This document shows positions 1 through 64,000 of a stretch of DNA of 64,000 nucleotides, in pieces. Each line of letters starts with the position of its first letter. The stretch's first letter is position 1. Location: positions 1 through 64,000 of the forward strand of contig QIAJ01000162.1 of assembly GCA_003225495.1 (NCBI GenBank). Reading direction: 5' to 3'. The position numbers were made by a program, and so were the translations under genes. The notes under the pieces are model-generated. The model did no database searches, was not told the DNA's origin, and worked only from the letters and a program-made list of their open reading frames with translations. The stretch comes from Acidobacteriota bacterium. GTDB taxonomy: Bacteria; Acidobacteriota; Terriglobia; Terriglobales; Acidobacteriaceae.

Positions 1-40
1 GGTATCGAGCCTGCTAATGGCGCCGGGCGGTTGTGAATTT

Positions 41-979
41 CTAAGGACTTGGGATGCTCACCCGAACTTCGTTCGAAAATGCGCTCTCCATGTTGGAGGC
101 ATCGACGGCCGTGACTACATAGTAATAAGTGGCCCCACCTTTTACTGTGCTATCGGTATAGCTGATGGTGGAGTCGAGCACAGAGTTGATCTGGGAATAC
201 GGGCCGCCCGTCCTGCCGCCGCGATAGACGTTGTAACCGATCACGACATCGTGACTCGGGTCCCAGGTAAGGTCGGCGCTGTGCGAACTGACGGGGACTC
301 CGACGCCGGTCAGGGGGACAGTCGTGGGTGAGTTCACAGCGTTACTGGTAAGAGTCAACTTCGCCGAGGCTGTGCCAGAGGCGGTTGGCGTAAAGATCAT
401 CTTTGCGTTGACACTTTGTCCGGCTGCAATGGTCAGTGGCAGGGCAAGGCCGGAGAGAACGATCTCAGAACTATTCACCTGGGCAGCTGAAATCTTTACC
501 GGTCCGTTCGACGCCGTTAAAGTCAGAGTGAGATTGGCCGAAGTCCCCACCGTAACGTTGCCGAAATTCAGGCTGGCTGGAGTGACTCCGAGCGTGGCTT
601 TGTTAGTGTTCATGCCGGTTCCGGAGACCCCGATGATCAGTTTGGGATTGGTCGCGTCGCTGATCAGGGTGATCGTTCCCGTAATCTTTCCCGTGACCAG
701 GGGGTTGAAATTGATCGGTAGCGAAGTGCTTTTTCCAGGCTTGAGCGTCAAGGGCACATGGAAATTGCCAAATGAGAAACTCTTGCCATTCTTCCATTTG
801 TGAAGAATGTGAATCGAGCGTGTTCCAGTATTTGTGAGTTGAAAAACAAACTGTTTGGAAGTCCCGGTCTGAACCTGTCCGTAGTCATTGCTGGAAGGCT
901 TGCACTGGAGTTGCAATTGCGACGCATGTGCCAGGGGCAGCGCCAGCAGAGCGATGGCAATCCGGGGAAGGAATGTCAT
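41..979 (-). CDS. Exported choice-of-anchor-D (ASH-like) and fibronectin III protein
   Basis: A 312-residue secreted protein. The start at 979 is chosen because the first 20 residues (MTFLPRIAIALLALPLAHAS) form a clean signal peptide; a longer reading frame to 1018 adds only non-signal residues. After the signal come two Ig-like repeats of the ASH/choice-of-anchor-D type, roughly residues 22-130 and 130-225, each with the pattern F-G-x-V-x-x-G-T near its start and an S-G-T-G or T-G-V-G end. A fibronectin type III domain with D-L-T-W, Y-N-V-Y-R and Y-Y-Y-V-V-T-A-V-D follows to the C-terminus. Such proteins are abundant in acidobacterial genomes; a surface or adhesion role is inference. It is transcribed away from recN. 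Confidence 0.85.
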   Translation of the reverse strand: MTFLPRIAIALLALPLAHASQLQLQCKPSSNDYGQVQTGTSKQFVFQLTNTGTRSIHILHKWKNGKSFSFGNFHVPLTLKPGKSTSLPINFNPLVTGKITGTITLISDATNPKLIIGVSGTGMNTNKATLGVTPASLNFGNVTVGTSANLTLTLTASNGPVKISAAQVNSSEIVLSGLALPLTIAAGQSVNAKMIFTPTASGTASAKLTLTSNAVNSPTTVPLTGVGVPVSSHSADLTWDPSHDVVIGYNVYRGGRTGGPYSQINSVLDSTISYTDSTVKGGATYYYVVTAVDASNMESAFSNEVRVSIPSP

Positions 980-1121
980 GTACCCGACAATATTCAGGAA
1001 GCGCGCGCCGGAAGGCAAAATCAGAAGGGCAGGTTAGAGGATCGGTGCTGGGAACCGATCTTTGAGTCGGGAAGGAGCGCCATGTGCTATTCTGCGCTTG
1101 ATTTTCAATCCTAAAACCCTT

Positions 1122-2822
1122 GTGTTGAGCGAACTTCGACTCGAGAATTACGCCGTCATCGACAACGTTGTGATTGCGTTCGCTTCCGGCTTGAATCTTC
1201 TGACGGGCGAGACGGGAGCGGGAAAGTCGATTCTCATCGATGCCCTGGGTCTGCTGCTGGGCGACAAGGCTTCTTCCGATGTAATTCGCACTGGCGCCGA
1301 GCGTGCCGTTGTTTCAGCCGTCTTCGAGAGTGATGGACCGGCGCTGGCGGCAATCGAGAATATTCTGGAGAGTAACGGACTCGATGCCGAGGATGCGTCC
1401 CTGATTGTGCGGCGCGAGATTGCTGGCGGAGGCAAGGGCCGAGTATTCCTCAACAACCAACCGGCGACCGTTTCGGTGCTTAAGCAGATCGCCCCCCATC
1501 TTGCAGTCATTCACGCCCAAAATGAATCCATCGTTCATTTCGATGCCGCTGCGCGGCAGACGCTCCTGGATGCCTATGCGGGAATCGACCTTCAGACGGT
1601 GGCGGAGACTTTTGCGAACTGGAAGCAGATCCGCAGCCGCATCGCGGAGTTGGAGAGGGATGAGCAAAGCCGAATGCGGCTTCTCGACTTGTGGAACTTT
1701 CAGAAGCGCGAGATCGAAGAGGCTCGCCTCCAACCCGAGGAGGACGCCAGGCTTGAAACCGAAAAACGTGTGCTGGGAAACGCCGAAAAGATTTACGGGG
1801 CGGCGATGAATGCTTTCGATCTGCTTTATGAAGGCAATACGTCGACGTCGTCGAGTTTGCGAGCGGCTCAAAAGCACGTTGAGGAACTCGCCCGCTACGA
1901 GCCGAAGTTTCAGGAAGCACTGGCGGCACTGGAATCAGCCCGGATTGCGGTGGAGGATGTGGGCGCAACCCTGCGGGATTATGCGGGAGGCATTCAGGCC
2001 TCTCCTGAACGTCTCGCCGAACTGGAAGACCGGCTCGCGCTAGTGGATCGCTTAAAAAGAAAATACGGTCCGACGCTGGCGGAAGCGATCGCCTTCGGCC
2101 AAGACGTCAAGCGCAAGCTGACCGATATGGAAAACAAGGATGAAGTGTTGCGCGAGCTTCGGGCAAAGCTGGCCGCGGCGGCGGATCACTATAAGAAGAT
2201 TGCCCGCAGCATTTCACGAAAACGAACCGAAGCTGCGCGCAAACTGGAAAAGGTGGTCGAGGCAGAGATCAACGATCTTGCGATGCGGGTTAGATTTCAG
2301 ATTTCCGTTGAAGAGAGCGAGGCGGAAGAGCGTTGGTCCGCGTCGGGCAGCAACGAGGTGGCATACCTGATCGCGACCAACGCGGGCGAGACGATGCGTC
2401 CGCTGGACCAGATTGCATCGGGTGGCGAGCTCTCGCGAGTCATGCTGGCTTTAAAGGCGAGCGTTGAGGCATGCGCGAATCCGGCGGGGAAGAAGAAATC
2501 GGCAGCCGCGCAACGCACTCTTGTATTCGACGAAATCGATACGGGGATTGGAGGCCGCGCAGCCGAAGCGGTGGGTAAGAAACTGAAAGCCCTGTCAAAG
2601 GGCAATCAGGTACTTTGCGTGACCCACTTACCGCAGATCGCAACCTTTGCGGACCAACACTACCTGATCGAAAAGCGCGAGAGCGCAGGGCGGGCCAAAA
2701 CCACAGTGCGGTTGATCACCGACGTGGAACGCACCGAAGAAGTAGCGCGAATGCTGTCTGGAGCCAGGCTGACAGAGACTTCGCGTAAGCATGCGGAGCA
2801 GATGATTAAGGCGAATGGGTGA
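1122..2822 (+). CDS. recN: DNA repair protein RecN
   Basis: SMC-like ATPase that acts in recombinational repair of double-strand breaks. The Walker A motif GETGAGKS starts at residue 29, the ABC signature region ASGGELSRVMLAL is near residue 449, and Walker B LVFDEIDTGIGG is near residue 488; the central 300 residues are coiled-coil. About 566 residues, the usual size for RecN. The start is placed at GTG 1122 (TTG at 1125 is equally possible) because the conserved beginning is LSELRLENYAVID; upstream codons back to 1062 are not conserved in the family. Confidence 0.95.
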   Translation: MLSELRLENYAVIDNVVIAFASGLNLLTGETGAGKSILIDALGLLLGDKASSDVIRTGAERAVVSAVFESDGPALAAIENILESNGLDAEDASLIVRREIAGGGKGRVFLNNQPATVSVLKQIAPHLAVIHAQNESIVHFDAAARQTLLDAYAGIDLQTVAETFANWKQIRSRIAELERDEQSRMRLLDLWNFQKREIEEARLQPEEDARLETEKRVLGNAEKIYGAAMNAFDLLYEGNTSTSSSLRAAQKHVEELARYEPKFQEALAALESARIAVEDVGATLRDYAGGIQASPERLAELEDRLALVDRLKRKYGPTLAEAIAFGQDVKRKLTDMENKDEVLRELRAKLAAAADHYKKIARSISRKRTEAARKLEKVVEAEINDLAMRVRFQISVEESEAEERWSASGSNEVAYLIATNAGETMRPLDQIASGGELSRVMLALKASVEACANPAGKKKSAAAQRTLVFDEIDTGIGGRAAEAVGKKLKALSKGNQVLCVTHLPQIATFADQHYLIEKRESAGRAKTTVRLITDVERTEEVARMLSGARLTETSRKHAEQMIKANG

Positions 2823-2915
2823 GCCCCGGGGCGAGCGCAATAACTTGCGGTCTCATCCGTATACCCGTGATAGCCGTTCACGATGCCGGAACTGTGAGCG
2901 TGTTCGCCGTCTTCG

Positions 2916-2951
2916 TTGACTTAGCTAACACTGATTAGCTAATATCTTTAT
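2916..2951 (+). promoter_or_regulatory. Promoter and double TTAGCTAA operator of the toxin-antitoxin pair
   Basis: TTGACT at 2916-2921 and TAATAT at 2940-2945 are separated by 18 nt and look like a sigma-70 promoter. Two copies of the self-complementary octamer TTAGCTAA lie at 2921-2928 and 2935-2942, one touching each promoter box. The expected transcription start falls at or next to the antitoxin ATG at 2952, and no Shine-Dalgarno sequence precedes it, so the mRNA may be leaderless. Autorepression by the antitoxin or the complex is the usual behaviour of this class and is inferred here. Confidence 0.6.
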
Positions 2952-3188
2952 ATGGAAACCGTCACCATTCACAGAGCCAAAACCGAGCTTTCCAAGCTAA
3001 TTGAGAAGGCGTGCAGGGGCGAAGAGATCGTGATTGCACGAGGGAAGAAACCCGTAGTGCGTCTTGTCGCAGTTGAAGATAAGCGGGGTCACCGCAAGCC
3101 CGGGGCTTTGAAGGGGAAAATCTCCTACACCTCGGACGCGTTTGCGTCGTTGACGGATCAAGAACTTGAGAACTTGGGTTTCGAGTAG
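2952..3188 (+). CDS. Phd/YefM-type antitoxin
   Basis: A 78-residue antitoxin. The N-terminal half (T-V-T-I-H-R-A-K-T-E-L-S-K-L-I-E, then G-E-E-I-V-I-A-R-G-K-K-P-V-V-R-L) is the standard Phd/YefM fold that binds operator DNA. The C-terminal 30 residues are acidic and probably thread into the toxin. It sits 18 nt upstream of a PIN-domain toxin, so the pair forms a type II toxin-antitoxin operon. Start is the ATG at 2952; it has no ribosome binding site but a promoter directly in front. Confidence 0.88.
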   Translation: METVTIHRAKTELSKLIEKACRGEEIVIARGKKPVVRLVAVEDKRGHRKPGALKGKISYTSDAFASLTDQELENLGFE

Positions 3189-3206
3189 CAGCTTTCCGCG
3201 TCAAAT

Positions 3207-3590
3207 ATGAAGGTTCTGCTTGATACTCACGCTCTGATCTGGTGGTTTGAAGGTTCGCCCAAGCTATCCAAACGCGCTTCTTCGGTTCTAGGAAATCCCT
3301 CCAACGCAATTTTCATCTCGGCAGTGGTTGGGTGGGAGCTGGCAATCAAGGTTCAGGTTGGCAAGTTTCATACCCCTTCCCTGGTTCAGGACTTAGACGG
3401 GATCATCCAACGCGAAGGGTTCGCTGAGTTGGGGATCAGTTTGGAGCATGCCGTCCGGGCAGGTCTGCTGCCGATGCATCACCGGGACCCGTTCGATCGC
3501 CTTTTGGTGGCCCAGGCTCAAGCATTGAATGTTCCTATCGTGACGGCTGATGCGGTTTTCGACCATTACGGTGTGCAGCGAGTCTGGTGA
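3207..3590 (+). CDS. VapC-like PIN-domain toxin
   Basis: A 127-residue PIN-domain ribonuclease, the toxin partner of the gene just upstream. The acidic active-site residues are visible: D6 in LLDTHALIW, E44 in VGWELAIK, and the later acidic positions in HHRDPFDRLLVAQA and VTADAVFDHYG. Proteins of this family cut tRNA or rRNA when the antitoxin is degraded; the target here is unknown. Length and motifs are intact, so the toxin is probably functional. Translation probably follows that of the antitoxin. Confidence 0.9.
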   Translation: MKVLLDTHALIWWFEGSPKLSKRASSVLGNPSNAIFISAVVGWELAIKVQVGKFHTPSLVQDLDGIIQREGFAELGISLEHAVRAGLLPMHHRDPFDRLLVAQAQALNVPIVTADAVFDHYGVQRVW

Positions 3591-3653
3591 GGCGTCCGTT
3601 CGCTGCAACCTAGTCCCATTCGCTGCTAATCCCCTCCCTATCAGCGCCTTACA

Positions 3654-3715
3654 TTGACCCGGGGTGCCGTTTTCGATACCCTGTAAACAATCGTTTATCA
3701 GCTATCGTTTCAGGG
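3654..3715 (+). promoter_or_regulatory. Possible promoter and leader hairpin of ispH-shc
   Basis: TTGACC at 3654-3659 and TACCCT at 3677-3682 are 17 nt apart. From 3679 an imperfect hairpin can form: CCCTG-t-AAAC (3679-3688) against GTTT-CAGGG (3707-3715), with the repeated element ATCGTTT in the loop region. It would lie at the very 5' end of the ispH transcript. Whether it regulates anything is unknown. Confidence 0.35.
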
Positions 3716-3744
3716 AACGTGTACCCTAGAGTGGGGGAATTGAA

Positions 3745-4719
3745 TTGCCTGAGAGCAAGACATTACTGCTGCTGAAGCCGCGTGGGTTCTGCGCCGGAGT
3801 GGTGCGTGCCATCGATATTGTCCGGATCGCGCTCGAAGCTTTCGGGCCGCCGATCTACGTCCGTAAGGAGATCGTCCATAACCGCTTTGTGGTTGAGGAG
3901 CTCCAACAGAAGGGCGCCATTTTCGTGGACAGCGTTACGCAGGTTCCGGAGGGTGAGCGCGTCATTTACAGCGCTCACGGGGTTTCGCCCGAAGTCCGGC
4001 AGAAGAGCAAGTTGCGGAAGTTGAGAATAATCGACGCTACCTGTCCGCTGGTCACGAAGGTTCACGTCGAGGCGGTGAAATTTGCGCGGGAAGGATATTC
4101 GCTGGTTTTAATCGGACATCGCGATCACGACGAAGTGATTGGAACGATGGGCGAGGCTCCGACGGTGACGCAGGTGGTTGGATCGCCGGAAGAAGTTGAC
4201 TCGGTAGTAGTCCCCGATCCGAACAGGGTGGCTTATTTGACTCAAACTACGCTCAGTCTGGACGAGACCCGAGAGATCATCGGCGCACTGCGCAGGAAAT
4301 TCCCGAACATCAAAGGGCCGGCGGCCCAAGACATTTGCTATGCCACGGAAAACCGGCAGGTAGCCGTGAAGCACGTGGCGTCTGACGCGGACCTGTTGCT
4401 GGTGGTCGGGTCGGATAACAGCTCCAATTCAAAACGTCTGGTGGAAGTGGCGCGCGCGCTCCGCACCGATGCGCATCTCATCGACAATGACCGTGATATA
4501 CGTCCGGAATGGTTGGTGGGAGTAAAGACGGTTGCCTTGACGGCCGGGGCATCGGCTCCGGAACATCTGGTTGAGGAAGTCGTGAAGTATCTGGGGAGCC
4601 AGGGCTTCGACAACATCCAGGAGTTGGAAATCATGCCGGAGAATGTCCGCTTTGGACTGCCGCCGGAAATCGTGGAAGCAATTGCCGCGGCGCCGGCCAG
4701 CGCCTCCGTGGAGTCGTAA
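3745..4719 (+). CDS. ispH: 4-hydroxy-3-methylbut-2-enyl diphosphate reductase
   Basis: Last enzyme of the MEP pathway; a [4Fe-4S] protein that reduces HMBPP to IPP and DMAPP in the cytoplasm. The three cluster cysteines are present: C16 in PRGFCAGV, C100 in DATCPLV and C198 in DICYATENRQ. 324 residues, a normal length. The start is TTG 3745, with GGGGG at 3732-3736 as a plausible ribosome binding site. Its TAA overlaps the ATG of shc by one base, so precursor supply and squalene cyclisation are translationally coupled. Confidence 0.95.
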   Translation: MPESKTLLLLKPRGFCAGVVRAIDIVRIALEAFGPPIYVRKEIVHNRFVVEELQQKGAIFVDSVTQVPEGERVIYSAHGVSPEVRQKSKLRKLRIIDATCPLVTKVHVEAVKFAREGYSLVLIGHRDHDEVIGTMGEAPTVTQVVGSPEEVDSVVVPDPNRVAYLTQTTLSLDETREIIGALRRKFPNIKGPAAQDICYATENRQVAVKHVASDADLLLVVGSDNSSNSKRLVEVARALRTDAHLIDNDRDIRPEWLVGVKTVALTAGASAPEHLVEEVVKYLGSQGFDNIQELEIMPENVRFGLPPEIVEAIAAAPASASVES

Positions 4720-6680
4720 TGGACGAATACTCCCCCTCGAGCCCGGCCTCTGCGCCGCAGATGCGATTCGGAAAAATTGATGACCTCGACAGCCGGGTTG
4801 CTGTCAGCACAGACGCGGCTCGCAGATTTCTCTTCTCGCAGCAACATGAAGATGGCTACTGGTGCGGCGAACTTGAAGCCGATACCACTCTCGAATCCGA
4901 TTACATTCTGCTCCACACTCTTTTCGGGACGGGAACGCCGGAGCGGTTCCAGAAAGCCGCGCGTCACGTTCTCAATCACCAAAATGCAGATGGCGGCTGG
5001 AGCATCTACGCGGGTGGACCCTCGAATATTTCGGCGTCGGTGAAAGCCTACTTCGGACTGAAACTGGCTGGCTTTAATGCCGATCATCCGGCGATGGCAA
5101 GTGCGCGCGGGAAAATTCTGGAGATGGGTGGAGTGACCGAGGTCAACACCTTTACCAAAATTTATCTCTGCTTCTTTGGTCAATATGATTACGACGCAGT
5201 CCCGGCCATCCCGCCGGAGATTGTCTTGTTCCCGAACTGGTTTTGGTTCAACATCTACGAAATTTCTTCCTGGTCGCGCGCCATCCTGGTTCCGCTCTCG
5301 ATCTGTTACGCGAAGAAGCCATTCAAAAAGATTCCCGACGAGATGGGTGTGGAAGAACTCTTTGTCCGTGGTCGCGACAAGTCGCGGATGCATCTGCACT
5401 GGGACAAGAAAAAGATTTCATGGCGCAATTTCTTCCTGGTGCTGGACCGGGTTACGCATTGGGCCGAGCGGGTTCACATTCGACCGCTGCGAACGATCGC
5501 TCTGCGGAAGGCCGAGAAGTGGATGCTCGAACATTTCGAGATGAGTGACGGCCTGGGCGCGATCTATCCGTCGATGATGAATGCGATCATCGCGCTGCGC
5601 TGTCTGGGTTACTCGGTCGACGATCCGCAGGTAATTCGAGCGCTCGACGAGTTTGAAAAACTTGGAATTGAAGAGAATGACACGTTCCGCATGCAGCCTT
5701 GTATGTCTCCGGTATGGGACACGGCGTACGCATTGTTCGCGCTGGGCGAAGCAGGAATTCCAGCCGATGATGCTCGACTGGTGAAATGCGCCGACTGGAT
5801 CCTGCAGAAGCAGGTGCGCACGATCGGCGACTGGAAGGTTAAGAATCCCGAAGGCCAGCCGGGAGGATGGTATTTCGAATTCAATAATGAGTTTTATCCC
5901 GACGTAGATGACACGGCAATGGTGTGCTTGGCGCTGAGCCGCGTGGAGCATCCGAACGGGCGCTATCAGCGCGAGTCTGTTCAGCGGGCGATTGACTGGG
6001 TGTTGTCGATGCAGTGCAAGAACGGCGGCTGGGCGTCGTTCGACAAAGACAACGACCGCATGGTGTTCCAGTATGTGCCGTTCGCGGATCACAATGCGAT
6101 GCTCGATCCAGCGACAGTCGATATAACAGGCCGCATCCTTGAGTGTCTCGCGACCTATGGCTACGACAAGAATCATCCGGCGGTAAAGAAGGCGCTGAAA
6201 TTCATCCGGAACGAGCAGGAACCCGACGGTAGCTGGTTCGGGCGCTGGGGTGTGAATTACATCTACGGCACTGCTCTGGTATTGCGCGGCCTGGAAGCGA
6301 TGGCGGTCGACAATCACGAGCCGATGGTGCAGCAGGCGGCCGAGTGGTTGCGCATGGTGCAGAATTCCGACGGCGGATGGGGCGAGACGGTTGGCTCGTA
6401 CGACGATCCGAGTCTGCGAGGCACGGGCGACAGCACTCCTTCGCAAACGGCGTGGGCGATCCTGGGACTGCTGGCAGCGGGCGATACGCGGAGTGATTCC
6501 GTGGCACGAGGGGTTGCGTATCTGTTGCGAACTCAGAAAAAAGATGGTTCCTGGGATGAGGCATTCTTCACCGGCACGGGATTCCCGAGGGTGTTCTACC
6601 TGGCTTACCACCTTTATCGCCAGTACTTTCCTCTGCTCGCTCTGACAACGTATGCGAAGGTGATGAAGGCCAGCGCTTAG
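4719..6680 (+). CDS. shc: Squalene-hopene cyclase
   Basis: Membrane-associated class II triterpene cyclase that turns squalene into hopene/hopanol. The protonating DxDD motif reads DVDD at residues 395-398, and several QW-type repeats (for example QNSDGGWGE, QKKDGSWDE, MQCKNGGWASFD, QEPDGSWFGRWG) are spread along the protein. 653 residues, a usual length. It starts at the ATG overlapping the ispH stop and is followed 92 nt later by hpnA. It is the core gene of the hopanoid block. Confidence 0.97.
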   Translation: MDEYSPSSPASAPQMRFGKIDDLDSRVAVSTDAARRFLFSQQHEDGYWCGELEADTTLESDYILLHTLFGTGTPERFQKAARHVLNHQNADGGWSIYAGGPSNISASVKAYFGLKLAGFNADHPAMASARGKILEMGGVTEVNTFTKIYLCFFGQYDYDAVPAIPPEIVLFPNWFWFNIYEISSWSRAILVPLSICYAKKPFKKIPDEMGVEELFVRGRDKSRMHLHWDKKKISWRNFFLVLDRVTHWAERVHIRPLRTIALRKAEKWMLEHFEMSDGLGAIYPSMMNAIIALRCLGYSVDDPQVIRALDEFEKLGIEENDTFRMQPCMSPVWDTAYALFALGEAGIPADDARLVKCADWILQKQVRTIGDWKVKNPEGQPGGWYFEFNNEFYPDVDDTAMVCLALSRVEHPNGRYQRESVQRAIDWVLSMQCKNGGWASFDKDNDRMVFQYVPFADHNAMLDPATVDITGRILECLATYGYDKNHPAVKKALKFIRNEQEPDGSWFGRWGVNYIYGTALVLRGLEAMAVDNHEPMVQQAAEWLRMVQNSDGGWGETVGSYDDPSLRGTGDSTPSQTAWAILGLLAAGDTRSDSVARGVAYLLRTQKKDGSWDEAFFTGTGFPRVFYLAYHLYRQYFPLLALTTYAKVMKASA

Positions 6681-6685
6681 CTCTT

Positions 6686-6777
6686 AGCATTTAGTTCTTA
6701 GCATTCAGCCGAACTCGATTACGCTGCAACTGCGTTTCGTCGGAAGAGCTGAGCGCCAGTGCTAAGTGCCAAATGCT
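6686..6777. repeat. Imperfect long inverted repeat between shc and hpnA
   Basis: The left arm (6686-6709, containing AGCATTT, CTTAGCA and TTCAGC) is matched by a reverse-complementary right arm (6748-6777, containing GCTGAGC, TGCTAAG and AAATGCT), with about 38 nt between them. The right arm contains the start codon of hpnA at 6773. It resembles a REP/MITE-like hairpin; a second element of similar design is at 31091-31164. Confidence 0.55.
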
Positions 6778-7759
6778 CGCCTTTGTCACCGGTTCGACAG
6801 GATTCCTGGGAAGTCATGTTGCTCGCGCTTTGATTGCGCAGGGAGCGCAATTGCGGCTGCTGGTGCGGTCTTCCAGCGATCTGCGCAATATCGCAGATCT
6901 CAACACGGAGCAGGTTACAGGCGATCTTAGAGATGCGGCGTCGTTTGAGAAGGCGCTTTCCGGGTGCGAAGCGCTGTTTCATGTGGCAGCCGACTACCGG
7001 CTATGGGTGCGGGATCCGGAGCAGATGTACCGATCGAACGTGGAGGGAACGCGCGCGCTGATTGAGGCAGCCCGGAAGCAAGGCGTGCGGCGGATCGTTT
7101 ACACCTCGAGCGTGGCGACGATGGGTTTTGGGTCGAACGGAACGCTGGCGGACGAAAACAGTCCGGTATCGCTGGCGGAAATGATCGGGCCTTACAAGCG
7201 GTCGAAATTCATGGCCGAGGGAGTGGCATTTGAAGCTGCGCGGGCGGGCGTGGATGTGGTCGTGGTGAACCCGACGACGCCGATTGGAGAGCGAGATCTC
7301 AAGCCAACGCCGACCGGGCGAATTGTCGTCGATTTTCTGAAGAAGAAGTTTCCCGCTTACGTCGATACCGGTCTAAACCTGGTGGACGCGACTGAGTGTG
7401 CCCGCGGCCACGTTCTGGCGCTGGAGAAGGGAAGACGGGGAGAGCGGTATATTTTGGGTGGGGAAAACCTCACGCTCAAACAGATTCTTGACAGATTGAA
7501 TGCCATTACGGGATTGCCGTCGCCCAAAGTGAAGTTGCGTTATGTCTTCGCTCTTGCCGCCGGGGTAGTGGACGAGACCGTAACGGGGCGCTTTTTGGGG
7601 CGGGAGCCGCGAGCGACGATCGATGCTGTGCGCATGGGCCGCAAGAAAATGTTTGTTACATCGGCGAAGGCCGAACTGGAGTTGGGATGGCGATCAGTCC
7701 CAGTGAATGACGCTTTGCGGCGATCAGTGGAGTGGTTTCGAGCCAACGGATATGCCTAG
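6773..7759 (+). CDS. hpnA: Hopanoid-associated NAD-dependent sugar epimerase HpnA
   Basis: Short-chain dehydrogenase/reductase of the extended epimerase type, 328 residues. The Rossmann glycine motif is GSTGFLGS near residue 7, and the catalytic region has S and Y-x-x-x-K in IGPYKRSKF. HpnA proteins occur in hopanoid loci of many bacteria, but their reaction is not firmly established; a role in sugar or side-chain processing is usually assumed. The start codon lies inside the right arm of an inverted repeat and has no clear ribosome binding site. Its 3' end overlaps hpnG by 8 nt. Confidence 0.9.
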   Translation: MLAFVTGSTGFLGSHVARALIAQGAQLRLLVRSSSDLRNIADLNTEQVTGDLRDAASFEKALSGCEALFHVAADYRLWVRDPEQMYRSNVEGTRALIEAARKQGVRRIVYTSSVATMGFGSNGTLADENSPVSLAEMIGPYKRSKFMAEGVAFEAARAGVDVVVVNPTTPIGERDLKPTPTGRIVVDFLKKKFPAYVDTGLNLVDATECARGHVLALEKGRRGERYILGGENLTLKQILDRLNAITGLPSPKVKLRYVFALAAGVVDETVTGRFLGREPRATIDAVRMGRKKMFVTSAKAELELGWRSVPVNDALRRSVEWFRANGYA

Positions 7760-8453
7760 GATTGCGATCGTCGCCGCGATGGAACGGGAAGTGGCGCCGC
7801 TGGTCCGGAATTGGAAAATCAGCTCGATTGAGAGTAGCGGACGGCAATACAAGGTTTTTGAAGATGGAGAAGTCTCATTGATATGCGCGGGAATCGGCGC
7901 AGAAGCTGCGCGGCGGGCCACCGAGGCAATCATTCAGCAGACGCGGGCATCGCATATTTTGTCGGCGGGTTTCGGCGGGGCGCTGGATCCGAGCTTGAGA
8001 GTAGGAGAAATCTTTGAGCCGCGTACTGTGATTAACTCTGCGGATGGCTCCCGCACCGACACCGGACGCGGACAGGGAACGCTGGTGAGTATCGGCATGG
8101 TCGCGGGACATGAGCAAAAGGAAAAACTACGCGACGCATACTCCGCCACGGTTGTAGACATGGAAGCGGCGGCGGTTGCCCAGGGGGCGGAACTTCGCGG
8201 CGCCACGTTCGGTGCATTGAAGGCTATTTCTGATGAGGCGGGTTTCGCCATGCCACCCATGGAAAAGTTTGTTGGGGCTGACGGAAGTTTTGCTTCGGCG
8301 CGTTTCGCATTCCATGTGACCGTTAGGCCCTGGTTATGGAGAGCAACCATCGCTCTTGCCCGCAACAGCGCGAAGGCGAGTCAGGCGTTGTGTGCTGCGA
8401 TTGAAGGGTACCTAAGGGCGAGAGCGGCGGAAGGAATTGCGCAGCATTCCTAG
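7752..8453 (+). CDS. hpnG: Hopanoid-associated phosphorylase HpnG
   Basis: Nucleoside phosphorylase-like protein of 233 residues that in characterised bacteria removes adenine from adenosylhopane on the way to ribosylhopane and bacteriohopanetetrol. Family features seen: IAIVAAMEREVAPLV at the N-terminus, LSAGFGGALDP near residue 74 and VVDMEAAAVAQ near residue 134. The start at ATG 7752, inside the end of hpnA, is preferred because MPRIAIVAAMEREV is the family N-terminus. Overlap with hpnA indicates translational coupling. Confidence 0.9.
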   Translation: MPRIAIVAAMEREVAPLVRNWKISSIESSGRQYKVFEDGEVSLICAGIGAEAARRATEAIIQQTRASHILSAGFGGALDPSLRVGEIFEPRTVINSADGSRTDTGRGQGTLVSIGMVAGHEQKEKLRDAYSATVVDMEAAAVAQGAELRGATFGALKAISDEAGFAMPPMEKFVGADGSFASARFAFHVTVRPWLWRATIALARNSAKASQALCAAIEGYLRARAAEGIAQHS

Positions 8454-8460
8454 GAGGAAC

Positions 8461-8976
8461 GTGTTTCGTTGGGCGATCGTTGTGCTGCTGATTAGCGTCG
8501 CAGTTCCCAGCCTTGCCGAGGAAGCCAGCAAGCGCGTGTACTCGGAGTCCTTTAAAAAGGGCGCTACGCGAGTAACGGAGCAAACTATCAATGTGACCCT
8601 TACTCCTGAACATTCTAAGCAGGATTTCAAGGTTCTGGACTCGCTAGGCAATGGGCGCTATATCTTGCGTTTTCTTCCAGACATTCCTGCGGGTGACACG
8701 AAGATTCTGGGATGGTTCGTGAGACTGGCGGATTTGCATCATAAGATCTATGAGAGCGTTCTTCCCACGTCGCCGGACTTGGCGCGCGACTCACAGCAGT
8801 TCTGGTGGCTGGATGCGCGGCAATATTCCAAGACTCCGCTCGTCACGGAGCGTGTTTTCAAAGTAGAGCAGTTTTACTGTGTGCTCGAAGTGAAGGACGC
8901 AAAACGTTTGTCGCCCGGGCAGCCTTACGTGAATCAAATCGATGTGACGGTAAAGTTTACGAATATCAAGCCGTAA
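8461..8976 (+). CDS. Small exported protein of unknown function in the hopanoid operon
   Basis: 171 residues, no recognised domain. The start is GTG 8461, directly behind AGGAGG (8453-8458 region); an upstream TTG at 8437 lacks this. Residues 1-20 (FRWAIVVLLISVAVPSLAEE region) are a signal peptide, so the protein is probably periplasmic. The rest is mixed alpha/beta with few cysteines. It lies 7 nt after hpnG and 5 nt before the first dehydrogenase, hence inside the operon. Function unknown. Confidence 0.75.
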   Translation: MFRWAIVVLLISVAVPSLAEEASKRVYSESFKKGATRVTEQTINVTLTPEHSKQDFKVLDSLGNGRYILRFLPDIPAGDTKILGWFVRLADLHHKIYESVLPTSPDLARDSQQFWWLDARQYSKTPLVTERVFKVEQFYCVLEVKDAKRLSPGQPYVNQIDVTVKFTNIKP

Positions 8977-8981
8977 TAAAA

Positions 8982-10109
8982 ATGCCAGAACCGCTTTCCG
9001 AATCGACGCTGCTAGCCGACGCGCAAACGATCCCATCCATTATGAAGGCTGCGGTCTACCGCGGAATGAATGACGTGCGGTTGGAGGAAGTACCGGTACC
9101 TGAGATCGGTCGCGGCGAGATTCTGGTGCGGGTGCACACTTGTGGAATTTGCGGGACAGACCTCAAGAAAATCGCGTCCGGTTCGCACTCGGCGCCCCGT
9201 ATCTTCGGGCATGAAACTTCAGGAGTCGTCGCGCGAATCGGTCAGGAGGTTCGGAAATTCAAGGCTGGTGATCGTGTCGTGGTTTTTCACCACATCCCCT
9301 GCCGCCAATGTTATTACTGCCGCAGCAAGACTTTCGCACAGTGTGAAACCTACAAGAAAGTCGGCTGCACCGCGGGATTTGAGCCCTCCGGCGGAGGGTT
9401 CGCCGAGTATGTGCGGGTAATGGATTGGATCGTCGAGAAGGGTACAGTGGCGATTCCAGACGGCGTCAGCTTCGAGCAGGCGTGTTTTGTGGAGCCGGTG
9501 AATACCTGCATGAAGGGCATCCAGACGCTGCGTCTGGAATCGGACGAAACAGTGTTGGTTATCGGACAAGGCCCGATTGGGCTAATCCTGTCGGTACTGG
9601 CCGCGAGGACCGGGGCCCTGGTGATAACTTCCGATTTGTATCCGGCGAGGCTTACAATATCTAGAGAACTCGGGCTAGAGCACACAATTAATGCGTCGCA
9701 GGCGGATACGGTTCGTACGATCCGCGAGCTGACGGACGGGCGCGGTGCAGACGCCGTGATACTGGCGGTTGCCGCAAACGCACTCATCCGGCCTGCGATG
9801 GATGCAACTCGTCCGGGAGGTCGCGTTTTGTTGTTTGCACAAACGGTCCGTGGCGAAGCGACGATTGATCCGGCTGCGGTCTGTGTGGACGAGAAGACGT
9901 TGCTGGGATCCTATAGCGCGTCTGTGGAATTGCAGGAAGAGTCGGTACGATTTGTGATGAACCGTGAAATGGACCTGGAGCAGTTGATCAGCCACCGCTT
10001 TCCGCTGAGCGAAAGCGTGGAAGCGCTTCGTCGTGCTGCCGATCCCCAACCGGACTCGATGAAAATCGTGATACAGCCGGGCAGCGCGTGGGAAGGACGT
10101 TCATTGTGA
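8982..10109 (+). CDS. Zinc-dependent MDR dehydrogenase (first of a tandem pair)
   Basis: Medium-chain alcohol/sorbitol dehydrogenase family, 375 residues. Catalytic zinc ligands C57 (in CGICGTD) and the GHE motif H77-E78 are present; structural zinc cysteines are C107, C110, C113 and C121. The NAD(P)-binding GQGPIGL motif is in the middle. Start ATG 8982 is chosen for gene order (5 nt after the upstream gene); an inner ATG at 9042 gives the conserved MKAAVYRG start and is also possible. Position between hpnG and hpnC suggests a hopanoid substrate, but that is inference. Confidence 0.88.
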   Translation: MPEPLSESTLLADAQTIPSIMKAAVYRGMNDVRLEEVPVPEIGRGEILVRVHTCGICGTDLKKIASGSHSAPRIFGHETSGVVARIGQEVRKFKAGDRVVVFHHIPCRQCYYCRSKTFAQCETYKKVGCTAGFEPSGGGFAEYVRVMDWIVEKGTVAIPDGVSFEQACFVEPVNTCMKGIQTLRLESDETVLVIGQGPIGLILSVLAARTGALVITSDLYPARLTISRELGLEHTINASQADTVRTIRELTDGRGADAVILAVAANALIRPAMDATRPGGRVLLFAQTVRGEATIDPAAVCVDEKTLLGSYSASVELQEESVRFVMNREMDLEQLISHRFPLSESVEALRRAADPQPDSMKIVIQPGSAWEGRSL

Positions 10110-11155
10110 ATGGCAAAATGACGGCCGCCGTTCTCTACGGCAAAGAGGACATCAAGATCGAACGAGTCCCCATCCCGCGCGTTGGCGATGGCGAAGTTCT
10201 GGTCAAAGTGCAAGTGGCTCTTACCTGCGGCACCGACTTGAAGGTCTACCAGCGCGGCTATCACGCGCGCATGATTATTCCACCGGCTCTTTTCGGACAC
10301 GAGTTGGCGGGTACGATTGAAGAGGTCGGGCCTGGTGTGCGGGGCTTTCAGAAGTGCATGCGGGTGGTGGCTCTGAACTCCGCGCCGTGCGGTCTGTGTT
10401 TCTACTGTTCGAAGCATCAAGGGAATCTTTGCGAGGATCTACTCTTCAATAACGGAGCCTATGCCGAGTATATCCGCATACCGAAACGAATCGTCGAAAC
10501 CAACATGCTGGTGGTTCCTGCTCAGGTAAGTTTCGAAGATGCCGCCATGACCGAACCACTGGCCTGTGTGCTTCGGGGACTGCATGAAACTGGCGTCGAG
10601 ATCGGTGACACCGTCACCGTGATTGGTGGCGGCCCGATCGGGCTGATGTTCGTGCAAGTGGCCAAGGCCATCGGCTGTAATGTGATCGCAGTGGTGAAGC
10701 GTGATTCGCAGGTTTCACTAGCGAGGCGTAAAGGTGCGCACGAAGTGGTACAGGTCGGGCAAGTCGCCGATGCTGTGGAAGCAGTGCGGGCGCTCACGGC
10801 GGAAAAGCGCGGCTCGGATGTAGTCATCGAAGCGGTCGGGCGTCCTGAAGCATGGGAGTGGGCGGTACAGATGGTGCGCAAGGGTGGTACGGTCAACTTT
10901 TTTGGCGGTTGCGCTGCGGGAAGCAAAGTGCAACTCGATACCAACCGCCTGCACTATTCGGAAATTACGCTCAAGGCGACGTTCCACCATACTCCGGAGA
11001 CGGTTCGTCGCGCGTTCGGGCTGATCACGGAGAGAAAAGTGCGGGGCACGGACTACATCACGGGTGAGGCTCCGCTCTCGCGGTTGCATGACGTGCTGCG
11101 GCACATGCTGAACCGCAACGGCGATATCAAGACTGCCATCATTCCCGGACATTAG
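10106..11155 (+). CDS. Zinc-dependent MDR dehydrogenase (second of a tandem pair)
   Basis: Paralogue of the preceding gene, 349 residues from GTG 10106, which overlaps the upstream stop as GTGA; ATG 10118 is an alternative start. Zinc ligands: C41 (TCGTD), H65-E66 (GHE), structural C95, C98, C101 and C109. Cofactor motif GGGPIGL is intact. The two dehydrogenases are translationally coupled and may form a hetero-oligomer or work in sequence. Substrate unknown; the hopanoid side chain is a reasonable candidate. Confidence 0.88.
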   Translation: MNGKMTAAVLYGKEDIKIERVPIPRVGDGEVLVKVQVALTCGTDLKVYQRGYHARMIIPPALFGHELAGTIEEVGPGVRGFQKCMRVVALNSAPCGLCFYCSKHQGNLCEDLLFNNGAYAEYIRIPKRIVETNMLVVPAQVSFEDAAMTEPLACVLRGLHETGVEIGDTVTVIGGGPIGLMFVQVAKAIGCNVIAVVKRDSQVSLARRKGAHEVVQVGQVADAVEAVRALTAEKRGSDVVIEAVGRPEAWEWAVQMVRKGGTVNFFGGCAAGSKVQLDTNRLHYSEITLKATFHHTPETVRRAFGLITERKVRGTDYITGEAPLSRLHDVLRHMLNRNGDIKTAIIPGH

Positions 11156-11207
11156 GATGCCGCGTGCGGGCGTCCATGTTCTCTGCGGTAAAAGAGATTA
11201 ATTTCTA

Positions 11208-12143
11208 ATGAGCAGCACCGCCCATCTCGCGACGGTTCCGGTTTCCACAGGGTGGAGCGCGCTCCCTCCGGAATATGCAATTCCGGCGGCGGCGCCTTCC
11301 CTGGAAGCAGCGCGTGAATATTGCCGACGGCTGGCCCGCAGTCACTACGAAAATTTCTCGGTGGCGAGCTGGTTCCTGCCCACGCGCCTGCGGCAGCATT
11401 TCTTCAATCTCTATGCCTATTGCCGGATTTCGGACGATCTGGGCGACGAAGTCGGCGATAGAGCGGCTGCTTTGCAGTTGCTGGACGAGTGGGAAGGCGA
11501 ATTGAACGCCTGCTACGACGGGAAGCCGCGGCATCCAGTGTTTGTGGCGTTGGCCGAAACGGTGCGGGTGTTCGAGATTCCGAAGCAGGAATTTGCAGAT
11601 CTGCTCACGGCCTTCCGTCAGGATCAGACTGTCACACGCTATGAATCGTTGGGTGACCTGCTGGGATATTGCAGGAACTCCGCGAATCCGGTCGGCCATC
11701 TGGTGCTGTATCTGTGTGGATACAAGGATGACGAGCGGCAACTTCTTTCCGACTACACCTGTACGGCGTTGCAGTTGGCAAATTTCTGGCAGGACGTTAC
11801 CGCGGACTATGCCAAGGGCCGCATCTATCTTCCCCTCGAGGACCTGCGTCGATTCGGCGTTAGCGAAGAGGAAATTCGGGACGACCGGAACACTTCAGCT
11901 TTTCGCGAAATGATGCGGTTTGAGGTTGCGCGCGCGCGGGAATGGTTCGCACAGGGGCTTCCACTGGTACTGAAAGTAAGCCCGGAGCTGGCGGTTGATA
12001 TTGAATTATTCAGTCGCGGCGGTTTGGAAATACTGAATGCCATCGAGCGCCAGGACTATGCGGTGTTGGGGCGGCGTCCTGCAATCTCGAAGTTTCGTAA
12101 ACTAGCGCTGGTCGCTCGCGCCGCTCTGGGGAAGCTGGTATGA
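11208..12143 (+). CDS. hpnC: Squalene synthase-like protein HpnC (hydroxysqualene synthase)
   Basis: Trans-isoprenyl diphosphate synthase fold, 311 residues. HpnC converts presqualene diphosphate to hydroxysqualene in the three-enzyme HpnCDE route. The two aspartate-rich motifs read YCRISDDLGDE and WQDVTADYAKGRIYLP. The start is ATG 11208; the gap of 52 nt after the dehydrogenase is the largest break within this part of the operon. It overlaps hpnD by 4 nt. Confidence 0.93.
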   Translation: MSSTAHLATVPVSTGWSALPPEYAIPAAAPSLEAAREYCRRLARSHYENFSVASWFLPTRLRQHFFNLYAYCRISDDLGDEVGDRAAALQLLDEWEGELNACYDGKPRHPVFVALAETVRVFEIPKQEFADLLTAFRQDQTVTRYESLGDLLGYCRNSANPVGHLVLYLCGYKDDERQLLSDYTCTALQLANFWQDVTADYAKGRIYLPLEDLRRFGVSEEEIRDDRNTSAFREMMRFEVARAREWFAQGLPLVLKVSPELAVDIELFSRGGLEILNAIERQDYAVLGRRPAISKFRKLALVARAALGKLV

Positions 12144-13075
12144 GTGCCGCAGTGGGAAATGCGCCTGTGCAATTTTCGCCGACTTCGTCTCAACTCGACG
12201 TGGCCTATTCGGTGTGCCGGCACATCGCGCGTTCGGCTGCCCGTAATTTCTACTACGGATTTGCGATCCTGCCTCGTCCTAAACGCAATTCGCTTAGCGC
12301 GGTGTATGCGTTCATGCGGCGCTGCGATGACATTGCCGACGATAACAGCCTAAGTTTTCAGGAACGGCGCAATAAGCTCGCGGAGTGGCTTGATACGGTG
12401 CATCGCGCGCTCGCAGGCTACCCGATCGACGATGCATTGCTCTTGGCGCTGGCTGACACGCAGCGCCGCTACCATATTCCGATCGGTTTGCTCGACCAGT
12501 TGGCATACGGCACGGCGGCGGACGTGGAACAAGATCCCAGCGCGCCCGAGCCGATGGGCGTTCTTGTTCCGCGTTATCGAACATTCGACGAACTCCGGCA
12601 ATATTGCTATGGCGTGGCTTCGGTGGTTGGACTGGTTTGTATCAAAATCTTTGGGTATCGCGATCCCGCGGCCGAGCCGCTTGCTGAACATTGTGGGCTG
12701 GCTTTCCAGCTGACGAACATTATTCGCGACGTGAAAGAAGACGTCGCCATGGGCCGCGTCTATTTTCCGGAAGAGGATCTGGTTGAGTTCGGTCTTTCAC
12801 CCACCGACTTCACCGCCCTCAACCCGGGTCGTCTGGCTCCAATGCTGGCTAAGCAGGCGGAGCGGGCGCGTGAGGGGTACCGCGCCGGCGAAGAACTGAT
12901 TCCATTGGTCAATGAAGATAGCCAGCCTGCTCTCTGGGTGCTGATCACGATCTATCGGCGGCTGCTCGAGAAGATGGCGGCTCGCCAATTTGACGTCTTC
13001 AGCGAGCGGGTCGGTGTCAGCGTCCGCGAAAAGCTCACGATCCTTGGCAAAGGATACGTGAAGCGTCTGTTGTGA
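12140..13075 (+). CDS. hpnD: Presqualene diphosphate synthase HpnD
   Basis: Head-to-head condensing enzyme joining two farnesyl diphosphates to presqualene diphosphate, 311 residues. Aspartate motifs MRRCDDIADD and NIIRDVKEDVAMGRVYFP are intact. ATG 12140 overlaps the hpnC stop as ATGA, and its own TGA overlaps the hpnE start, so hpnC, hpnD and hpnE are coupled. Confidence 0.95.
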   Translation: MSAAVGNAPVQFSPTSSQLDVAYSVCRHIARSAARNFYYGFAILPRPKRNSLSAVYAFMRRCDDIADDNSLSFQERRNKLAEWLDTVHRALAGYPIDDALLLALADTQRRYHIPIGLLDQLAYGTAADVEQDPSAPEPMGVLVPRYRTFDELRQYCYGVASVVGLVCIKIFGYRDPAAEPLAEHCGLAFQLTNIIRDVKEDVAMGRVYFPEEDLVEFGLSPTDFTALNPGRLAPMLAKQAERAREGYRAGEELIPLVNEDSQPALWVLITIYRRLLEKMAARQFDVFSERVGVSVREKLTILGKGYVKRLL

Positions 13076-14431
13076 TGACATCTCGCCCGATACCAAGTTC
13101 CACGGTGGCCATTGCCGGAGGCGGCTTGGCTGGGTTGGCCGCCGGATGCGCACTTTCGAGCGCTGGATTCCGAGTTACCTTATTTGAACGGCGTCCATTC
13201 CTGGGCGGACGAGCATCTTCCTATCAGCATCCTGGGACCGGCGAGGTTGTCGACAATTGCCAGCACGTGCTTCTCGGATGCTGCACGAACCTGATTGATT
13301 TCTATCGCCGCACCGGAGTCGAAAATAAGATCCGCTGGTACGACAGCCTGACGTTTCTCGAACCGGGAGGCCGCGAGTCGGTGATTAAGCCGTCAGGGCT
13401 GCCGGCGCCTTTGCATGCCATGCCAAGCTTCCTTGGCGCCCGCTGCCTGGGACTCGCAGATAAGCTTTCGATCGGGCGCGTGATGGCAGCGCTCGCGCCA
13501 GCTGCTCCCGCCGAGAGTGGAGAGACATTTCTCGCCTGGCTCAAGCGGCATGGTCAGACCGAGAGGGCGATCGAGCGTTTCTGGAAAACGATTCTCGTCA
13601 GCGCGCTCAATGAAGACCTCGACCAGGTTTCTGTGCCATATGCGGCACAGGTAATTCGGGAATCGTTCTTGAAGTCTGCTGACGCCGGCCGCATGGGCGT
13701 GCCGACAGTTCCGCTCACTGACCTGTACAACGCTGCCGGAGATCTGATTCGAAGCTGCGGCGGGGACGTGCAGTTTCGTGCGGGAATGGAAACGTTTCGC
13801 AACGAGGCATCAGACGTTACGTTAGTGGTCAACGGACAGGAGCAAAAGTTCGATTATCTGGTGCTCGCTGTGCCGTTCGACGTGCTCGCGAAAGTCCTTC
13901 CGGATTCACCAGCCGCCTCGACGCTGGCGGAAAAAGTGGGCCATCTTACTACCTCGCCAATTACCGGCATTCACCTGTGGTTCGACCGGATCATCAGCGA
14001 TCTGGATCACGCCGTGCTTCTTGACCGGACGATTCAGTGGATGTTCCACAAATCGCGCCTGGTTGAGTCTAGAGAAGCTCAGGGGAATGGAAAAGGCAGT
14101 TACATTGAGGTGGTGGTAAGCAGTTCGATTTTTTCCTGCTGCCCGCGAAGCGAAACTTTTGAAGTCCACCGTGATCAAGGAAGTGCATGCGACCTACTCG
14201 CCCCGTCCAGAAGTGGATCAATACCGGCCACGGCCGGAGACAGCGTGGTCGCGGGTATTTCTGGCGGGAGATTTTGTTTTCACGGGATGGCCCGCGACGA
14301 TGGAGGGCGCCGTGCGCAGCGGTTATCTGGCGGCAGAGTCTCTTGCGCGTGCCGCAGGCACTAGCGATGCGAAGTTCCTTGTGCCAAATCTTCCGGGTAG
14401 CGGGCTGATGCGCATTTTTGGAGAATCCTGA
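13075..14431 (+). pseudogene. hpnE: Hydroxysqualene dehydroxylase HpnE, disrupted by a deletion with frameshift
   Basis: FAD-dependent amine-oxidase-fold protein that reduces hydroxysqualene to squalene. The N-terminal FAD motif AGGGLAGLAAGCALSSAG and the conserved middle are in one frame up to YIEVVVSS (about 14125). There the frame changes: the family C-terminus (FFPAAREAKLLKS, VHATYSPRPEVDQYRP, VFLAGD, GWPATMEGAVRSGYLAAE) continues in the +1 frame from about 14129 to a stop at 14431. About 20 residues normally found between these blocks are missing as well, so the lesion is a deletion of a length not divisible by three rather than a one-base error. Read straight through, the product ends at 14364 with an unrelated tail and lacks part of the FAD site. 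Confidence 0.8.
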
Positions 14432-14576
14432 TTCTTTTATCTCGGCGGCAATCCCGAAAACCCAGGATCTCTATCGACAAGTCTACTCAATCGCTTCAGT
14501 TACTCCGGTTCCAAATATTCAGCACTGCCTGGCCATTCTAAAGTCGTCTACTCCGGCATACGATCTCTCTACGTAG

Positions 14577-15128
14577 ATGGAAGATCCCAATCCAGAAGAG
14601 TCATTGTTGTACAAGCCCGAGCGCCGCCGCAGTCCGCGCTTCAGCTCTGCCGGGTTGGCAAAGATCATTTGCTTGCCCTCCGAAGGCGTTGAGCTGGCGG
14701 GCAGGCTTCGTGATCTGAGCTTGAATGGGTGCGGCATTGAAACCGATTCTCCGCTCGAATGCGGTGTCCGAACCGAGATTCTGGTTCAGGCCAGTGCGGC
14801 GTCGTTTCGGGCCATCGGCGAGGTGAAGGCGGTACGCGTACCCGGCGGGATCGGACTGGAGTTTCTTCATCTCAGCTGTCGGGGTCGAGACATGCTGGCG
14901 GAATTGCTTCGCGAACTGGCCAGAAAGCATGCCATAGCAAGCACTCTGCGAGCGTCACGTCAGGAACCGGAGCAGTGGGATGTAGCGCGGTCCAAGCTTC
15001 TGAGAGCCAGCCTTCCCGTGTTCGGAAGAATCATGGCTTCGCAAGCGAAAGACAGCGCACCACTGGATGATACTGGATTAATACGCGAGGAAGAGTTGAG
15101 TGTGGTGCCGATAGATTTGTTCTTCTAG
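14577..15128 (+). CDS. PilZ-domain protein
   Basis: 183 residues. The cyclic-di-GMP binding signature is visible: RxxxR as R17-S-P-x-R21 in ERRRSPRF and DLSLNGCGIE about 30 residues later. The PilZ barrel covers residues about 15-115; the C-terminal 60 residues have no recognised domain. It probably binds c-di-GMP and acts through an unknown partner. It lies 145 nt behind hpnE on the same strand and may be a separate unit. Confidence 0.85.
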   Translation: MEDPNPEESLLYKPERRRSPRFSSAGLAKIICLPSEGVELAGRLRDLSLNGCGIETDSPLECGVRTEILVQASAASFRAIGEVKAVRVPGGIGLEFLHLSCRGRDMLAELLRELARKHAIASTLRASRQEPEQWDVARSKLLRASLPVFGRIMASQAKDSAPLDDTGLIREEELSVVPIDLFF

Positions 15129-15154
15129 AGCGGACGGACCTGGCGAGAGCTTTT

Positions 15155-15535
15155 TTAGATTGCCATCAGCGCAACGCCGCCCGCGACTAAAAGGGCTGCC
15201 AGTAGCCTGCGCCGGCCCACTCTTTCATGCAGGAAAAGACGTGCGGCAAATGCGTTCGCGACGAAGGTGAGCGAGGCGGACGCTGGCACCACCAGGCTGA
15301 GGTCTCCCCAGGATAGGGCGAACAGCAGGCTGTAGAAGGCTACTCCCATCGCAATCAGCCCGAGGAAAAATGTTGGCGTCGAGAGGACGCGGCCGATCAC
15401 TTTCCAGAAGCCGTGCCGTTTCCAGAGTTCGCTTACATCCCCCACTTGCTTCATCGCGTGAGAGAGCAGGATGTCTCCGGTGGTCGAGGAAATAACGATC
15501 AAAGCGATCGCAGCCCAGGTATAGGCCTCCTTCAC
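15155..15535 (-). CDS. Half-size EamA/DMT membrane protein (second of a pair)
   Basis: 126 residues with four predicted membrane helices, as in the SMR and EamA half-transporters. Motifs such as ALSWGDLSLVVPASASLTFVANAFAARLFLHERV match the EamA repeat. Its ATG overlaps the stop of the upstream EamA gene by 4 nt, so the two halves are made together and probably form a heterodimer. Position next to hpnJ suggests transport of a lipid or lipid-linked head group, comparable to ArnE/ArnF; that is inference. Confidence 0.8.
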   Translation of the reverse strand: MKEAYTWAAIALIVISSTTGDILLSHAMKQVGDVSELWKRHGFWKVIGRVLSTPTFFLGLIAMGVAFYSLLFALSWGDLSLVVPASASLTFVANAFAARLFLHERVGRRRLLAALLVAGGVALMAI

Positions 15536-15957
15536 AACCGGACCTCAGAGTGGGAGGTGACATCGTCGGGCAGCTTGTGAGAGTGAGTGAGAGATGGTCC
15601 GGCCGCGACGAAGCCTACTCCTGCGGTGATCAGTGCGATACCTATCCAGCGCGCCGGAGAGACGGCTTCGTGGAATCCGAAGCGTGCGGCCAGGGCAACC
15701 AGCACATACCCGAGCGAACTGGCCGGCAGCACATAGGTGAGATCAGCCCAGGAAAGAGCAGACATGTAGGAAGCGAAAAAAGCCAGCAGAAGCAAAATTC
15801 CGCAGGCTACCCAGGGATTGAGGATCGCGAGAATCAGGCTGGAAAGATTGTTCAGCGAAATGCTGCCGAGGTCTCTCATCCCTCGCGCCAGAAGGGAATC
15901 GCCCGCGGCACTGAAGATGGCGACTCCAGCCAAGACGAGGTATTTTCGGAAGGTCAC
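15532..15957 (-). CDS. Half-size EamA/DMT membrane protein (first of a pair)
   Basis: 141 residues, four membrane helices and a hydrophilic 20-residue tail. The segment SALSWADLTYVLPASSLGYVLVALAARFGFHEAV is the counterpart of that in the downstream gene, so the two are paralogues. It starts at ATG 15957, 15 nt behind the stop of hpnJ, and the three genes form one operon. Confidence 0.8.
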   Translation of the reverse strand: MTFRKYLVLAGVAIFSAAGDSLLARGMRDLGSISLNNLSSLILAILNPWVACGILLLLAFFASYMSALSWADLTYVLPASSLGYVLVALAARFGFHEAVSPARWIGIALITAGVGFVAAGPSLTHSHKLPDDVTSHSEVRL

Positions 15958-15972
15958 TCCGACTCCGCGGCC

Positions 15973-17445
15973 CTAGGCCTTGGCCGGCTCAACCGCCGCA
16001 GATTCTTCCTTGCGATTGTCCTTGACCCACTTGTGACGTTGCGCGCGCAATTTCAGGAACGACCGCGCTTCTTTGTACAGGCGCTTGCGCTCGGAGTTGT
16101 TGAAGACCGCTTTGCGAAGAATCCGATAGGCCGCTTTGGGACGGAAATAGTATTCGTCGTAGAACTTGTGGACCGCTTCCATTACTTCGGCGCCGGGCAG
16201 ACCAGGGTACTCGACCTGCACCATCTGATGGCCGGCGTCGTCGACCATTTTACTTTCCTGCGTCATGAAGCCGTTCTTCATGGCGAAGTCGTGCAGTTCG
16301 GTTCCGGGATAGGCGTGGGCCACGGAAACCTGAATTGTCTCAACGTCGAGTTCCTTCGCAAACTTGATGGTGTTCTTGATGGTCTCGCGGGTTTCTCCGG
16401 GCAAGCCGAGAATGAAATCGCCGTGGATGACCAGTCCAAGTTTGTGACAGTCCTTGGTGAACTGGCGGGCTCGTTCGACGGTTGCGCCCTTCTTGATGTT
16501 TTTCAGGATCTGCGGATCACCGGACTCAAAGCCGACGATCAGGAGGCGGCATCCGGCATCCTTCATGGCTTTGAGAGTGTCGTAATCGGTAGTCACGCGC
16601 GACGTGCAGGACCAGGTCAGACCGAGTGGTTTCAGCTTTCCGCACAGTTCGATGGTGCGTGCCTTCTGGATGTTAAAAGTGTCGTCATCGAAGAAAAATT
16701 CCTTCACGTAAGGCCAGTATTCTTTCGCCTTGGCCATCTCGCGAGCCACGTCGTCGGTGGAACGCTTGCGCCAAGGATGTCCCATGAGCGTTTGGGGCCA
16801 CAGACAGAAGGTGCACTGGGCTGGGCAACCGCGGGTGGTGTACAGGGCGACGAAGGGGTGCAACAGGAACGGCACGTTGTAGCGGCGAACGTCGAGGTCG
16901 CGGCGATAGACATCGGTGACGTGGGGCAGAGCGTCGAGATTCTCGATCTGCGGACGATCGGCATTGTGTACGATGCTGCCGTTCTTGCGGTAGGACAGGC
17001 CAAGGATTTCTTCCAGCGGCTTGCCGTTCGCATACTCGACGATGGTGTGATCGAATTCCTTACGGCACACTACGTCGATGACGTTGTGCTCCTGAAGGGA
17101 CTTTTCGGGAAGAACGCTGACGTGAGGTCCCACGAAGGCCACTTTGATATGGGGGTTGGCGTCTTTGATCGCTTCCGCCAGGCGGATGTCGCCCGGGAAT
17201 CCGGGGGTGCTGGTGAATAGAACCAGCAACTCGTAGTCTTTGCAGGTGCGGATGGTCTCTTCCGCGGTTATGTGGTGAGGAGGAGCATCCAGCAAGCGTG
17301 CGCCTTCCAACATACCCGTGGGATAAGCGAGCCAGACCGGGTACCAGTACGACTCGATCTCGCGCGTGGCCGGCCAGCGCGAACCCGCGCCTCCATCGAA
17401 GTTTTCAAACGAAGGCGGATTCAGAAACAGTGTCTTTAGAGGCAT
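15973..17445 (-). CDS. hpnJ: Hopanoid B12-binding radical SAM protein HpnJ
   Basis: 490 residues. An N-terminal cobalamin-binding-like domain (about residues 1-170) is followed by a radical SAM domain whose cluster cysteines are C207, C211 and C214 (RGCPAQCTFC). In studied bacteria HpnJ contracts the glucosamine ring of bacteriohopanetetrol glucosamine to give the cyclitol ether. The segment CLWPQTLMGHPWRKRS and the overall length agree with HpnJ. The usual partners HpnI and HpnK are not in the window. Confidence 0.88.
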   Translation of the reverse strand: MPLKTLFLNPPSFENFDGGAGSRWPATREIESYWYPVWLAYPTGMLEGARLLDAPPHHITAEETIRTCKDYELLVLFTSTPGFPGDIRLAEAIKDANPHIKVAFVGPHVSVLPEKSLQEHNVIDVVCRKEFDHTIVEYANGKPLEEILGLSYRKNGSIVHNADRPQIENLDALPHVTDVYRRDLDVRRYNVPFLLHPFVALYTTRGCPAQCTFCLWPQTLMGHPWRKRSTDDVAREMAKAKEYWPYVKEFFFDDDTFNIQKARTIELCGKLKPLGLTWSCTSRVTTDYDTLKAMKDAGCRLLIVGFESGDPQILKNIKKGATVERARQFTKDCHKLGLVIHGDFILGLPGETRETIKNTIKFAKELDVETIQVSVAHAYPGTELHDFAMKNGFMTQESKMVDDAGHQMVQVEYPGLPGAEVMEAVHKFYDEYYFRPKAAYRILRKAVFNNSERKRLYKEARSFLKLRAQRHKWVKDNRKEESAAVEPAKA

Positions 17446-17645
17446 AGGGATGAATGTCTTAATTCTACCATTCCGAGCCGCGGAATCCGGCGTGGGAGGC
17501 TACCCATTCAGATACGTCCGGATTCTGCCCGAAACGGCGGAAATCATTAAGCCAGCATGCCTTAGCAGGGGTCAAAGAACAAAGGATCGGCGTCGAACGT
17601 CGTTCCGGAGCATTAAGGTGCGAGAAATCTGCGTCGGCGGGCGGG

Positions 17646-18947
17646 TCATTTTGACGGTGTCTGTAAGGCCCATTTTTCGATGTCCCCTGTAGCGCGCAGA
17701 AGGCTGACCCGGGCCCGCTGGTATTCGAAATCGGCGTCCTGGAAAGCGAGGTAGCGCTCGCTCGCCTGCCCGCGGGCATCGACCAGATCGTGGAGCGAGC
17801 CGGTCCCCGCATCCTGCCTGGTCTGGGCTGCTTCCAGCCCCGACTGCGCCAGTTGATGTTCGAGTTGCGCCACCTCGCGGGCGGCGGCGAGTTGCTCGAC
17901 GGCGCACTGCAGCTTGAGTGTTTCTTCTGAAACTTTGTCGCGTGCCGCTTCCGCCTGCTTCTTCGCTTTTAACGCTTCGGCATCTGCTCCCTGGGCTCGC
18001 GCTCGCTGCGGAGCGCTGAAGATCGGAAAGCGGAAGGAAACTCCGATGGTGGCGTTGTCAGGCTGGAAGTGATTGTAAAAGCGGTCGTAGTTGTTGTATG
18101 TCGAAAGACGCGCGTATTGAGCGGCGAAGTCCAGCGAAGGCAACAGTGCGCGATGTTCACCGGAAGCACGAAAAGCTTCGGCGATTGCATGTTGGTCGGA
18201 GGACTGGATGGCGAGACTCGACGCAACTGCTTTGGCCGGCATATCGTCTTCCGCATTGACGGCGGGAAGCTCCGGAATAGAGTCGGGCGCAATTTCGATC
18301 GAAGATGGAGCCAGGCCCGTGAGTGTCGAGAGATGACGGCGCAGAACGTCGGCTGAACCGCGTGCTTCGGTGATGCGAAGACGCACCCGCGCGGTCGTTA
18401 ACTTTGCTCTTTTCAGGTCCAGCGCGCTGTCCACCCCTTCCTGCAGTCGCTGGACTACTGCATTCTCAAGCCGCGATGCTTCTCCTTCATCTTCATGCGA
18501 ACGCGAGAGTCGGGCATCCCATTTCGCCAGTTCCGCGTAGGTGATAGTGACATCCTGAATTACGGCATTGCGCTGATCTTTGTCCTGGAGTTGTGCAGCG
18601 CGCCACTCCGTCTTCGCGGCATTCTGGAACTGCCGTTGCGATGGATTAAAAATCGTGCTCTGGGTCACAACATTGACGAGAGAGGGCGCAGAGCCTTCCA
18701 GTGTCAACGGGAATCCATAGGAGTAGCCGAGTCCCGATCCCACCACGAGTTGCGGAATGTAACTGTTGTGAAGTTCGCGATAGGCGGCAAATGTTCGCTG
18801 AACATCTGCATTCGCAACGGCCGAACTGGTGCTGTGCGCGAGAGCGAGTTGGATGGCGCGCGCGAGCGGAACGGTCTCCGCATGCATGCGGATTCCCGCG
18901 AGCATCAGGGTTGTGGACAGGACAATCAGGTTGAATCGAAATTTCAT
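17646..18947 (-). CDS. TolC-family outer membrane efflux protein
   Basis: 433 residues. Start ATG 18947 has AGGTGA in front and gives a signal peptide (MKFRFNLIVLSTTLMLAGIR region); longer frames to 19064 lack one. The rest is long alpha-helical hairpins with an OEP repeat structure (VPLARAIQLALAHS, then a second repeat near residue 260). It forms an outer membrane channel for a tripartite pump. The HlyD-like adaptor is two genes upstream on the same strand. Confidence 0.85.
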   Translation of the reverse strand: MKFRFNLIVLSTTLMLAGIRMHAETVPLARAIQLALAHSTSSAVANADVQRTFAAYRELHNSYIPQLVVGSGLGYSYGFPLTLEGSAPSLVNVVTQSTIFNPSQRQFQNAAKTEWRAAQLQDKDQRNAVIQDVTITYAELAKWDARLSRSHEDEGEASRLENAVVQRLQEGVDSALDLKRAKLTTARVRLRITEARGSADVLRRHLSTLTGLAPSSIEIAPDSIPELPAVNAEDDMPAKAVASSLAIQSSDQHAIAEAFRASGEHRALLPSLDFAAQYARLSTYNNYDRFYNHFQPDNATIGVSFRFPIFSAPQRARAQGADAEALKAKKQAEAARDKVSEETLKLQCAVEQLAAAREVAQLEHQLAQSGLEAAQTRQDAGTGSLHDLVDARGQASERYLAFQDADFEYQRARVSLLRATGDIEKWALQTPSK

Positions 18948-19074
18948 CTCGTCACCTGTGATCAGGCCGCGGTTTGGCCGCGACGCACAAATTGTAGTAG
19001 TCGGAAGCGAAACCGGGCAGGGAATTGGTAGGAGTACTTTGAAACAAGTGCGGAAGGGTAGCAACGCCGCATCT

Positions 19075-20031
19075 TCACGGGGCGACCCGCTTCAGGGCCT
19101 GCCGGGCGGGTTCGTAGTTGCGGGCCAATGCGAGTCCGGCGCGATACTCTGCCGAGGCGCCCGCCTTGTCGCCCTGCTTCTCGAGCAACTGGCCCAGCAT
19201 GTAGTGCGCCTGGAACGCAGGCGCCTCTTCAACCGGGCCTTCCGCAAAGTAACGCTTGAGCAAGTCGATCGCAAACGAGAATGCCCGATCCGTGCGCAAC
19301 AGCGAGTTTGCGGCTTCCACCAGAACTTCGCGCGCGGGCATGGGCGCCTGACTCATCTTGACGAAGGCTTGCTCCATCTCGTCATAGCGTTTGCGATTGC
19401 GGTAAAAGAATGCGAGGTTCAGCCAGGCTTCGGCATTGCCTTTCGAGACTTCAATCATCTGGCGGTATTCTCGTTCCGCCGCGGGATAATCTTTATTCTT
19501 CTCGGCAATGCGGGCGTAGACCCAGTGTTCCTGGGCGGGGCTGATTTTTCCGATGATCTTGGCCTGCTCGCGAGCCTTGTCCTGGCCGCCGCCCATCATG
19601 CCAGGAGCTTCCAGATAGTATTCAGCCACATCGATTGCCGCATTGGTGTCGGTGGGATCGAGTTCCGCAGCGCGGTGAAACTCATCACGTGTCTTCAATG
19701 CCAGGCCGATGGGAAGCGTCGCTCGCTCGGCCTTCTGGCCATAGATGCGGCCCAGCCACCGGTGATAGCCGGAGTTGTTAGGCTGGAGTTCAATGGCTCG
19801 CTTGCAGCGCGATTCTGCGCGATCCCAATCCTGATACTGAAAGTAAGCGCGGCAGAGCAGATGCATGGATTCAGCGTCGCGCGGATTCGAAGAGGTCTGT
19901 CCGTTCAACGCGGTAATGGCGTCGTCCACTCGGCCGGCAGCCAGCATGTCTTTGAGGGAATCCGCCACCGCGGCCAATGAGAGGAAGAGAAGACAGAAAA
20001 ATGCAAATACTAAAAGGGTCTGCCTGATCAT
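19075..20031 (-). CDS. Exported tetratricopeptide repeat protein
   Basis: 318 residues with an N-terminal signal peptide or anchor (residues 1-23) followed by TPR repeats through the whole length, for example AYFQYQDWDRAESRCKRAIEL and the repeat ending in EYRAGLALARN. It lies directly behind the HlyD-like gene and before the TolC gene, so it may be an accessory part of the export system. No enzymatic motif is visible. Confidence 0.8.
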   Translation of the reverse strand: MIRQTLLVFAFFCLLFLSLAAVADSLKDMLAAGRVDDAITALNGQTSSNPRDAESMHLLCRAYFQYQDWDRAESRCKRAIELQPNNSGYHRWLGRIYGQKAERATLPIGLALKTRDEFHRAAELDPTDTNAAIDVAEYYLEAPGMMGGGQDKAREQAKIIGKISPAQEHWVYARIAEKNKDYPAAEREYRQMIEVSKGNAEAWLNLAFFYRNRKRYDEMEQAFVKMSQAPMPAREVLVEAANSLLRTDRAFSFAIDLLKRYFAEGPVEEAPAFQAHYMLGQLLEKQGDKAGASAEYRAGLALARNYEPARQALKRVAP

Positions 20032-21273
20032 TCAGTACTTAACCTGTGTGCCGTCGCCAATGGTCTTGCCGTTCGACGAACTGATGGCCACTGTGTCGTT
20101 GAGAGTGAGGCCGCGCGTAATTTCCACCTGAGTCAGATTGGAAATAGAAGTCTCCACGTCTTTCCGTTTCAGTTGACGCCCGATCACCTGGAGGACGTAG
20201 GGCTTACTGTCATCCATACGAACCGCCTCGCGCGGAACGACTAAAGCATTGTCGCGCTGAGCCGTGGCGATGGTTACCCCGACATTAATGTTGGGCAGGA
20301 GTTTCATGTCTTTGTTATCTACGATGCTGATGGTCTCGCCAACGTTCCGAGATCCGTGCAATTTCACGGTCGACGGGATGGCATTGACGGTCGCCTGCCA
20401 CACTCTGCCAGGGACTGCGTCCCATGTAATTTCGATTGCATTTCCAGGAGAGAGCTTGCCGACATCCGGCTCGTCTACAAATGCCCGGACCTGCACTTTC
20501 CTGAGATCGGCCAATTGCAGCATGAGATCGCCGCTGGTGACGAAAGCCCCTTGTCTTACCGGCAGCGAATAGACGATTCCATCAAAGGGCGCGCGCACAT
20601 TGGACTTGGCGAGAATGTTCTGCGCGGCATCGTAGGCCGCTTGAGCCTCTCGGCGCTGGGCCTCGACGCGCGCTACTTCAGGCTGGGAGTAGCGCTTGGT
20701 TTGCTTCTGTTGAATGAGGTTAAGCTGGGCTTCTGCTTGCGCCAGTGCGTTTTCGGCTCCGCGAACTTCGCCCGCCGAGGCCGAACCCTGCTTCTGTAGC
20801 CGTTTGAGCGAGTCAAGGCTACGTTGCGCAGCTTCACGGTCGCCACGCGCCTTCACGAGTTGCGCGTTGAGGCTCAGAACTTCTTCCTGGCTCCCGCCAC
20901 GTTCCATGGCATTTACTTCAGCCAAAGCCGCCTTCAACTGGGTGAGAGCGCGGGCCGCCTGGGTACGAGCGTCGGCGTCATCAAGCGTCACCAGGAGCTG
21001 ACCTTTCTTGACCGGCTGGCTTTCCTTAACCAGCACGCTTTTTACGGTAGTGGTGAGGGGAGCGTGGGCTTCAAAATTCTGGACCGGCTCGATCTTTCCA
21101 TTGGTGGAGATCAGGCTGCGGATCTGTCCCTGCTGCACGTGAGCGATACGGACGGGTATGGAGTCATCTCGTCGGGTGACGAAGGCGGCGAAGATCAACA
21201 CTGCTCCGAGAATCGACAAACCGGTGCCCCACCAGCGTCGCTTCTGACTCACAGAATTGTTTCCAAAACGCAA
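20032..21273 (-). CDS. HlyD/MacA-like periplasmic adaptor protein
   Basis: 413 residues: a short cytoplasmic N-terminus, one membrane helix (about residues 16-33), a biotinyl-lipoyl-like half (APLTTTVKSVLVKESQPVKKG), a long coiled-coil hairpin (about residues 105-220), the second lipoyl half (VRAPFDGIVYSLPVRQGAFV) and beta-barrel domains. It links an inner membrane pump to TolC. No ABC or RND pump gene is adjacent, so the pump must be encoded elsewhere. Its stop and the next gene's start are contiguous. Confidence 0.85.
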   Translation of the reverse strand: MRFGNNSVSQKRRWWGTGLSILGAVLIFAAFVTRRDDSIPVRIAHVQQGQIRSLISTNGKIEPVQNFEAHAPLTTTVKSVLVKESQPVKKGQLLVTLDDADARTQAARALTQLKAALAEVNAMERGGSQEEVLSLNAQLVKARGDREAAQRSLDSLKRLQKQGSASAGEVRGAENALAQAEAQLNLIQQKQTKRYSQPEVARVEAQRREAQAAYDAAQNILAKSNVRAPFDGIVYSLPVRQGAFVTSGDLMLQLADLRKVQVRAFVDEPDVGKLSPGNAIEITWDAVPGRVWQATVNAIPSTVKLHGSRNVGETISIVDNKDMKLLPNINVGVTIATAQRDNALVVPREAVRMDDSKPYVLQVIGRQLKRKDVETSISNLTQVEITRGLTLNDTVAISSSNGKTIGDGTQVKY

Positions 21274-21407
21274 GTATCAATGTATCACCGGGAGATACGC
21301 CGGCCGCAGGCAAAACCAGTGTCAGGGCTTACCTGCTTAGATGCGGCGATGCCGGCACTCGAAACAACGGTTGTGCATCGGCGGCCACGGTCGAGGCTCG
21401 GTACAAT

Positions 21408-21821
21408 ATGCGAATGTCGAAACCTCCCCGTTACACCACCGCACATGCAGGTGCCGGACTGGATCACAAATTTCCAGAAATTGAGACCTGGCAAAATCAG
21501 TTTCCCGGTTACGAGATCGTGATCGACGATCCGGAGTTTACCTCGGTCTGTCCGAAAACGGGGTTGCCCGACTTTGGAAAAATCGAAATCCGGTACATGC
21601 CGAATCGTCTTTGCCTGGAACTGAAGTCGCTCAAGGAATATCTCCAGTCCTATCGGAGCCTGGGTATTTTTCAGGAGAATGTCGTCAATCAGATGCTCGA
21701 GGATGTGGTGCGATGGGCGAAGCCGGTGTGGGCTGAGGTCAAGGGGGACTTTCGTCCGCGTGGTGGCATTTCAACGGTGGTGATTGCGAGATGGCCGCGC
21801 GATAAGCGAAGGCAGAAGTGA
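21408..21821 (+). CDS. queF: NADPH-dependent 7-cyano-7-deazaguanine reductase QueF
   Basis: Reduces the nitrile preQ0 to preQ1 in queuosine biosynthesis. 137 residues, the short unimodular type. The nucleophilic cysteine is C48 in FTSVCPKTGLPDFG, and the QueF motif ELKSLKEYLQSYR follows. Two start codons in frame (21408 and 21414) differ by two residues. It is divergent from the adaptor gene. Confidence 0.95.
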   Translation: MRMSKPPRYTTAHAGAGLDHKFPEIETWQNQFPGYEIVIDDPEFTSVCPKTGLPDFGKIEIRYMPNRLCLELKSLKEYLQSYRSLGIFQENVVNQMLEDVVRWAKPVWAEVKGDFRPRGGISTVVIARWPRDKRRQK

Positions 21822-21942
21822 GAAGGCAGGTTGCCGAAGTGAAATTGAGAGCCGGCAACCGCATGAAAGAGTTTACGTTCTGCAATCTTGACTTCTTACT
21901 TCTCCAGTTGAACTTGCCCGCCATGCTATATTCGCTCGACCT

Positions 21943-23184
21943 GTGACCCAGACCAAGCTTTATCCCCGCACGGCGCTCGCCCTACTGACCGCGCTGAATC
22001 TGCTTAACTATATTGATCGCTCTGTGCTCTTTGGAGTGCAGGACCTTGTTAAGGCGGAGTTCCCCCGCAGCGACGCGGCCTTCGGCGTTCTAACCGCTGT
22101 ATTCTTTATTTTTTATATGTGCGCCGCGCCATTCATGGGTCCCCTTTCAGTCCGCTTCTCCCGCAAGTCTGTGATCATTGCAGGCGCGTTGGTTTGGAGT
22201 GTCGCAACGTTAATGACTGCCATCACCAAGAATTTTGATGAGCTGATAATTAGGCACACTCTGGTCGGTATCGGCGAAGCGAGCTTCGTCATTCTGTCGC
22301 CGACATTTGTCGCGGACATGTTTCCGGAGGACAAGCGTGGCCGGGTGATGGGCGTGTTCTATCTGGCAATTCCGGTTGGCACCGCCTTGGGATACCTCTT
22401 GGGTGGGTATATGGGTCCGCTTTACGGATGGCGAGCGCCCTTCTACGTTAGTGCCGTTCCGGGAGTATTACTGGCATTCTTGTTATGGTTTGTGCCTGAA
22501 CCACCACTCGGCCAGTTCGATGGCGCCGAACACAGGGTGCCCGAGCGAGATACCCTAAAAGGCTTGGTCCACAATCCCGCTTTCCTGACCGCGACCTTCG
22601 GCATGGCAATGATGACATTTGCGTTAGGTGGTCTGCAGGTCTGGATGCCCACGTTCCTTCACAGGGTCCACGGTTACAGCTTGGGCAAGGCGGGCCTTGT
22701 CTTCGGAATGAGCACGCTCATTAACGGACTGGTTGCGTCACTGCTGGGTGGCTGGATCTCCGATCGGCTGCTGAGGCGTACTCGGTCGGCACACTACTTA
22801 CTATCAGCGGTCAGTTTGGCGCTAGGAATTCCTGCGATGTGTTTCGCACTATTTGCCAGCGGCCGGCCGATGGTCGCGGGCATCTTCGTCGCCGAGTTCT
22901 TCTTGCTCTTGAATACTGGCCCGCTGAATGCCGCTATTATCAATTCGGTTGGACCTCACGTCCGCGCCGCCGCACTGGCGGCAAACATCTTCATTTTTCA
23001 CCTACTGGGCGACGTGCCCTCCGCCCCCCTTATTGGCTACATGTCAGACAAGTATTCAATGCAGACCGCATTTATTGCCCCCGTAGTCGCCATCGCCCTC
23101 TCCTCTGCCATACTGTTCTATGGGATGAAATACGCGCCTCCCGTGCGTGTTGGCGCTGCCGCTCCTGAAGTGAGGACCAGTTAG
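21943..23184 (+). CDS. Major facilitator superfamily transporter, spinster-like
   Basis: 413 residues, twelve predicted membrane helices. N-terminal LNYIDRSVLFGVQDLVKAEF and loop motifs such as GIGEASFVILSPTFVADMFPEDKRGRVMG are typical of the spinster/hexuronate branch of MFS. The start is GTG 21943. The next gene, a glycosyltransferase, begins 5 nt later and is probably cotranscribed. Substrate unknown; lipid or lysolipid transport is possible for this branch. Confidence 0.85.
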   Translation: MTQTKLYPRTALALLTALNLLNYIDRSVLFGVQDLVKAEFPRSDAAFGVLTAVFFIFYMCAAPFMGPLSVRFSRKSVIIAGALVWSVATLMTAITKNFDELIIRHTLVGIGEASFVILSPTFVADMFPEDKRGRVMGVFYLAIPVGTALGYLLGGYMGPLYGWRAPFYVSAVPGVLLAFLLWFVPEPPLGQFDGAEHRVPERDTLKGLVHNPAFLTATFGMAMMTFALGGLQVWMPTFLHRVHGYSLGKAGLVFGMSTLINGLVASLLGGWISDRLLRRTRSAHYLLSAVSLALGIPAMCFALFASGRPMVAGIFVAEFFLLLNTGPLNAAIINSVGPHVRAAALAANIFIFHLLGDVPSAPLIGYMSDKYSMQTAFIAPVVAIALSSAILFYGMKYAPPVRVGAAAPEVRTS

Positions 23185-23189
23185 GCGGG

Positions 23190-24365
23190 ATGTCTTATTT
23201 TCTTTGGATTTCAGGCGTGATTCTGGCGGTGACCTGGTTCTCCAGGATTGTGGATGCCGCTCTCGGGATTCCACAGGTTGCGGACATTGCGCGACCGGAA
23301 TGGGATCGCAAACCCGTAACTGCAACCGGTGAGCCCCGTGTCAGCATTATTGTCCCCGCGCGCAATGAAGAAGAACACATTGGCGGCGCGCTGTCACAGC
23401 TTCTAGCTCTCGAATACTCCAACTATGAAGTGATCGCAATCAACGATCGTTCCACGGATCGTACCGGTTCGATCATGGACGAGATTGCGGCCCGGCCGGA
23501 AGCACACAAGCAGCTGAGAATTATTCACGTCACGGAACTGCCGGCCGCTTGGATGGGCAAGACGCACGCCATGTGGAGCGCGGGCGAACTGGCGACGGGG
23601 GACTGGGTGCTTTTCACAGACGGCGATGTTTTCTTCAAGCCAAGCGCGTTGCGACGGGCCATTGCCTATGCCGAGTCCGCCAAAGCTGACCATCTGGTGT
23701 TGCTCCCGCGGATGACCATGGAACTTCCGGGCGAACGGATGATGATGGCATTTTTCCAGGCTATGTTCGTCTTCGGCCATCGGCCGTGGAAGGTCGCCGA
23801 TCCGAAGGCGCGCGATCACATGGGCGTGGGTGCATTCAATCTGGTACGGCGTTCAGTTTATGAATCGATCGGCACCTACAAGGCATTGCGGATGGAGGTG
23901 CTCGATGACATGAAGCTCGGCAAGATAATCAAGAATGCCGGGTTTGCGCCCCGTGTTGTGTTTGGAGAAGATTTGATTTCGCTGCGCTGGGCCAGGGGAG
24001 CATTTGGAATTGTGAACAATCTCACCAAGAACTTCTTCGCCTTGTTGTCCTTTCAGTGGTGGCGGACGGTGGGAACGGTCATAGCCGTGGGATTTCTGAA
24101 TCTGGGCCCATTTCTGGGAGTCTGGCTGGCTGACGGATGGGGGCGCATTCCGTTTGTGATCGCATTGCTTTCCATTCTCGGAATCTATTTTGGGATGGCG
24201 AGTCGATCCGCGGTTCGGCCGCACTATTTTTTGCTGCATCCGGTGTCGACCAGTTTGTTCATGTACACACTTCTGCGCTCGATGTTTTACACACTCTGGA
24301 ATGACGGGGTGGTTTGGCGAGGGACGAGGTATCCGCTGGAGGAATTGCGGAAAGGGCTGGTGTGA
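23190..24365 (+). CDS. Family 2 glycosyltransferase, HpnB-like
   Basis: 391 residues: an N-terminal membrane helix, a GT-A domain with VSIIVPARNEEEHIGGAL and the metal-binding FTDGDVFF, then three or four C-terminal membrane helices. Length and architecture resemble the hopene-associated HpnB family, but identity cannot be settled from sequence alone. It lies outside the hopanoid operon, 5 nt behind an MFS gene. Confidence 0.75.
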   Translation: MSYFLWISGVILAVTWFSRIVDAALGIPQVADIARPEWDRKPVTATGEPRVSIIVPARNEEEHIGGALSQLLALEYSNYEVIAINDRSTDRTGSIMDEIAARPEAHKQLRIIHVTELPAAWMGKTHAMWSAGELATGDWVLFTDGDVFFKPSALRRAIAYAESAKADHLVLLPRMTMELPGERMMMAFFQAMFVFGHRPWKVADPKARDHMGVGAFNLVRRSVYESIGTYKALRMEVLDDMKLGKIIKNAGFAPRVVFGEDLISLRWARGAFGIVNNLTKNFFALLSFQWWRTVGTVIAVGFLNLGPFLGVWLADGWGRIPFVIALLSILGIYFGMASRSAVRPHYFLLHPVSTSLFMYTLLRSMFYTLWNDGVVWRGTRYPLEELRKGLV

Positions 24366-24449
24366 CGGAAGTGGGTAGCGATGAGTGGAGGGTGTTCGGC
24401 AAAATCGCTAGTCCCCATTCACTGACCACTGATCACTGATCATTAGTAA

Positions 24450-24959
24450 TTACTGACTCTCGCTCGGGTCTTCGATGTCGATTCCACGGCCCTGTTTCTT
24501 GGGAGTCTTCTTCGGGGCCTTCGACCGTTTGAATTTTCCGGGACTGTATTTGCCTCTTCGTGCGACGTCATAGTCCTTGGGAAGCGGGGGCACGAGCGCG
24601 GCGTTCTTGCCCAATTGCTGTGGGTGCCGCAGGATGATTTCGGCGCGGCCGTCGTAGTCCTGAACGGTCCCCTCGATTTCAATGCTCCTACCTTTGAGCT
24701 GGCGGACATCGCCGACGTGTTTCAGATCGCCCGAGAAGACGACCACCGTGAACGGACAAGTGTCGAAGTTCTCGCAGAAGTCGAGGAAGGTTACGCCTCC
24801 ATTGCCTTCTTTCACGTTGAAGATCGTTCCGCTGATGCACTGGGTCTTTCCTACATGCTGATGAGCGTCGTGAAAGGGAACACATGCACAGACTGCCATG
24901 GGCGCCTCACCAACGAGCATAAGAGCCAGAATCCGAAGAATATTGGGCGAGAAGGTCAA
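24450..24959 (-). CDS. Exported OB-fold protein of unknown function
   Basis: About 169 residues from a TTG at 24959; ATG 24920 and ATG 24896 (the latter with GGTGAGG in front) are other starts, and a frame to 25055 exists. The longer forms have a hydrophobic segment ending in AVCAC that looks like a signal peptide. The core has an OB-fold pattern: I-S-G-T-I-F-N-V, then R-S-I-E-I-E-G-T-V-Q-D-Y-D-G-R-A-E-I-I-L. The C-terminus is rich in lysine. A nucleic-acid-binding OB-fold outside the cytoplasm would be unusual; function unknown. Confidence 0.65.
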   Translation of the reverse strand: MTFSPNILRILALMLVGEAPMAVCACVPFHDAHQHVGKTQCISGTIFNVKEGNGGVTFLDFCENFDTCPFTVVVFSGDLKHVGDVRQLKGRSIEIEGTVQDYDGRAEIILRHPQQLGKNAALVPPLPKDYDVARRGKYSPGKFKRSKAPKKTPKKQGRGIDIEDPSESQ

Positions 24960-25162
24960 GGTGCTGTCGGCCCCAAGGACTGTCCGCCATGATTGTAGGC
25001 TGCGGGAACCAACTTCGGTGTGGTATGACCAAGATTTTAGGGGTGGCAGTTTCAAAATGGGAAGATGAGTTTCCAGGCCGAATCAGCTTCCGCGTGGTTC
25101 AAAGGATCAGTCTGGCAACTGTGAACATAAGCGCATGGGATGATGAAAATACATAAGGTAGT

Positions 25163-26446
25163 ATGTCCGCCGTGAACCGGTTGTGGCCAAATCGCGCAGC
25201 AGCGGGCAGGCAGGAATTGTCGGACGGTCGCGGCCCACGTAGCTGGTCGCGTCTTGCGCAAGGCGTACTTCTGCTTGTGACGTTGGCCGGAACCATTTGT
25301 TTGTTTTCCATTGACTATGAAAAGCGGGCTAAGGGGACTGATTTCGCTCACGTCTACGCGGCAGCCCGGCTTGTACTCGAAGGGAACGGGCATCAACTTT
25401 ACGACTTCGCCACGCAAGATCAATTCCAGATTCGCTATCTTGGTCGCACGGGTACCTATTACAATCACCCGCCATTTGAGTTGCTGCTCTACCTGCCAAT
25501 CTCCTTTTGGTCGCTGCAAACGGCATACCTACTATGGTGCCTACTGAATGTTGGCTTTTTGGCGTGCACGGCAATCGCGTTTCACAAACATATATTTAAT
25601 CGGCTAGATTGGCGCATCTTGCTGCCCGTGTTCTTGTTGTTCCCTCCGGTGTTGATCAATTTTCAGCAGGGTCAAGATTCGCTGTTCCTCTTGTTGATCA
25701 TGACCCTGGCAGTGGTTGCCTTAATGCAAGACCAAAACTTTGAGGCTGGATGTTGGTTGGGATGCGGACTGTTCAAGTTCCACATTATTCTGCCTTTCGT
25801 TCTGCTTGTGCTATGGGCGAGGAGAAGAGGATTCTTGGGTGGTTTCGCACTGATGTCAGTGACGTTGTTGTTGATTTCAGCGGGCATGTCCGGGTGGTCA
25901 TTCCTGACTGAATACACTCTCTTCCTGACGAAACTGAACGGCTTACCACTGCCCGGTATCCATCCGCCGGCGATGGCGAATCTGAGAGGATTGATCACCG
26001 TTTTGAACGTCGCGAACGGGACATGGGCTCGCCTGGGACTTATCGGGAGTGCATCACTTCTTCTTTTCGCGTGGACAGCCTGGAAGGGGAAGTCGAAGGT
26101 TGCAGACGCTGCCGGTCTGGTGTTCGGAAATTTCGTTCTGGCTGCACTTCTTGTCAGCTATCACCTGAGCCCTTCGGACGTGAGCCTCGTTTTATTGCCG
26201 ATGGCGCTGTTCTCGGCGTCATTAATGACTAGTACTGGAATACCAATGACTAGTACTGGAATACCCCGCCCGGCAAGATTGATCCTGTTTGCTTTGGAGT
26301 GTCTGATCCTCCTGCCTCCACTACATCTGTTCTTACTCACTTGGCACGTTTACGCCTATGCCGCCGTTCCAATTCTCATCCTGTTAGCTATGTCTGCCAG
26401 GAATGGCGCAAATGTGAGCTTGAGCAGTGCAGAAATGAAACCGTGA
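25163..26446 (+). CDS. GT87-like (DUF2029) polytopic membrane protein
   Basis: 427 residues with about ten membrane helices. The luminal motif GTDFAHVYAAARLVLEGNGHQLYD and the HPPFELLLYLP segment are characteristic of GT87 mannosyltransferase-like proteins that use polyprenyl-linked sugars. The C-terminal part carries an in-frame 21-bp tandem duplication (26225-26265) giving MTSTGIP twice. Donor and acceptor unknown. Confidence 0.8.
   Translation: MSAVNRLWPNRAAAGRQELSDGRGPRSWSRLAQGVLLLVTLAGTICLFSIDYEKRAKGTDFAHVYAAARLVLEGNGHQLYDFATQDQFQIRYLGRTGTYYNHPPFELLLYLPISFWSLQTAYLLWCLLNVGFLACTAIAFHKHIFNRLDWRILLPVFLLFPPVLINFQQGQDSLFLLLIMTLAVVALMQDQNFEAGCWLGCGLFKFHIILPFVLLVLWARRRGFLGGFALMSVTLLLISAGMSGWSFLTEYTLFLTKLNGLPLPGIHPPAMANLRGLITVLNVANGTWARLGLIGSASLLLFAWTAWKGKSKVADAAGLVFGNFVLAALLVSYHLSPSDVSLVLLPMALFSASLMTSTGIPMTSTGIPRPARLILFALECLILLPPLHLFLLTWHVYAYAAVPILILLAMSARNGANVSLSSAEMKP
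26225..26265 (+). repeat. 21-bp in-frame tandem duplication
   Basis: The 21-base unit beginning ATGACTAGTACTGG at 26225 is repeated at 26246 without change over the last base of the second copy. It adds seven residues (MTSTGIP) to a loop of the membrane protein. The perfect identity points to a recent slippage event. Confidence 0.9.
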
Positions 26447-26551
26447 ACTATGGATCGGATGAGTATGGCGTCGTGGGCCGCGTCCCAAAGCAGACGAGAG
26501 CGGCGGTGGGCGCCTGCCGAAATCTTGCATCGTTCAGCAAACTTGGAGATC

Positions 26552-26579
26552 GGGCGGCACGGCTTCAGCCGTGCCCTCC
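26552..26579. repeat. REP-like hairpin between convergent genes
   Basis: GGCACGGC (26556-26563), loop TTCA, GCCGTGCC (26568-26575) is a perfect 8-bp hairpin flanked by G-rich and C-rich arms. It lies between two convergent genes and could stop transcription from both sides, although no T-run follows. Similar short GC-rich hairpins lie at 39298-39318 and 45483-45505. Confidence 0.65.
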
Positions 26580-26618
26580 CCATCCTGGCTTTTGTGAAAG
26601 CACTCGCCGGTAGGCGCG

Positions 26619-26966
26619 TTACTTGCTGAAGGCCTTCACTGCATTCGCCTCGTCGTCCTTGACGTCAAAGACGGTGTAAAGCTTGGTGATCTGCAGAAGA
26701 TCGTGGACTTTCTTGGTGAGGTTCAGCAGTTTCAGTTCGCCGCCCTGATTCTTGGACGTGGTGTAGGCGCTGACGAGTTCACCGATTCCTGAGCTGTCGA
26801 TGTAGTTGACATCGCCGAGGTTCAGCAGAATTTTTTTGTGTCCCTTTGAGAGCAGGTCGCGCACGGTATCGCGCAGGACAACGCTGCCTTCGCCGAGAGT
26901 GATCCGGCCGCTGAGGTCGACGATAGTCACCCCATCCACCTGACGAGTACTGGACTTCATGGTCAC
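26619..26966 (-). CDS. STAS-domain anti-sigma factor antagonist
   Basis: 115 residues, SpoIIAA/RsbV fold. The phosphorylatable serine lies in [15 protein letters not shown]. It overlaps the upstream anti-sigma kinase gene by 4 nt. In this type of partner switch, the kinase phosphorylates the serine and loses its grip on it, and a PP2C/SpoIIE phosphatase restores it; a SpoIIE-type phosphatase is encoded at 55963-57294. Confidence 0.9.
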
Positions 26967-27409
26967 TGGGAAGCCTCCTTGGCGTCCGTGGCGCTGCCGC
27001 GGACATGCTTGATCATTTTGAATTCGGTGCCCGATTGGGACGGGTGGATCTCCACCACATCCATGAACGAGCGTATCAGGAAAATGCCACGTCCCGATGT
27101 CTTCATCAAATTTTCCGGCGCCAGTGGATCGGGAATGTTGCTGGCGTCGAGTCCAGGCCCCTGGTCGCGAATTGTAATCACCAGATCGCGGTCCGTGCGC
27201 TCGAACTCGAGCGTCACTTTCTTAGCGGAACTGTAGGCATTGCCGTGCATCACTGCGTTCACGGCGGCCTCGCGGACCGCCATGGAAATTTTCATTACGT
27301 CTTCTTCGTCGAAACCGGCTTCGGCGGCCATGCGGCCGGCGGTCTCTTCGGCGTTGTTCACAGTCTCCAGCGTAGAGTCCAGCGTGTAGGAGACGCGGTT
27401 TCCAGACAT
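26963..27409 (-). CDS. RsbW-like anti-sigma regulatory serine kinase
   Basis: 148 residues from ATG 27409, a GHKL ATPase domain. N-box [17 protein letters not shown]1 DQGPGLD and G2 [13 protein letters not shown] are intact. It pairs with the STAS protein encoded by the overlapping gene and probably holds a sigma factor or another partner. A longer frame to 27448 adds 13 residues not seen in the family. Confidence 0.88.
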
Positions 27410-27876
27410 AGGGCGCACGGTTCCGAAGTTCACTCGCCCCGCCGGCACCGAGAACCGCTCGGCTCATCCTGCTGGCCAGAAAGCGGTTAGCGGGCGATGG
27501 AGCAGTTTGCCTGTCGGACGTGGAAAAGTCAATTTTTCTGGGAAAAACCTAGTCACGCTCATCGAATTTGTGACTTGACTGTAGTGGGCGGAACGGAGGC
27601 TGCGGAGGATCAGACCATTCGAGCGAGGAACGGGGAACCCGCACTATAGTCGTGCAGGAGTGAGCTTGGACAGGAATTGTGCACTCACGACTTCGCTTCG
27701 GGAGGCGTTGCAAAAACAGCGAGCAAAGCACTCACAACCAGTGCAAGCATCAACATTCGCTCAGCCTCTGTGGAATTCGCAAGAGCCTTCCGAAGGAATA
27801 TGAAAATTTAGTGTGTTTCCTGCGCTCGTGTGCATTGATCTGGATTCGTCAACCCTAGTTGAGTATTCTCAAGGCT
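27410..27876. other. Intergenic region, no gene recognised
   Basis: 467 bp between the anti-sigma kinase and the MgtE-N/CBS gene, which point away from each other. It must hold both promoters. No open frame with coding character, no RNA fold and no clear operator was found. Confidence 0.6.
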
Positions 27877-29118
27877 GTGAGCACTCTGTCCCTGAGCGAA
27901 TTGTTGGGTTTGACGGTCTACGACTCGACCGGCGCCGCGAGCGGACGTGTGCGCGAGGCGGCACTGGTTCCGCAGGAGGATCGGTCACGGATTTCAGCGC
28001 TGATCGTTAAGACCCGCATGGGAAGCCGGACTCTGCCCTGCAGTTCGGTTTCGGGCATTGACGGAGGCATCAGGGCTTCTACGACCCTCGCGGAATGGAA
28101 TCCAGCCACTGGGGCGGAAGGGCAGTTCCTGTTAAGCCGGGATCTTCTGGATCAGCAGGTGATCGATGTCCACGGCCGAAAAGTGGTCCGGGTCAACGAC
28201 GTCGATTTTTATCAGGAAACCGCGCACAACCGGCTCATCCTGAAGATTGAGGGAGTTGATGTAGGGGCGCGGGGGGCGGTTCGGCGTTTACTCAAGGGAG
28301 TGATTCCATTTTCGGTTCTGCGCAAATTGGTTCAACGAATTCCGCCGCGCGAGATTCCCTGGGAATTTGTCGATCTGATTGAGACCGACCCCGCCCGGCG
28401 CGTCAAGCTAAAGATCTCACACGACAGGCTGGCGAAGCTCCATCCTGCCGACATTGCGGACATAGTAGAAGACCTGGCTCCCAATGAGCGGGAGGCTGTG
28501 TTCGAGACGCTGGACGAGGAGGTGGCTGCCGAAGCCCTCGAAGAATTGGAACCGAAATTCCAGAAAGCGGTTGTGGAATCGCTTGAGACTGACCGCGCCG
28601 CTGACATCGTCGAGGAGATGGAACCAGATGCGGCTGCCGACCTGCTTGGCGATTTGTCAGACGACCGGACGGAAGAAATCCTGGTGCAGATGCAACCGCA
28701 GGAGCGCCAGGAAGTAGCCGACCTGCTGGAATTCGGAGAAAATACCGCCGCCGGCCGTATGACCACGGAATACATTGCCCTGGCGGTGGGCGCTACGGCT
28801 CACGATGCGATCGAGGCTATGCGCAACTTCGAGGGGCGTATGGAGAGCATGAGTACGGTGTTCCTGATCGATTCCAACGGAACCCTTACGGGCTCGGTTC
28901 CGGTGGTGAAAATTGCAATGGCCAAGCCCGAGACTCCGTTACTTGCGCTGCATCAGGAACCATCGATCTATTCGCGGGCCAATGCCAAGGAAAAGGAATT
29001 TGCGGAGCTGTTCGATAAATACAATCTGCTCACATTGCCGGTGGTCGACGATCATAACCGGCTCGTCGGCGTCATTACTCCTGACGACATCATCAACATG
29101 TTGCGCGCCAAGCTGTAA
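27877..29118 (+). CDS. PRC-barrel, MgtE N-domain and CBS protein without the transporter domain
   Basis: 413 residues from GTG 27877 (TTG 27859 is an alternative). Two PRC-barrel-like segments (about residues 1-70 and 85-130) precede an MgtE N-terminal superhelix (about 180-295, with LHPADIADIVEDL and repeated D-R-A-A-D-I-V-E-E-M units) and a CBS pair (about 300-410, ending TLPVVDDHNRLVGVITPDDI). The five-helix membrane domain of MgtE is absent. In MgtE these parts sense cytosolic magnesium, so the protein is probably a soluble Mg sensor. The NRAMP-like gene 206 nt downstream is the likely target. Confidence 0.85.
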   Translation: MSTLSLSELLGLTVYDSTGAASGRVREAALVPQEDRSRISALIVKTRMGSRTLPCSSVSGIDGGIRASTTLAEWNPATGAEGQFLLSRDLLDQQVIDVHGRKVVRVNDVDFYQETAHNRLILKIEGVDVGARGAVRRLLKGVIPFSVLRKLVQRIPPREIPWEFVDLIETDPARRVKLKISHDRLAKLHPADIADIVEDLAPNEREAVFETLDEEVAAEALEELEPKFQKAVVESLETDRAADIVEEMEPDAAADLLGDLSDDRTEEILVQMQPQERQEVADLLEFGENTAAGRMTTEYIALAVGATAHDAIEAMRNFEGRMESMSTVFLIDSNGTLTGSVPVVKIAMAKPETPLLALHQEPSIYSRANAKEKEFAELFDKYNLLTLPVVDDHNRLVGVITPDDIINMLRAKL

Positions 29119-29324
29119 TGAACCCTCAGTAGTTTCTTTGACAGTCCGCATGACAAATGAAATCTCGCCGCAGATGCGAGCGCCGGCATCTCGACACGAC
29201 CTTCGGTAACGCTGGCAATTTTCGATTTCTTTTGTTGCCGGCTGTTTTCACCTGTTCAGAATCAGGCCGCTGCATTTATCCTGATTCGGCTCTTTTGTGA
29301 AATTAATCCCCGTGAACTGCGCGC

Positions 29325-30584
29325 ATGCGATTCCTGAGACGTTGGAAGACCCAGATCCTGCTGTTTTTTTCTGTGGTGGGACCGGGCTTTATTACCGCGA
29401 ACGTGGACAACGATGCGGGGGGAATCCTCACTTATTCCCAGGCTGGCGCGCAGTTCGGCCACCAACTTCTGTGGACCATGATCCCGATCACAGTGGCGTT
29501 GATTGTCGTGCAGGAAATGTGCGCCCGCATGGGAGCCGTCACTGGAAAAGGCCTGAGCGATCTAATCCGAGAAGAATATGGCCTGCGGATCACGTTTCTG
29601 ATGATGATCGGAATTCTGATCTGCAATTTCGGGAATGTGGTTACCGAGTTTGCGGGAATCGCCGCGAGCATGGAACTGTTCGGCGTGTCGCGATACATTT
29701 CCGTTCCGATTTGTGCGGTGTTGGTATGGCTGATCGTCGTTAAGGGGCAATACAAGACCGTCGAGAAAGTATTCCTGGCCGCGTCTTTCTTTTACATCAC
29801 ATACATTTTTGCGGGAGTGCTGGCGAAGCCTGCGTGGCTGGACGCCACCACCGCGACTGTAACGCCGCCGCATCTGGCTGCTTTCAAAGAACATTCGTAT
29901 CTCTACCTGGTCATCGGTTTGGTGGGAACGACGATCGCTCCGTGGATGCAGTTCTATTTGCAGGCATCGGTGGTGGAAAAGGGAGTCACAAAGCGGCAAT
30001 ACAAGGCGTCGCAGTTAGACGTGGTGGTCGGATGTGTATTTACCGATGTAGTGGCGTGGTTCATCATCGTGGCCTGCGCCGCCACTCTCTACGTTCATGG
30101 ACATCGCGATATTCGTGATGCCGCTGACGGCGCCCAGGCGCTGCGTCCGCTGGCGGGAGACTATGCTTACATACTTTTCTCGCTGGGATTGTTCAACGCC
30201 TCCCTGTTCGCGGCATCGATTCTTCCACTTTCAACTGCTTACACGGTTTGCGAGGGACTGGGTTTTGAGTCGGGTGTGGGACGGAAATTTTCTGAGGCTC
30301 CGGCATTCTACTGGTTGTATACGCTTCTGATTGTGGCTGGAGGAGCGGTGATCCTTCTACCCCATTTGCCTCTGGTGAAAATCTCTGTGTTGTCGCAGGT
30401 TGTGAACGGCGGAGTGCTTCCGTTCGTGCTTATTTTCATGCTGTTGCTCATAAACAAGAAAGAACTTATGGAAGAGCACGTCAATTCGCGAAGCTTCAAT
30501 TTCATTGCATGGGGGACAACGGTCATCATGATCGTGCTGACGATTGTCTTACTTTGGAATAATCTTCGGGGCGGAACCGGGTAG
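29325..30584 (+). CDS. Non-canonical NRAMP-family metal transporter
   Basis: 419 residues, eleven predicted membrane helices of the LeuT/NRAMP fold. The TM1 metal motif DPGN is replaced by D28-N-D-A31 (NVDNDAGGILTYSQAG), and the TM6 segment that is usually M-P-H reads A205-P-W in TTIAPWMQF. Canonical Mn/Fe coordination by the TM6 methionine is therefore lost. NRAMP relatives without it have been described as Mg transporters, which would suit the MgtE-N/CBS neighbour. Substrate is inferred, not shown. Confidence 0.82.
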   Translation: MRFLRRWKTQILLFFSVVGPGFITANVDNDAGGILTYSQAGAQFGHQLLWTMIPITVALIVVQEMCARMGAVTGKGLSDLIREEYGLRITFLMMIGILICNFGNVVTEFAGIAASMELFGVSRYISVPICAVLVWLIVVKGQYKTVEKVFLAASFFYITYIFAGVLAKPAWLDATTATVTPPHLAAFKEHSYLYLVIGLVGTTIAPWMQFYLQASVVEKGVTKRQYKASQLDVVVGCVFTDVVAWFIIVACAATLYVHGHRDIRDAADGAQALRPLAGDYAYILFSLGLFNASLFAASILPLSTAYTVCEGLGFESGVGRKFSEAPAFYWLYTLLIVAGGAVILLPHLPLVKISVLSQVVNGGVLPFVLIFMLLLINKKELMEEHVNSRSFNFIAWGTTVIMIVLTIVLLWNNLRGGTG

Positions 30585-30680
30585 ACCGAAGTTGTTGCAC
30601 CGTCGAGACGCAGAGTTCGCCGAGGCATGCGAAAAAGAGTTCCTGTCAATCTCTCGCATTCGACAAACCCGGCAAAAGGC

Positions 30681-31085
30681 TCAAAGAATCTTTCCTGCGG
30701 CCAGGTCCTTTACGAGCGTCAGGTCGGCTTCGAGGAAGTCCAATTTCGTCAATTCGCTGCGCTCGACCCATCGGATCTCGCGGAAGATGCGGTTTTCGAT
30801 TTCACTTTTATAGCTCAGTACGGCGAAAAAACGTAGCTCTACAGAACTGCCGCCGGGATATTCGTGGAGGATGCGGGCCACTTCATCGCCAATCACGGCC
30901 TCAATTCCAAGTTCTTCTTCCAGTTCGCGGCGGAGCGCGTCGCGAGGTTGTTCACCCTCTTCGATTTTGCCGCCAGGGAATTCCCATTTGAGCGGCATGA
31001 CCTGATGGCGGGTGCGCTGGCAGGCGAGGATCTTGTCATCCTTCAGGATTAGAGCGGCTACGACGCGTTTGATGGTGTGAGAGAT
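30681..31085 (-). CDS. NUDIX (MutT-like) hydrolase with no canonical start codon
   Basis: The NUDIX box is intact: GGKIEEGEQPRDALRRELEEELG, covering G-x5-E-x7-RE-x2-EE-x-G. The conserved N-terminal strand (TIKRVVAALILKDDKILACQ, RTRHQVMPLKWEFPGG) is encoded upstream of the only ATG at 30998, so that ATG is too short. No ATG, GTG or TTG is in frame further up. An ATC at 31085 would give S-H-T-I-K-R and a normal length of 134 residues. Either a rare start codon is used or the start was mutated. A hairpin repeat begins 6 nt upstream. The protein would clean oxidised nucleotides such as 8-oxo-dGTP. Confidence 0.7.
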   Translation of the reverse strand: MSHTIKRVVAALILKDDKILACQRTRHQVMPLKWEFPGGKIEEGEQPRDALRRELEEELGIEAVIGDEVARILHEYPGGSSVELRFFAVLSYKSEIENRIFREIRWVERSELTKLDFLEADLTLVKDLAAGKIL

Positions 31086-31090
31086 GGCTT

Positions 31091-31164
31091 CAGCTCTTGA
31101 CTCCTGGCCGTGCGCGAAATTTGCGGTGGATTGCCAGCAGCTAGCAGCCAGGAGCCAAAAGCTG
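31091..31164. repeat. Inverted repeat upstream of the NUDIX gene
   Basis: CAGCTCTTGACTCCTGGC (31091-31108) is matched by GCCAGGAGCCAAAAGCTG (31147-31164) with two mismatches, 38 nt apart. Arm length and loop size resemble the element at 6686-6777, though the sequences differ. Confidence 0.55.
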
Positions 31165-31176
31165 GGTTGTTTTGAC

Positions 31177-31665
31177 TTACGCCTGTTCCAGGCGCTTGCC
31201 GACGAGTTGAGCGCAATATTCGACTAGCTCGCGATCTTCGAAACCAAACGCTGCAGGAAAGTGACTGTCAATGTCTAGCTCTCCGGCCACTTGCCCGTGC
31301 GCGAAGATAGGGACAACGATTTCAGACTTGGTTTCGACCGAGCATGCCAGGTAACGTGGATCGCTGCGAACGTCGTCCACAACAACAGTCTTGCCCGAAG
31401 AGGCCGCCGCGCCGCAGATGCCCTGGTTGAGAGCGATGCGGGTGTGCGGCGTCATCGCCCCCTGGAAATGTCCGAGCACCAGCATCGGCGGATCGGCGCC
31501 TGGCTCAAGCATATAGAAACCAACCCAGTTGTATTTCAACATTTTGTCAAACAACAGATGCGTGACGTTGTCCATTAACTGGTCTGCACTGTGCGCTTCG
31601 GCGCTGAGCCGGGGAAGTTCCTTGCGCACTTCTTCAATCTTTAACGCGTCCGAAGTCGTTGACAT
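31177..31665 (-). CDS. GAF-domain free methionine-R-sulfoxide reductase
   Basis: 162 residues, a single GAF domain. NWVGFYML, QGICGAAA, DDVRSDPRYLAC, KSEIVVPI and ELDIDSH are the family signature. Cysteines C84 and C108 are 24 residues apart, matching the resolving and catalytic cysteines of yeast fRMsr. The enzyme reduces free L-methionine-(R)-S-oxide with thioredoxin. It lies near the NUDIX gene, and both deal with oxidised metabolites. Confidence 0.88.
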   Translation of the reverse strand: MSTTSDALKIEEVRKELPRLSAEAHSADQLMDNVTHLLFDKMLKYNWVGFYMLEPGADPPMLVLGHFQGAMTPHTRIALNQGICGAAASSGKTVVVDDVRSDPRYLACSVETKSEIVVPIFAHGQVAGELDIDSHFPAAFGFEDRELVEYCAQLVGKRLEQA

Positions 31666-31677
31666 GCGTCTCCAATC

Positions 31678-32526
31678 CTAAACTACTGATTGCGAGGCGG
31701 CATCTTTTGCGGGCATCGCGTGCGCAATCGACCGTAATCCGGGCGCGTTACCGAATTCTTTGGGATGAATTGCCGCCGCGAGCGCTTGCAACCCATGGAT
31801 CAATGTGGGCGCGGGCGTATTCAGAAGTTCGTCGGAAATGCAGTAGATCTGTGAATTGCGGGCCGCCGTCGTTTCGGCCCAGCCTCGCGCATTAACAATT
31901 TTTGCTAACGGTACACGATCGCCGGCGCCACACCAGGCGGCGATTATAATCTCGGGGTCCTGTCGCATCATTTCTTCGGCAAGAACCTGTTTGCCGGGTT
32001 CTCCCATAAAGACGCCACCGGCTGCATTGATCAGTTCCGCCACCCAGCACTGCGAGGTGATCAGAGGCTTGCCCCATTCCTCGCAGAAGACACGCTTGAG
32101 TGGAAGGCTGGCAACGCGGCGACGAACGTCTTCTATTGCTTCCTGCATATCCGAGATAACTCTAGTAGCGCGATCAGCGGGGCTGACTACTGCGGCGATC
32201 ATGGCAATGTCGGTATAGATGTCGGCCAGCGTTCGTGGAGCGAGCCCTAGAAAGCGCACCCCAGCCTTTAGGATCTCCGCCACTGCGGCTTGCTGGTAGG
32301 GAACGGCCGCGATGACGAGGTCGGGATTGGCGGCAAGAATCTCATCCGCCTTCGAAGTCCAGGAATCAGCGATGATCAGCCGTCTGCTTTGACGGACTTC
32401 GGGAACGACGTCCGCGCAATACTTTGTGCAGGCAACTACCCGGTCGAGTTCTCCGATGCTCGCGAGGATGACCGTAGCGCTCGGTTGCAGGCATGCGATT
32501 CGCCGCGGGCCGTGCGGTTCGGGCAT
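31678..32526 (-). CDS. BtuF-like cobalamin/iron-complex binding protein, no signal peptide
   Basis: 282 residues, periplasmic-binding fold with RIACLQPSATVILASIGELDRVVACTKYC, then NPDLVIAA and the ending EFG. It resembles the cobalamin-binding BtuF family, but the N-terminus has no signal peptide or lipobox and no BtuC/BtuD genes are adjacent. A cytoplasmic or differently exported role is possible. The 5' end overlaps the upstream antisense start region of the NifU-like gene, with which it is divergent. Confidence 0.75.
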   Translation of the reverse strand: MPEPHGPRRIACLQPSATVILASIGELDRVVACTKYCADVVPEVRQSRRLIIADSWTSKADEILAANPDLVIAAVPYQQAAVAEILKAGVRFLGLAPRTLADIYTDIAMIAAVVSPADRATRVISDMQEAIEDVRRRVASLPLKRVFCEEWGKPLITSQCWVAELINAAGGVFMGEPGKQVLAEEMMRQDPEIIIAAWCGAGDRVPLAKIVNARGWAETTAARNSQIYCISDELLNTPAPTLIHGLQALAAAIHPKEFGNAPGLRSIAHAMPAKDAASQSVV

Positions 32527-32576
32527 GCTTCCATTGTAGGGCAGGGGACGGGCGAGTCGGCATTTACAATCGCGAT

Positions 32577-32930
32577 GTGTATTCGCCAGAAGTGCTGGAC
32601 CATTTCGAGAATCCGCGTAATGCGGGCGATGTCGAAACGCCAGATGCTACTGTTCAGCTCGAAAACCCAGCCTGCGGGGATGTTCTCAAACTCACGCTCA
32701 AGCTGGACGGGGACCGGATCGCAGACATTCGGTTCCGGGCGAAGGGCTGCGTGCCGGCCATGGCATGCGGGTCGGCGATTACGGAACTGGTTAAGGGAAA
32801 AAAAGTTGAGGAGGCGCGGAGGGTTAGCAGGGAAGAACTGGTGCGGAAGCTTGGCGGCTTGCCTGAGGCCTCGTCGCACGCGGGGCATCTTGCTGTGGAC
32901 ACGCTCCGCGCGCTCCTGGCCAAGAGCTGA
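32577..32930 (+). CDS. NifU/IscU-like iron-sulfur scaffold lacking the third cysteine
   Basis: 117 residues from GTG 32577, the start that gives the family opening YSPEVLDHFENPRNAG. Scaffold cysteines are C33 (ACGD) and C58/C64 (GCVPAMACGSA). The third ligand cysteine, normally in a H-C-x-x-L-A context, is A102 in SSHAGHLAVDTL. The protein may therefore hold a cluster with a different ligand (for example H101) or serve another function. The gene is short and single, with no IscS or IscA neighbour. Confidence 0.8.
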   Translation: MYSPEVLDHFENPRNAGDVETPDATVQLENPACGDVLKLTLKLDGDRIADIRFRAKGCVPAMACGSAITELVKGKKVEEARRVSREELVRKLGGLPEASSHAGHLAVDTLRALLAKS

Positions 32931-32945
32931 TATCTAGCAGCGCGC

Positions 32946-33194
32946 CTAGAAGCGGCTTGCCGGTATTTTTCGTGGCGAAGGGTCCAATTGTTCCAAATTC
33001 GCCGAAATCGCGACCGCACTCAACGCACTGGATTGCAGCATCAACCGGCTAGTCTGGCGCATCATGGTCCAGTCGTACTCATATGCGGTTCCACACAAAA
33101 GGCAGATCTGATAATGACGGCCATTGGCATCTATGCGTGGCCAAGTGAATCGATGCGCACAACCTCTTCCGCAAAGACGCTTCCAAAAATTCAT
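32946..33194 (-). CDS. Small Cys-rich protein, possible zinc ribbon
   Basis: 82 residues from ATG 33194, preceded by a strong GGAGGT ribosome binding site. Cysteines in LCGRGCAHRF and ICLLCGTAYEYDW could bind zinc; the middle segment FTWPRIDANGRHYQ is well formed. The family is not one I can name with certainty; similar small proteins seem common in Acidobacteria (from memory). Function unknown. Its 3' end is 15 nt from the convergent NifU-like gene. Confidence 0.72.
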   Translation of the reverse strand: MNFWKRLCGRGCAHRFTWPRIDANGRHYQICLLCGTAYEYDWTMMRQTSRLMLQSSALSAVAISANLEQLDPSPRKIPASRF

Positions 33195-33353
33195 CGTCAG
33201 ACCTCCCGATTGCGGGCTTTCCAAATTAATGGAAGGCGTTTAGCGAAGTGGGCGATCTGATTTGACTACTGATGTGGCGGACTTTCAAATTACGAACGTG
33301 CATCCCGCCGGCAGTTACGCACTTTCTTGAATTCCTGGAGTCGCGATTCGGGA

Positions 33354-34064
33354 TCAGATTCTATGATTCAGTTCGGGTTGATAGATCTTCCAGCCAGTCG
33401 CAATAGCGATTTTTTTCAACTCTGGATTCGGATTGATTACAAAAGGGTGCTTCGACATCGCCAGCATTTCGCGATCCCAAAGCGCATTGCCGAAGGCACA
33501 ATCTGGGGGAGAGGGCAGCATTGAGCGCAGAGCTTCCGGTTTTCCAGGGCCGCTCGGGACGCGGATCAAGCGGTCGGCGATCACTCCATTTTCTACCGCC
33601 GCCTCGGCAGCCAGAATTCTGTCTTGCGGAATTCCGAAATAACGCATGCCGGAGCGGATGATCCACTGATTGGAAGATGAAACCGCCCAGACGTCAGTGC
33701 CTTCGGCGCGAAGGCGCTGCACGAGTTCGCGCATCTCCTCGAAAATGCCGGGTGCGATGCTCAGGGCAAAGTATTCGTCGGAGGCTCTTTGGATGTCGTC
33801 TTGGCGAAGACCGCGATACAAGGTAACCATTTCACCGCACATCACGCTTTCGGGCACATTGCCAGCTTTGTAGTCGGCATAGCGGGCGCGGGCCCAGCCC
33901 TCGATCTCTTGCGAGACCATTTGCTTCTTCATCGACCAGGAATAAAATCCTTCTCCGGCATCTCCGGACCAGAGCGTTCCGTCGCAGTCAAATGCGGCAA
34001 TCCGCGGTTTGAGGTTAAGGACAGCTTCGAAGAGTTCGGATTTTGTGAGCGTCAGATTGGTCAT
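33354..34064 (-). CDS. HAD-IB family phosphatase
   Basis: 236 residues. Motif I DCDGTLWSGD, motif II VSSSNQWI and a late FGNALWDREML define a HAD phosphatase of the phosphoserine-phosphatase-like branch with a helical C1 cap. Substrate unknown. It lies upstream, on the same strand, of the small Cys-rich gene. Confidence 0.82.
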   Translation of the reverse strand: MTNLTLTKSELFEAVLNLKPRIAAFDCDGTLWSGDAGEGFYSWSMKKQMVSQEIEGWARARYADYKAGNVPESVMCGEMVTLYRGLRQDDIQRASDEYFALSIAPGIFEEMRELVQRLRAEGTDVWAVSSSNQWIIRSGMRYFGIPQDRILAAEAAVENGVIADRLIRVPSGPGKPEALRSMLPSPPDCAFGNALWDREMLAMSKHPFVINPNPELKKIAIATGWKIYQPELNHRI

Positions 34065-34103
34065 TTCATTTTGTGAATGGGCAAGATGACTCGATTGGAG
34101 ATG

Positions 34104-34730
34104 CTACGACGGCAACGCGGCGTACTGGTCTGGAGTGTCGACATTCATGGTTGTGAAAGGATCATTCACGGTCACATAGGCAATCTTATCCTGGTGGGCA
34201 TGCTCGATTTCGCGTGCGCTGGCGGTCGCGGGAGCTCGCAAAAATGCTTCGATCATCTCGCGTCCCACCAGAATCGGGTGTCCATGCTTGCCCTGATACT
34301 CGGGGACGACTGCCCACATCCCGCGCTTCAAGGCCTGCCCGAATTCTGCTTGCAGAATCACAACCGTTTCAAACCTAACCGGCGGCCGGTCCACCAGCGT
34401 GACCATGGCAGCGTCGCGGCCGCGGTTCAGAACTTCGCGCAGACCCGTTTGCAGGGAACTGAACTGACCTCGTGAAGGATCGGGATTGACTAAAAGCGAC
34501 GCGCCCCGGGCGTAGACGATGGGGGAAAGGTCATTCACGTTTTTGCCGGCGACCACCAGAATGACGTCGACGTAGGGACTGAAGAGGCTGATGGCCGCCG
34601 AGAGGAACGTATTCCCGGTGCTGGTTCCAGCCGATTGCGGTGGCCAGGGAAGCAAGGCTTTGTCACGTCCCATGCGTGAAGATTCACCCGCTGCCAGGAT
34701 CACGCCGCTGAAGCTTATAGAGCTGCCCAT
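34104..34730 (-). CDS. MobA-like nucleotidyltransferase
   Basis: 208 residues. VILAAGESSRMGRDKALLPW is the nucleotide-binding signature of the MobA/MocA/IspD-like family, with VTLVDRPPV and the acidic D in NVDTPDQY. It may add CMP or GMP to molybdopterin cofactor. The closest kind is MocA-like (YgfJ) protein. No other cofactor genes are adjacent. Confidence 0.8.
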   Translation of the reverse strand: MGSSISFSGVILAAGESSRMGRDKALLPWPPQSAGTSTGNTFLSAAISLFSPYVDVILVVAGKNVNDLSPIVYARGASLLVNPDPSRGQFSSLQTGLREVLNRGRDAAMVTLVDRPPVRFETVVILQAEFGQALKRGMWAVVPEYQGKHGHPILVGREMIEAFLRAPATASAREIEHAHQDKIAYVTVNDPFTTMNVDTPDQYAALPS

Positions 34731-34774
34731 GACGCGAAGATAGCAAACTCATTCCAGGCTGCCAAGGATAAGCG

Positions 34775-35761
34775 TCAGTTGAAGGTGGGGAGCTTCACGA
34801 TGTCGTCGTGGGGAACAGGCTCCACGGCGTGTCCGGCTTTGCGCCACGCGCGCAGGCCGCCGACGATGACGAAGGCTTTGAATCCATGCTTTTGAAGTAA
34901 TTGCGCCACCCGGGCGCTCGTGGCTTCGCGCTGTCAAGTACAGTAGAGATAAATCTCACGATCATGCGGGAGATTCTTGATCTCTTCCTCCAGATTGTTG
35001 GGCTCTAATCGAATTGATCCAGCGATGCGTTCGGAGTCTGCGTCGTAGTATCCGTGACTGCGGACATCGGCCACGATCACGGTTGGAGTCTCCTCTAACG
35101 CCAGGCGGCGGGCGAGTTCTTCAACCGGCACGCGCGGAACGCCGTCGAGCATTCGATATTTGCGGTAAATCCAGACGCGATAAACGATGTACGCAGCCAG
35201 TCCGACGCCGAGGACCATTTCCGCAGCGGAGCCCGCTGAGCGGAAGCCCCGGGTGATCGCGCGTAAGGCGTCGCTGAAAATGTAACCGCCAAACATGTAC
35301 GCGCTGACATAGAACGCAGCGCCGATTGTGTCGTATTGCAGGAAATCTCCCAGCCGCATCTTCATGCTGCCAGCCAGCGGTGGAGACATAGTGTTGATCC
35401 CGGGAATGAACTTAGCGAAGAGGAGCGTCTGCTTGCCCCGCCGATAGAAATATTCGGCGGAACGGAGAATGCAGGTCTCGGGATTCGCCGACAGACGGCA
35501 AAGAAAACCCAGCAGAGCCCAACCGCTGGCGCGCCCAGTGAAGTAGAGCAGCAGGTCTCCGGCAATGATTGCCAATACCGACACGCCGAAGACGGAATAG
35601 AGGTGCAGTTTGCCGTAGGCAGCGACTGCGCCCGCCGTCAGAATGGCAATCGCCGCAGGCAGCGGAAGTCCGATTGCCTCGGCGAGGCAGACAGCAGCCA
35701 GCAGGATGTATCCGTGACGCGAAATAAGGGGAAGGAGATCGTCCACAGCTTGCAGGCCCAA
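34775..35761 (-). CDS. DedA-rhodanese fusion, candidate selenoprotein with in-frame TGA at the catalytic position
   Basis: Residues 1-200 are a DedA/VTT membrane domain (E-A-I-G-L-P-L-P near the N-terminus, then AKFIPGINTMSPPLAGSMKM). Residues about 215-328 are a rhodanese domain: VPVEELARRL, VIVADVRSHGYYD, EIYLYCT, then QREATSARVAQLLQKHG and IVGGLRAWRKAGH. Between T and Q there is a TGA at 34936-34934 (codon 276), and the frame then stays open for 52 codons to a TGA at 34775. In rhodanese-like homologues this position, C-T-C-x-x-E-A-T-S, holds the second, catalytic cysteine, so TGA replaces Cys. A hairpin 16 nt downstream fits a bacterial SECIS. Read as selenocysteine the protein has 328 residues; otherwise it ends at 275 and loses its active site. 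Confidence 0.78.
34903..34936 (-). promoter_or_regulatory. SECIS-like element after the in-frame TGA
   Basis: Read on the minus strand: TGA at 34936-34934, 16 nt, stem GCGCC (34917-34913), loop CGGGT (34912-34908), stem GGCGC (34907-34903). Distance TGA to loop is 21 nt, and a G is in the second loop position, followed by GGU, as in bacterial SECIS models. The stem lies within the open frame coding for EATSARVAQ. Confidence 0.55.
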
Positions 35762-35821
35762 ATAACTATATCGCGACCGCTGAAACTTTGCGGATGCCTG
35801 AATGCTGCTGACAAAGAGATA

Positions 35822-35840
35822 GGGCGGCCCGGGGCCGCCC
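35822..35840 (-). terminator. GC-rich hairpin downstream of the small exported protein gene
   Basis: GGGCGGCC (35822-35829) and GGCCGCCC (35833-35840) form a perfect 8-bp stem with a 3-nt loop, 22 nt after the stop at 35863. The T-run on the minus strand is weak (TATCTCTTTG), so it is terminator-like rather than certain. Confidence 0.5.
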
Positions 35841-35862
35841 CTTATCGCCCAAGTGGGCGTGT

Positions 35863-36186
35863 TTACATCGAATCACCCTTCAGCATCTTCACTTCCATAA
35901 CGTGGATCTGATTCTTATCGGCGTACACATGGGCCTTCAGTTCCACGTGATGTCCCTCATGCCCTTTCAGAGCCTCGGGGTTCTGCACTTCCCATGACTT
36001 CTTGTCCTTGTCGCTAACGAAACTGTATTTCTCCCCATCCGCTTTGATCGTGCCCTTCAGGCTCTTCAGGGGCGCGGACGCCTCCGTCTTGTCCGATTTT
36101 CCCATTCCCGCACTCGTGTCCTGAGCGAATGCGCTGATGCTGGACACGACCGCAAGAGCTAACAGACATACAAGAAGCTTTCTCAT
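35863..36186 (-). CDS. Small exported protein, unknown function
   Basis: 107 residues with signal peptide MRKLLVCLLALAVVSSISAFAQ. The mature part has a short beta-rich segment (LKGTIKADGEKYSFVSDKDKKSWEVQNP) and GHEGHHVELKAHVYAD, which resembles small OB-like domains found in acidobacterial exported proteins. Start ATG 36186 has AGGAG in front. Function unknown. Confidence 0.78.
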   Translation of the reverse strand: MRKLLVCLLALAVVSSISAFAQDTSAGMGKSDKTEASAPLKSLKGTIKADGEKYSFVSDKDKKSWEVQNPEALKGHEGHHVELKAHVYADKNQIHVMEVKMLKGDSM

Positions 36187-36316
36187 TTCTTGATCTCCTG
36201 AACTTGATTTGGACTGCTGAAGTAGACTCCCAGTGTAGGTACGGCAGAAGACTGAAAACGGATGTCTTCTCCGTAAGCGTTTGAAGCCACAACTATACAG
36301 GAGGTTGTCTTAGCTT

Positions 36317-36721
36317 ATGGCAGGTCAGATTGGAGAAACGGTCCGTCGTTATGTCAACTTGCCTACTCATAGCGCCACATTGCCTTTCAGCGACGGAGTG
36401 CAGGTTGGAAATACTTTGTACCTCTCCGGGCGAATCGGCATTGATCCAACCACAGGAGCTGTTCCCGCAGATCTTGACCACGAACTCAAACTGCTGTTCG
36501 ACGGATGTAAGGCGGTGCTGAATCAGGCAGGAATGACTTTTGATGATTTGGTGTCGGTGCAAATATTCTCGTCTGATCTGTCTCTGTGGGATCGATTTAA
36601 CACCGAATACTTAAAGCACTTCTCGAAAGATCGCTTGCCGGCGCGAGCCTTTCTCGGTTCCGCATTATTGGCGAGAGGCCGATTTGAGATTATGGGAATT
36701 GCGGTGAAAAACGGCAGCTAG
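36317..36721 (+). CDS. RidA-family enamine/imine deaminase
   Basis: 134 residues, YjgF/RidA fold. Features seen: V-G-N-T-L-Y-L-S-G-R-I-G, the LPARAFLGSALLARGRFEIMGIAV end with the conserved arginine position before A-F and E near the end (R-F-E-I-M-G). Such proteins hydrolyse reactive 2-aminoacrylate-type imines. It is divergent from the small exported gene. Confidence 0.85.
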   Translation: MAGQIGETVRRYVNLPTHSATLPFSDGVQVGNTLYLSGRIGIDPTTGAVPADLDHELKLLFDGCKAVLNQAGMTFDDLVSVQIFSSDLSLWDRFNTEYLKHFSKDRLPARAFLGSALLARGRFEIMGIAVKNGS

Positions 36722-36789
36722 GGACTTAGTTCGTGCGGGGACCCGTCATTCCGTTGAGCCTGTGCAGTGGGCGGCGGCACCTTTTGAGA

Positions 36790-37779
36790 TTACTTCTCTC
36801 GCGCCACGACAAAATCGGGTGCCCAGAGGAGAGCGCGCTTGATCTCCGAATCCGGAAACACACAAATTGCTTTGCGCGCTGACTCCGCATAGCGAGCCGC
36901 TTCGTGCGAAGCATATTCGAGCGAGCTGTAGCGATTCAGGATTGTAAGGATGTCAGCGTGCGTTACGCCGTTGAACGCGCGGTCGATCAGCACGGTTTCG
37001 ATCTGCTTGCGCTCCGACGGAGTGCAGCGTTCGAGAGCATGAATGATCGCCATTGTGGCTTTACCCTCGCGCAAATCGCTGGCGACGGGTTTGCCCAGGA
37101 CGCTCTCAGATGCGGTGAGATCGAGCACGTCATCGACAATTTGGAAGGCGAGCCCAAGGTCACGTCCATATTGCCCGAGGCGTTCTTCCTGTTCAGTGGT
37201 CGCTCCGCCAAGAATTCCTCCGACACGCATGCAGACGGAAAACAGGCAAGCTGTCTTACGATAAATCAGATCGAGGTGTTCCTGGCGGGAGATGAGCTTA
37301 CCCAGTTTCTCCATTTGCAACAACTCGCCTTCGACCATCTGCTGGGTGAGCTCAATGAGCACGTCGAGGATGCGGAAATTGCGTTCCTGGACGGCGATCT
37401 TGAAAGCCTGCATGTACAGCCAATCGCCCGCGAGCACGCACTTGGAATTGCCCCACTGTGTGTTCGCCGCCGGACGCCCGCGGCGGGTCTGGGCCTCGTC
37501 GATGATGTCGTCGTGAACCAGGGTGGCGGTATGGATGATCTCGACCACCGACGCCAGTTTCACTGCACCCGTGCCCTTGTAGTTAAAGAGTCTGGCAGAG
37601 AGCAGGAGCAATGCCGGGCGGATCCGCTTGCCGCCACCCGCGCGCAAGTATTCGCCGATCTCGGTGATGGCGGCGACGTTCGAGACGGTGTCGCGGCCAA
37701 ACTGGTCTTCGATTGCTACAAGGTCGTCCCGCAGCAGATCGAAGATCTCTTTCCCGTTGATGGCGGTGATTGTGCTCAA
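36790..37779 (-). CDS. Long-chain polyprenyl diphosphate synthase
   Basis: 329 residues. First aspartate-rich motif DDIID in LVHDDIIDEAQTRRG, and second DDVLD in QIVDDVLDLT. It elongates FPP with IPP to make a C35-C50 chain, probably the quinone side chain. Small residues before the first motif cannot fix product length by eye. Its ATG overlaps the stop of the yajQ-like gene upstream by 4 nt. Confidence 0.9.
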   Translation of the reverse strand: MSTITAINGKEIFDLLRDDLVAIEDQFGRDTVSNVAAITEIGEYLRAGGGKRIRPALLLLSARLFNYKGTGAVKLASVVEIIHTATLVHDDIIDEAQTRRGRPAANTQWGNSKCVLAGDWLYMQAFKIAVQERNFRILDVLIELTQQMVEGELLQMEKLGKLISRQEHLDLIYRKTACLFSVCMRVGGILGGATTEQEERLGQYGRDLGLAFQIVDDVLDLTASESVLGKPVASDLREGKATMAIIHALERCTPSERKQIETVLIDRAFNGVTHADILTILNRYSSLEYASHEAARYAESARKAICVFPDSEIKRALLWAPDFVVAREK

Positions 37780-38273
37780 TTGGTCCTGTAATTCGTAAAC
37801 TGCATGTCGATTCCAAAATCGTGCTGCTTGAGCAGGGCAATGACCTCCTGGAGCGAATCGCGATCTTTGCCGCTGACGCGGACGACATCGGCCTGGATTG
37901 AAGCCTGCACTTTCTTTTTCGCGTCCTTGATTACTTTTACGATGTCTCGCGCCTTCTCAATCGGGATGCCCTGCTGCATGGTGATCTTCTGCTTGGCGGT
38001 GCTTCCCGCCGCCGATTCGACTGGTCCATAGGTCAGGCCCTTCAGGGGCACGCCGCGTTTGACGAGTTTTTGCTGGAAAACGTCATTGACGTGTTTCAGT
38101 TTGTACTCATCGGCCGAGTGCAGGATGATGGCATCTTTCCCTTCAAGCACGATGCTGGACTTCGAATCCTTGAGGTCAAAGCGAGTCGTAACTTCTTTCA
38201 TCGCCTGCTGGATGGCATTCGAGACTTCCTGCAGGTCGATCTTGCTGACGATATCGAAAGTGTTCTCGGGCAT
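37776..38273 (-). CDS. yajQ: YajQ-family nucleotide-binding protein
   Basis: 165 residues: MPENTFDIVSKIDLQEVSNAI and TTRFDLKDSKSSI at the N-terminus and the KVQASIQADVVRVSGKDRDSLQEVI end typical of YajQ. Members bind nucleic acid or cyclic di-GMP in some bacteria and act as regulators. Translationally coupled to polyprenyl synthase. Confidence 0.92.
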   Translation of the reverse strand: MPENTFDIVSKIDLQEVSNAIQQAMKEVTTRFDLKDSKSSIVLEGKDAIILHSADEYKLKHVNDVFQQKLVKRGVPLKGLTYGPVESAAGSTAKQKITMQQGIPIEKARDIVKVIKDAKKKVQASIQADVVRVSGKDRDSLQEVIALLKQHDFGIDMQFTNYRTN

Positions 38274-38442
38274 GGATGTCGCCGTTGCTTATTCCTTAGA
38301 TTGTTATGCGGAGTGAAGGAAGCACGCCTTTTCGCTGCGAACTACGGGCTCCGAGCAATCCTATTCGATCGCAAGTCTCCCAGATTGCAACACCCCAGCA
38401 TTTGACTCTTGAGGGTATCAGAAGAAGCATGCTCTGGGCAGG

Positions 38443-39285
38443 TTAAGCGCGGAGGTCGCGGCTTTCGTTTTTTTCGCGCAGTTTGAAAAATCTGTAGAAA
38501 TTTCCTGTTGTCAGCATCCCGATCTCCTCAGGAGTGGTGCCGCGCAGGTCGGCGATCTGACGCGCAACCTCTTTCACGAAAGCGGGCTCATTGCGTTGGC
38601 CCCTATGCGGTATGGGTGCCAGATAGGGAGAATCGGTCTCGATCAGCATGCGGTCTAGCGGGACAAGTTGAGCGGCGTCGCGAATGTTCTGCGCCTTAGG
38701 AAACGTGATGTTCCCAGCGAACGAAATCATGAAGCCGAGATCCAGGCCGCGCCGGGCATGCTCGACCGTTCCGGTGAAGCAGTGCATGATTCCTCCCAGA
38801 CCGCCAGCGGTCCATTGTTCTTCGATCAAGCCCAGACAGTCATTCCAGGCGTTCTCGCTGTTATCCGAGGGTCGGCAGTGAATAATGATAGGAAGCTTGG
38901 CGTTGCGCGCCAAGTCCATTTGTGTGAGGAACGCGCGCTTTTGGATGTCCCGCGGCGAGTGATCGTAGAAGTAGTCGAGTCCGATCTCGCCCCAGGCGAT
39001 CACTTTCGGATGGCGTGCCCACTGTTCCAGTTGGGAATAGGAAGCGTCGTCGGCAAGACTTGCCTCGTGGGGATGGACGCCGACGCTGGCCCAGATCTCA
39101 GGATATTCAGCTTTGCCGCTGTACTCTTCCGCCAGTTGAATGCCACAGTTGGCAGTATCCGGGCCTTCGCCGTTCCCGATCGCAAGGTAGGCTTCAATGC
39201 CGTTCTGTTTCGCGCGCGCGAGCACCTCGTCACGATCGGAATCGTAGCGTTTGCCTTCGAGATGAGCGTGGGAGTCGATGAACAT
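38443..39285 (-). CDS. TatD-family metal-dependent hydrolase
   Basis: 280 residues, TIM barrel. Metal-binding DSHAHL at residue 4, E in GEIGLDYFYD, H in IIHCRPS, HCFTGT and the last D in IETDSPYLAP are present. TatD enzymes act as 3'-5' DNase/RNase. It follows the metG gene on the same strand, a common order in bacteria. Confidence 0.92.
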   Translation of the reverse strand: MFIDSHAHLEGKRYDSDRDEVLARAKQNGIEAYLAIGNGEGPDTANCGIQLAEEYSGKAEYPEIWASVGVHPHEASLADDASYSQLEQWARHPKVIAWGEIGLDYFYDHSPRDIQKRAFLTQMDLARNAKLPIIIHCRPSDNSENAWNDCLGLIEEQWTAGGLGGIMHCFTGTVEHARRGLDLGFMISFAGNITFPKAQNIRDAAQLVPLDRMLIETDSPYLAPIPHRGQRNEPAFVKEVARQIADLRGTTPEEIGMLTTGNFYRFFKLREKNESRDLRA

Positions 39286-39297
39286 GGGTAAGCGTAG

Positions 39298-39318
39298 GGA
39301 CGGGTCGCTAACCCGTCC
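39298..39318. repeat. Hairpin between metG and tatD-family gene
   Basis: GGACGGGT (39298-39305), loop CGCTA, ACCCGTCC (39311-39318): a perfect 8-bp hairpin with no T-run. Probably a REP-like element or an attenuating structure. Confidence 0.5.
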
Positions 39319-39339
39319 AGCGAGCGAAGGTCTAGAGGG

Positions 39340-41352
39340 CTATTTCAATCGAGTTCCGATCGGCACATCTTCCAGGAAACTGGCCAGTACAGGCTTTCCC
39401 CCTTCGGGTGAAGCGGCCACAATCATGCCGTTCGACTCCAGCCCTCGCAATTTCCGAGGAGCGAGGTTAGCGACGATCACTACTTTTCTGCCAACCAGAG
39501 TCTCGGGCTCATAAGCCTCGGCGATCCCCGCCACCAGTTGGCGGACCTCAGTTCCGAGATCGACTTCGAGGCGCAACAGCTTGTCTGCGCCCTTAACGCG
39601 CTCCGCAGTTTTTACCAGCGCTACGCGCAGTTCGACTTTGGCAAAGTCGTCAATGCTGATCTTGCCATCGGGAACGGCGGTTCCCGGTTTCGTTCCAGCG
39701 GATGACTCCGGCTTGACTGCGGCCTCTTGCGTCGCAGGCGACGTTGAAGGAGGCGCCGATGTCACGGCGGCATTCTCGCTTTTCAACTCTTCCATCTTAT
39801 GCATCCTCTCGACTGCCGATTTGTCCGCTCGCGGGAACACGGCTTGGATCTCACCTAGTTTTGTGCCGAGGCGCAGCTGTCCCCATTGCAAGGCCGATAA
39901 ATCAAATTTCCTGATCTCGCCCAAGCCTAGCTGGGTCCAGATTTTTGCGGTCGCATCCGGCATGATGGGATGGCTGAGCGCGGTCACGATGCGCAATGCT
40001 TCCGCACTGGTGTAGAGCACGGTCGCCAGACGCGCGCGGCTCCCTTCATCCTGTTTCTCGCCCAGCGACCAGGGTTCGTTTTCCACGATGTACTTGTCCA
40101 CAGCGGCGACCAGTCCCCAAGCCAATTCAAGGGCGCGGGAGAATTGATATTGATCGAAAAGGCTATCGAATTCGGCGATGACTCTCTTCGCAGTCGAGGC
40201 AATCGCTTCATCCGCAGGCGTGCGTCCGGTCTGCGAGGGATACGGCACTTCGCCTCGAAAATACCGGTTGATCATCGTGAGCGTACGGCTGGCGAGGTTG
40301 CCTAGTCCATTTGCCAAATCGGCGTTGTAGCGCTGGACCAGGGCGTCGAAGCTGAACGAGCCGTCCTGTCCAAATACGATTTCGCGCAGCAGGAAGTAGC
40401 GCAGCGCGTCGATTCCGAGGACATCCACAATCGTTTCGGTGCGGACGATGTTGCCGCGCGACTTCGACATCTTGTTTTCTTCAAATAGCAGCCATCCATG
40501 CGCGACGATGCCCTTGGGAAGCGGTAGTCCTGAGGCCATCAGAAACGCAGGCCAGTAGACGCAGTGAAAGCGCACGATCTCTTTCCCGATCATGTGTATG
40601 CCGGGCCAGTATTTCTCATACTTGCTCTGATCTTTTTGCCCGTAGCCGAGCGCCGTGATGTAATTCGCCAGCGCGTCAAGCCAGACGTAGACCACATGCT
40701 TGGGATCGTCGGGCACCGGAATGCCCCAGGAAAATGTACTGCGGCTCACGGAAAGATCGCGCAGGCCGCTTCGCACAAACGAAATCACTTCGTTGCGCCG
40801 CGTTTCGGGCCGGATAAAATCGGGCTGCTCGGTGTAGAGCTTGATCAGTTTGTCTTCGAAGGCCGAGAGCTTGAAGTAATAATTTTCTTCGTGAACAGTT
40901 TCCGTCGGACGCCCGCAATCAGGACAGGGGGCGCCGGGACCGACCGCGTCTACGTAGAGCTCGTCGAAGACGCAATATTGGCCGGTGTAGGTGCCTTTGT
41001 AGATGTGTCCATTGTCGCGAATCTTGCGCCACAGAGCCTGGACGCCTTCTTTGTGACGATCGGAAGTTGTCCGGATGAAATCATCGTAGGAGAGGCCGAG
41101 GCGTTCCCAGCTTGTGCGGAATGTCTCGGAAACCTCGTCCGCAAACTGCTGCGGAGTCTTCCCGGCAGCCTGGGCAGCGCGTTCGATTTTTTGGCCGTGC
41201 TCATCGGTTCCAGTCAGGAACCAGGTGTCATCGCCGAGCATGCGATGGCGGCGGGCGACCGTGTCGCAGGCGATGGTCGTGTAGGCGTGTCCGATGTGGG
41301 GACGCGCGTTCACGTAGTAGATCGGGGTCGTGATGTAGAACTTCTTGCTCAT
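39340..41352 (-). CDS. metG: Methionyl-tRNA synthetase
   Basis: 670 residues from ATG 41352 (a frame to 41385 adds 11 residues outside the family). HIGH motif in ARPHIGHAYTT, KMSKS motif in ENKMSKSRGN. A zinc knuckle with CPDC follows the connective peptide. C-terminal EMAP-like tRNA-binding domain from VELRVALVKTAERV to ESNGMIVAA, joined by a Ser/Thr/Pro-rich linker. Confidence 0.95.
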   Translation of the reverse strand: MSKKFYITTPIYYVNARPHIGHAYTTIACDTVARRHRMLGDDTWFLTGTDEHGQKIERAAQAAGKTPQQFADEVSETFRTSWERLGLSYDDFIRTTSDRHKEGVQALWRKIRDNGHIYKGTYTGQYCVFDELYVDAVGPGAPCPDCGRPTETVHEENYYFKLSAFEDKLIKLYTEQPDFIRPETRRNEVISFVRSGLRDLSVSRSTFSWGIPVPDDPKHVVYVWLDALANYITALGYGQKDQSKYEKYWPGIHMIGKEIVRFHCVYWPAFLMASGLPLPKGIVAHGWLLFEENKMSKSRGNIVRTETIVDVLGIDALRYFLLREIVFGQDGSFSFDALVQRYNADLANGLGNLASRTLTMINRYFRGEVPYPSQTGRTPADEAIASTAKRVIAEFDSLFDQYQFSRALELAWGLVAAVDKYIVENEPWSLGEKQDEGSRARLATVLYTSAEALRIVTALSHPIMPDATAKIWTQLGLGEIRKFDLSALQWGQLRLGTKLGEIQAVFPRADKSAVERMHKMEELKSENAAVTSAPPSTSPATQEAAVKPESSAGTKPGTAVPDGKISIDDFAKVELRVALVKTAERVKGADKLLRLEVDLGTEVRQLVAGIAEAYEPETLVGRKVVIVANLAPRKLRGLESNGMIVAASPEGGKPVLASFLEDVPIGTRLK

Positions 41353-41428
41353 AGAAAACGCTTTTAGCTGCTGGCTTGTTCGCATCCGAGGAGCAACTGG
41401 TTTCGACAGGATGGCTTGCAGCCGGAAG

Positions 41429-42706
41429 CTAGGAACTGGCAGCCCTATATTGTCGCATTGCTTCGTCGATTACGGCTTTCAGCGATACATGGTTAGCTTC
41501 GGCAAGGAGACGGCAGTCTTCAAATTCGGGCGCATAGTTAGAGATGCTGCCATTCATGCTCGCGATCTTAATACGCACGTTGCCCCACGAAGTCTGGACG
41601 GTTTCCCATCGCCGGGCGAGGGTTAGCCGGCTGTCCTCCCGGCGTCGCACGCCGAGCGTGGTGGTCTCGGTGAAGATTATCTTGGTCAGCCGCTCGGCAT
41701 CCTCGGTCTTACACAAAACAGTCAGTAATGAACCAGCGCGTCCCTTTTTCATTTGAACGGAAGTGCTGAATACATCGAGAGCGCCATCCGCCAGCAACTT
41801 CTCGGCGGCATAGGCGAGCACTTGCGGGCTGAGATCGTCGAGATTGGCTTCGAGTACCGTGATGGTTTCATGTGAAGTGTGAGCGTCCGACTTTTCGACG
41901 GCCTCTCCGAGGGTCAGCCGCAAAACATTGGGATGCTCGCGGAAATCACGGGTTCCGGCGCCATAGCCGGCTTTTTCAATTTTCAGTGCCGGAAATGAAC
42001 CGAAGCGAGTGACCAGCGTTCTGACGATTGCCGCCCCTGTCGGCGTAACGAGTTCGACCGGCGGACCCGAAGAGTAAACGGGCGCATCGCTGAGTAACTT
42101 CAAAGTCGCGGGAGCAGGCACGGGCAGGATTCCGTGAGCGCACTTTACCGTGCCCCCGCCCACGTTCAGTGGCGAGCAGATCCACTGGTCGATACCCATG
42201 GCCTCGGCTCCGACTTCGTGAAAGTGGACAGACTCGATTGAAGTATTGTGAATTTCTGCTTCCGCCGCGCCCAGAGTCTCGAAGATGCGGATCGCAGTGG
42301 CTTTCGCGGCGGTGCTGATCGCCGCCTTCTCGATGATCTGTCGAATCTCTTTTAGCCCGCGGCCGTGTTCGTGCCCTGAGAGCGTGGAGACAGGGCCCAA
42401 CACGTCCGCATTGTGCTCATGCCCATGCGCATCAGGATGACGATGGTTATGCTCATGCGGATGAGTGTGACTCTGCTGCTCCCAGAACACTTCGCGAGGC
42501 AAATCTTTTTCACCATGCGAATAGACGTCGACCTTGGTCGCGGCGATTCCGCTACGCACTACTCGCGAAATTTCAAGCCGTGCTCCGACGTCTAAAGCTG
42601 TGACCGTCTCTTCGAATAGCTTCGGAGACACTCCGGCCTCCACCAGCGCGCCGAGAAACATGTCGCCGCTGATGCCGGAGAAACAATCCAGGTAAGCAAT
42701 CCGCAT
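41429..42706 (-). CDS. larC: Nickel pincer cofactor biosynthesis protein LarC
   Basis: 425 residues. N-terminal AYLDCFSGISGDMFLGAL is the family signature; a His-rich linker (HTHPHEHNHRHPDAHGHEHN) follows and suggests metal loading. LarC inserts nickel into the pincer cofactor made by LarB and LarE; those genes and a LarA racemase are not in the window. The C-terminal half carries E-F-E-D-C-R-L-L-A-E. Confidence 0.92.
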   Translation of the reverse strand: MRIAYLDCFSGISGDMFLGALVEAGVSPKLFEETVTALDVGARLEISRVVRSGIAATKVDVYSHGEKDLPREVFWEQQSHTHPHEHNHRHPDAHGHEHNADVLGPVSTLSGHEHGRGLKEIRQIIEKAAISTAAKATAIRIFETLGAAEAEIHNTSIESVHFHEVGAEAMGIDQWICSPLNVGGGTVKCAHGILPVPAPATLKLLSDAPVYSSGPPVELVTPTGAAIVRTLVTRFGSFPALKIEKAGYGAGTRDFREHPNVLRLTLGEAVEKSDAHTSHETITVLEANLDDLSPQVLAYAAEKLLADGALDVFSTSVQMKKGRAGSLLTVLCKTEDAERLTKIIFTETTTLGVRRREDSRLTLARRWETVQTSWGNVRIKIASMNGSISNYAPEFEDCRLLAEANHVSLKAVIDEAMRQYRAASS

Positions 42707-42896
42707 AAGTCAAAACCAAGATCTACGGAGGAAATCACTCGGGAATACGACCGTGAGCCCCGTCCTCTGTGGCTAGAGAATGCTCATTGGTGACTCCCAA
42801 ACTCGATGATAGGGAACGCCGCTCGGCCCCGTCAAACCAGTGTCCACTGAGCGCTCTGTTAGAATCACTTTTTTCTTCAAGCATTTAGAGGGATTC

Positions 42897-44942
42897 TTGT
42901 ACCGACATCTGGAATGCCGGCTGAACGAAGCTCTGCACGCATTTTTGCAGAGCACTTATGGTCTCGATTTTCCCAATCTTGTCATCGAGCAGCCCCCCAA
43001 AGTTGAATTTGGCGAATACGCGCTGCCTATTGCGTTTGAACTAGCCCGCAAACTGCGCAAGGCGCCCCGGAAAATAGCGGAAGAAATCATCGCCGGAATT
43101 GGAACGGTGCCCGGATTTGAAAAATTCGAAGTGGCTGGAGCTGGATATATCAACGTTCGCGTGAATCGCGCGCAGGTGGCGATCGAATTAGTCGCGGATC
43201 ACGAACCCGCTGAGAAAGTTCCGGCGGGCAAAGTGCTGGTTGAGCATTCGAGTATCAATCCCAACAAGGCTGCGCATGTCGGACACCTGCGGAATGCGAT
43301 TCTCGGGGATACGTTTGTGCGGCTGCTGCGGTTTGCGGGCAGGGAAGTTGACATTCAGAACTACATCGACAACACCGGCGTTCAAGTGGCCGACGTGGTG
43401 GTTGGGTTCCTGCATATCGAGAAAAAGACGCGAGCTGAAATCGAAGTCCTCGCGGCCGCGCCACGATTCGATTTCTACTGCTGGGACCTTTATGCGCGGG
43501 CGTCGCAGTGGTACGAGCAGGATAAGCAGAATCTGCAAAAGCGGCTGGCAACGCTCCATGCAATCGAGGAAGGGAACAACGAAACGGCCGCAATTGCCGA
43601 TCTGATCTCGATTGCGGTTCTCCGCCGCCATCTGGAGACGATGGACCGGCTCGATATCGAGTACGACTTCCTTCCGCGGGAGAGTGAAATCCTGCACCTG
43701 CATTTCTGGGATGCGGCTTTCACGAAACTCAAAGAAGCTGGCGTGCTGACTTACGAGACCGAGGGAAAGAACAAAGGCTGCTGGGTGATGCGGCGGGCGG
43801 GGACATCCAACACTTCAAACACCGAGGATGCCGGAGACCAGGAGGAAGGCAAGATCACGGAGGAGGACCAAAAAGTCATTGTCAGGTCGAATGGCACTGT
43901 AGGGTATGTCGGCAAGGATATTGCCTACCACATGTGGAAGTTCGGGCTGCTCGGCCGCGATTTTGGATATCGCAAGTTCTATCGTTATCCAAATGGCCGG
44001 GATTGCTGGATTTCGAGCACGCAGGGCGAGAAGAATCATCCGCACTTCGGCGATGTTGCGGAAATTTATAACGTGATTGATGCGCGCCAGGCGGAGGCGC
44101 AGAACACCGTCATCGAGGCGCTTCGCGGGCTTGGACACAGCGAAGCTGCGGACCGGTACACGCATTTTTCCTACGAGATGGTCGCGCTGACGCCGCGTTG
44201 CGCTGCGGAACTGGGCTACGAACTGAGTGAGGAAGACAAGGCACGGCCGTGGATCGAAGTGTCGGGGCGCAAGGGCTTCGGCGTCAAGGCTGACGATCTC
44301 ATGGATGCGCTAATTGCATCTGCACGTACGGAAGTTGACTCCAGGCATCCGGAATTGGAGGACGCGGAACGGGCGGCGATTGCTGAAAAGATTGCGATCG
44401 GGGCGCTGCGGTTTTTCATGTTGAAGTACACCAAACCGTCGGTGATCGCCTTTGATTTCAAAGACGCCCTCAGCTTTGAGGGCGAGACTGGGCCTTACGT
44501 GCAGTATGCCGTTGTCCGGGCGACGAATATCTTCCGTAAAGGGGGATTTAACCCCGACAGTTTCTGCAGGGACAGAATCGGCATCGCCTCTTCCGACGGA
44601 GACGGGGCAAGGGCCGTCTCGACAGAGAGTTCCGGCAATGCGGCTGATTTTGGAAGATATTTCGAGGGTTTAGACGGCAGCGAGATTTGGGAACTCTGGC
44701 TCTCCGCAGCCAAGACGTCATACATCGTCGCGCAGTGCATTGCCACGACCGAGCCTGCTTATATAGCGAAGCATGCATTTCAGATGGCTCAACTTTTCAA
44801 TACCTTCTATCATCGGCATCCCATCCTCGCGGAGGCCGATGAAGGCCGAAAGAGGTTTCTTTTAACCACGGCTGCGGTAGTCCGGCGGGAACTCATTCGC
44901 GTGCTAAACATGATGGGAAGTAGCGTTCCGACCGCTATGTAA
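42897..44942 (+). CDS. argS: Arginyl-tRNA synthetase
   Basis: 681 residues from TTG 42897, behind AGAGGG at 42887-42892. Longer frames to 42840 do not match the family N-terminus, which reads YRHLECRLNEAL. SSINPNKAAHVGHLRNAILGD is the ArgS HIGH region; ALTPRCAAELGYEL and the anticodon-binding tail are present. A 25-residue polar insertion (TSNTSNTEDAGDQEEGK near residue 320) is a lineage feature in a surface loop. Transcribed away from larC. Confidence 0.93.
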   Translation: MYRHLECRLNEALHAFLQSTYGLDFPNLVIEQPPKVEFGEYALPIAFELARKLRKAPRKIAEEIIAGIGTVPGFEKFEVAGAGYINVRVNRAQVAIELVADHEPAEKVPAGKVLVEHSSINPNKAAHVGHLRNAILGDTFVRLLRFAGREVDIQNYIDNTGVQVADVVVGFLHIEKKTRAEIEVLAAAPRFDFYCWDLYARASQWYEQDKQNLQKRLATLHAIEEGNNETAAIADLISIAVLRRHLETMDRLDIEYDFLPRESEILHLHFWDAAFTKLKEAGVLTYETEGKNKGCWVMRRAGTSNTSNTEDAGDQEEGKITEEDQKVIVRSNGTVGYVGKDIAYHMWKFGLLGRDFGYRKFYRYPNGRDCWISSTQGEKNHPHFGDVAEIYNVIDARQAEAQNTVIEALRGLGHSEAADRYTHFSYEMVALTPRCAAELGYELSEEDKARPWIEVSGRKGFGVKADDLMDALIASARTEVDSRHPELEDAERAAIAEKIAIGALRFFMLKYTKPSVIAFDFKDALSFEGETGPYVQYAVVRATNIFRKGGFNPDSFCRDRIGIASSDGDGARAVSTESSGNAADFGRYFEGLDGSEIWELWLSAAKTSYIVAQCIATTEPAYIAKHAFQMAQLFNTFYHRHPILAEADEGRKRFLLTTAAVVRRELIRVLNMMGSSVPTAM

Positions 44943-45040
44943 CTGGCGCGCAATCAGCAGGATGAAAGCGGCCTTCAACTCCGCACTAAAAACCCTCCCG
45001 CGCGCATCTAATCAACAGACGAACCATTCAGGAGTTAGAA

Positions 45041-45460
45041 ATGAAAAAGCAGATTGCTGCTGTGGTGTTGTTATGTCTGGCGTTGGCGACAGGAGCATTC
45101 GCCGCCAAGAGTACGCCGGCGATGCCCGGGATCCTGGCTAACGCGCGCTACGTGTATGTGACGGCTTATGACGGGGATCAGTACAATTCGCGATTACTGC
45201 CCGAAGACCGGGCGGCGATCAGCCGGGTCCAGGATGCGATTCAGAAGTGGGGCAAACTGATCGTGGTGTACCGTCCGGAAGATGCGGATATGGTCATAGC
45301 GGTCGAATCGCGACCGTCCGAAGATATTCTGGCGGTGTATGACGGCCGCTCGTTCTCGCAAACCTATCTGTGGAGAGTGATGGGGCGTGGTGGATTGCAG
45401 AAGGGCGAGACGCCGCTGATCTCGCAGTTTCAGCAGGCATTTGAAAAGATCGCCAGATAA
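45041..45460 (+). CDS. Small exported protein, unknown function
   Basis: 139 residues with a good ribosome binding site (AGGAG) and signal peptide MKKQIAAVVLLCLALATGAFA. The mature region ARYVYVTAYDGDQYNSRLLPEDR...VIAVESRPSEDILAVYD looks like a small alpha/beta domain. Function unknown; it lies between argS and an OmpA lipoprotein gene. Confidence 0.8.
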   Translation: MKKQIAAVVLLCLALATGAFAAKSTPAMPGILANARYVYVTAYDGDQYNSRLLPEDRAAISRVQDAIQKWGKLIVVYRPEDADMVIAVESRPSEDILAVYDGRSFSQTYLWRVMGRGGLQKGETPLISQFQQAFEKIAR

Positions 45461-45782
45461 GGCTTCGCAATTTTGCTCGGGGGGGCCGGTTTCCCCAACC
45501 GGTCCGCCCGCATCTCCAATTTCTTCCTGATGGCGCGAATCTGTAGCAGTCTCTATACTGCTACCTGTTAAGAACCATATAAAATTTCTACGGTTCGTAA
45601 CACGATTGCGCTGGCCAATTCTGGGAATATCCCGCGCGAATCCGTAAATTACAGACACAAATAGACTTGCGTTGTTGCGTTCGGTGTTGCGATTGGCATG
45701 ACCCGTGCTTTAGCAGGTATCGGTACGATGGAACAGATTTGCCCAGGCTCCCAGAAAGACTGAAGTTTTGAGAGGAAAACCA
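45461..45782. other. Intergenic region with hairpin
   Basis: 322 bp without a gene; the 5' part holds a hairpin (45483-45505) and the 3' part must hold the promoter of the OmpA gene. No further structure seen. Confidence 0.5.
45483..45505 (+). terminator. GC-rich hairpin after the exported protein gene
   Basis: GGGCCGGTT (45483-45491) pairs with AACCGGTCC (45497-45505) with one G-U pair, loop TCCCC. It is 22 nt behind the stop codon. No T-run follows, so termination is possible but not certain. Confidence 0.45.
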
Positions 45783-46535
45783 ATGAATCGTATTTCACTG
45801 ACCCTGATGCTGGCTGCTGCGCTCGCGGCTACGATCGGCTGCTCGAGCAAGAACTATGTCCGCCAGCAAACCACTCCGCTCATCAACAAGACCAACGAGC
45901 TTGATGATCTGACCGCGAAGAATTCGAAGGAAATCAAAGACGTGGACCAGCGAGCCCAGGCTGGAATCCAAGGCGTGCAGACCAAGGCCGCCGAAGTCGA
46001 TCAGAAAGCTCTGGCTGCCGGCAAGCAGGCGGACGAAGCCCAGACCCTGGCCAACAACGCCACTCAGCGCGTTGACACGTTGACGAACACCGTCGTTAAC
46101 CTGGACAACTACCATTCAGTGGCGGACACGTCGGTATTGTTCGGTTTCAACAAAGACAACCTCACCAAGCAAGCGAAGGAAGAGCTGGATCAGCTGGCCA
46201 CCAGCGTAACTTCCACCAAGGGTTACATCATCACGGTGGAGGGCGGAACGGACTCGGTCGGCCCGGCGGATTACAACTACGACCTGAGCCAGCGCCGCGC
46301 CAATTCTGTTATTCAGTACCTGGCATCGGAAAAGCAGATCCCGGCTCACAAGATTTATCTGGTCGGCTTGGGCAAGGACAAGCCGGTCGAGTCGAATAAG
46401 ACTTCTGAAGGGCGGAAGAAGAATCGTCGCGTGGAAGTTCACTTGATGACGAACACCACCGGTACCGCTCCTGGGCAGGCGCCGAACACAGCGCCCGCAC
46501 CGACGGCAAACAACAATCCGCCGTCGTCCATGTAA
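45783..46535 (+). CDS. OmpA-family peptidoglycan-binding lipoprotein
   Basis: 250 residues from ATG 45783, GAGGAAAA in front. Lipobox with Cys20 in ATIGCSS. Residues 25-110 are a coiled-coil/helical stalk. The OmpA C-terminal domain (SVADTSVLFGFNKDNLTK, then YDLSQRRANSVIQYL and KNRRVEVHLM) binds diaminopimelate of peptidoglycan. A Pro/Ala/Asn-rich tail ends the protein. It links the outer membrane to the wall. Confidence 0.93.
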   Translation: MNRISLTLMLAAALAATIGCSSKNYVRQQTTPLINKTNELDDLTAKNSKEIKDVDQRAQAGIQGVQTKAAEVDQKALAAGKQADEAQTLANNATQRVDTLTNTVVNLDNYHSVADTSVLFGFNKDNLTKQAKEELDQLATSVTSTKGYIITVEGGTDSVGPADYNYDLSQRRANSVIQYLASEKQIPAHKIYLVGLGKDKPVESNKTSEGRKKNRRVEVHLMTNTTGTAPGQAPNTAPAPTANNNPPSSM

Positions 46536-46567
46536 GTTTCCCTCCTCCCCGGAGGATTTCGCCAAAC

Positions 46568-46600
46568 CAGGCTGCCCCCTCGTGGGCGGCCTGTTTTTTT
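46568..46600 (+). terminator. Rho-independent terminator
   Basis: CAGGCTGCCC (46568-46577) pairs with GGGCGGCCTG (46584-46593), one T-G pair, 6-nt loop, followed by seven T (46594-46600). It lies 33 nt after the OmpA gene stop and is a strong terminator. Confidence 0.9.
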
Positions 46601-46664
46601 GCGCCAGCAGGCGTCACGTCGTAGCATCCAACCGGCTAGTTGCTGTGCACGGTAAAATACTTGG

Positions 46665-47189
46665 ATGCGGATGAGTTTCCTCACACTTGCGTTGATCTGC
46701 GTCCTCCCGTTCGCGCTGGGGCAGGATTCTGAGAAGACCTCCAGTCGCAACCGGGAGGCTGGGGAGAGTTCCAGCCGGGAGAGCCGCATCGACATCAGCC
46801 CGCCCAAGGACGACGCCAAGAGCCATCCCTACAGCAAGGCAGCAATCGCCGATTCGGATACAGATGACAATCCCGAGAACTCAGACGTGCAGGAAGTCCA
46901 TCCCTGGAATCCGATGAAGGCCCTGAAGGATGTGGAAGTAGGGGACTATTACTTCAAGCGGAAAAACTACCGCGCCGCTCTTGATCGCTACAAGGAAGCG
47001 CTTTTCTACAAGGACAACGACGCCATTGCCAGTTTCCGGCTGGCGCAGTGCCAGGAGAAGGTCGGTGACAAGTCGGAGGCTAAGAAATATTACGAGCAAT
47101 ACCTGAAGATTCTTCCCGAGGGCGAATTCGCAAAAGAAGCGCATGCTTCGCTGGACAGGCTGGAGAAATCTATGCTGAGCAGTAAGTGA
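46665..47189 (+). CDS. Exported TPR protein
   Basis: 174 residues. Signal peptide (MRMSFLTLALICVLPFALG), a 60-residue polar low-complexity region rich in Ser, Glu and Asp, then two TPR units (VGDYYFKRKNYRAALDRYKEALFY and the following KVGDKSEAKKYYEQYLKI). It resembles the BamD-like part of exported scaffolds. Role unknown. Confidence 0.8.
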   Translation: MRMSFLTLALICVLPFALGQDSEKTSSRNREAGESSSRESRIDISPPKDDAKSHPYSKAAIADSDTDDNPENSDVQEVHPWNPMKALKDVEVGDYYFKRKNYRAALDRYKEALFYKDNDAIASFRLAQCQEKVGDKSEAKKYYEQYLKILPEGEFAKEAHASLDRLEKSMLSSK

Positions 47190-47347
47190 GTCGCGCAACG
47201 GGTCGTCATTCTCAGCAAGTCTTTGCAACTTAGACCGTTGGTGGTCATCAGATGTAGCTGGGTTTGACAGACTCGGTTCCATCGAGCGAACCAAGAGAGT
47301 GTGCTGCGAATGATCGGACAAATACTGATGACCGAGGGGTGTTGTCG

Positions 47348-48967
47348 GTGAAAACGCATTGTCTGCCCTTCGCGCAGGTCCCGCATACCACCCGCCTTTT
47401 TCTTGATTATCTTTCCTACACTCCATCGATTCGTGAGTTTTATCCGCGCTCGCCACTTTTCCCTGAATGGGTGAAAGAGGAAGCGGCGCGAGTCCGGTAC
47501 GACGATGGGCGGCGGAAGATTGTCGCCGACATTCTGGACAAGCAAAATCGCACCTTCGGCGCGGGCGCTAAGACTTTTGCCAACATCGAAAGACTCAAGC
47601 AAGGAGCGTTCGCGGCGGTGACCGGGCAGCAGGTGGGCCTGTTTGGCGGGCCGCTCTTCTCAATTTTCAAGGCTCTGACTGCGGTGAAACTTGCTGAAGA
47701 GGCGACAGCGGCAGGGGTGGATTGCGTGCCGATCTTCTGGCTCGCAACGGAAGATCATGATCTGGCCGAGGTCAATCATGTTGCGCTTATTTCCGAAGCG
47801 GGTATCCCAGAGAAGCTGGCCGTTGACAGCCACGGGCTGCAGGATGCTCCGGTCGGAACGATCACGTTGGGATCGGAGATAACGGCGGTTGTCGAGCGGG
47901 CCGCGGCATTGTTCGGTGATACCGAGGTCGCGATCTGGTTGCGGGAGTCCTATCGCCCGGAAGAGACGATGGGCAGCGCGTTTGCGCGGCTGATGGCTCG
48001 TCTGTTTGCAGATTGGGGAGTGATCCTGCTCGACCAGTCGGATGCGGCATTCCACCAACTAGCCAAGCCGATCTTGCGGCAGGCGGTGGAGCGTTCTGGC
48101 GAACTGGACGATGCTCTGCTTAAACGGGGCAAGGCGCTTGAGTCAGCTGGTTATCACCAGCAGGTGAAAGTGACGCCCGCCACAACGCTTCTTTTTGAAA
48201 TTAAGGATGGCGCACGCACCGTTGTGCGTCGCAAGACCAATGGCACGGAGAGCGAATTTGCGATTGGCGACCAACGCAGTTCCGCTCAACAGTTGCTGGA
48301 CCGGATCGACAGCAATCCAGGGAATTTCAGTCCGAATGTTTTGCTGCGGCCTATCGTGCAGGATTATTTGCTGCCAACTTTGGCCTACACCGGCGGCGCG
48401 GCGGAGGTCGCGTACTTCGCGCAAGTAGGGGTGGTTTACGAAAAGCTGCTGGGGCGCGTGACGCCTGTGCTGCCGCGCTTTTCAGCGACGGTGGTCGAGC
48501 CGAAGCCGCAGCGGTTGCTGGAAAAGTATCGTCTGGCGCTGCCGGACCTGTTTCAAGGACCCGAAAAGTTGCGGGAGATCATTGCGACGCGTACGCTCCC
48601 CTCCGACTTGCAGGGGCGATTAGACGAAGCAAAGGTTGCCCTTGAGAAATCGCTGAACGGCATTCGGGAAGCGCTCGCGCGGCTCGATTCGACGCTGGTC
48701 GATGCGGCCTCGAACGCAGAAGAGAAGATGAAGTATCAGCTCACCCAATTGGAAGCGCGAGCGGCGCGGGCGGAGGTGCAGCGTAACGACGTCATCACGC
48801 GCCATGCGGAGAGTCTGAGTTCGGCGCTATATCCCAACAAGGCGCTACAGGAGCGTGAGATCGCTGGAGTGAGCTTTGTGGCACGGTATGGGCCGGAACT
48901 ATTGCATAACCTTTACGAGGCCATCCACACCGACTGCCACGATCATCAGGTGGTTGAGATCGGTTGA
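47348..48967 (+). CDS. bshC: Bacillithiol biosynthesis cysteine-adding enzyme BshC
   Basis: 539 residues from GTG 47348, with GAGGGG 8 nt upstream; GTG 47339 and TTG 47342 are alternatives. Motifs of the family: AAVTGQQVGLFGGPLFSIFKALTAV, PIFWLATEDHDLAEVNHV, and the SAALYPNKALQEREI end. BshC couples L-cysteine to GlcN-malate, the last step of bacillithiol biosynthesis. BshA and BshB are not in the window. Confidence 0.92.
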   Translation: MKTHCLPFAQVPHTTRLFLDYLSYTPSIREFYPRSPLFPEWVKEEAARVRYDDGRRKIVADILDKQNRTFGAGAKTFANIERLKQGAFAAVTGQQVGLFGGPLFSIFKALTAVKLAEEATAAGVDCVPIFWLATEDHDLAEVNHVALISEAGIPEKLAVDSHGLQDAPVGTITLGSEITAVVERAAALFGDTEVAIWLRESYRPEETMGSAFARLMARLFADWGVILLDQSDAAFHQLAKPILRQAVERSGELDDALLKRGKALESAGYHQQVKVTPATTLLFEIKDGARTVVRRKTNGTESEFAIGDQRSSAQQLLDRIDSNPGNFSPNVLLRPIVQDYLLPTLAYTGGAAEVAYFAQVGVVYEKLLGRVTPVLPRFSATVVEPKPQRLLEKYRLALPDLFQGPEKLREIIATRTLPSDLQGRLDEAKVALEKSLNGIREALARLDSTLVDAASNAEEKMKYQLTQLEARAARAEVQRNDVITRHAESLSSALYPNKALQEREIAGVSFVARYGPELLHNLYEAIHTDCHDHQVVEIG

Positions 48968-48971
48968 CCTG

Positions 48972-49599
48972 CTAATTCGATTCGCCGACGGCCAGATATG
49001 TCCCCAAACCAATCATGATTGCACCCGTCACGGTTCTTTGACGCCGGCGGAAGCGCGCCGATTCGCGAATTCGCTGGCCAAGAGGTCCGGCGAGGAGTGT
49101 GACGATGACGTCCGCAGCGGTATTCAGCGTCACTGAAATCGTTCCGAGGAGAACAAATTGAGCGAAGACGTGACCGCCCGAATGATTCACGAATTGCGGA
49201 ATGAACGAGAGAAAGAAAAGGGCAGTCTTGGGATTCAACACCTGTAAGGATGCCTTGCAGAAATGGATTTTTCGCGCGCGGTAGAGCAGTAAGCGAAATG
49301 CTTTCATCGCGTCTGGCGTCGAGGATCATTCGGATGCCGAGAAAGCATAGGTAGGCTGCGCCAAGATACTTGACTGCGGCAAACGCCAGAGCCGACTTCG
49401 CCAGAATGATCGAAATTCCTGCCGCGGCCGCGAACACGTGCACCATGCCGCCAAAGAATGTCCCGAGCGAAGATAGCAAGCCCTCGCGGCGTCCGCCGGC
49501 GAGCGTGCGGGCAAGCACATAGAGCATGCCGGGGCCGGGAGCAATCGCCAGAAGAACGGCGGCGGTGAGGAAGACTAGAAAATGGGTCGAGCCAGCCAT
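48972..49599 (-). pseudogene. LysE-family translocator, frameshifted
   Basis: The N-terminal half (MAGSTHFLVFLTAAVLLAIAPGPGMLYVLARTLAGG and the first membrane helices) is read from 49599 down to about 49240. There the frame ends with GILTGV, and the expected continuation LNPKTALFFLSFIPQFVNHSG is in the +1 frame to a stop at 48972. A two-base loss or one-base gain in GGTGTTGAATCCC (49235-49241) explains it. Both halves are well conserved, so the lesion is recent, or a sequencing error. Confidence 0.82.
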
Positions 49600-49648
49600 G
49601 GCTTGTGATTGTATCGGCGAGACCGTGGCGCGCGCCAGACGCCTGGAA

Positions 49649-50320
49649 TCACGGTAACAGCGAATTCAGCTCTTTCAGCGATTCGACGCGCTGCAGGCCG
49701 CGTTCGAGATATGCACCGGGTACATCCATGAGAATCGCTTGCATGCCCGCGCCGGTCGCGCCGAGGTAATCGACGGAGTACAGATCGCCGATGTAGAAGC
49801 TCTCCTCAGGCTTGGCGTTCATCGACTGCAGCGCCTGGCGAAAAATTTCGGGATGGGGCTTCTCGAATCCAACCAGGCCGGAGTCGGTAATCGTGAGGAA
49901 GCAGTCGGCAATGTTGCACCGGCGCAGGAGATCTTCAATTTTCCCATCGGCGTTGGAGATCACGCCAATCCTGTAGCGACCGCCGATTTGCTGAAGATGT
50001 TCGCGCGTACCAGCGGGAATCACATCCCAGTTCGCGGACTGCCGGATGCTGGAGACGAGTTGGTCGTGCAGAATGTCGTCGCTTACGCCAATCCTTGCGA
50101 GGAGTTGGCTGTAGAACATCCACCAGAAGCTGTGATCGGTGCTGCCATTCTTCACCATGTGCGTGTCGAATTGGTTCTTGGTGCTGCGCTCGAGATCGCG
50201 CAGGAGGGCGGCGTCCGGGGTTACGCCGCGATCGGCTAGCGGCGCGTGGATACGCTCGCGGTTGGGGAAGAGCAGGGTGTTGCCGACATCGAAGAAGATA
50301 AATTTGATAGGAGATTCCAT
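49649..50320 (-). CDS. HAD-superfamily hydrolase
   Basis: 223 residues: motif I FFDVGNTLL (DxGNT type), motif II GVISNADG, motif III lysine in GFEKPHPEIF, and motif IV IGDLYSVDYLGATGAG. Cap region is helical, type C1. Resembles phosphoglycolate phosphatase-like or 2-haloacid dehalogenase-like proteins. Substrate unknown. Confidence 0.85.
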   Translation of the reverse strand: MESPIKFIFFDVGNTLLFPNRERIHAPLADRGVTPDAALLRDLERSTKNQFDTHMVKNGSTDHSFWWMFYSQLLARIGVSDDILHDQLVSSIRQSANWDVIPAGTREHLQQIGGRYRIGVISNADGKIEDLLRRCNIADCFLTITDSGLVGFEKPHPEIFRQALQSMNAKPEESFYIGDLYSVDYLGATGAGMQAILMDVPGAYLERGLQRVESLKELNSLLP

Positions 50321-50386
50321 GTCTAGTGTGCCGCGACCTCAGCGGCAAAGCGCCGCTCCACCCGAACAGGCGTAGAAGATTAATTG

Positions 50387-52804
50387 TTACGGTTCCAGCA
50401 TTAACCGGTCGGTAGTTTCTCCTTCCACAGACTTTCGCGTATAGAGCAATGGGAAGTATCGGCCTGCATCCCAAAGCGGCATTAGATCGGAATAGTGCGG
50501 GCTGCCGGGCTGTCCGCTTTGGCCGGGAGTGTTCACGACCCATGAGCGATCCCAGTTGCTGAGATCGAGGATCTGCCGATAGCTGGCGCCGGAAACTTGC
50601 TCCCACGAATCGGCCATGCCGGTCGCATTGGGTGTGTATTCGTCGCCCGGGCGCGCGAGGGGGCCCAGGTCGAGCAGATCTTTCGCGCCCGGCTGTTGAT
50701 CGAGAGCGTGCCGGAAGTTGACGAGATGGAGTTTGCCCCAGGACCACAGCGCGGCATTCGGGCCGAGCAGCTTCGACAGTTCTTCGCGGGCGGATTTCAA
50801 GGTGTCTGCCAGGAGTTGGTCGCGGGCCGGGACAGGGTTTTCGCCGAAGAGATCTTTGTCGGGGTTTTTCAGAATACGCAGGATCGAATCCGGCGGAAGA
50901 TCTTTGTAGCGTGCGCTAAGGATCTGGGCGGCTCCGCGATTTCTTGAGAAGCGTTCCGCCAACGCACCGTGAATCTGTTCAAACCAGGCTTCATAGAGAG
51001 CCGCTTCGCCGGACTTGCGCTCCAGTTCACCATCCCACTCCAGAAATGCGCGCAGGGATGGATCGTTCTGAAGTGGAGTGGACCGCAGCAGCTTCTGGAA
51101 TTGCAGCGACGGCAGGGAGGTGATGTCGTTTTGCAGGAAGGCCATGTCCGGCAGCGTTAGCTTATGGTTGTTTTCCTTGGCATTCGCGAACATCCACTTG
51201 ATCCGCGTGATGCGATACGGCGAGGCCCACTCGAATCCGACGTTGTAAGGATAATGATCGGGAATCATCTTGTGATTGGCGGTGGCGATGAAGCCTTCCT
51301 TCGGATTGAAAAAATATGGCAATTCGCCGACAGGTATGAAGCCAGCCCAATCGAAACCGCCTGCGCCGGGCACGGGAAGAAGGCCAGTCCATTTGCGGAT
51401 GGGAGCGAGCCCGGCAGAGTGTTCCCCAATGTTGCCCTCGGTGTCCGCGTAAACGAGATTCTCGGACGGCACTTTCCAGCGCGCAACCGCCGATTCGAAC
51501 TGATCCCAGTTCTGAGAGCGGTCGAGGGCGAGGGAGGCAAGGTATCCGGCGGTGCCGGGTTCGCTTCCTACCCAGCGCAGGGCGAGGGCGCGCTTGCCAT
51601 CGTCCCAAAGAACAGGGCCGTGGCGAGTAAACTTCAAGGCCACATCGACCGAAGACGGGTCGGACGCATCGCGGACTACATCATTGCGTATGTCAACGGC
51701 CGAAGCAGGCTTTGTGACGTGAAATTTTTCATGCCGCACTTCGATCCGCTCCCAGCCTTTGTCGGTTTTGTACTGAAGAGGATCGGCGGGATTGAGTTCT
51801 TCAAGATAGAGATCCTGCTGATCGAGACCGAAGATCGTGAATCCCCACGCGATGTGCTGGTTGTGTCCGAGAGCGACGCCGGGCAGGCCAGGCTCGCCCG
51901 CCCCTGCCACGTCCCATCCGGGAGCGACGAGATGAACCATGTAACGCAGCGAGGGAAGGCCAATGACGCGATGAGGATCATTCGCCAGCAGTGGCTTGCC
52001 GCTGTAGGTGAGAGCGCCGGAGACTGTCCAGTTATTGCTTCCTTCGGGAGGGCGGGCAGGGAACTCGATCCGATGGTCACTGCCCACGAGGTTTTGCAGC
52101 AGGCTCGGAGCGAGACCCGCAAAAGTGGCGCCCGGTGCGGGATCGAGGGTGACAGCAGGATCGAACTCGAACAGTTTTGTTGCTTTTTCCGCCCCCATTA
52201 AGGCAACCGCCTGCGCATGTGCCAGTTCGCTAAAGGCATTGCCGGTCATTGAAAATGCGGCCATGCGATTGAGACAGTCTTCCGGATGCCAAGAATCGGG
52301 CGAGAATCCGGCGAGCTGGAATTCAACAGGCAGACCCAGTCCTCCGGGAGAGGTGAGGCTGGCGACATAGGCATTGATGCCATCCGTGAAGGCGGTCAGA
52401 ATCGCAAGCGTGTCGGGTGAATAGCTTTCATATTCGGCTTTCATGTCCCCGCGATAGCGCAGCAGGCGCGCGTTGACGTCGCGAGCCAGGAATGCTTGCC
52501 CCAGTACCTCGGCCAGTCGGCCCTGGCCGGCCCGCTTCCAGAGTTCCATCTGAAACAGCCGGTCCTGCGCGGCCACGAACCCCTGTGCGAAGAATAAATC
52601 GTGCTGGTTCTGAGCGTAGATGTGGGCAACGCCCCAACGGTCGCGCAGCACTTCGACCGACTGCTGCAGTCCCGGGGCTTTCAACTTCCCGGAGATCACA
52701 GCCAAGGCCTGGCGTGCGGCCGCTGGGAGGTCAGGAGGCGGCGCCTTTTGCGCGAAAATTAACGGCAAGCAAACGAGAAAGATGGGCAAGCGAACAAAGT
52801 TCAT
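50387..52804 (-). CDS. Penicillin acylase-family N-terminal nucleophile amidohydrolase
   Basis: 805 residues from ATG 52804, which gives a signal peptide (MNFVRLPIFLVCLPLIFAQ). Periplasmic Ntn hydrolase. The nucleophile is Ser256 in EGSNNWTVSG, where autocatalytic cleavage yields a beta chain starting with Ser. The RWVGSEPGTAG and other segments agree with the family. Likely substrates are acyl-homoserine lactones or other amides; unknown. Confidence 0.9.
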   Translation of the reverse strand: MNFVRLPIFLVCLPLIFAQKAPPPDLPAAARQALAVISGKLKAPGLQQSVEVLRDRWGVAHIYAQNQHDLFFAQGFVAAQDRLFQMELWKRAGQGRLAEVLGQAFLARDVNARLLRYRGDMKAEYESYSPDTLAILTAFTDGINAYVASLTSPGGLGLPVEFQLAGFSPDSWHPEDCLNRMAAFSMTGNAFSELAHAQAVALMGAEKATKLFEFDPAVTLDPAPGATFAGLAPSLLQNLVGSDHRIEFPARPPEGSNNWTVSGALTYSGKPLLANDPHRVIGLPSLRYMVHLVAPGWDVAGAGEPGLPGVALGHNQHIAWGFTIFGLDQQDLYLEELNPADPLQYKTDKGWERIEVRHEKFHVTKPASAVDIRNDVVRDASDPSSVDVALKFTRHGPVLWDDGKRALALRWVGSEPGTAGYLASLALDRSQNWDQFESAVARWKVPSENLVYADTEGNIGEHSAGLAPIRKWTGLLPVPGAGGFDWAGFIPVGELPYFFNPKEGFIATANHKMIPDHYPYNVGFEWASPYRITRIKWMFANAKENNHKLTLPDMAFLQNDITSLPSLQFQKLLRSTPLQNDPSLRAFLEWDGELERKSGEAALYEAWFEQIHGALAERFSRNRGAAQILSARYKDLPPDSILRILKNPDKDLFGENPVPARDQLLADTLKSAREELSKLLGPNAALWSWGKLHLVNFRHALDQQPGAKDLLDLGPLARPGDEYTPNATGMADSWEQVSGASYRQILDLSNWDRSWVVNTPGQSGQPGSPHYSDLMPLWDAGRYFPLLYTRKSVEGETTDRLMLEP

Positions 52805-52914
52805 GGAGATGCAATTGTAAATGCGGGTTGGACCGGCCCGAAAACTAGGAACCGCAACGTCAACCGGATGTCTAATAGATTCGCGTCCGGTAAAGCTGAG
52901 GAGAGGCGATCGAT

Positions 52915-53775
52915 CTAAGCTGCCGAGGGCGTTGAGGCAACGCTTGTGGTCAGCGTCGCGGGCGCGCCTAAACGTTCGCGCGGACAAAATAGCCAAGCCA
53001 GGATCAAAGCATAGACAAAGGAATCCGCCGAGATTTCAAGGCTGTGAATTATTCGTAGCTGCATCGGCATGAAGCTGGCCTGAGTCAACCCGTAAAGACC
53101 GACCATGGCGGTGTGGGCCAATCCCAGGGCAACCACGAGGCGGCGGCGCGACCCGGTCCAGAGACGTATGACGGGTAGAGATGCAATTAGGAACAGCAGG
53201 CTGCGCAACATCTGGGTGCGCATGATGATGCCGAGGGGCGGCACTCGTAGTCCTTCAACTCCGGCCTGATAGATCGGTAGCACAAAAGGGGCGACACACA
53301 GTCCAAATACGAAATAGACGACGGGGAACGAAAGCCATGCAATCGCGAGCCGCCAGAGCCACTGAACAGTTCCCAGAGACTGCGCTTGCGGGACAGGATG
53401 TTTCGATCCATACAGCCTCGCGAGCGCGGCCGCTGTTGTAGCGAAGCAAAGGAAATAGAAAACCATCAGGTACCTCTCGCCACCGTAAGTGCCGAAGATC
53501 GTCAGTTCAATCGCGGTATTAACGCCGGTAGCGAGATACAACATCAAGGCGACTGCCAGCCACCTGATGACGTAACGACCTCCGAGCCCGGACGCGATCG
53601 GTACTAACCCGATTACAAGCACAAGACTGCCCACAACCATCAGCGCGAGCGAGGGCGCCGGTCCCGGGGGAGACGCGGGAGGGGACAAAGGCAGCGCGGA
53701 CAGAATGGCTCCGGCCAGCATTGTTGAACAAATCAGAGCGAGAGTGGAGAGCAGGATTTTTCCGGTCAGTTTCAT
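52915..53775 (-). CDS. Polytopic membrane protein under PadR control, unknown function
   Basis: 286 residues, about eight predicted membrane helices. No family recognised by eye. It is translationally coupled (4 nt overlap) to the PadR regulator gene upstream and is probably its regulated target. A role in transport or membrane stress is a guess only. Confidence 0.75.
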   Translation of the reverse strand: MKLTGKILLSTLALICSTMLAGAILSALPLSPPASPPGPAPSLALMVVGSLVLVIGLVPIASGLGGRYVIRWLAVALMLYLATGVNTAIELTIFGTYGGERYLMVFYFLCFATTAAALARLYGSKHPVPQAQSLGTVQWLWRLAIAWLSFPVVYFVFGLCVAPFVLPIYQAGVEGLRVPPLGIIMRTQMLRSLLFLIASLPVIRLWTGSRRRLVVALGLAHTAMVGLYGLTQASFMPMQLRIIHSLEISADSFVYALILAWLFCPRERLGAPATLTTSVASTPSAA

Positions 53776-54326
53776 GGGATTGCCTCCTGAAATTGCTTTC
53801 GTGTCTGCCGAGCCCAGAGCAGATGGGTCTGATAAGACTCAATACCGCTTTTGAATGCCAGATAACCTGTGCTGGACCGTAGCTCGGGACCAAAGGCTTT
53901 GTCGTGTTCGCGGAGTTCGCGCAGATATGCGGCTAGCTCTAGTTCGAATTGATCCAGAAAGCGGTGGGTGACGGAACGATCTACATTGCCGTCCAGAAAT
54001 GCGAAGCGCAGCATGATTTGGTCAAGACGCCAGATGACATCCTCGCGAGTAACGGATTGCCGCAGCCATTGGACCAGGGCGCGTTTGCCGGCACTGGTAA
54101 CAGCAAACTCCTGCCGCTTCCGGGCATTGCCATTTGCTCCGGACGCATTCAGCCAGCGGCGCGCTTTCATCCGGCGGAGAGCTGGGTAAATGGATCCCGG
54201 ACTATCGCTGAAATGGCGCATCGGGGTTGTGGCGAAGGTCCGGCGCAGATCGTATCCAGACTGAGCCTGGTGACGCAGGAGTCCTAGAAGCGAAAATTCC
54301 AAAGCGGAAGCTGAAGACGCTTTCAT
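53772..54326 (-). CDS. PadR-family transcriptional regulator
   Basis: 184 residues. N-terminal winged helix (EFSLLGLLRHQAQSGYDLRRTF, then SPGSIYPALRRMKARRWL) plus a C-terminal helical dimer domain (Vir_act_alpha_C-like). It is a repressor that usually responds to small hydrophobic ligands. Its start codon overlaps a pair of perfect palindromes, so autoregulation is likely. Confidence 0.92.
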   Translation of the reverse strand: MKASSASALEFSLLGLLRHQAQSGYDLRRTFATTPMRHFSDSPGSIYPALRRMKARRWLNASGANGNARKRQEFAVTSAGKRALVQWLRQSVTREDVIWRLDQIMLRFAFLDGNVDRSVTHRFLDQFELELAAYLRELREHDKAFGPELRSSTGYLAFKSGIESYQTHLLWARQTRKQFQEAIP

Positions 54327-54360
54327 AGTACGAGACGTACTATAGTACGCAGCGTACTAT
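54325..54360. promoter_or_regulatory. Double palindromic operator over the padR start codon
   Basis: Two perfect 8-3-8 palindromes, ATAGTACG-AGA-CGTACTAT (54325-54343) and ATAGTACG-CAG-CGTACTAT (54342-54360), share two bases. The first covers two bases of the padR start codon (54324-54326). Spacing of 17 bp centre to centre would place two dimers on nearly opposite faces of the DNA. No ribosome binding site is visible on the minus strand. Confidence 0.8.
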
Positions 54361-54478
54361 CTGTCAATCGTGTCGCATTTGGACCCGGGACTAGCGCGCG
54401 GGCGGAATCTTCCTCAGTAGCAGAAGAGGCACACAGGGCTGACTTGGGCACGCAAAAACGATAATATCCAGTTTTCCC

Positions 54479-54841
54479 ATGAAACTTTTTCGACCGCTTC
54501 GAAGTTCCGCGCCTTTCCTTCTCGCCGGAATGGACCACGTGCATGCGCTGGCCCAGAATTGCGGGCGCACGGTGCATGCGCTGGCGGTGGGAATTCTTCC
54601 CGCGCTCCTTCTGCTGCGCACGACGCGCGAGGAAGTCTATAACGTTCTCTGGGGACTGGTGTTTGCGTTTGCTACGCTCAACATTTTGAGCCTGGGGGCG
54701 CGACACTTCGAGGCCGATCGGCGTGGGCTTACTTTTGGCGAGATCCTCGCGATCATGGTAGTGGTGGTGTCGGTAGTCCTGTTGGGATGGGAGATGCTAT
54801 ACCTGTTCAAGGTCTTTCCACTTCACCTTGCGCCGCGCTGA
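54479..54841 (+). CDS. Small membrane protein, unknown function
   Basis: 120 residues, two or three membrane helices (HALAVGILPALLLLR, WGLVFAFATLNILSL, IMVVVVSVVLLGWEMLYLF). It begins at ATG 54479, 152 nt from the padR start. No recognised family. Followed 24 nt later by a zinc-ribbon protein gene. Confidence 0.7.
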   Translation: MKLFRPLRSSAPFLLAGMDHVHALAQNCGRTVHALAVGILPALLLLRTTREEVYNVLWGLVFAFATLNILSLGARHFEADRRGLTFGEILAIMVVVVSVVLLGWEMLYLFKVFPLHLAPR

Positions 54842-54865
54842 GGCGGATTGCGGTATGATTCGGCT

Positions 54866-55174
54866 GTGGCGAAACGCGAGTCCAACTTTGATTTGACCTG
54901 TCCCTGCTGCGGAGCGGTGATGAAAGTAGACGTTTCGACGCAGGGTGTGATCTCGCACACGGCGCCCGTGAAGCCGAGAATGTTTGCGGACATGGAAGAA
55001 GCCGCACGGGCGATGAAAGAACAGGACATCCGCCGCGAGTCGATCTTTCGCCAGTCGGTTGATGCCCAGAAACACGCTTCGGAGTTACTGGAGAAAAAAT
55101 TCCAGGAAGCAGTGAAAAAGGCGAAAGAGTCTCCCGACACCGGCAAGCCGATCCGTGATTTTGATCTGGACTGA
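54866..55174 (+). CDS. Zinc-ribbon-containing protein of unknown function
   Basis: 102 residues from GTG 54866 (TTG 54848 gives six more residues). DLTCPCCGAVMKVD is a zinc-ribbon half-site; only three cysteines are seen, so metal binding may need a dimer or a histidine. The C-terminal half is a charged helix. Function unknown. Confidence 0.72.
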   Translation: MAKRESNFDLTCPCCGAVMKVDVSTQGVISHTAPVKPRMFADMEEAARAMKEQDIRRESIFRQSVDAQKHASELLEKKFQEAVKKAKESPDTGKPIRDFDLD

Positions 55175-55184
55175 GATTTTTCAC

Positions 55185-55209
55185 CGCCGAGACGCCGAGA
55201 ACGCCGAGA
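55185..55209. repeat. Short tandem repeat CGCCGAGA
   Basis: CGCCGAGA occurs three times in 25 bases just after the preceding gene. A degenerate copy is at 30599 (GTCGAGACGCAGAG). Intergenic only. Confidence 0.6.
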
Positions 55210-55258
55210 AAAATAGTTCTGTTTGTAACCCTCCCTACATGTTTGTTGATCCACTGGT

Positions 55259-55909
55259 ATGACGCGCCCGCTTCTGCTCGGACATCGGGGCGCACGGGCC
55301 TTGCGGCATATTCCTGAAAATACGCTGGAGTCGTTTGAGCTCTGTTTGCAGCATGGCTCCGACGGCTTCGAGTTTGACGTGAGGCGGTCGGCGGATGGTC
55401 AGGCCGTGATTTGCCACGATGCTGTAACTCGGGGAATGACGATCGCGAAGGCTTCGGCCGCAGCTCTGGGGCTGCCTTCGCTGGATGAGGTTCTGAGTTC
55501 TTTTGGCCGACGAGCGTTTCTCGACATCGAACTGAAGGTCGCGGGGTTGGAACAGCAGACGATCAGGTTGTTAAGAGAATATTCTTCGTCGAATGAGTAC
55601 GTGGTTTCGTCGTTCAATCCGGCAGTACTGACGGCGCTGCACGGGTTCGATTCCACGATCCCTTTAGGTTTCATCTGCGACCGGGATGATGACCTCGATC
55701 AGTGGCGCGAGTTGCCGGTCGCGTGGGTGATTCCTCGGATCCAACTGGCGAACGCCGTGTTGGTGAAGCGAGTTCAAGCGTCGGGAAAGAAGATCATGGT
55801 GTGGACCGTCAACGGTCCGGTTCAGTTGCGGCGGGTGGCTGCGTTGGGCGTAGACGCGATTGTTTCAGACGATACTGAGCTGGCATCGCGGATTCTGGCG
55901 AAGCGATGA
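55259..55909 (+). CDS. Glycerophosphodiester phosphodiesterase family protein
   Basis: 216 residues. LLGHRGARALRHIPENTLESFE carries the catalytic H-R-G and E-N-T; FEFDVRRSADGQAVICHD and IELKV hold the metal ligands (E, D, H, E, K). Short for the family, without signal peptide, so cytoplasmic. Degrades glycerophosphodiesters of phospholipids. Start ATG 55259. Confidence 0.9.
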   Translation: MTRPLLLGHRGARALRHIPENTLESFELCLQHGSDGFEFDVRRSADGQAVICHDAVTRGMTIAKASAAALGLPSLDEVLSSFGRRAFLDIELKVAGLEQQTIRLLREYSSSNEYVVSSFNPAVLTALHGFDSTIPLGFICDRDDDLDQWRELPVAWVIPRIQLANAVLVKRVQASGKKIMVWTVNGPVQLRRVAALGVDAIVSDDTELASRILAKR

Positions 55910-55962
55910 TTACTCGGACTCGTTCGGAAATGCGTAGTCTCCGGGCCTTATAATCTTCTGCC

Positions 55963-57294
55963 ATGGCCAGCACTCCTTCCTTCGGATTGGCGGAGCAATC
56001 CGATCTGACTCAGGAACAGAAGCGTTCGTATCTGCGGGTGCACGCCGTCAATGTGTACGTTCGCGACCAGGACCGCAGCTTGCGGTTCTATCTCGATCAG
56101 CTGGGTTTCATGCTGGCTTTTGATGTTCAATTGCAATCCGGACAACGCTGGGTAGGGGTTTCGCCGCCGGATGGTACGGCGGTGCTGACCTTAATCGCGC
56201 CGGACCCCGATTCTGAGGACTACAAGCTCATCGGCCATCAGTCGCAAGTTGTATTTGTGACCGAGGATGTTGTGGCAACCTACAGCGAGTGGCGACGGCG
56301 TGGGGTTCGCTTCTCGCATACGCCACGTCTGCGGAGGGTGAAGTATCAGACACCGGCGCAAGACTCCACTTCGCAGTCTGCGGCGATGCTGCTGGGCAAG
56401 CAGACGCCGATCTGGGGCGGAGTATTTACCCGCTTCGAAGACATCGACCGGAATACTTTCGCGCTGGTCAGCTTCGACGAGATGACGCAGGCGGTTGAGG
56501 CGCAGCGGCGCACGGCAGCGGAAAAGTTGGAAGCGGAACGCCGGTCCGCTCACGAACTGGAAATTGCCAAGAAGGTGCAGGCGAGATTATTTCCACAGAC
56601 TCTTCCGGCGATGAAGACGCTGGACTACGCGGGCGTGTGCCGTCAAGCGCGTCAGGTGGGCGGCGACTACTACGACTTTCTCAACCTTGGTCGAGAGCGG
56701 GTGGGACTGGTGCTCGGCGACATCGCAGGAAAGGGAATTGCCGGCGCCCTGTTAATGGCGAATTTGCAGGCGAACCTGCGCAGTCAGTGCACGGTAGCAT
56801 GGGACGAACCACAGCGATTGTTGTGGTCGGTGAATGAGCTCTTTTACAACAACACCGCCGACAATGCCTACGCCACGCTGTTTTTCGCCGAATACAACGA
56901 TCAAACACAACGTTTACGTTATGCCAACTGTGGACATCTTTCGGCTTTACTATTCCGCGGTGATCGCGACTTGGTGCGACTCGAATCTACGTGCACAGTG
57001 CTGGGATTGTTCAAAGATTGGGAATGCTCGGTCGCCGAATGCGAACTCAGCACCGGAGACACGCTCGCGCTCTACACCGACGGCATCACGGAATCCTGCA
57101 ACCGCGCCGGAGAAGAGTTTGGCGAACAGCGCTTGGTCGACTTGTTGTGGCTGCATCGCCAACTTGCGCCGGTCGACCTAATTTCGGCCGTTGTAGCTGA
57201 CGTTCAGCGGTTCTGTCCAGACGAGCAAACCGACGACATCACTCTGATTGTTGCCAGGTGCATTCAGCATTCCAAGACTCCAATCGCGCCCTAA
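55963..57294 (+). CDS. VOC-SpoIIE fusion serine phosphatase
   Basis: 443 residues. Residues about 24-165 form a glyoxalase/VOC domain (HAVNVYVRDQDRSLRFYLDQLGF); residues 165-200 a coiled coil; residues 200-435 a PP2C-type SpoIIE phosphatase with VGGDYYDF, DIAGKGIAGALLM, DGITE and TDDITLIVA. The usual input domain of such phosphatases is a PAS, GAF or response regulator; a VOC domain may sense a small ligand. It could dephosphorylate the STAS protein encoded at 26619-26966. Confidence 0.88.
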   Translation: MASTPSFGLAEQSDLTQEQKRSYLRVHAVNVYVRDQDRSLRFYLDQLGFMLAFDVQLQSGQRWVGVSPPDGTAVLTLIAPDPDSEDYKLIGHQSQVVFVTEDVVATYSEWRRRGVRFSHTPRLRRVKYQTPAQDSTSQSAAMLLGKQTPIWGGVFTRFEDIDRNTFALVSFDEMTQAVEAQRRTAAEKLEAERRSAHELEIAKKVQARLFPQTLPAMKTLDYAGVCRQARQVGGDYYDFLNLGRERVGLVLGDIAGKGIAGALLMANLQANLRSQCTVAWDEPQRLLWSVNELFYNNTADNAYATLFFAEYNDQTQRLRYANCGHLSALLFRGDRDLVRLESTCTVLGLFKDWECSVAECELSTGDTLALYTDGITESCNRAGEEFGEQRLVDLLWLHRQLAPVDLISAVVADVQRFCPDEQTDDITLIVARCIQHSKTPIAP

Positions 57295-57363
57295 GCTCTT
57301 GTATCAATCGAACATCTGCACCCGTTTGCCGATGCCAATACGGCTCATTTAAAGTGAAGGCGC

Positions 57364-58257
57364 ATGTCCACCACAGGTGAACGTTTTGATCGGGCGGTCG
57401 AAATCATGGCGCGGTTGCGGGCTCCCGGAGGATGTCCATGGGACCGGGAACAAACATTTGACACCATCAAGCCCTATACCCTCGAAGAGGCTTACGAAGT
57501 CCTGGAAGCGATCGATAATCGTGATTGGAAGGAACTAACCGGCGAACTGGGCGACCTCCTGCTGCAAGTATTGTTCTATTCGCAGATGGCGCGCGAGAAG
57601 GGATATTTCTCGATTGACGACGTCCTCGAAAGGCTCGCCAATAAGTTGGTGGACCGTCATCCGCATGTGTTTGGTGAAGTGAAGGCGGATACGTCGGCGG
57701 ATGTGTTGCGCAACTGGGAGGCGTTGAAGGCGGAAGAAAAGAAGAAGAACGCGAACAGCCATAGCAGAGAAACCACGGATGCGGACACAGACTCGGTTCT
57801 TTCGGGTGTGTCCTCGAAGATGCCGGCTCTTCTAGAAGCACACAAACTGAGTTCGCGGGCGGCGCATGTGGGATTCGACTGGCCCGAGATCGAAGGGTTA
57901 TTTTCCAAACTGGAAGAAGAGACTCAGGAACTGCGGGAAGAACTGAAGAATTTGCCGGTCAAAAGTGATCGGGCAGGTCGCGGCGTAGCCGGATCAGGCA
58001 AGCTGGAGATTGTTGAGTCCGCGCGCGAGCGTCTGGAAGATGAGGTCGGTGATCTCTTCTTCGTGCTGGTGAATATCGCGCGCTATCTGTCGCTTGATCC
58101 GGAATCAGCTTTACGGAAAACAAATCGTAAATTCAAGCGCCGATTTCAATGGATGGAAGAGCGGCTGCGCGCGAATGGACGCGGCCCGGCACAGGCCTCG
58201 ATGAATGAACTCGACGAACTATGGCAGCAGGCGAAGCAAGAGGAAACGCGTCGGTGA
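57364..58257 (+). CDS. mazG: Nucleoside triphosphate pyrophosphohydrolase MazG
   Basis: 297 residues with two MazG domains: the first carries the EEAYEVLEAI and LGDLLLQVLFYSQMA motifs, the second LEEETQELREEL and LEDEVGDLFFVLVNIARYL. It is about 30 residues longer than E. coli MazG because of a polar linker (NSHSRETTDADTDSVLSG). Hydrolyses NTPs, including damaged ones. Overlaps the next gene as GTGA. Confidence 0.93.
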   Translation: MSTTGERFDRAVEIMARLRAPGGCPWDREQTFDTIKPYTLEEAYEVLEAIDNRDWKELTGELGDLLLQVLFYSQMAREKGYFSIDDVLERLANKLVDRHPHVFGEVKADTSADVLRNWEALKAEEKKKNANSHSRETTDADTDSVLSGVSSKMPALLEAHKLSSRAAHVGFDWPEIEGLFSKLEEETQELREELKNLPVKSDRAGRGVAGSGKLEIVESARERLEDEVGDLFFVLVNIARYLSLDPESALRKTNRKFKRRFQWMEERLRANGRGPAQASMNELDELWQQAKQEETRR

Positions 58258-59012
58258 GCGATGCGGCCACGATCCGCAAGTGCGAAGGGCTTGGGGAGAT
58301 GCAGGCGTGTTTTGCCCTGCAGAAAGAAGTCTGGGGCTTTTCGGATGCTGAGTTGATGCCTGTCCGCGTATTCGTCGTTGCAAACAAGATCGGCGGACAG
58401 GTAATAGGCGCGTTCGATGGAGAAGAGCTGGTTGGCTTTGCGCTGGCACTTCCGGGCCACCGGAACGGACATTCTTACCTACATTCGCAGATGCTGGCGG
58501 TACGCCAACAACATCGCAACGGCGGATTGGGGCGGCGCTTGAAGTTGTACCAGCGCGAGGACGCCATAGCACGGGGCTTTGAACTGATGGAGTGGACCTT
58601 CGATCCGCTGGAGATCAAGAATGCTTATCTAAATATCGAGAAGCTGGGAGCGATAGCGCGGCGCTACAACGTGAATCAGTATGGGATCACGACGTCACCG
58701 TTGCAAGGCAGTCTGCCTACGGATCGCCTAGTGGCGGAATGGTGGATGAAGTCACGGCGGGTCGAAGCAGTGCTGGGCGGCAATGGCCGTCCCGCTTTCG
58801 AGTTGAAAGCCAGCATTTCGGTGCCGGGAGAGATTTACGAATGGAAGGGTTCAGTCTCGACGCGGCAGCATGCCCTAGACATACAAACGCAAAATCGGAA
58901 GCTGCTGACGAGTGCATTTACTGACGGTTTGGCGGTGCTTGGTTATGAGCGGAACGCCGCCGGTGAGGGCAGATTCCTCCTGGGGGCGTGGGACGAAAAG
59001 TTGGGATACTGA
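58254..59012 (+). CDS. GNAT-superfamily acyltransferase (COG3375 type)
   Basis: 252 residues from GTG 58254. GNAT motif A in MLAVRQQHRNGGLGRRLKLYQR (R-x-x-G-x-G/A) and the C-terminal half typical of COG3375. Coupled to mazG, and 121 nt before the MenC-like gene. GNATs of this type next to an enolase-superfamily gene act as succinyl-CoA:amino acid N-succinyltransferases in a known pathway. Confidence 0.82.
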   Translation: MSDAATIRKCEGLGEMQACFALQKEVWGFSDAELMPVRVFVVANKIGGQVIGAFDGEELVGFALALPGHRNGHSYLHSQMLAVRQQHRNGGLGRRLKLYQREDAIARGFELMEWTFDPLEIKNAYLNIEKLGAIARRYNVNQYGITTSPLQGSLPTDRLVAEWWMKSRRVEAVLGGNGRPAFELKASISVPGEIYEWKGSVSTRQHALDIQTQNRKLLTSAFTDGLAVLGYERNAAGEGRFLLGAWDEKLGY

Positions 59013-59133
59013 CCCGATGGAGCGCCGCACCGTCCCGTGTGGAATCTGTTGATCCTCTGGCTCACACCTTCTATACTTCCCGGTTCCAATCTTCGCCAGA
59101 CGATCTCCCCTCGGCTGGCCGTATAACGCACTC

Positions 59134-60252
59134 ATGAAAATAGAATCGGTCACACTACGTGAAATTCACATGCCACTCGTCCATTTTTTTGAGACGAGCT
59201 TTGGACGAGTCTACAGCCGACGCATCCTGCTGGTGAGCGTTGAAGCGGATGGAGTGCGCGGCTGGGGAGAATGTGTCGCGGGCGAGGATCCTTTCTATAG
59301 CTCCGAATGGATCGAGACTGCCTGGCCGACGATCAAGCACTACCTGGCGCCGGCGTTGCTTCAGAACGAAGTAGAGTCGGGTCGAGACTGTGCTGCTTTG
59401 TTTGCTCGTGTTCGCGGTCATCGCATGGCCAAGGCAGCCTTGGAGAACGCGGTCTGGGACGCGGAGGCCACGCTGCAGCAGAAGCCTCTGTGGAAACTCC
59501 TCGGCGGCACGCGGCGCGAGATTACGTGCGGTGTTTCAATCGGAATACAGGACTCGGTCGAGCAGTTAATCGAGAAGATTGCGATAGAAGTGGCCGCTGG
59601 CTACCGGCGCATCAAGCTCAAGGTCAAGGCAGGATGGGATCTAGATGTGCTTGAAAGAGTGCGGGCACGCTGGTCTGACATCGTGCTGAGCGTGGACGCC
59701 AATTCGGCCTACACTCTAGACCAGATCGAGCATGTTCGAAAGTTCGATGCTTTCAACCTGCTAATGATCGAGCAGCCGCTTTGGAACGATGAAATCTACC
59801 TTCATGCGCGTTTGCAAAAGGCGATCCGCACCTCGATTTGCCTGGACGAATCGATCCGCCACGCCCGCGATGCCGATTTTGCATTGGAATCAGGAGCCTG
59901 TCGCATCATCAACATCAAAGTGGGCCGGGTCGGTGGGTTTTCAGAAGCGAAGAAAGTGCACGATGTCGCGCAGCGGCACAATGTCCCGGTCTGGTGCGGA
60001 GGCATGTTGGAATCCGGCGTCGGGCGAGCACACAATATTGCGCTGTCGACGCTCGAAAACTTCCGGTTGCCCGGAGACGTTTCGGCCTCGAAGCGGTATT
60101 GGAAAGAAGACATCATCGAACCGGAGGTAGAAGTCAGCAAGGAGGGGATGATTACTGTGCGCGACGCACCTGGCACCGGTTATCGCGTGCGCGAGGATGT
60201 GGTCCAGAAAATTACGGTACGGGAAGAAACGCTGCGGACGGGGGAGACTTAA
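59134..60252 (+). CDS. menC: o-Succinylbenzoate synthase / N-succinylamino acid racemase (enolase superfamily)
   Basis: 372 residues. The two catalytic lysines are in IKLKVK and INIKVGRVGG; metal ligands D in SVDANSAY, E in IEQPL and D in LDESI. The fold is the muconate lactonising subgroup. Menaquinone synthesis (OSBS) and N-succinylamino acid racemisation (NSAR) occur in one enzyme family. The upstream GNAT gene points to NSAR, whereas no men genes are adjacent. The stop codon overlaps the convergent gene stop. Confidence 0.88.
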   Translation: MKIESVTLREIHMPLVHFFETSFGRVYSRRILLVSVEADGVRGWGECVAGEDPFYSSEWIETAWPTIKHYLAPALLQNEVESGRDCAALFARVRGHRMAKAALENAVWDAEATLQQKPLWKLLGGTRREITCGVSIGIQDSVEQLIEKIAIEVAAGYRRIKLKVKAGWDLDVLERVRARWSDIVLSVDANSAYTLDQIEHVRKFDAFNLLMIEQPLWNDEIYLHARLQKAIRTSICLDESIRHARDADFALESGACRIINIKVGRVGGFSEAKKVHDVAQRHNVPVWCGGMLESGVGRAHNIALSTLENFRLPGDVSASKRYWKEDIIEPEVEVSKEGMITVRDAPGTGYRVREDVVQKITVREETLRTGET

Positions 60253-61187
60253 CGGGCACCGTAGTCAGACACCGCGCTCGACGAGAAATTTTCGGCGAAG
60301 ACAGTTTCTTCTTTCTCAAGCAAATCGACGGCTTGAGCGAACGTGATGTCTTTGGGAACAGGTTTAAAGTCGCTGAAGGTTTCCGTCATGCTGAATACGA
60401 TGGATTTGACGAATAAGACTTTGCCTGTGATATCCAGTTTCATGGATGAGATCGTCCAGTCTTTGTCGTTGATCGCCTGCTGCTGAACCAGAAAGTGGCC
60501 GCCCTTATCCAAGTGTCCCAGAATCCCCCAGCCAAAGCCCACCTCCTTGAACAGCTTTCCATCGATCAGAGCCAATCTGTGGCAGCGGGCGTCGAGCATT
60601 ACCACGCCCTCCATACCAGTGAGAACCAACTCCACGCGCGAGGGTGGCTCGTATTTCGGGTTGGGGCGGAATTTCAAGACCACCAGAGGATCGCCAGTTT
60701 TTCCCCGGGTAGCTGATCCCGTTTCCTGGCCGGCGTATTCGTAGAGAAAGGCGTCCGGCAGCGCCTTCACAATTCGTAACGTGCGCTCGGCATCCTGCTG
60801 CTCTTGCCGATGTTTCTTTTCCAGTTCCTCCGGATTCTTCAGGAAGCGTTGAATACGGGCGAGCTCTGCCTTCCTCTCTTCCGCAGTTAATGGTTTGCCG
60901 TCGTGGGCGACAACCATACCCGCAGTTGCCTTTTTGGTTTCAATGTAGATCTTTGTGACGGACCCTTTGGCGGTCGTCTTGGTGCTGCGGAACATGAAGC
61001 GATCGCCGTCTTCCTTGGCGGCCTTGATTTCATTGGCGACAGTTTTTCGTACAAGTTCAACGGGTTCGGCCGGCGGGGAAGATATGGTGGGCTGCTGGGC
61101 GAGACCCGCGCCGACCAAAGAAATAAGTAATGGGGCGATTCGCCAAATAGAGTGAGAGCGGTCCACGGATAAGTGCCTCATCCTCAT
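60249..61187 (-). CDS. Exported protein of unknown function
   Basis: 312 residues from ATG 61187 (ATG 61181 is an alternative; a longer frame to 61550 has no family support). Signal peptide about residues 10-30 (WRIAPLLISLVGAGLAQQ). The mature part begins with a Lys/Glu/Gln-rich helical segment (about 50-130) and continues as a beta-rich domain (PLVVLKFRPNPKYEPPSRVELVLTGMEG, then LFVKSIVFSMTETFSDFK) like the LolA/outer-membrane-sorting fold of uncharacterised exported proteins. Its stop codon overlaps that of menC in the palindrome TTAA. Confidence 0.75.
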   Translation of the reverse strand: MRMRHLSVDRSHSIWRIAPLLISLVGAGLAQQPTISSPPAEPVELVRKTVANEIKAAKEDGDRFMFRSTKTTAKGSVTKIYIETKKATAGMVVAHDGKPLTAEERKAELARIQRFLKNPEELEKKHRQEQQDAERTLRIVKALPDAFLYEYAGQETGSATRGKTGDPLVVLKFRPNPKYEPPSRVELVLTGMEGVVMLDARCHRLALIDGKLFKEVGFGWGILGHLDKGGHFLVQQQAINDKDWTISSMKLDITGKVLFVKSIVFSMTETFSDFKPVPKDITFAQAVDLLEKEETVFAENFSSSAVSDYGAR

Positions 61188-61371
61188 CGATCTTAGACGA
61201 TGGTAGCAGACCAGGCGTTGCATTCCAGCCACGCCTGCCTCTTCGGGTATGGCCGTAACCCCATGGGGCAACAGGGGTTCGATGGGAAGGATTCCGACTC
61301 TTGGAGCGCGAGATGATTTACAATTTGAAACTCCTCGGCAGGATGCTCCGCGCTGAGATGGAGGCCTTCGA

Positions 61372-61731
61372 ATGGACGCTCCGAAAACGGGCGAATTTGC
61401 CCATATCGGCAAGTCGGTAGTTGTAAAAGGCGAGCTTTCGGGCTCTGAAGACTTGTACGTGGATGGGAACGTGGAGGGCAGTATTGAACTGCGCAACCAC
61501 AGCCTGATCGTGGGGCCGAATGGGACAATCAAGGCCACCGTAACCGCCAAGAGCGTGGTGGTTCAGGGAAAGGTCAATGGCGCGATCAGCGCGTCTGAGC
61601 GAGTTGAGTTGCGGAAGTCGGCGGTGGTCAATGGCGACGTTTCGACCCACCGCATCGCAATCGAAGACGGGGCTTCCTTCCAGGGGAAGATTGATATTCA
61701 GAGGGAACCCGGCAAGGCTGTGGCTTCATAG
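61372..61731 (+). CDS. Bactofilin
   Basis: 119 residues. Right-handed beta-helix polymer protein: HIGKSVVVKGELSGSEDLYVDGNVEGSI, then KATVTAKSVVVQGKVNGAI and the ending DGASFQGKID. Forms filaments that scaffold cell-wall or chromosome-related structures. Start ATG 61372. Single bactofilin gene with no peptidase neighbour. Confidence 0.93.
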   Translation: MDAPKTGEFAHIGKSVVVKGELSGSEDLYVDGNVEGSIELRNHSLIVGPNGTIKATVTAKSVVVQGKVNGAISASERVELRKSAVVNGDVSTHRIAIEDGASFQGKIDIQREPGKAVAS

Positions 61732-61784
61732 ACGCCGCAAGACTGCTCGGGTTTTAGTTTTTGTATTCGGTTGCTGACAACGTG

Positions 61785-62441
61785 ATGAGATTTTTTCGGG
61801 GCTCTTCCGAACAAACTTCGGCTCCTGCCGTTCCACAGAAACGGACTCGCCGCTCCAGCGGCATGGGGGAGGTTTCTCGGTTGCTGAATGCCGAGGAGCC
61901 TTTGTGCGTGCTCGATCTGGGCTCGACCTCCGCTAACAACATTCGTTTCCTTACTGAAAAGGGCCACAAGAATTACAGCGAAGACTTGCTCCAGGCTTCG
62001 CTGGATCCATCGCTTCGCGTGAAGGATGAAACCGGCAAGCTGGTTCCTGACGCCAAGAAGTTTCTCGACGAAAACCTCACATACGCGAACGGGTTGTTCG
62101 ATGTCGTGCTCTGTTGGAACCTGCCTGACTACATGGAAGAGTCTCTGGTGAAGCCGACGATTGATCGTCTGTGGTCAGTGATGAAGCCAGGGGGGTTGCT
62201 GCTGGTTTTCTTTCACACCCGCGACGCCGGTCCGGACGCGCCCTGCTACCGCTTCCACATGACCGGCACGGACATGCTGGAAACGCAGGAAGTGCGCCTG
62301 GCCGGAAGTGGAGAGAAGCAGATTCCCCGTCTGCAGCGGGTCTTCAATAATCGGAATATCGAAAATCTGTTTCGCGACTTTGCATCGATCAAATTCTTCC
62401 TGGCGCGCGATGCCATCCGTGAAGTTCTGCTGGTGCGCTGA
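61785..62441 (+). CDS. SAM-dependent methyltransferase-like protein
   Basis: 218 residues from ATG 61785 (GTG 61782 possible). Class I fold: CVLDLGSTSANNIRFL corresponds to motif I but lacks the usual second glycine, FDVVLCWNLPDY is motif II and MKPGGLLLVFFHTRD motif III. The unusual motif I suggests altered or lost SAM binding. Substrate unknown. Lies 53 nt after the bactofilin gene and may be cotranscribed. Confidence 0.8.
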   Translation: MRFFRGSSEQTSAPAVPQKRTRRSSGMGEVSRLLNAEEPLCVLDLGSTSANNIRFLTEKGHKNYSEDLLQASLDPSLRVKDETGKLVPDAKKFLDENLTYANGLFDVVLCWNLPDYMEESLVKPTIDRLWSVMKPGGLLLVFFHTRDAGPDAPCYRFHMTGTDMLETQEVRLAGSGEKQIPRLQRVFNNRNIENLFRDFASIKFFLARDAIREVLLVR

Positions 62442-62456
62442 CTCCTTTCGACACTT

Positions 62457-63587
62457 TTATTGGTGGAATTCCGGTTGCAATTCAATCGGCTTGGAACGAG
62501 TCACTTCCACAAGATAACTGGCAAGGCGTGGGCTGCTTTCACAGGCCGCTAAGACAGCTCCGCGCAGGGCGCGCGGCACTCCCATGAACTTTCGCAACAG
62601 GGATGAGGCCCGATATGCCGGGCTCAACACCTGCCGATAGGCCGATTCATACCCCTCAAGTGATTGTTTAAGTTCGGCAGTTGCATTCAGGAATGGATAG
62701 AGATTACGTGCTGCCAGGTTTCCCCCTCGAAGGGCGAGCGCGATGCCATCCCCGATGAATGGATCGACGAACCCCGCTGCGTCACCTGCATTCATGACAT
62801 TCCCTGAAACCGGTACGGGTTGGCGAAGCACCACGGGAAAGGTCGCGACCGGCTCGAACGTTGTTGTCCACGCGCGGCTGCGACCGGCCAGCAATGGATG
62901 GCGGTCGAGGACCTCGGCGAGCGTCGATGCAACTCCCGGACTAACCAGGGCGCAGGCGTTGAGCAGCATGGATCCGTCTGACCCGCGAACCGGCTGCACG
63001 CCGCAGTATCCGCCGTCAAAGAAGTAGAGATCGACGCTCGCTTCCAGATCGCCGTTGCCATGAAAATGCGCCTTAAGGCCAAGCCATCGGGTGCCGAAGG
63101 GAAGGTTCTCGGCCAACTTAAGATTTGACCACCGGCCGGTGGCATTGATTACGGCGCGTCCGCCAAATTCGCCGGAGGGTGTCACGACGCGAAACGGATC
63201 CTCGCCTTCAATCGCCTGCACGGTCGTTTCCTGAAGGGCAGTGACGCCAGCCTGCTGAGCGGCATTCCAAAGCGCCAGATCAAGATCGTAACGAGCGATG
63301 CTTGCAGCAGGTGGATCGATGGGGACGTGAATAATGCGTCCATCGAGCAAGAGCCGGGATTCTGAAAGTGTGAGTGCTTTTTGAAGTAAATGTTGTTGCG
63401 ATTCGCCGAGGAGCCATTTTAGTAAAGCAAGTGATTCGGTGGAAACAAACTCTCCGCAGACTTTTTGACGAGGGAATCGGCCCCGTTCCAGAAGGAGCAC
63501 GCGCGAACCCTCGCGGGCTGCCGTGATGGCCGCCGACGAGCCGCCCGGGCCACCGCCGATCACGATCAGATCGTACTCGCGGCTCAT
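62457..63587 (-). CDS. FAD-dependent oxidoreductase, geranylgeranyl-reductase-like
   Basis: 376 residues. FAD-binding GGGPGGSSAAI at the N-terminus, and NAGDAAGFVDPFIGDGIALALRGG, the second FAD motif. The family contains geranylgeranyl reductases and polyketide hydroxylases. The start at 63587 overlaps the stop of the methyltransferase gene upstream by 4 nt. This pairing is often found beside type III polyketide synthases, which could lie beyond the window. Confidence 0.88.
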   Translation of the reverse strand: MSREYDLIVIGGGPGGSSAAITAAREGSRVLLLERGRFPRQKVCGEFVSTESLALLKWLLGESQQHLLQKALTLSESRLLLDGRIIHVPIDPPAASIARYDLDLALWNAAQQAGVTALQETTVQAIEGEDPFRVVTPSGEFGGRAVINATGRWSNLKLAENLPFGTRWLGLKAHFHGNGDLEASVDLYFFDGGYCGVQPVRGSDGSMLLNACALVSPGVASTLAEVLDRHPLLAGRSRAWTTTFEPVATFPVVLRQPVPVSGNVMNAGDAAGFVDPFIGDGIALALRGGNLAARNLYPFLNATAELKQSLEGYESAYRQVLSPAYRASSLLRKFMGVPRALRGAVLAACESSPRLASYLVEVTRSKPIELQPEFHQ

Positions 63588-64000
63588 GTGTGCTTCCAGG
63601 TGATAATCCCCATGCGGTAGAGATAGTGTCTGGAGATTTGAACTGGTCCGGCGGTCAAAGGTTGCAGAAAGTCGCGCAATTCATCGGGAGTGTAGGCCTG
63701 GCGGACGGAGGCCGGAGCATCGTTGCGAGTGATCCGGCTACGGTACAGAGGGAAGCCGGCGTAAGTCAGCGCCAAATGAATCGGGCTTCGGACGACGTCA
63801 TTGATGAGGAACGCGATTCGACAGACGCGCAGCGCTTCGCGTGCGAATTGGCGGACTTCTTGCGGCCCAAGGTGATGGACAAAAAGATTGCAGCAAACCA
63901 GGTCGAAGGAGTTGTCCGCAAACGGAAGAGCAAGGGCATCGCCTGATACGGTTCGGTTAGTGCCGTTGAGATGGCTGCGAGCTCGGTCGAGGAGGGTAAT
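63584..64000 (-). CDS. Class I SAM-dependent methyltransferase, 5' end cut by window
   Basis: The frame is open from the window end to 63584, at least 138 residues. Post-I and motif II segments are seen (SGDALALPFADNSFDLVCCNLFVHHL, then EALRVCRIAFLINDVVRS); the C-terminal part is TYAGFPLYRSRITRNDAP and YTPDELRDFLQPL. The N-terminal SAM-binding motif lies outside. Coupled to the FAD oxidoreductase by a 4 nt overlap. Confidence 0.82.
   Translation of the reverse strand: MTLLDRARSHLNGTNRTVSGDALALPFADNSFDLVCCNLFVHHLGPQEVRQFAREALRVCRIAFLINDVVRSPIHLALTYAGFPLYRSRITRNDAPASVRQAYTPDELRDFLQPLTAGPVQISRHYLYRMGIITWKHT

Follow-up and report, generated by a model that had tools for sequence, protein, structure and literature searches.

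A DedA–rhodanese fusion gene of Acidobacteriota with a predicted selenocysteine at the rhodanese active site

Does the TGA that interrupts a DedA–rhodanese fusion gene in an acidobacterial genome mark a broken gene, or a codon for selenocysteine (Sec)? The question is posed by the minus strand of the window, a 64,000-nucleotide stretch of contig QIAJ01000162.1, where a frame of 328 codons runs from 35761 to 34778 and ends at a TGA stop (34777–34775). The sequence and its translation show a single interruption of this frame, an in-frame TGA at codon 276 (34936–34934) in the context IYLYCT-U-QREATSARVAQLLQ, followed by 52 codons to the stop. Ordinary annotation would cut the protein at this TGA, ahead of the catalytic residue. 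In the gene product, Pfam places both VTT_dom (DedA) and Rhodanese above their gathering thresholds (38.9 versus 33.9 bits and 42.0 versus 22.2 bits, respectively), the Rhodanese match spans the TGA, and each of the two domains is found in 42 of 42 homologues. The first-pass annotation had reported the same frame, TGA position, downstream codons, active-site motif and DedA–rhodanese fusion, all of which we recovered. It had also let the gene fill the whole frame 35761–34775, and of this the frame holds while the start probably has to be moved: the MNDLL with which homologues start aligns at codon 6 of the frame, which makes GTG 35746 a more likely start than TTG 35761, for a predicted gene of 323 codons with Sec as residue 271. 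Residue numbers used here (Cys88, Cys97, Cys274, Sec276) are counted from the TTG 35761 frame, and the coordinates of all features are collected in Table 1. In this GC-rich window an in-frame TGA followed by at least 35 open codons is common by chance, so length alone is no evidence for Sec; none of the other TGA readthrough frames within the window follows a recognisable catalytic motif.

Table 1. Features of the predicted selenoprotein gene and their coordinates in the window
Feature	Coordinates	Strand	Details
DedA(VTT)–rhodanese selenoprotein gene (predicted), whole	34775..35746	-	Probable GTG start 35746 (upstream alternative TTG 35761), stop TGA 34777–34775
VTT (DedA, PF09335) membrane domain	35282..35659	-	Residues 35–160 (P0001), Pfam 38.9 bits, E 1.4e-9
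Rhodanese domain (PF00581), read through the TGA	34838..35092	-	Residues 224–308 (P0001), Pfam 42.0 bits
In-frame TGA, predicted selenocysteine codon 276 (P0001)	34934..34936	-	All 50 close homologues that cover the codon have TGA; the wider family has TGA, TGC or TGT
Cys274 codon (TGT) of the C-T-U motif, invariant	34940..34942	-	86/86 rows
Predicted bacterial SECIS upper hairpin, stem GCGCC/GGCGC, loop CGGGT	34903..34917	-	Starts 16 nt after the TGA
Cys88 codon, invariant, in a VTT-domain loop predicted to be cytosolic	35498..35500	-	85/85 rows; also in proteobacterial fusions
Cys97 codon, invariant, in the same predicted VTT loop as Cys88	35471..35473	-	86/86 rows; also in proteobacterial fusions

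Using peptide patterns that left out the TGA position, we fetched relatives encoded at 51 loci of other genomes, all of them Acidobacteriota. The codon is TGA in every one of the 50 close homologues that cover it (46–80% protein identity) and is no other codon in any, and exactly 52 open codons follow it in each homologue unless a contig end intervenes. The same codon being TGA in 50 of 50 independently fetched homologues is not chance, and its conservation, with the 52 downstream codons open, excludes a recent nonsense mutation. A profile search found DedA–rhodanese fusions in about 63 of 347 Acidobacteriota genomes, 30 of them with one in-frame TGA and the rest without. When the codon was read in the fetched loci, relatives of the second kind were found to have cysteine at position 276, encoded by TGC or TGT at exactly the codon of the TGA (44 rows). 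The arrangement, a TGA at the predicted rhodanese active site of a membrane protein, is a recurrent one across the phylum. In the gene tree there are two deep fusion clades, each with Sec and Cys members, and the Sec/Cys label requires four changes on the best tree and no fewer than two on well-supported branches.

The wider collection also holds forms that depart from this arrangement. The rhodanese part occurs alone at two loci, once with a TGA (FCTUPNEGTS) and the same hairpin as described below (L149; G086:C8, 364479-364808) and once in a Cys version (L150; G346:C108), which suggests that soluble relatives exist close to NF041203. Three divergent fusion paralogues (L143 in G249:C5, L145 and L148) gave no CxC/CxU motif, and L143 also contains an internal TAG.

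Downstream of the TGA, the first-pass annotation had pointed to a short GC hairpin, and this lies where it was said to lie (Table 1). Across the family the hairpin keeps a fixed register, with nucleotides 17–21 after the TGA pairing with nucleotides 27–31 around a 5-nt loop, in most cases CGGGT or CGTGT. Of the 82 TGA genes, which comprise 74 distinct 45-nt sequences, 74 form all five pairs, versus 1 of 44 Cys genes, and the isolated hairpin reaches -7.5 kcal/mol or lower in 70 of 82 versus 0 of 44, so the structure is conserved in the TGA relatives and largely lost in the Cys forms. Two of the pairs show changes on both sides (C-G to U-A, G-C or G-U, and G-C to A-U), as in GTGCC/GGCAC (L059, L101) and GCACC/GGTGC (L056). 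None of 500 shuffles reaches the observed covariation score, and every slid register also scores lower. Synonymous sites within the hairpin are nearly frozen, and this is so in the Sec genes only: Ala is encoded by GCC in 80 of 80 Sec genes (39% elsewhere in the genes) and Val by GTG in 73 of 73 (41% elsewhere), while CGC, which these genes otherwise prefer for Arg (56% elsewhere), is used in 0 of 81. Where a Cys gene encodes a similar peptide, its codons differ, and Lys or Thr often replaces the Arg. Among codons +6 to +10 after the TGA, Arg stands at +8 in 81 of 82 Sec genes, a position at which Cys genes often have Lys, Thr or Ala, and the hairpin thus seems to dictate protein sequence besides codons in the Sec genes.

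Published limits for bacterial SECIS elements are a loop of 3–9 nt, a stem of 4–16 bp, a G at loop position 1–2, a distance of 16–37 nt from the UGA and a minimum free energy of -7.5 kcal/mol or lower (PMC13188914). The window hairpin falls within them (5-nt loop CGGGT, 5-bp stem, 21 nt to the loop), with a marginal energy of -7.6 kcal/mol when isolated. In the 45 nt that follow the window TGA it is not the minimum-energy fold (-9.1 kcal/mol versus -11.7 for an alternative), and its pair probability is 0.25 compared with a median of 0.72 over the Sec genes. Because the single-sequence fold of the window picks this competing structure, the SECIS case rests on the cross-species comparison.

The machinery for Sec insertion is encoded in the host genome, where all four of selA, selB, selC and selD were found: selA (541.9 bits, cut-off 267.9), selB (365.9, cut-off 242), selD (357.9, cut-off 125) and a tRNA-Sec (65.9, cut-off 47) with anticodon UCA and discriminator G73. 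The host selD (L069; G000:C160:37369-38322) itself has an in-frame TGA at the active site, AAG-U-ASKLSP; it is the known Sec form of selenophosphate synthetase and a second Sec gene in the genome. Over the 63 fusion-bearing genomes, selA and/or selB exceed their cut-offs in 30 of 30 with a TGA versus 2 of 33 with Cys forms only. The nominal Fisher P of 6e-16 overstates independence, as the genomes are related and the tree holds few (2–4) independent Sec/Cys changes; these 2–4 pairs are too few for sign-test significance, and none contradicts the link to the sel genes. In two fragmented assemblies one of the two genes was not found, selA in G341, which has selB, and selB in G055, which has selA. 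The two Cys-only genomes with Sec machinery (G068 and G043) belong to one genus and have selA and selB, yet their fusions (L137 and L140, respectively) are of the Cys type (YCNCPREASS); here Cys stands in place of Sec although the machinery has been kept.

Several other readings of the TGA have to be weighed against Sec. The codon could be a nonsense mutation of a Cys codon, leaving a pseudogene or a truncated rhodanese; TGC is one base from TGA, and a truncated DedA domain could still enter the membrane. This candidate was rejected on the pattern of conservation, and we assign it almost no probability: the TGA is kept in all of the close homologues with the 52 codons beyond it open and conserved, residues past it (for example, G301, G302 and W306) are invariant, and synteny with a polyprenyl synthetase gene is conserved at 44 loci. 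UGA might instead be read by another tRNA that inserts Cys, Ser or some other residue. Such tRNAs exist, since selC*-type tRNA-Cys with a UCA anticodon and a U73 discriminator, as well as allo-tRNAs, have been reported in bacteria, the latter in Acidobacteria (PMC7609411), and the homologues do have Cys at this position. Among the host tRNAs that the Rfam models for tRNA and tRNA-Sec recovered and ARAGORN checked, in a genome that is 91.6% complete, the tRNA-Sec is the only one with a UCA anticodon and carries G73 rather than U73; on this ground a different suppressor tRNA was rejected. Both tRNA-Cys genes have a GCA anticodon, and the hairpin, selA and selD all fit Sec, which together leave such a tRNA very improbable.

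UGA recoding is generally incomplete, and the gene could have two products, with UGA acting mainly as a stop that yields DedA plus a truncated rhodanese and Sec inserted only in the presence of selenium. The VTT domain would survive early termination intact, which favours this idea; the truncated form ends immediately before the catalytic residue, and would therefore be a dead rhodanese. We regard a dual product as rather unlikely, and it is compatible with Sec decoding. Taken together, the in-frame TGA almost certainly encodes selenocysteine in a gene that is not broken, and a selenoprotein is, with only slightly less assurance, the best overall explanation of the locus on comparative sequence evidence. 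The Sec insertion proposed in the first-pass annotation is in this way borne out by comparative genomics, through the conserved TGA, the Cys homologues, the Sec machinery and the conserved hairpin, and none of the three observations that it named as refuting was made.

The neighbourhood of the gene (33354-37779) is conserved in relatives and consists of a HAD hydrolase, a MobA-like NTP transferase, the Sec fusion gene, a short secreted-like protein, RidA and the polyprenyl synthetase. It is not diagnostic of function.

What the protein might do is suggested by its conserved residues and fold. Cys88, Cys97, Cys274 and position 276 (Sec or Cys) are invariant in 85–86 of 86 fusion rows and are shared with proteobacterial DedA/GlpE fusions. 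Sec276 precedes the loop Ser282 by six residues, which we take to be the spacing of the rhodanese catalytic Cys; the TGA had been assigned to that catalytic position from the start, in agreement with this spacing and with the Cys homologues at the same codon. An extra thiol, Cys274, stands two positions ahead of Sec276. The AlphaFold model (mean pLDDT 79.8, pTM 0.62) shows the expected helices and a rhodanese domain, which matches solved rhodaneses such as 6mxv, 3nhv, 3ilm and GlpE 1gmx by profile and fold (Foldseek prob 1.00). By the positive-inside rule, the positive charge near residues 89–110 and 195–201 suggests a cytosolic location for both the rhodanese domain and the loop with Cys88 and Cys97. 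The domain content agrees with an earlier description of the product as a membrane-anchored selenium rhodanese, in which rhodanese activity is predicted.

The C274-T-U276 pair would form a two-chalcogen centre in which the Sec276 selenolate attacks a sulfane sulfur or a disulfide and Cys274 resolves the intermediate. The Cys88/Cys97 pair in the membrane-domain loop would be a likely partner in exchanging sulfur or electrons with the membrane. We consider rhodanese-type persulfide or redox chemistry at Cys274–Sec276 reasonably probable; exchange between this centre and Cys88/Cys97 is a more tentative suggestion. Instead of a sulfurtransferase, the CxU pair could form a redox centre of the thiol-disulfide oxidoreductase or peroxidase-like kind, a reading against which stand the rhodanese catalytic-Cys spacing of position 276 to the loop Ser and the match of the domain to rhodaneses by profile and fold. 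An invariant Cys two residues before Sec speaks for such a redox centre, as does the fact that most selenoproteins are redox enzymes (PMC9312934), and we hold it to be possible, if somewhat doubtful. More speculative still is the full scheme, a membrane selenoenzyme whose cytosolic Cys-x-Sec rhodanese would exchange sulfane sulfur, selenium or electrons with the invariant Cys pair of the DedA domain, so that four chalcogens form a relay that works at the inner membrane or across it; we think it unlikely as a whole. If true, it would give DedA–rhodanese fusions a function other than lipid-carrier flipping. The unexplained role of the fusion becomes directly testable through the invariant membrane-domain Cys pair. 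The family also adds a membrane protein to the bacterial selenoproteome that is widespread in Acidobacteriota, a phylum abundant in soil, and its natural Sec/Cys pairs, with the hairpin lost in the Cys forms, offer a clean comparative set for judging what advantage Sec brings to a rhodanese.

Comparison with known systems sets the protein apart from several of its relatives. It shares the VTT/DedA domain with the undecaprenyl-phosphate (UndP) flippases UptA, YghB and YqjA, and matches UptA models weakly, below their cut-offs. Two Arg of re-entrant helix 2 are essential in the UndP flippases (YghB Arg130/Arg136; PMC10127716); if equated by their six-residue spacing, they correspond to Lys117 and Asn123 in the window protein. 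Position 117 is Lys in 83 of 86 rows and Arg in 3, and position 123 is Asn, Ser, Ala or Gly and Arg in 0 of 86. With Lys117 and Asn or Ser at 123 in place of the two Arg, a plain UndP flippase is less likely, which favours persulfide or redox chemistry at Cys274–Sec276; a link of the DedA–rhodanese fusion to UndP has been called unclear (PMC10127716).

The table of a 2026 review (PMC13188914) gives several forms of rhodanese selenoprotein, among them NF041203 with CxU and one fused to DsbD, and mentions a DedA or VTT fusion for none of them. The Cys-x-Sec motif is shared by NF041203 (rhodanese_LYCAU, 'Rhodanese-like form 3, CxU'), which is the best NCBIfam match of the window rhodanese domain (82 bits, E 2e-23). 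It is a single-domain model of 126 positions, whereas in the window protein the rhodanese is joined to a DedA membrane domain, and 7 of 7 fusions tested score below its 115-bit cut-off (58–85 bits). TsoB (NF045694; PMC13188914) resembles the window protein in being listed as a rhodanese selenoprotein, of DsbD-fusion-like architecture, but has two Sec (UxxxxU) and a membrane domain, DsbD, that is different from DedA; NF045694 is absent from the NCBIfam hits of the window protein. No paper combining selenoprotein, rhodanese and DedA was found in the open-access literature, and among the papers listed for DedA with selenocysteine (20 of 22) none was relevant by title and abstract. For the acidobacterium Occallatibacter riparius, deep-Sep (PMC12013277) counts three selenoproteins as known, one of which may be the Sec DedA–rhodanese gene. 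As far as the open-access literature shows, subscription papers and supplements aside, the Sec-bearing DedA–rhodanese is a new selenoprotein family. Among the nearest known proteins are the Cys-type fusions, such as PA1209 and the COG0586+PF00581 fusions (PMC12893004, PMC10127716) or those named 'DedA family protein/thiosulfate sulfurtransferase GlpE' (for example, WP_043095768). These have the same domain order, the C-x-C/U motif and the invariant membrane-domain Cys pair; they differ in having Cys for Sec, and those of Acidobacteriota do not conserve the hairpin. Given that both the Cys-type fusions and CxU rhodanese selenoproteins were already known, the window gene is best seen as the predicted Sec-bearing variant of a known fusion.
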